Source: an uncultured Desulfobacterales bacterium (GTDB taxonomy: Bacteria > Desulfobacterota > Desulfobacteria > Desulfobacterales > JAFDCJ01). Taken from it: 14,327 nucleotides of DNA. Where the stretch lies: NCBI GenBank assembly GCA_945787595.1, contig CALZJV010000326.1, forward strand, positions 1 to 14,327. The letters run 5' to 3'. Shown piece after piece: positions 1-14,327 of this stretch (position 1 is its first letter; every line of letters starts with the position of its first letter). The translations under genes were made by a program, and so were the position numbers. Below the pieces are notes generated by a model. That model was given only the letters and a program-made list of their open reading frames with translations. It was not told where the DNA came from and did no database searches.

Positions 1-47
1 ACACCCGACACCTGAACACTGCTGGCAAATGTAATCACCCATATCAC

Positions 48-92
48 CCCTCAGGGGTGGACCAAAGCCGGGCCCTCTGGACCCGGATCTTT
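48..92 (+). terminator. Two adjacent hairpins followed by a T-rich tract
   Basis: Two GC-rich inverted repeats lie back to back. The first is CACCCC/GGGGTG around a three-base loop (about 48-62). The second is CCGGG-C-CC, loop TCT, GG-A-CCCGG (68-86), with one C/A mismatch. The second is followed by a T-rich stretch (88-99). This would suit a terminator for a gene left of the window, or a leader structure for the gene starting at 122, whose ribosome binding site begins about 20 bases later. Both readings are inference. Confidence 0.4.
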
Positions 93-121
93 ACTTTTTA
101 ATATAAATGAAGGAGGAAAGT

Positions 122-418
122 ATGGCGATTGAAGTTATGATTAGAAGGAGGGTCAAACAGGGCTTGCAGGCAAAAAAACTGGTTCCTCTAATTTTACAAA
201 TGCGAAGTCTAGCCATGCATCAACCAGGCTATATATCCGGCACCACTTTAAGCAACTTAGAACGACCAGAAGATTGTTTGGTCATAAGCAGATGGGAATC
301 AATTGACCATTGGAAGAGCTGGTTTCATAGTAGCAAAAGAGCTGAAATTGAGAGCAAAATTGAGACATTGGCTGGGAAAAAAGCGGAATACGAGTTCTAT
401 GCTCCAATGGTGCCCTGA
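122..418 (+). CDS. ABM-family (antibiotic biosynthesis monooxygenase-like) small protein
   Basis: This 98-residue protein has the size and pattern of the dimeric alpha-beta barrel ABM family (PF03992). It opens with a beta strand (AIEVMIRRRV), then a helix (KKLVPLILQMRSLAMHQPGYISGTTL), then the typical strand and helix of family members (CLVISRWESIDHWKSWFHS), and it ends with a strand (AEYEFYAPM). The start at ATG 122 is chosen over the in-frame ATG 107 because a strong AGGAGG (111-116) sits five bases before it and would lie inside the longer reading frame. Family members include quinol monooxygenases and haem-degrading enzymes, but many have no known reaction, so no substrate is assigned. 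It is probably cytoplasmic, having no signal peptide. It stands alone, convergent with the ankyrin gene that ends at 511. Confidence 0.8.
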   Translation: MAIEVMIRRRVKQGLQAKKLVPLILQMRSLAMHQPGYISGTTLSNLERPEDCLVISRWESIDHWKSWFHSSKRAEIESKIETLAGKKAEYEFYAPMVP

Positions 419-510
419 ACCGAAGCTGAAAAAGCTACTCGCATGCAGCCTGAATGTATCATCATTTTTTTCATCTCAAAGAAGCCGTTACTAATTGCTG
501 ATAACCGGTT

Positions 511-1047
511 TCATTCCCTGGCTCCATGACTCCGCAAAAGTGCTATCACCTTCTTTTGACCTCTTTCAGTGGCAAACTTCAAGGCGGTCGTGCCGATGTT
601 GGTCGTTGCGTCGACATCGGCCCCTTCGCGCAGAAGGAGTTCCACTACTTTCGTGTGACCCCTCCAGGAAGCCAGGATCAAGGGTGTCATGCCGTTCTCG
701 GCGCGGGCATTGATATCCGCTCCTGCGCTGAGGAGGCGTTTAACCTCTTCAAGTCTTCCAGCGTTGGCAGCTATCCTCAACGCCATGCTTTTATCTACGG
801 GATCATTCGCTTTTTTTTCAGAGTCTTTATTGACTTCCCTGTTCTGTTGCTTGACTGCGGTTTCATTTGCGACTTCATCAGAATTGCTCGCTTGGATTTC
901 TTCGGTTACTGCGGCCTCTTGGGGCGGGGCGGTGTTGCTATAATGTTTAATACCGTTTTCATCGGTCCAAGAATAAATACCAGCAATAAGGTTTGACGAA
1001 CAAAAGCAAATAACCAGAACGGCTAACGATATTTTTTTTAATTTCAT
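511..1047 (-). CDS. Exported DUF4124-ankyrin repeat protein
   Basis: This 178-residue protein begins with a Sec-type signal peptide (MKLKKISLAVLVICFC then SSNLIAG). A DUF4124-like segment follows at about residues 22-45, with the hallmark IYSWTDENGIKHYSN. A charged, glutamate- and lysine-rich linker runs to about residue 85. The rest is three ankyrin repeats (about 87-117, 118-150, 151-178), recognisable from LLSAGADINARAENG, TPLILASWRGHTKVVELLL and REGADVDATTNIGTTAL. Ankyrin repeats bind other proteins, and DUF4124 is a short N-terminal domain of exported proteins of unknown role. The start at 1047 is supported by GGAGG a few bases upstream on the minus strand. It is transcribed alone and convergent with the ABM gene. 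A periplasmic binding or scaffold role is inferred only. Confidence 0.85.
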   Translation of the reverse strand: MKLKKISLAVLVICFCSSNLIAGIYSWTDENGIKHYSNTAPPQEAAVTEEIQASNSDEVANETAVKQQNREVNKDSEKKANDPVDKSMALRIAANAGRLEEVKRLLSAGADINARAENGMTPLILASWRGHTKVVELLLREGADVDATTNIGTTALKFATERGQKKVIALLRSHGARE

Positions 1048-1458
1048 AACTCCTCCATATCCATATAGAATGATGACAATAAGAATTCCTTTTTGATCGA
1101 GCGCGTATAAAAAATATGGACATTACCAATAATTATTTATTCATCGGCATAATTCTGCTGATACTTTAGTTGGGAAAATCATAAGCGGGTAATGGGAAGT
1201 TCAGCAGCGTTTTGAAGGGGTAAATGATGAGGGAAGGAAGAGGGGTTTAGTGGCTTTTTATGTTAAGACAGTCTGCATTTCCCCAACCTTTCTCCAAGAT
1301 GGGCTCTGCTCAGTCTTGAACTTTCCGCTTAAATTTATCTATATTTTTCACATTCTGCCATCAACTCCGTTTTTTTTACCAGAGCTAATTGGCTGCTGTC
1401 AACCTGTTTTCGAGTCCATGGGTACCTGTTTTTAATCGATTTTCCAGCTTTTCATTTA
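1048..1458. other. Intergenic stretch without recognisable gene
   Basis: About 410 bases separate the divergent ankyrin gene and the higBA operon. The open frames here (for example 1250-1435) lack a ribosome binding site and show no recognisable protein pattern. The AT-rich part next to 1048-1140 presumably holds the promoter of the ankyrin gene, but I could not find a convincing pair of promoter boxes. No repeat or RNA gene was recognised. Confidence 0.6.
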
Positions 1459-1487
1459 TTGACATTTAACGTTTAACGTTATATGGT
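1459..1487 (+). promoter_or_regulatory. higBA promoter with embedded TTTAACG operator repeats
   Basis: A TTGACA -35 box (1459-1464) and a TATGGT -10 box (1482-1487) are separated by exactly 17 bases. The spacer holds two head-to-tail copies of TTTAACG (1465-1471 and 1472-1478), and AACGTT occurs in both copies, giving a near-palindrome. HigA-type antitoxins repress their own operon by binding such sites, so autoregulation by occlusion of RNA polymerase is likely. The expected transcription start, six or seven bases after the -10 box, falls at 1493-1494, on the toxin ATG. Confidence 0.75.
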
Positions 1488-1493
1488 TTGATC

Positions 1494-1793
1494 ATGCTTA
1501 ACTCGTTTAAAGACACAGAGACCGAAAAGGTTTTTAACCGATATTTTTCAAAGAATTCCCCACCAACGCTTCAGCGCAGCGCGCTGTTGCAGTTGCGATC
1601 ATTGAACCAGGCACGAAATATCAATGATTTGCATAACTCGCCATCGAATCATTTAGTGAAATTGCATGCGGATCGAAAAGGTAAATACAGTATAAGGATC
1701 AACAAGCAATGGAGAATCAGTTTTATATGGGAGGGCAATAATGCTTACGAGGTCGAAATTGCTCAATATCACTCCAATCGAGGTGCATCATGA
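1494..1793 (+). CDS. higB: HigB toxin (RelE superfamily mRNA interferase)
   Basis: This 99-residue protein matches the HigB / plasmid maintenance killer family. It has the usual opening SFKDTETEKVFN, a helical middle, and the conserved C-terminal block LHADRKGKYSIRINKQWRISF followed by YEVEIAQYH. HigB enzymes cut mRNA at the ribosome, halting translation when the antitoxin is lost. The basic and aromatic residues of the KGKYSIRINKQWRI block and the final EIAQYH are where the family keeps its active and RNA-binding residues. An in-frame TTG at 1488 is an alternative start, but ATG 1494 gives the family's usual N terminus and coincides with the predicted transcription start. No Shine-Dalgarno sequence is seen, so it is probably translated from a leaderless message. 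It overlaps higA by four bases (ATGA). Confidence 0.9.
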   Translation: MLNSFKDTETEKVFNRYFSKNSPPTLQRSALLQLRSLNQARNINDLHNSPSNHLVKLHADRKGKYSIRINKQWRISFIWEGNNAYEVEIAQYHSNRGAS

Positions 1794-2098
1794 AGAAAAA
1801 AAGAATGGCTCCTGTCCATCCAGGTGAAATCCTTCTGGAGCAATTCTTGAAACCGCTGGCGATGAGCCAGAACAAACTGGCTTTAGAAATCAGTGTGCCG
1901 CCGAGGCGCATCAACGAAATCGTCAAGGGCAGGCGAAGAGTCACAGCTGACACAGCCATGCGCCTGGCAAGGTTTTTTAAAATGACGCCTGAGTACTGGA
2001 TGGGTTTGCAGGCAGATTATGATCTTGATGTTGCCCGGGATGAACTGGAAGAGCGAATCAAGTATGAAGTACGACCTTGCGCTTCACGGATAACCTGA
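1790..2098 (+). CDS. higA: HigA antitoxin (XRE family DNA-binding protein)
   Basis: This 102-residue protein is a HigA / VapI-type antitoxin. The family start MAPVHPGEILLEQFLKPL is present at residues 6-23. It is followed by a helix-turn-helix of the XRE class (about 24-72, SQNKLALEISVPPRRINEIV then GRRRVTADTAMRLARFF) and the common tail EYWMGLQADYDLDVA. It should bind and neutralise HigB and repress the operon through the TTTAACG repeats upstream. Its ATG overlaps the higB stop codon as ATGA, so translation of the two is coupled. The order toxin then antitoxin is typical of higBA and opposite to most toxin-antitoxin pairs. Its last 10 or so residues are less typical of the family. fumC starts 27 bases downstream. 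Confidence 0.92.
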   Translation: MKKKRMAPVHPGEILLEQFLKPLAMSQNKLALEISVPPRRINEIVKGRRRVTADTAMRLARFFKMTPEYWMGLQADYDLDVARDELEERIKYEVRPCASRIT

Positions 2099-2125
2099 CC
2101 AAGCGGCAAAAGGGTAGGAAAAACG

Positions 2126-3535
2126 ATGGCCACGTCTCAACCAAAGATGCGAAAAGAAACTGACAGCATGGGAGAAATCCAAGTTCCTGCCGATCGTTAC
2201 TGGGGAGCACAAACCCAGCGATCGCTGATTTATTTTTCCATCGGCAAAGACCTTATGCCCATCGAAGCTGTCCATGCCATGGCAATTATCAAAAAGGCGG
2301 CGGCTCTGGCCAATCACAGACTCGGAAAGCTGTCAAAACAAAAGATGCAACTGGTCGTGCAAGCAGCCGATGAGGTCATCGAAGGCAAATTGGATGACCA
2401 TTTCCCCCTGCATGTGTGGATGACGGGCAGCGGGACTCAGTCCAACATGAACGTCAACGAAGTTATCGCCAACCGTGCTATCGAAATTGCCGGTGGTGAA
2501 TTGGGCAGCAAAAATCCCGTTCATCCCAATGACCATGTCAACATGTGCCAATCCTCCAACGATGCCTTTCCGACGGCTATGAATATTGCCGCCGCCAGAG
2601 CGATTAAAGAAGTCCTGATTCCCAAGGTTAAAAAACTGCGGGATGCCCTGGATCGCAAGGCCAAAGCCTGGGACGACATCGTCAAAATCGGGCGTACCCA
2701 CATGCAAGACGCCGTCCCGCTAACCCTCGGTCAGGAATTTTCCGGTTATGTGGGTATGCTTGACGATGATATCGAATGGCTTGAAGGGGCTTTGAAGGGG
2801 CTTTACAAGTTGGCTTTGGGTGGAACGGCGGTTGGTACCGGTCTAAATTCCAGCAAAGATTTTGCTAAAGAAGCCGTGCAGAATATCACCGCAATCACAG
2901 GCTTGAAGTTTGTACCGGCACCCAACCTGTTTGCCGTCATGGGCGCGCACGATGCTCTGGTACAGTCCAGCGCAACCATGAAAACACTGGCGGTTTCGCT
3001 GTACAAAATCGCCAATGATATCAGGTTGCTCAGCAGCGGACCGAGGGCTGGTTTGTATGAATTGAAGATTCCGCAGAATGAACCGGGCTCATCGATTATG
3101 CCTGGAAAAGTCAATCCCACCCAGTGCGAAGCCATGACCATGGTGGCCGCTCAGGTCATGGGGTATGACACTGCGGTCGCTTTTGCGGGTGCCGGCGGCT
3201 ACCTGGAGATAAATCTATATAAACCCATGATGATTTTCAACATTATCCAGTCCGTCCATATTCTGGCGGACGGCTGCAACAACTTCACAGACTTCCTGGT
3301 AGAGGGTACGGAGCCGAACCGCAAGAAGATTGATTGGTATTTGCATGAATCGCTTATGCTCGTCACATCCTTGAGTCCGGTGATTGGCTATGACAAGGCT
3401 TCTGAAATAGCGCACTTTGCCTTTGAAAATGAAGTGACACTCAAAGATGCGGCTTTAAAACTTGGCTATATCAGCGCTGAAAAATTCGATCAAATTGTCG
3501 ACCCATATAAAATGGTGCATCCGGACAGCTCATGA
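2126..3535 (+). CDS. fumC: Fumarate hydratase, class II
   Basis: This 469-residue enzyme interconverts fumarate and malate in the citric acid cycle, as an iron-free homotetramer in the cytoplasm. The length matches E. coli FumC (467). Family blocks are seen in order: [19 protein letters not shown] (100-118), [14 protein letters not shown] (133-146), [20 protein letters not shown] (189-208) with the catalytic His at 192, and the signature [16 protein letters not shown] (321-336) with the catalytic Ser at 322. [11 protein letters not shown] and [10 protein letters not shown] favour fumarase over aspartase or argininosuccinate lyase. The start ATG 2126 follows a weak purine-rich site (GGTAGG). 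The gap to higA is only 27 bases, so it may share the higBA transcript or have a promoter inside higA. In sulfate reducers fumarase also serves the oxidative or reverse citric acid cycle. Confidence 0.95.
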
Positions 3536-3546
3536 GACAAATTTAT

Positions 3547-3575
3547 TTGACACGCCAATTCCATTTTCCTATACT
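3547..3575 (+). promoter_or_regulatory. Near-consensus sigma70 promoter for the Sel1-like gene
   Basis: TTGACA (3547-3552) and TATACT (3570-3575) are separated by 17 bases, starting 11 bases after the fumC stop. Transcription would start near 3582. This gives a leader of about 36 bases to the GTG at 3618 and argues against the much earlier in-frame ATG at 3462 inside fumC. Confidence 0.75.
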
Positions 3576-3617
3576 ATCGTAAAAAATGAGGAATTTAAGA
3601 CTGTTAAAGGAAAGCCT

Positions 3618-4235
3618 GTGGAAAACTACCTTAATAACAAGAATCGTGTACGATGGTGGATCATAACAATTATAATTTTCATTGGTCTTGCCGTCATTGT
3701 TTTCGTCGGATTTTTTGTCTGGAATTCAGTCCGTACCGATAATAAGAAGATACAGGGAAAGATTGAAGCAGAGGTGGAAAAGCCCCCCGAGTTGCCGCGG
3801 ATGGCAAACCAGCCCCCAAAAATCAAGGCACCCGAGCCGGCCACCCCATCTTACGCACCGGATGCTCCCCTGCTTGAACAGGTGCGGGAAGCGATGAGAA
3901 AGGGAATCGATCCGGATGGTGCCCTGGCAATGGCGAAATCACTGCCGGACAAGCCGGAAAGGGCCGACGCAGCATTTATTTTATTGGAGTATGCCGCTGA
4001 AGCCGAAAATGGGGAAGCTGCTTTAGAAGTCGCAAGGTATTTTGATCCCACGTTTGCCGGGGACAGCGGGACGATTGTTAAAGATCCTGAGGTTGCCTAC
4101 GACTGGTATCAGTTGGCGTTGTCCCAGGGATTGCTCGAAGCCGATATTCACATTTCTAATCTTAGACAATGGGTTACAAAACAGGCGGCTGAAGGATCTT
4201 ATAAGGCACGCGAATTGTTAAAAAATTGGCAATAG
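3618..4235 (+). CDS. Membrane-anchored protein with Sel1/TPR-like C-terminal region
   Basis: This 205-residue protein starts with a short basic cytoplasmic tail and a strong single membrane span (about 13-35, WWIITIIIFIGLAVIVFVGF). A proline-rich linker follows (55-84), then a helical region (about 85-205). The helical part resembles Sel1/TPR repeats: ADAAFILLEYAAEAENGEAA, then VARYFDPTF, then AYDWYQLALSQG, then AAEGSYKARELLKNW. The expected topology is N-in with the helical domain in the periplasm. GTG 3618 is chosen because AAAGGAAAG lies six bases upstream and the strong promoter lies between the fumC stop and this codon. An ATG at 3462 is in frame but within fumC. Repeats of this kind usually mediate protein contacts. 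Its position 178 bp before the VWA gene suggests a partner in the same envelope system. No specific function is assigned. Confidence 0.75.
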   Translation: MENYLNNKNRVRWWIITIIIFIGLAVIVFVGFFVWNSVRTDNKKIQGKIEAEVEKPPELPRMANQPPKIKAPEPATPSYAPDAPLLEQVREAMRKGIDPDGALAMAKSLPDKPERADAAFILLEYAAEAENGEAALEVARYFDPTFAGDSGTIVKDPEVAYDWYQLALSQGLLEADIHISNLRQWVTKQAAEGSYKARELLKNWQ

Positions 4236-4266
4236 CTGTTTGGTGTCTCTTTAGAAATAGCTGTTT
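4231..4266 (+). repeat. 11-bp direct repeat at the Sel1-like gene stop
   Basis: AATAGCTGTTT occurs at 4231-4241 and again at 4256-4266, a spacing of 25 bases. The first copy contains the stop codon TAG of the Sel1-like gene. This may be a small duplication or chance. The rest of the gap to 4414 shows no clear promoter. Confidence 0.4.
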
Positions 4267-4413
4267 TCTTAAATGTCTACCCAGGCGAATATTTTAATCC
4301 TCGAAATACTGATTGTATTCCTGTGATTAATCCTCCGGCGGCGGATGGTCCTCCTTGAACTTGTAGCAACTATCTCATTTCTGAGCGGACACTATTTAAC
4401 AATGGAGTATGAA

Positions 4414-6417
4414 ATGAAGGTTAAAAAAGTGATGGCCCCAAAGTCAGCCAGAGTGATTTCATTAATGGCAGTTTGCCTTGCCTGTCTGGTGCTCATTTGG
4501 ACAAGCGCCGTAACGGCCCAGCTGCGCAATCCTCTGCTCATACCCGGTAAGCGGACTTTGTATCAAAAGGTGATAACCCATCCGGGTGCAAAATTGTTTG
4601 CCATCGATGGTGACTCCGTGAAGGTTCTGGAAAATTGGATTAAGCCGTTTACGGTGTATTACATTTATGATCGGGCTTCAGTGGCTGGTGAACCCTGGCT
4701 GGAGGTCGGACTCTCGAGCACCGAGGGCTCTATCGGTTGGATCAATGGGACGAAAGCATCCGACTGGAACCAGGCCTTGACTCTCGTTTTTACGGAAAGA
4801 ACCGGTCGCCGTCCGGCGCTATTTTTTAGGAATCTGAATTCTCTTCAAACATTAGCCGGCTCGCCGACTCCGCGAAAAGGAACATCTGATCTCGTATCTC
4901 AATTTAGCGCGATTCAATCCGGGGAAATTTCACAGCCGGATAATTTTCCACTATTGGCAGTTGAACCACCCAGAGAGGCTGTATCTGAAAAGCGGTTCTA
5001 CCTAATACCCATTTTTAATGCACTCGAGCTTTTTGAAGGCATTAAATTTCTGGAAGTGGCCTCCATAGATCCCGGATCCGGTCTATTACCAGTGGATGCG
5101 GAATTAAAAACAGCCATTGTATTTGTCATCGATACCACTATTTCCATGAAACCATACATTGAACGGACCCGGGAGGCTGTTCGCAAAATTTATGATGCTA
5201 TTGAAGAAGCCGGCCTGTCCGATAAGGTCGCTTTCGGACTGGTTGCCTACCGTAACAGCACCCGTAAAACATCGGGTCTTATCTATGAAGCCAGAGTGTT
5301 GTCTGATTTACGGGACGGACGTAAACGCAAACAGTTTGAATACGCCCTGGGCCATGCAGAGGAAGCCAAAGTCTCCACGCATTCCTTTAATGAAGACGCC
5401 TTTGCCGGGCTAAAGACGGCGCTTGACAAACTTTACTGGGCGCCGTACCAGTCCAGACTGGTTTTTCTTATTACGGATGCAGGTGCGATCCGTAACGACG
5501 ATCCTTATTCCTCCACGGGGATGAACGAGGCAGAGATCGCCGACCTGGCGGCAGCCAAAGGGATCAAGATTTTTGCCTTACATCTTAAAACGCCCGCAGG
5601 TAAAAAGCGAAATAACCACGATTATGCTGAAATCCAATACCGAGTTTTGACCGGGCATAGCGATCCGAATATCGGGGATCTATATGTGCCCATCTCAGCC
5701 GATCGGGCTGCTGCCGGTGTGCAGGGCTTTGGGGGTGTGGTTGAAGGTGTCGGCGCTCAGATGGTTGAATTGGTGAGAGCCACAGGTGCCGGTGAGCGTC
5801 TGGTTCTACCGGATGCATCTGTCGCTCAAACGAAGGATGCCGTGCAGGAAGCCATACGCAAAGCTGCCATCCTGGGGTATGCCATGCAGCTGGAGTTTTT
5901 AGGGGCCCGTGGCGGTGTCAAATCTCCGGAGGTAGTCAAAGCCTGGGTTTCAGACATGGATCTTGCCAGACCCGACACGCCAACGTTTAAAGTGGGTGTG
6001 CTGTTAACAAAAAATCAACTCAGCGACTTAAATTGGCGTCTAGAGGTGGTGCTTGATGAGGCCCAGAGAACCAAGCGGACAGGGGCCAAAGATTTCTTTA
6101 ACAGTATCCTGTCGGTGGCCGCCCAAACATCCCGCGATCCCAACCAGTTCAGCCGAAAACCAAACCAGAACCTGGGTGAGCTGGGTATTCTGGCCGAATT
6201 TCTCGACGACTTGCCATACCGCAGCAACATTATGCGACTCACGGAGGAGGATTGGTACCGTTTAAGTCTGGGGGAGCAGCAGGCAATTGTTAATAATTTA
6301 AAATCTAAGATCAAAAGATATACTTCAATCCATGATGATGTGGCCAACTGGACAAGCTTCGGGGCAAAGGAACCGGGAGATGCCGTTTACAGAGTGCCGT
6401 TGAGTTTGATGCCGTAA
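4414..6417 (+). CDS. Secreted VWA-domain protein resembling the PpkA C-terminal half (no kinase domain)
   Basis: This 667-residue protein has a signal peptide ending near residue 35 (SAVTA before QLRNP). An SH3-like region follows (about 48-125, with PWLEVGLSSTEGSIGWING), then an extension reading WNQALTLVFTERTGRRPALFF. The VWA domain spans about 232-430: strand TAIVFVID, a MIDAS-type motif DTTIS (240-244), KVAFGLVAYRNS, and LVFLITDAGA with the third metal-site Asp near 355. The SH3-like/extension/VWA order and the blocks KIFALHLKTP and YAEIQYRVLTG match my memory of the periplasmic half of PpkA from type VI secretion clusters. The N-terminal Ser/Thr kinase of PpkA is absent. The first MIDAS Ser is Thr here. 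ATG 4414 is preferred: GGAG lies six bases upstream, and a clean signal peptide follows. In-frame ATGs at 4345 and 4402 are alternatives. A periplasmic sensing role is inferred. Confidence 0.8.
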   Translation: MKVKKVMAPKSARVISLMAVCLACLVLIWTSAVTAQLRNPLLIPGKRTLYQKVITHPGAKLFAIDGDSVKVLENWIKPFTVYYIYDRASVAGEPWLEVGLSSTEGSIGWINGTKASDWNQALTLVFTERTGRRPALFFRNLNSLQTLAGSPTPRKGTSDLVSQFSAIQSGEISQPDNFPLLAVEPPREAVSEKRFYLIPIFNALELFEGIKFLEVASIDPGSGLLPVDAELKTAIVFVIDTTISMKPYIERTREAVRKIYDAIEEAGLSDKVAFGLVAYRNSTRKTSGLIYEARVLSDLRDGRKRKQFEYALGHAEEAKVSTHSFNEDAFAGLKTALDKLYWAPYQSRLVFLITDAGAIRNDDPYSSTGMNEAEIADLAAAKGIKIFALHLKTPAGKKRNNHDYAEIQYRVLTGHSDPNIGDLYVPISADRAAAGVQGFGGVVEGVGAQMVELVRATGAGERLVLPDASVAQTKDAVQEAIRKAAILGYAMQLEFLGARGGVKSPEVVKAWVSDMDLARPDTPTFKVGVLLTKNQLSDLNWRLEVVLDEAQRTKRTGAKDFFNSILSVAAQTSRDPNQFSRKPNQNLGELGILAEFLDDLPYRSNIMRLTEEDWYRLSLGEQQAIVNNLKSKIKRYTSIHDDVANWTSFGAKEPGDAVYRVPLSLMP

Positions 6418-6583
6418 GGGCTCGCTTAAAATAACTTTAACGATATTGATTGTCTTTGAGTCCATATTCCATGTCGTTGCCAAGGGTGCATGCTGAAACA
6501 GAAACCCTTTAAAGCGCTTTGATTATGTCCCCGACATCTTCGAAATTACCGCTGAGTTCATTTAATCCCCGTTACATATTATT

Positions 6584-6612
6584 TTGCCGCCTTTAGCCTT
6601 TAATGCTATAAT
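6584..6612 (+). promoter_or_regulatory. Promoter (extended -10) upstream of the ABC ATPase
   Basis: TTGCCG (6584-6589) is followed after 17 bases by a perfect TATAAT (6607-6612), itself preceded by TGC, an extended -10. The start would be near 6619, about 43 bases before the GTG at 6662. The ATPase, permease and TagR-like genes may therefore be transcribed independently of the VWA gene, which ends 245 bp upstream of the ATPase start. Confidence 0.65.
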
Positions 6613-6661
6613 CAGACCTAATGCGAAAAAATGAGACAATATAACCAGGGAGACTTCCATC

Positions 6662-7375
6662 GTGGTCGACAGCCAAAATAAATCTTCGCCAAAAGAAAAG
6701 AAACAAGCGGTGACGCCCGGGACCGTTATCGCTAAAGAAGAAGAGGTCTTTCGTTTGAGCAATGTCACCAAAAGGTGGCCCGGGGTTCAGGGCTTTACCC
6801 TGGAGGTGCCGGAGCTGGTTGTTCGTCGGGGAGAAAAAGTAGCACTTGTTGGGTTGAGCGGATGCGGCAAAAGCACTTTGCTCGACCTGCTTGCCATGGT
6901 CTTACGACCCGACGCCGCCGGGCAGTTTGTCTTTTTTAGCCAGCAGGGACAGAAGCAGGATGTTATGGACGCCTGGACTTCAATCCGCGAAAATATAGGC
7001 ATTAGCCTGCTGGGTCTCGGCTTGCCGGTAAATGACGCCGTTGAGGACATGGCCAAGCGCCTGCACATCGAGCGACATTTGAACAAACGCCCAGGCCAGC
7101 TCTCGGTCGGAGAACGTCAGAGAGTCGCCATTGGTCGGGCTATGGCACATCAGCCTTCTTTGGTGATTGCCGATGAGCCCACCGCCTCTCTTGATCCGAT
7201 AAACGCTGAAGATATCATGGACCTGTTCAGTGCTCTGGCAGACGAAAAAGGTGTGACCCTGATCATGGCCACCCATGACTGGGGGAATCTGGGCACACGC
7301 GGATTCCGTCATGTGCAGTTTGATTTGAAACAGGAGGCCGATCACGGCACAGTGAAAGCCAAGGTTTACGGATAA
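6662..7375 (+). CDS. ABC transporter ATP-binding protein, TagT/LolD-like, Q-loop apparently missing
   Basis: This 237-residue ATPase has Walker A GLSGCGKST (64-72), the signature LSVGE (147-151), Walker B LVIADEP (167-173), a D-loop SLD (176-178) and the switch His 205 (MATHDW). The overall type is the LolD/FtsE/TagT group that works with FtsX-fold permeases, and the permease is the next gene. GTG 6662 is the start, with CAGGGAGA nine bases upstream. The Walker A to signature distance is 83 residues, against 104 in E. coli LolD as I recall it. The missing stretch is where the Q-loop glutamine should be: TSIRENIG runs directly into the helical region that normally follows the loop. The frame is intact. 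It may bind ATP but couple poorly to the permease. It would sit on the cytoplasmic face of the inner membrane. Confidence 0.85.
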   Translation: MVDSQNKSSPKEKKQAVTPGTVIAKEEEVFRLSNVTKRWPGVQGFTLEVPELVVRRGEKVALVGLSGCGKSTLLDLLAMVLRPDAAGQFVFFSQQGQKQDVMDAWTSIRENIGISLLGLGLPVNDAVEDMAKRLHIERHLNKRPGQLSVGERQRVAIGRAMAHQPSLVIADEPTASLDPINAEDIMDLFSALADEKGVTLIMATHDWGNLGTRGFRHVQFDLKQEADHGTVKAKVYG

Positions 7376-7444
7376 GCAGTAGGTGTATCCATTCAGACGG
7401 CGGGAGACCCGGGCATATCGAAAAGGCACAAATTTCAGAGCAAT

Positions 7445-7575
7445 AAATGAGCTAAAATTTAAAATGAACTAAAATGAGCTAAAATTATGGTATTCTGTCA
7501 ATTTTTAAAACAGATAGAGCGTAGCGATTCCTTAATTTTAGTCATTTTAGGCAATTTAGTTCACTTTTGGCATTT
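7445..7575. repeat. AT-rich imperfect inverted repeat (MITE-like element)
   Basis: The gap between the ATPase and permease genes holds a structured element. The left arm contains TGAGCTAAAAT, TGAACTAAAA and TGAGCTAAAAT (7448, 7465, 7475), with a perfect 15-base direct repeat at 7445-7459 and 7472-7486. The right arm carries the complement of related words: AATTTTAG, TCATTTTAGGC and TTTAGTTCA (7534-7563). The centre (7490-7530) reads GGTATTCTGTC, then AAAACAG, then GCGTAGCGATTCC. No coding capacity is seen. It resembles non-autonomous repeats dispersed in Desulfobacterota genomes, from memory. It separates genes that are normally adjacent. Confidence 0.6.
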
Positions 7576-7628
7576 GTTTATTCCGCTATATCAGTCTGTT
7601 ATAACAGGAGGCCGGAGAAAAGATAAAT

Positions 7629-8769
7629 ATGCACACTTTTCAAACGATTTTTCGTCTGGCGTTGAGAGACTACTTCTATGAGCGATTGCTTTCCGCATGT
7701 GCAATAATGGGGTTGGCAGCCGTTCTGGCACCATTGCTGGTGCTTTTCGGAGTTAAGAGCGGTATTATCAACACCATGTCGGATCGCCTGCTGCAAGATC
7801 CCCGGAACAGAGAGATTTCTCCGGTTGGCAGTGGCCGCTACGGGGCGGACTGGTTTTCGACTCTGGGCAAACGCAGCGATGTTGATTTTGTGGTTCCACA
7901 GACCCGCTCCATTGCGGCCAGCATGATCCTTTATAAGAAAGATGCCGCGAAACCGCGTACACTGGTGGTGTCTCTCATTCCCACCGATGATGGTGATCCG
8001 CTGTTGCTGCAATACGGCCGTATCCCGACCGAAATCAGGCAGGTGGTGTTGTCTGAGACAGCCGCGCGCAAACTCAATGTAAAAGTAGGTCAGGATATCA
8101 TCGGAAAGGTAGGCCGGTCGGTGGCCGGGGCAAAGGAGCAGGTCATGGTGAATCTGCAAATTGCAGACGTGTTGCCCCATGAAGCCTTCGTTCGAGAGGC
8201 AGCTTTTAGTGAGACCCTCCGGATCAAGGGTTTATCCCAGTTTCAGGCTTTATGCCCGCTCAATTTATGATGTGTCCCTACTGCGCAACATGTTGATAGA
8301 TCAGGGTCTGGAAGTATATACCAAGGCCGAGGAGATCGAAACGGTCAAAAGCCTCGATCGGTCGTTTAATCTTATTTTTGGTCTTATCGCTGTTGTTGCC
8401 GTACTGGGTTACTTTGCTTCAATGGTAAGCAGTGTTCTTGCCAATGTAAACCGAAAAAGCCGCTATCTCGGTATTTCCAGCCTGATTGGCTTTTCAACCG
8501 GCAACATCGTCTGGTATCCTATCTTGCAGTCCATCGCGACGGTTGTATTTGGTTTTACGACAGCCGTCATCCTATACAAGACAGCTGAGGTTATGATTAA
8601 CAGGCTGTTTAACGAATATCTGGCAAGCGGTGAATATGTATGCCGATTATCCTTCGTACACATGCTGCTGGTCCTGGTATTGATGCTGGTACTTTCCATC
8701 ATGGCCTCGGCTTATGGTGCTTTCAAGGTCTCAAGGATTGAGCCATCAGAGGTCATCCGTGAAGTATAG
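7629..8769 (+). pseudogene. FtsX/LolE-fold ABC permease, TagS-like, frameshifted
   Basis: Two overlapping frames encode the halves of one permease. The first (7629-8270) has a membrane helix at about residues 22-45 (SACAIMGLAAVLAPLLVLFG) and a periplasmic domain (SPVGSGRYGADWFSTLG, later VVLSETAARKLNVKVGQDI). The second, read one base further on and ending at 8769, continues with FRLYARSIYDVSLLRNML and the FtsX-type membrane region: FNLIFGLIAVVAVLGYFASM, a span near TVVFGFTTAVILY, and a last span before AYGAFKVSRIEPSEVIREV. This matches the TagS layout. The frames must join between about 8199 and 8229. Joined, they give about 379 residues. The first frame ends at TGA 8268. ATG 7629 has AGGAGG (7606-7611) or GGAG (7614-7617) upstream. 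A sequencing or assembly error cannot be excluded. Confidence 0.75.
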
Positions 8770-8820
8770 GCCGCTTTAAATTATTGAATATTTTCGATTG
8801 AATTCGACCTTGGAGTATTT

Positions 8821-10668
8821 TTGATAAGATACAAGAGAAATAATTTTCCATTTTCTAAACCTCTGCAAGTTCTGCGTTTTTCCGAACAACTACGTTTTCT
8901 GTTATTCCCTGCCCTGCAGGTGACCGTGATTTTGGGTCTGTTGGCGGTTAGTCAGCTCCTTTACGCCTGGGATTGCGTATCCGGACAGAAATCGATTACG
9001 CCACGGATGCCCAGCCTGGCGGCAGCGGTCAATCCAAACCCCTCAGAGGCGGACATTGAACTGCCGATGCCCTGCGGCGGCAAACTGATTTTGCATCATG
9101 TTTGTGCCCCTGCCCAGGGCTATTTCGGGGATCTGCGACTTGATCTCGGCTGTAAAGACTGCGGTCGACGAAATCAAAGTTTCATGGAGAGCAAACATGG
9201 GGGAGGGATCTCCGGACCCTTCACCCTTGGCGATATGCCGGATGGCTGGCGTTTGAAACTCACTCAACTGGCTGACAGCGGTGACGGCCGATGCCCACCG
9301 GCCGATGATGCGGCCAATACCGGTTTTTATTATTTCATCAGCAAATATGAAATTACCAATTTTCAATGGAAGTCCATAATGGAAGAGGGATGTCCGGGGG
9401 ACGACGGTCAATTCAGCAATGATGATCCGCGGCCGAAGATCGGTATATCCTGGTTTGATGCGGTCGAATTTACTCGAAAATACACCGAATGGCTTATAAA
9501 AAATGCACCCGAAGCGCTGCCTGGATTTGCCCTGAATCGTTTCGGTTTTATCCGGCTGCCTACCGAGGCAGAATGGGAGTATGCGGCCCGGGGAGGTCAC
9601 CGGGTCACTGAATATCAGATGAACGAAGATGAATTTTTTCCATTAAATGGTAGACCGCTGGCGGACTTTGCTGTGTTTACCGACGGGGAGGCCGCTAAGC
9701 CCCAGGAAAGGCTGGCCTGGATCGGTACGAAATGTCCCAATCCTTTAGGGCTTTTCGATACAGCCGGCAATGCTGCTGAAATGGTGTTGGAGCCATTCCA
9801 CTTTTCCCTGGGCTATCGACTTCATGGCGCCGCCGGTGGCTTTATCATCAAAGGCGGCAGCTTTCGCAAAAGCCTGGCTGAAATCATGCCTGGAAGACGG
9901 GAAGAACAGCCTTTTTTTCTGGCCGATGGTGCCTTTCGCAGCGCTGATATTGGCTTCCGTGTCGTTCTGTCCGGGATTTTGACATCCCAGGATCGCTGGG
10001 AGAGCTTTGATCAGCAGTGGGCGGTCCTGGGATTGCCGCAGCTATCGCCCCGGGCAATGGGTGTATCTTCGGGTTCCAGCACCGGCATGGACCGCAACAA
10101 TGACCCGATCACCGAGATTGACCGCCTGATGAGCGCAGCCGGCGATGAGGCTGAAAAAAAGAAACTTCTTCTATTACGGAAAGTATTCAAACAGAGCAAA
10201 GTATTGCTAAAAGAGCAGAAAACAGAAGCCATAAAGGGTATCATCAGAAGTGCGGTTCTCACAGCAGAATCCCTGCAGGATTATGCCACCCGGCGAAAAG
10301 TTGTTATCAATGGAAATATAAGCCTGGAAAAGATGAAAGCGGAGACAGTGTCTACATCAGTCAACGAGGCATTGGAGCGTGGTATCGCCAGGTCAAAGGA
10401 ATCGCTTCGTATGCTCGATGCAGCCATGGATCATTTCACAAAATTCTACCTTGACAGGGTCAGAGAAAGTCAAAGTTATACCGAAGAACTTTTTGATCGC
10501 CAGCTCGATCGAGTTTCACAAGAATTGAGTCTCGATGAAGATTTCGTCCGGAGTTTGAAAAACAGACTGGCTACATTCAAGAGACATGTGTCGCTCTATA
10601 GACGCCAGTCCGGAGACATTAGCCCGGAATTCATTCAAAATGATATCCTTTCCAACAACCCCCTTTAA
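8821..10668 (+). CDS. TagR-like protein: exported FGE-sulfatase (SUMF1) fold with helical C-terminal extension
   Basis: This 615-residue protein has a signal peptide or anchor at about 25-49 (FLLFPALQVTVILGLLAVSQ). A cysteine-containing N-terminal segment follows (DIELPMPCGGKLILHHVC, then YFGDLRLDLGCKDC). The formylglycine-generating-enzyme fold (about 165-385) is marked by YYFISKYEITNFQW, IRLPTEAEWEYAARGG (244-259), PLGLFDTAGNAAEMV and the closing GGSF with GFRVV. The catalytic cysteines of true FGEs are absent between GGSF and GFR, so it is probably a binding protein. Residues 430-600 are predicted helical or coiled-coil. TTG 8821 is the start: TGGAG lies five bases upstream and no ATG precedes residue 63. 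In P. aeruginosa, TagR acts in the periplasm to promote PpkA activation. Here the neighbours are the matching ATPase and permease. It ends 20 bases before a terminator. Confidence 0.8.
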   Translation: MIRYKRNNFPFSKPLQVLRFSEQLRFLLFPALQVTVILGLLAVSQLLYAWDCVSGQKSITPRMPSLAAAVNPNPSEADIELPMPCGGKLILHHVCAPAQGYFGDLRLDLGCKDCGRRNQSFMESKHGGGISGPFTLGDMPDGWRLKLTQLADSGDGRCPPADDAANTGFYYFISKYEITNFQWKSIMEEGCPGDDGQFSNDDPRPKIGISWFDAVEFTRKYTEWLIKNAPEALPGFALNRFGFIRLPTEAEWEYAARGGHRVTEYQMNEDEFFPLNGRPLADFAVFTDGEAAKPQERLAWIGTKCPNPLGLFDTAGNAAEMVLEPFHFSLGYRLHGAAGGFIIKGGSFRKSLAEIMPGRREEQPFFLADGAFRSADIGFRVVLSGILTSQDRWESFDQQWAVLGLPQLSPRAMGVSSGSSTGMDRNNDPITEIDRLMSAAGDEAEKKKLLLLRKVFKQSKVLLKEQKTEAIKGIIRSAVLTAESLQDYATRRKVVINGNISLEKMKAETVSTSVNEALERGIARSKESLRMLDAAMDHFTKFYLDRVRESQSYTEELFDRQLDRVSQELSLDEDFVRSLKNRLATFKRHVSLYRRQSGDISPEFIQNDILSNNPL

Positions 10669-10688
10669 TGCATTTTTAAATAAAAAAA

Positions 10689-10714
10689 GCATTCCATCAT
10701 GTACGATGGAATGC
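10689..10714. terminator. Bidirectional intrinsic terminator
   Basis: A perfect 10-bp stem, GCATTCCATC (10689-10698) and GATGGAATGC (10705-10714), encloses the loop ATGTAC. A run of A residues precedes it (a T tract for the minus strand) and CTTTATTT follows it. It can end both the TagR-like transcript and the convergent cold-shock gene. Confidence 0.9.
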
Positions 10715-10743
10715 CTTTATTTAAAAATTAAACAGTAAGGGAT

Positions 10744-10944
10744 TTATTGGACTGTGACATTCACTGCCGCGGGACCCTTCTGGCCCTGCTCTATGTCAAA
10801 GGTTACCCGATCGCCCTCATAAAGAGATTTGAAACCACTTGCATTGATCCCTGAGTGATGAACAAATACATCCGGGCCATCTTCCTGCTCAATGAAGCCG
10901 TAGCCCTTGCTGCTGTTGAACCATTTTACAATACCATCAGCCAT
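10744..10944 (-). CDS. Cold-shock domain protein (CspA family)
   Basis: This 66-residue protein is a complete single cold-shock domain. It has [18 protein letters not shown] with RNP1 (KGYGFI), DVFVHHSGI with RNP2 (VFVHH), and the usual ending [11 protein letters not shown]. The fold is a five-stranded beta barrel that binds single-stranded RNA and DNA and acts as an RNA chaperone in the cytoplasm. The length is exactly that expected. The start has a strong AGGAGG a few bases upstream on the minus strand. It ends next to the shared terminator and has an upstream leader of over 100 bases with a hairpin, as is common for csp genes. Whether it is cold-induced cannot be seen, since many family members are constitutive. 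Confidence 0.95.
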
Positions 10945-11029
10945 AGTGACATCCTCCTTTCAAAAAATTCTCATAGTCCCATACTTCAGGTGCCGATATG
11001 ACAGATGATCTATCCTTTAGAACGAAACC

Positions 11030-11052
11030 GTCCCGCCAATTAAGAACGGGAC
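11030..11052 (-). promoter_or_regulatory. Hairpin near the 5' end of the cold-shock mRNA leader
   Basis: GTCCCG (11030-11035) pairs with CGGGAC (11047-11052) across an 11-base loop. On the minus strand this lies about 10-30 nt into the predicted 5' leader of the cold-shock gene. It could stabilise the message or change with temperature. That role is inference by analogy with csp leaders. Confidence 0.4.
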
Positions 11053-11068
11053 TTTATTGATTACTCTA

Positions 11069-11096
11069 ATAATAACATCATTTAGAGAAAAATCAA
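11069..11096 (-). promoter_or_regulatory. Probable promoter of the cold-shock gene
   Basis: On the minus strand, TTGATT (11091-11096) and TATTAT (11069-11074) are separated by 16 bases. A start near 11062 would give a leader of about 117 nt before the ATG at 10944. The region is AT-rich and also lies upstream of the divergent radical SAM gene. Confidence 0.5.
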
Positions 11097-11287
11097 GGCA
11101 ATTATTTATGCTTTTTATCATAAAATCAACGGTTGTAGACCATTGAACCCTGTGGTATGGAGAATCTGCCTGTGGTTGTCAGAAAAAACGCAGCTATTCG
11201 ACCGTACTAAAGATGTTCAAATTTTACGCTAAGACTTCAATTCGCCGCCGACGGAAGATGGGTCGTTTTCTCAAGTAAGGAAATGCT

Positions 11288-12826
11288 TTGCGAGTGAACA
11301 GAAGGAAAGTTCTGTTAATCCATCCGCCGGTGATCCGGCCCTGTGAGCCGCCGCCGGGTATTGCGAAACTGGCCGGGGCGCTGAAACGGCATGGTGTCGA
11401 ATACAACATCATCGACGCCAATCTTGAAGGGCTCCTGTTTATCTGTCAAAGTCCCCTTGCTGCCCGTGATACCTGGACGCGCAGGGCCGTCAACCGGGTC
11501 GAGCGAAATTTGGAGACTTTGATGCAAGCGGCAGCATATCAAAATCTGGACCGTTACAAACAGGCCGTCTTTGAGCTGAACCGGGTGTTGACGATGCAGG
11601 ACCGCTGCGGGAGCACCGAGGTGAGTCTTGCCAATTATCAGGACCGTAATCTTTCCCCCGTAAAGAGCAACGATCTGATTCGGGCATTTGAGTTTCCAGA
11701 AAAAAATCCGTTTTTCCCGTATTTTGAAAAACGGCTGAGTGCGGTCATGGAAAATGATCGCCCTGGGGTGGTCGGTTTTTCACTGAATTTTCTAAGTCAG
11801 GCCCTGTGCACCTTTGCCATGATTGGGGCTTTGAGGCGGTTTGATCCGACCGTTCGCATTATCTTGGGCGGCGGGCTGATCACCTCCTGGATGAGACGGC
11901 CGGGATGGAGAAATCCCTTTGAAGGAATCATCGACGAGCTGGTGGCCGGAGAAGGGGAGGGGGCTCTTTTATCAATGCTGGGTGTGGACAGCGTTGCCGC
12001 ATCAACCCTCTCCGATTTTGGTAAATTTTTACCACTGCCGTATTTTTCCCCCGGATTTATTTTGCCTTACAGCGCCTCCAGCGGCTGTTATTGGCGTCGC
12101 TGCGCCTTTTGCCCGGAACGGGCGGAGACAAATCCCTACCGGCCAATCACCCCTCCACTTGCCCTTTCACAACTCAAATCCCTGATATATTCTCTGCGGC
12201 CGGTCCTGGTGCATTTCACTGATAACGCCTTGAGTCCGGCATTGCTGAAAGCTCTATGCCGGGAACCCTGCGCTGCCCCATGGTATGGTTTTGTGCGGAT
12301 TACTCAGCAATTGGCGGATCCGGATTTTTGTAAGGCCCTAAAACAGTCCGGTTGTGTAATGCTGCAAATCGGCCTGGAGTCAGGTTCTCAGAAAGTGCTC
12401 GATGGTTTCTGCAAAGGCATCGATTTGAAGATCGCGCAAAAGGTGCTTGAAAACCTGAAACATGCAGGGATCGCCGCTTATGTCTATCTGCTTTTCGGCA
12501 CTCCCTGGGAAACTGAATCGGATGCGGCAAAGACGCTCGATTTTTCGGTTAAGAACAGCGAATCCATCACCTTTTTAAACCTGGCCATTTTTAATCTACC
12601 GGCCTTTGGTCCACAAAAAGATGCGCTGGATACGACGCCCCTGGACACCGGTGATTTGTTCCTTTACCGGCGCTTTGAGCATCCGACGGGGTGGCATCGG
12701 CAGCATATCCGTAAGTTTTTGGACGACAAGTTCAGGCGGCATCCAGCCATTGCCCCGATCATGCGCCACGACCCACCGGTGTTTACCTCCAATCATGCAC
12801 CCTTTTTTAGGCCTTCCCTGCTGTAA
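11288..12826 (+). CDS. Radical SAM protein with N-terminal B12-binding-like region
   Basis: This 512-residue protein begins like B12-binding/radical SAM proteins (KVLLIHPPVIRPCEPPPGIA, then LKRHGVEYNIIDAN). PGVVGFSLNF and VRIILGGGLIT (158-198) are consistent with the Rossmann-like half. The radical SAM core starts with the cluster motif SGCYWRRCAFC (C267, C272, C275), spaced CX4CX2C rather than the usual CX3CX2C. Later core features are LVHFTDNALSPALL, MLQIGLESGSQKVLDGFCKG (a typical GxESG element) and AYVYLLFGTPWET. I see no DxHxxG cobalamin motif, so B12 binding is doubtful. Residues 50-150 are a helical insertion. The start is TTG 11288, with AAGGA six bases before it. A GTG at 11294 is less well spaced. 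The reaction and substrate are unknown. It stands alone, divergent from the cold-shock gene. Confidence 0.85.
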   Translation: MRVNRRKVLLIHPPVIRPCEPPPGIAKLAGALKRHGVEYNIIDANLEGLLFICQSPLAARDTWTRRAVNRVERNLETLMQAAAYQNLDRYKQAVFELNRVLTMQDRCGSTEVSLANYQDRNLSPVKSNDLIRAFEFPEKNPFFPYFEKRLSAVMENDRPGVVGFSLNFLSQALCTFAMIGALRRFDPTVRIILGGGLITSWMRRPGWRNPFEGIIDELVAGEGEGALLSMLGVDSVAASTLSDFGKFLPLPYFSPGFILPYSASSGCYWRRCAFCPERAETNPYRPITPPLALSQLKSLIYSLRPVLVHFTDNALSPALLKALCREPCAAPWYGFVRITQQLADPDFCKALKQSGCVMLQIGLESGSQKVLDGFCKGIDLKIAQKVLENLKHAGIAAYVYLLFGTPWETESDAAKTLDFSVKNSESITFLNLAIFNLPAFGPQKDALDTTPLDTGDLFLYRRFEHPTGWHRQHIRKFLDDKFRRHPAIAPIMRHDPPVFTSNHAPFFRPSLL

Positions 12827-13061
12827 GACCCTCCGCCGATAGACCGCATCTAAGGCATCAGATGACCTCCCGCATCGGTAACGCTAGCGAAAGAACATCT
12901 TCTTTGTATCTGTGGCAACCTTCCAGAGGCGGACAAGTCCTTGACAGTTGCTCAACGATAAATTACTTTTGACACACTATCAGATGAATCATTGGCCGGA
13001 ATATAGGTCATCTGCTCTTAAGAAAAAGACGCTCGGATTTTGAACACTTCATAGCATTTCA

Positions 13062-13898
13062 CTACCGCTGGTAATCCCAGCGTCTGAAATGGTCTTTGCG
13101 CATCTTGTCTTTCTCGGCCGGGCTGGCACCCCAGTTGCCTTTATAGATGGCTCCTTCCCAATCGCCATACAGTGGATTTGGAAACACAATAAACTTCTTG
13201 CCCCACTCATTTTTGATTTTATCCACTTCTGCAGATCGGACGTCAATCGGCTTTTTGCGGAATACACTGAGAAAATCGTTCAGGTTATCTCCCAGCAGAA
13301 GGGCAATCTCATAATCTTTTGCCACCATATCCCGGCGTGGCTGCTTGTCGCTGGTTTTGACACGAAACAACATATGCTTTTTGTCCACATAGGGAAAGCC
13401 CAGCGCCTTTAATTTTTTTTCGGCACCTTCGGCAAAGACCATTTTGGTATTGCTGACATAAAAAGTTTCAACGCCCTTTTCTTGGGCGTAATTAAAAAAT
13501 TCAACCGCGCCCGGAACCGCTTTGGCCTTGGCGGATGCGATCCATGGACCCCAGGTCTTGGAAGAATATCCAAAATCCTGGCCAACTAGCCAAGCCTGAT
13601 AAGCTGAGTTGTCAGTAATCGTTTCATCCATGTCGGTAATAACGGCCACCGGCTTGGATCCCGAATAGGAAGCCAGAAAACTATCGAGATTCATCCGGGC
13701 CAGGTTATAGGACTGATAACATAGGGCACGGTATTCAGCTGACGTCTGGACCCAATTAATAGCCAAAACGGACTGCTCGTTCAGATCCTGCGTGGTATAA
13801 GCAGGTCCCTTGGCCTGGATCTGACCGCCAACGGCGATTAATGCCACTGCCACCAAAACCATCATCGTTAAACTGACTTTTCCTCTGATTTTTTTCAC
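13062..13898 (-). CDS. Exported HAD acid phosphatase, class C / lipoprotein e(P4) family
   Basis: This 278-residue protein carries a Sec signal peptide (about 1-29, ending GGQIQA). Family members remove phosphate from nucleotides and related esters in the periplasm or outer membrane. Motifs: AINWVQTSAEYRALCYQSYN near residue 46, typical of e(P4)-like proteins; HAD motif I DMDET (89-93) with nucleophile D89 and D91; motif II VSN (148-150); a basic stretch KQPRRD (185-190); and motif IV GDNLND (203-208). Members are often lipoproteins, but no lipobox cysteine is seen at the signal end, so a soluble periplasmic form is expected. The start is GTG 13898, with AAGGAGGAG about seven bases upstream. 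It is convergent with the radical SAM gene, and a palindrome sits in its presumed promoter. Confidence 0.9.
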   Translation of the reverse strand: MKKIRGKVSLTMMVLVAVALIAVGGQIQAKGPAYTTQDLNEQSVLAINWVQTSAEYRALCYQSYNLARMNLDSFLASYSGSKPVAVITDMDETITDNSAYQAWLVGQDFGYSSKTWGPWIASAKAKAVPGAVEFFNYAQEKGVETFYVSNTKMVFAEGAEKKLKALGFPYVDKKHMLFRVKTSDKQPRRDMVAKDYEIALLLGDNLNDFLSVFRKKPIDVRSAEVDKIKNEWGKKFIVFPNPLYGDWEGAIYKGNWGASPAEKDKMRKDHFRRWDYQR

Positions 13899-13983
13899 GG
13901 AATCTCCTCCTTACTTTTAAGGGGTGTTTGTGGAAGATAATAATGCGTAAGTTCGCGTGCAATTCGGACGCTAAGTCCTTCGA

Positions 13984-14012
13984 TCCATAAATACGATACT
14001 GTATTTATTCAA
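13984..14012 (-). promoter_or_regulatory. Putative promoter with embedded palindromic operator for the phosphatase gene
   Basis: On the minus strand, TTGAAT (14007-14012) and TATGGA (13984-13989) are 17 bases apart. A perfect inverted repeat, ATAAATAC (13987-13994) and GTATTTAT (14001-14008) with a six-base centre, covers the spacer and touches both boxes, as a repressor site would. The leader would be about 80 bases. The regulator is not identified. Confidence 0.5.
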
Positions 14013-14077
14013 AACCGAAAACCTGGTTCTCTGGGCCTGGATTCTTTAATCATCAAGAGACCGTGCCATTTTGGCGC

Positions 14078-14137
14078 AGTTTCATACAAGGTTTCGGGTG
14101 TCAGTAAAAATCGAATCCTGAATCCTCGTATGAAACT
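14078..14137. repeat. 14-bp inverted repeat, one mismatch
   Basis: AGTTTCATACAAGG (14078-14091) is the reverse complement of CCTCGTATGAAACT (14124-14137) apart from one base. The 32-base interval contains GGGTGTCAG. It is intergenic, upstream of the phosphatase gene, and the role is unknown. It may be part of a dispersed repeat with the element that follows. Confidence 0.55.
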
Positions 14138-14148
14138 TCATTCATTTA

Positions 14149-14221
14149 GACAGGATTTACAGGATTAACAGGATTTTTTTGTTTAGTATGGCTGTATCCT
14201 GTCCATCCTGTTGATCCTGTC
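14149..14221. repeat. ACAGGAT-triplet inverted repeat (REP-like)
   Basis: The left arm (14149-14174) holds three copies of ACAGGAT at a nine-base period. The right arm (14196-14221) holds three copies of ATCCTGT at the same period. The arms match at 22 of 26 positions, with mismatches only in the two-base spacers between copies, and are separated by 21 bases. Similar triplet elements are common intergenic repeats in environmental bacterial genomes, from memory. The remaining sequence to the window end shows no gene. Confidence 0.75.
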
Positions 14222-14327
14222 AAAAATAGAAATTCCAATTGAAAATACGTCACTGTAAATGCGAATCGAAGCACTATGATACCAACCTGTGCGCTGACTA
14301 CGGTCGCAAGATGACTGGTGATGCTGC
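14222..14327. other. Window end without recognisable gene
   Basis: No open frame with a ribosome binding site, RNA gene or further repeat was recognised here. Together with 13899-14221 it forms an intergenic region of over 400 bases containing the operator-like palindrome and two inverted repeats listed separately. Confidence 0.5.

Follow-up and report, generated by a model that had tools for sequence, protein, structure and literature searches.

The window, the whole stretch of 14,327 nucleotides analysed here and taken from a bacterium of a sulfate-reducing type, probably carries one copy, damaged locally, of a stand-alone cassette that is conserved in relatives and would encode an ATP-driven periplasmic machine serving to sense or repair the envelope. 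Between positions 3618 and 10,668, five genes follow one another in the order Sel1-like, VWA, TagT-like, TagS-like and TagR-like. The identity of this cassette and its modular nature can be stated with high confidence. More broadly, it is proposed, tentatively and at somewhat less than an even chance, that the core made of the slot protein (the Sel1-like membrane protein preceding the VWA protein), VWA protein, TagT and TagS is an autonomous and widespread ABC-powered periplasmic machine, of which the T6SS and srf systems would be docking variants carrying different cytoplasmic heads on the same slot protein. The headless form would need no phospho-signal and act on the envelope in an inside-out manner.

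All five genes are on the forward strand. The first one (3618..4235) encodes the headless slot protein, a bitopic membrane protein of 205 aa whose GTG start matches that of a 205-aa homologue at locus L038. Then come a VWA protein without kinase domain (4402..6417, start approximate), a TagT-like ABC ATPase displaying Walker A, signature and Walker B patterns (6662..7375), a TagS-like permease of the FtsX/MacB type broken by a frameshift near 8207 (7629..8769), and a TagR-like FGE-fold protein matching Pfam FGE-sulfatase with 94.4 bits (8821..10668). The cassette is flanked upstream by fumC, a class II fumarase gene on the same strand (2126..3535; TIGR00979, 719 bits), and downstream by a cold-shock protein gene read by eye from the sequence on the reverse strand (10744..10944). 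Open reading frames and family scans confirm the five genes and their order as originally predicted, and the flanks agree as well. Among the window-type and related loci compared, the fumC flank is confined to L037 and L038, which are the nearest relatives. The Pfam and NCBIfam scans covered ten stretches of the window, leaving out HigB/HigA, the cold-shock gene and positions 107-418. In these ten stretches, no kinase, FHA or PP2C family is found among the matches and no T6SS family exceeds its own cut-off, in agreement with the claim that the window shows neither a kinase nor Fha, PppA or T6SS genes; the VWA protein matches TssR_VWA below the cut-off (17.1 versus 25.7 bits). Rfam and tRNA scans of the window are empty.

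Relatives of TagT, TagS, TagR and the VWA protein are common to the cassette and to the T6SS threonine phosphorylation pathway (TagQRST-PpkA-Fha-PppA, P. aeruginosa H1-T6SS), a likeness judged against the proteins of Tistrella mobilis and not against P. aeruginosa PpkA itself. The T6SS-linked set of T. mobilis is arranged as tssM-tagF-PP2C-kinase-VWA-TagT-TagS-TagR, and the four window proteins give BLAST matches to it over most of their length. The ATPase, the permease and the FGE-fold protein are therefore relatives of TagT, TagS and TagR, as had been anticipated, and the VWA protein is likewise kin to the T6SS-linked set. The kinase of this set and its relatives also share their periplasmic tail with the slot protein. 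Unlike the T6SS pathway, the cassette has no kinase head, and Fha, PppA, TagF and a T6SS locus are not seen alongside. TagQ, which is required in P. aeruginosa, is not seen beside the cassette, where a search of limited sensitivity returned no conserved extra gene. The slot-VWA-TagT-TagS-TagR order of the window is also that of srfABC operons with Tag genes, which are described for host-associated Deltaproteobacteria without T6SS (PMC3608642) and for Xenorhabdus (PMC6950479). In contrast to these operons, SrfA, SrfB and SrfC are found at none of the window-type loci, and the slot protein of the window consists of the transmembrane (TM) helix and the tail without the N-terminal part of 140-220 residues.

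FtsEX-EnvC, MacB and LolCDE likewise combine an ATPase with an FtsX-type permease bearing a large periplasmic part. An ordinary ABC transporter of the Lol/MacB kind, next to unrelated genes by chance, would fit the best NCBIfam names obtained for the ATPase and for the permease, the latter scanned as two pieces (FtsE, LolD, ADOP and LolCE), as well as the closest solved ATPases by sequence, which are general ABC ATPases with LolD and FtsE among them. However, the scores are far under the curated equivalog cut-offs (113.9 versus 264.85 for FtsE, 110.6 versus 307.75 for LolD, 24.6 versus 362.45 for LolCE), the Pfam MacB_PCD match is below its own cut-off, and the partner proteins belong to the VWA, Sel1 and FGE-fold types. 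A chance neighbourhood is moreover contradicted by the linkage with VWA, as the gene order recurs across Desulfobacterota, Gamma- and Alphaproteobacteria. This explanation is very improbable, and the Lol/MacB-type identity that the original prediction had named as evidence against itself is not found.

The position before the VWA protein is where the known forms and the window differ. The slot protein is composed of about 14-15 residues, one TM helix and a Sel1-type domain with an FDP/YDP motif (topology from hydropathy), its match to the Sel1 family being below cut-off. Its gene adjoins VWA in 14 of 15 window-type loci, L041 having none. The TM helix starts at residue 15 in the window, counted from the homologous start, and at residues 8-28 in 11 window-type loci, versus 141-219 in the 21 srf-group loci where the gene is not cut and 321 in the T6SS kinase. 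The srf-operon protein has a tail homologous to the periplasmic Sel1-type domain. Furthermore, a profile HMM of 51 slot proteins, none of them a kinase, detects the tail of the Tistrella kinase among 4601 ORFs (E=1.7e-14) and 39 of 120 relatives of this kinase, the other 81 giving 0.024 or worse, or no match. Because of this homology to both tails, a single slot is read from sequence as holding a kinase (T6SS), a part of 140-220 residues (srf) or almost nothing (window). The Sel1-like protein, which had been taken for an added component, is by the same evidence the equivalent, without kinase, of a membrane protein bearing the PpkA-type kinase or the srf head. A 475-aa protein of G346 was considered as a partner kinase and rejected, as it is a Sel1-repeat protein with weak slot similarity and no kinase look; its best domain sets the background of the HMM at 27 bits, whereas the T6SS kinase scores 51. 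For the long proteins P0222 and P0224-P0227, Pfam returns no match, and hence no kinase.

Headless cassettes are found in 14 deltaproteobacterial genomes (SrfB in 0/14, VipB in 5/14) and in 16 genomes of Gammaproteobacteria (SrfB in 0/16, VipB in 3/16), where TagR is mostly absent. The SrfB search detects genomes and records known to hold srfB, including all three known records in the deltaproteobacterial run. The count does not include G162 (L086, a Desulfarculus MAG), in which SrfB is present and the VWA protein, 57% identical, is cut by the contig end. Single absences of VipB or SrfB weigh little because many of these genomes are drafts, with completeness ungraded in the counts; VipB is not found in the nearest genome, G001, which is 79% complete. 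Beside the window-type and gammaproteobacterial stand-alone loci, no match to the T6SS reference proteins of Tistrella is found, and hence no adjoining T6SS cluster of the kind that would have spoken against the original prediction. The stand-alone nature that it proposed is upheld for the window and its relatives. The neighbourhood is conserved within Desulfobacterota. With longest-ORF pruning, by which real genes can be missed, no further gene family recurs in at least three of 16 deltaproteobacterial stretches, and one further cluster is present in 3/16 gammaproteobacterial stretches. A class-level search with the window protein retrieves 9 of 147 genomes, including the search centre G001: four of the window type (VipB 0/4) and five of a distant long type (TagS of about 600 aa; VipB 4/5). 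G101 and G037, the two long-type genomes tested for it, lack a strong slot match.

The cassette could alternatively be an outside-in sensor acting in trans, which would sense envelope damage and signal to a kinase or a T6SS encoded elsewhere. The eight VipB-positive stand-alone genomes are consistent with such a role, and partners can indeed be far apart, since SrfB lies about 180 kb from VWA in Thiocapsa (G165); a kinase without slot domain could also act in trans. Against this, a VipB match is missing in 22 of 30 stand-alone genomes (9/14 delta, 13/16 gamma) and a SrfB match in all 30, and in the 14 deltaproteobacterial genomes a strong slot domain never lies in a frame of kinase size, the strong slot copy being single in 12 of them and double in G151 and G153. 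An in-trans sensor is thus considered unlikely.

The ATPase and permease genes were correctly identified in the original prediction, but their lesions were overlooked. Compared with the nearest relative (L037 in G001), TagT is short by 84 nt near 6978, corresponding to 28 residues including the Q-loop; the Q-loop pattern applied is strict and is also failed by four srf-type TagT proteins (L032, L055, L059 and L126). TagS is split into two frames that overlap (7629-8270 and 8161-8769), since 77 nt found in the nearest relative are missing near 8207. In L037, whose aligned DNA pieces are 90-98% identical, both genes are open frames, and TagS is open in the relatives (about 405 aa). These lesions may be real decay or assembly error; the ABC pair of the window itself looks non-functional. 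Together with wide intergenic gaps, they would also fit a disappearing remnant, left behind when a srf (or T6SS) locus lost its effector part. In the VWA tree, rooted with the long type and leaving out 15 loci (cut, broken, without VWA or near-duplicates) as well as L022 and L023, which are on the same contigs as L037 and L048, the window group is sister to a Desulfovibrionaceae group with Srf genes in view for 16 of 21 rows, and not to the single T6SS-linked copy. This position agrees with a srf remnant and does not bear out a construction from T6SS control parts as the evolutionary direction. In the relatives, however, the genes are open frames that mostly lie close together and evolve under purifying selection: dN/dS of the five cassette genes is 0.05-0.25 in every comparison except one of TagS, where 0.40 is inflated by the window frameshift. 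In addition, mean column identity reaches 75% over 13 VWA proteins, and a second stand-alone group, in Gammaproteobacteria, stands separately on the tree, the AU test rejecting a single clade for both groups. A relic is therefore rather improbable.

The VWA protein comprises an N-terminal signal/anchor helix, an N-terminal beta part, a VWA (integrin I-like) domain with MIDAS residues and fold, and a C-terminal helical part. A structure model from 51 sequences was used in place of a first one (13 close sequences, pLDDT 57); sequence search of solved structures gives chance-level matches only. TagR includes an N-terminal signal/anchor, the FGE-fold domain (aa 171-382) and a C-terminal helical part, and is 29-32% identical to T6SS- and srf-linked TagR. 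It shares the FGE-type domain with the FGE family, whose catalysis uses a cysteine pair; this pair is not seen behind the KGGS motif of the window TagR, in an alignment that had no FGE of known structure across this part. TagR is placed outside the minimal core because 14 of the 16 gammaproteobacterial stand-alone genomes have no full match to it.

Since the slot protein has only about 15 residues before its TM helix and the VWA protein seems periplasmic, TagT would be the sole cytoplasmic catalytic part, which would make inside-out action the likeliest mode. The cassette would then be a periplasmic and inner-membrane sensing unit, used upstream of Fha in T6SS clusters and beside SrfABC in srf operons, and lacking any output part in the window. 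TagR, the VWA protein, the Sel1-type domain and the periplasmic domains of TagS may together make up one complex, in which ATP cycles of TagT would move the TagS domains. In P. aeruginosa, outer-membrane damage is sensed via TagQRST-PpkA and local triggering of H1-T6SS assembly through it is termed unresolved, according to one paper (PMC11881912), and another has the C-terminal part of PpkA as the working partner of TagR (PMC3224232). The complex may respond to outer-membrane damage in the same way, and an output at the envelope is what we infer by analogy. Periplasmic work powered by ATP, as in FtsEX or MacB, and directed at sensing or repairing the envelope is put forward slightly more tentatively than the autonomy of the core.

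A natural version without kinase and weapon, and in Gammaproteobacteria mostly without TagR, points to the core parts and allows the ABC/VWA/Sel1 mechanism to be tested without T6SS. Since the heads are exchanged at one gene, the output of an uncharacterised copy may be guessed simply from the head that it carries. In one source, many such VWA proteins are labelled "serine/threonine-protein kinase PpkA", which is misleading in the absence of a kinase domain. Literature searches, many subscription papers being outside their reach, returned no paper on the stand-alone form; Tag genes beside srfABC without T6SS are already published (PMC3608642). Such srfABC operons with Tag genes are also present on Klebsiella and Lelliottia plasmids.

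The cassette comprises five forward-strand genes encoding a Sel1-like membrane protein (3618-4235), a VWA protein (about 4402-6417), a TagT-like ABC ATPase (6662-7375), a TagS-like FtsX/MacB-type permease (7629-8769) and a TagR-like FGE-fold protein (8821-10668), with fumC upstream and a cold-shock gene downstream. On Tistrella mobilis plasmid pTM1, the T6SS cluster runs tssM-tagF-PP2C phosphatase-kinase-VWA-ABC ATPase-permease-FGE protein, with separate genes for kinase and VWA part. Identities of the window proteins to this set are 33% (VWA), 38% (TagT), 43% and 30% (two TagS pieces) and 29% (TagR). Because of this gene order and these identities, the originally predicted assignment to TagT, TagS and TagR is sound at the sequence level. 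It also has more support than an assignment to Lol or FtsE, the models of which score far under their cut-offs on the window ATPase and permease. A Pfam and NCBIfam scan of ten window stretches, leaving out four small genes, listed no kinase, FHA or PP2C family, and its sole T6SS family was TssR_VWA on the VWA protein, below cut-off (17.1 versus 25.7 bits), in agreement with the earlier view that no T6SS gene and no kinase are in view.

The gene preceding VWA encodes what is called here the slot protein. Where the gene belongs to an srf operon, in Desulfovibrionaceae and on plasmids of Gluconobacter, Klebsiella and Lelliottia, its product combines an N-terminal part with a single TM helix and a tail of Sel1 type, and the window Sel1-like protein aligns with the tail and TM part. 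By hydropathy, among 21 srf-group loci whose gene is uncut (Srf genes in view at 20, the exception being locus L061), the TM helix begins at residue 141-219, compared with residue 8-28 in 11 window-type loci; in the window and its nearest relative L037 it begins at about residue 15 when counted from the homologous start, or 67 in the longest frame, and in L048 at 96 (longest frame). An HMM built from 51 slot-protein tails, with no kinase in the set, matches the tail of the Tistrella T6SS kinase at residues 378-467 (E=1.7e-14 among 4601 ORFs), beyond its TM helix (residues 321-339). Generic Sel1 proteins are matched by this HMM too, at low scores, the best domain of the one checked reaching 27 bits versus 51 bits for the kinase tail. 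The slot domain is found in 39 of 120 listed relatives of this kinase (E 1.9e-12 or better) and not in 81 (0.024 or worse, or no match), a proportion that is not a rate, as the relatives were picked by whole-kinase similarity and their T6SS linkage was not checked one by one. Longest contigs equal in size in five pairs (e.g. 325154 and 1842870, Inquilinus) suggest kinase-VWA linkage. The operon position is identical for the window Sel1-like gene and for the headed slot genes and kinase. Judged from its sequence, the Sel1-like protein is thus not the added component first proposed; it is a headless counterpart of the srf slot protein, with a tail homologous to that of the T6SS kinase. A second slot gene occurs in L146 (genome G151, 8972-9568), a stretch lacking VWA, where it adjoins other ABC transporter ATPase genes; genome G153 also holds a second strong slot match.

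A single scan of genome contigs gave 54 loci. Window-type VWA loci number 15 (L037-L050 and L067), with a slot gene at 14, L041 carrying only VWA and TagR. All five genes occur at nine (L037, L038, L040, L045 and L046-L050), the TagR of L045 running off its contig. No TagR lies near L039, the L042-L044 stretches stop too soon, and the VWA gene of L067 is broken. No further gene family is common to at least three of the 16 stretches of the window group, although ORF pruning can miss genes. L041 is a second, reduced cassette in the genome of L038. L067 and L081 (CP070697.1) hold the VWA gene as two halves about 170 kb apart on one chromosome, by inversion or misassembly.

Strong VWA matches (E below 1e-100) occur in 23 of 276 gammaproteobacterial genomes, centre G165 counted. 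The surroundings examined for 20 of these 23 comprise four srf-associated loci (L123-L126, with SrfB elsewhere in the genome for L124 and L126) and 16 stand-alone ones. The slot gene adjoins VWA in 15 of these 16, L130 being a 5-kb contig. A TagR-type match of at least 200 bits was found in two of the 16 genomes (G282 and G432); the remaining 14 reach 81 bits at most. G245, with surroundings outside the set examined, matched neither SrfB nor VipB. In L129 (G340), the cassette is preceded at a distance of a few kb by a relative of fumC (42%; from 1530 on), which recalls the upstream fumC of the window but is probably chance.

The stand-alone system originally predicted is supported in part. SrfB, the srf marker, is found in 0 of 14 genomes behind window-type loci and 0 of 16 gammaproteobacterial ones, and the ten window stretches scanned show no T6SS family above its cut-off; against it, the T6SS marker VipB occurs elsewhere in 5 of 14 and 3 of 16, completeness being unstated for most genomes in these counts. 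The SrfB search matched all three known srfB records used as controls (L031, L058, L065) and the L078 and L086 genomes. L086 (G162; partial VWA, SrfB in genome), L081 and the distant "long" type stand outside the stand-alone counts.

A quick ML tree was made from 75 VWA proteins (SH-aLRT support; 14 inner branches weak, T6SS row long). All 15 window-type rows fall into one clade (96) on it; the sister group consists of 21 Desulfovibrionaceae-type rows (all 36 together: 100), 16 of which have Srf genes in view. A separate clade (100) holds 15 of the 16 gammaproteobacterial stand-alone rows, and with weak support (86) it groups with the T6SS copy of Tistrella, a copy from a Thiodictyon plasmid and two srf copies from Alphaproteobacteria. 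The one remaining row, L130, is placed with the window-type and Desulfovibrionaceae-type groups. A single clade of both stand-alone groups (15 + 15 rows) was rejected (p-AU 1.5e-6). Since the two groups are not one clade on this tree, the stand-alone state either arose or persisted in at least two lineages.

SrfB or SrfC is in view at 17 of the 26 Desulfovibrionaceae-type loci (L051-L077 minus L067); among the other nine, seven are cut, and neither gene is seen in the long upstream flanks of L054 and L061. These two Desulfovibrio loci, within the srf clade, are possible intermediates, L061 retaining a long, headed slot protein. The VWA gene is also carried by 125 plasmid records, 114 from Klebsiella; it is part of an srf-Tag operon in L031, the single Klebsiella record read. 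On Thiodictyon pTs485 (L033, L036), the cassette is split, with VWA-TagT at about 70 kb and TagS-TagR at about 338 kb. L026-L030 and L035 belong to the "long" type, with TagS of about 550-640 aa and, in several, a glycine-zipper lipoprotein-like gene downstream; no T6SS reference matches lie beside L035, the one long-type locus compared with those references.

Outer-membrane damage in P. aeruginosa is described as sensed by TagQRST-PpkA, PpkA being thought to act through dimerising (PMC11881912), and TagR as working together with the C-terminal part of PpkA (PMC3224232). No description of the headless stand-alone form or of the head swap was seen in the literature searched. The stand-alone slot protein is almost without a cytoplasmic part and the VWA protein starts with a signal-like helix, so that TagT would be the sole cytoplasmic enzyme of the cassette. 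This favours, tentatively, ATP-driven work in the periplasm over a signal to a kinase acting in trans, which seems unlikely, and over a mere relic, which seems more doubtful still.

Lesions in the window genes were defined against L037 (same contig as in genome G001), whose aligned DNA pieces are 90-98% identical. The ATPase gene misses 84 nt, hence 28 residues including the Q-loop, and the permease gene misses 77 nt, placing its end in another frame; the L037 permease is a single open frame of 405 aa. By simple patterns, the Q-loop is absent only from the window protein among 13 window-group TagT proteins, the same strict pattern being missed by four srf-type TagT proteins too. No exact microhomology was seen at the aligned break points. 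Known from one assembly, these lesions may reflect either recent mutation or errors of assembly.

Elsewhere in the window, a short pair adjoining fumC (1488-2098) resembles, by eye, a toxin gene of HigB/RelE type followed by an XRE-type antitoxin gene, the second gene being also present in L037. The reverse strand encodes a protein with DUF4124 and ankyrin repeats (511-1047) and a 5'-nucleotidase/acid phosphatase of the e(P4) family (13062-13898). The Radical SAM protein at 11288-12826, which also matches a B12-binding family below threshold, is distant from curated families (63 bits for the best, of PhpK type, versus a cut-off of 600), and a relative of it lies downstream in L038.
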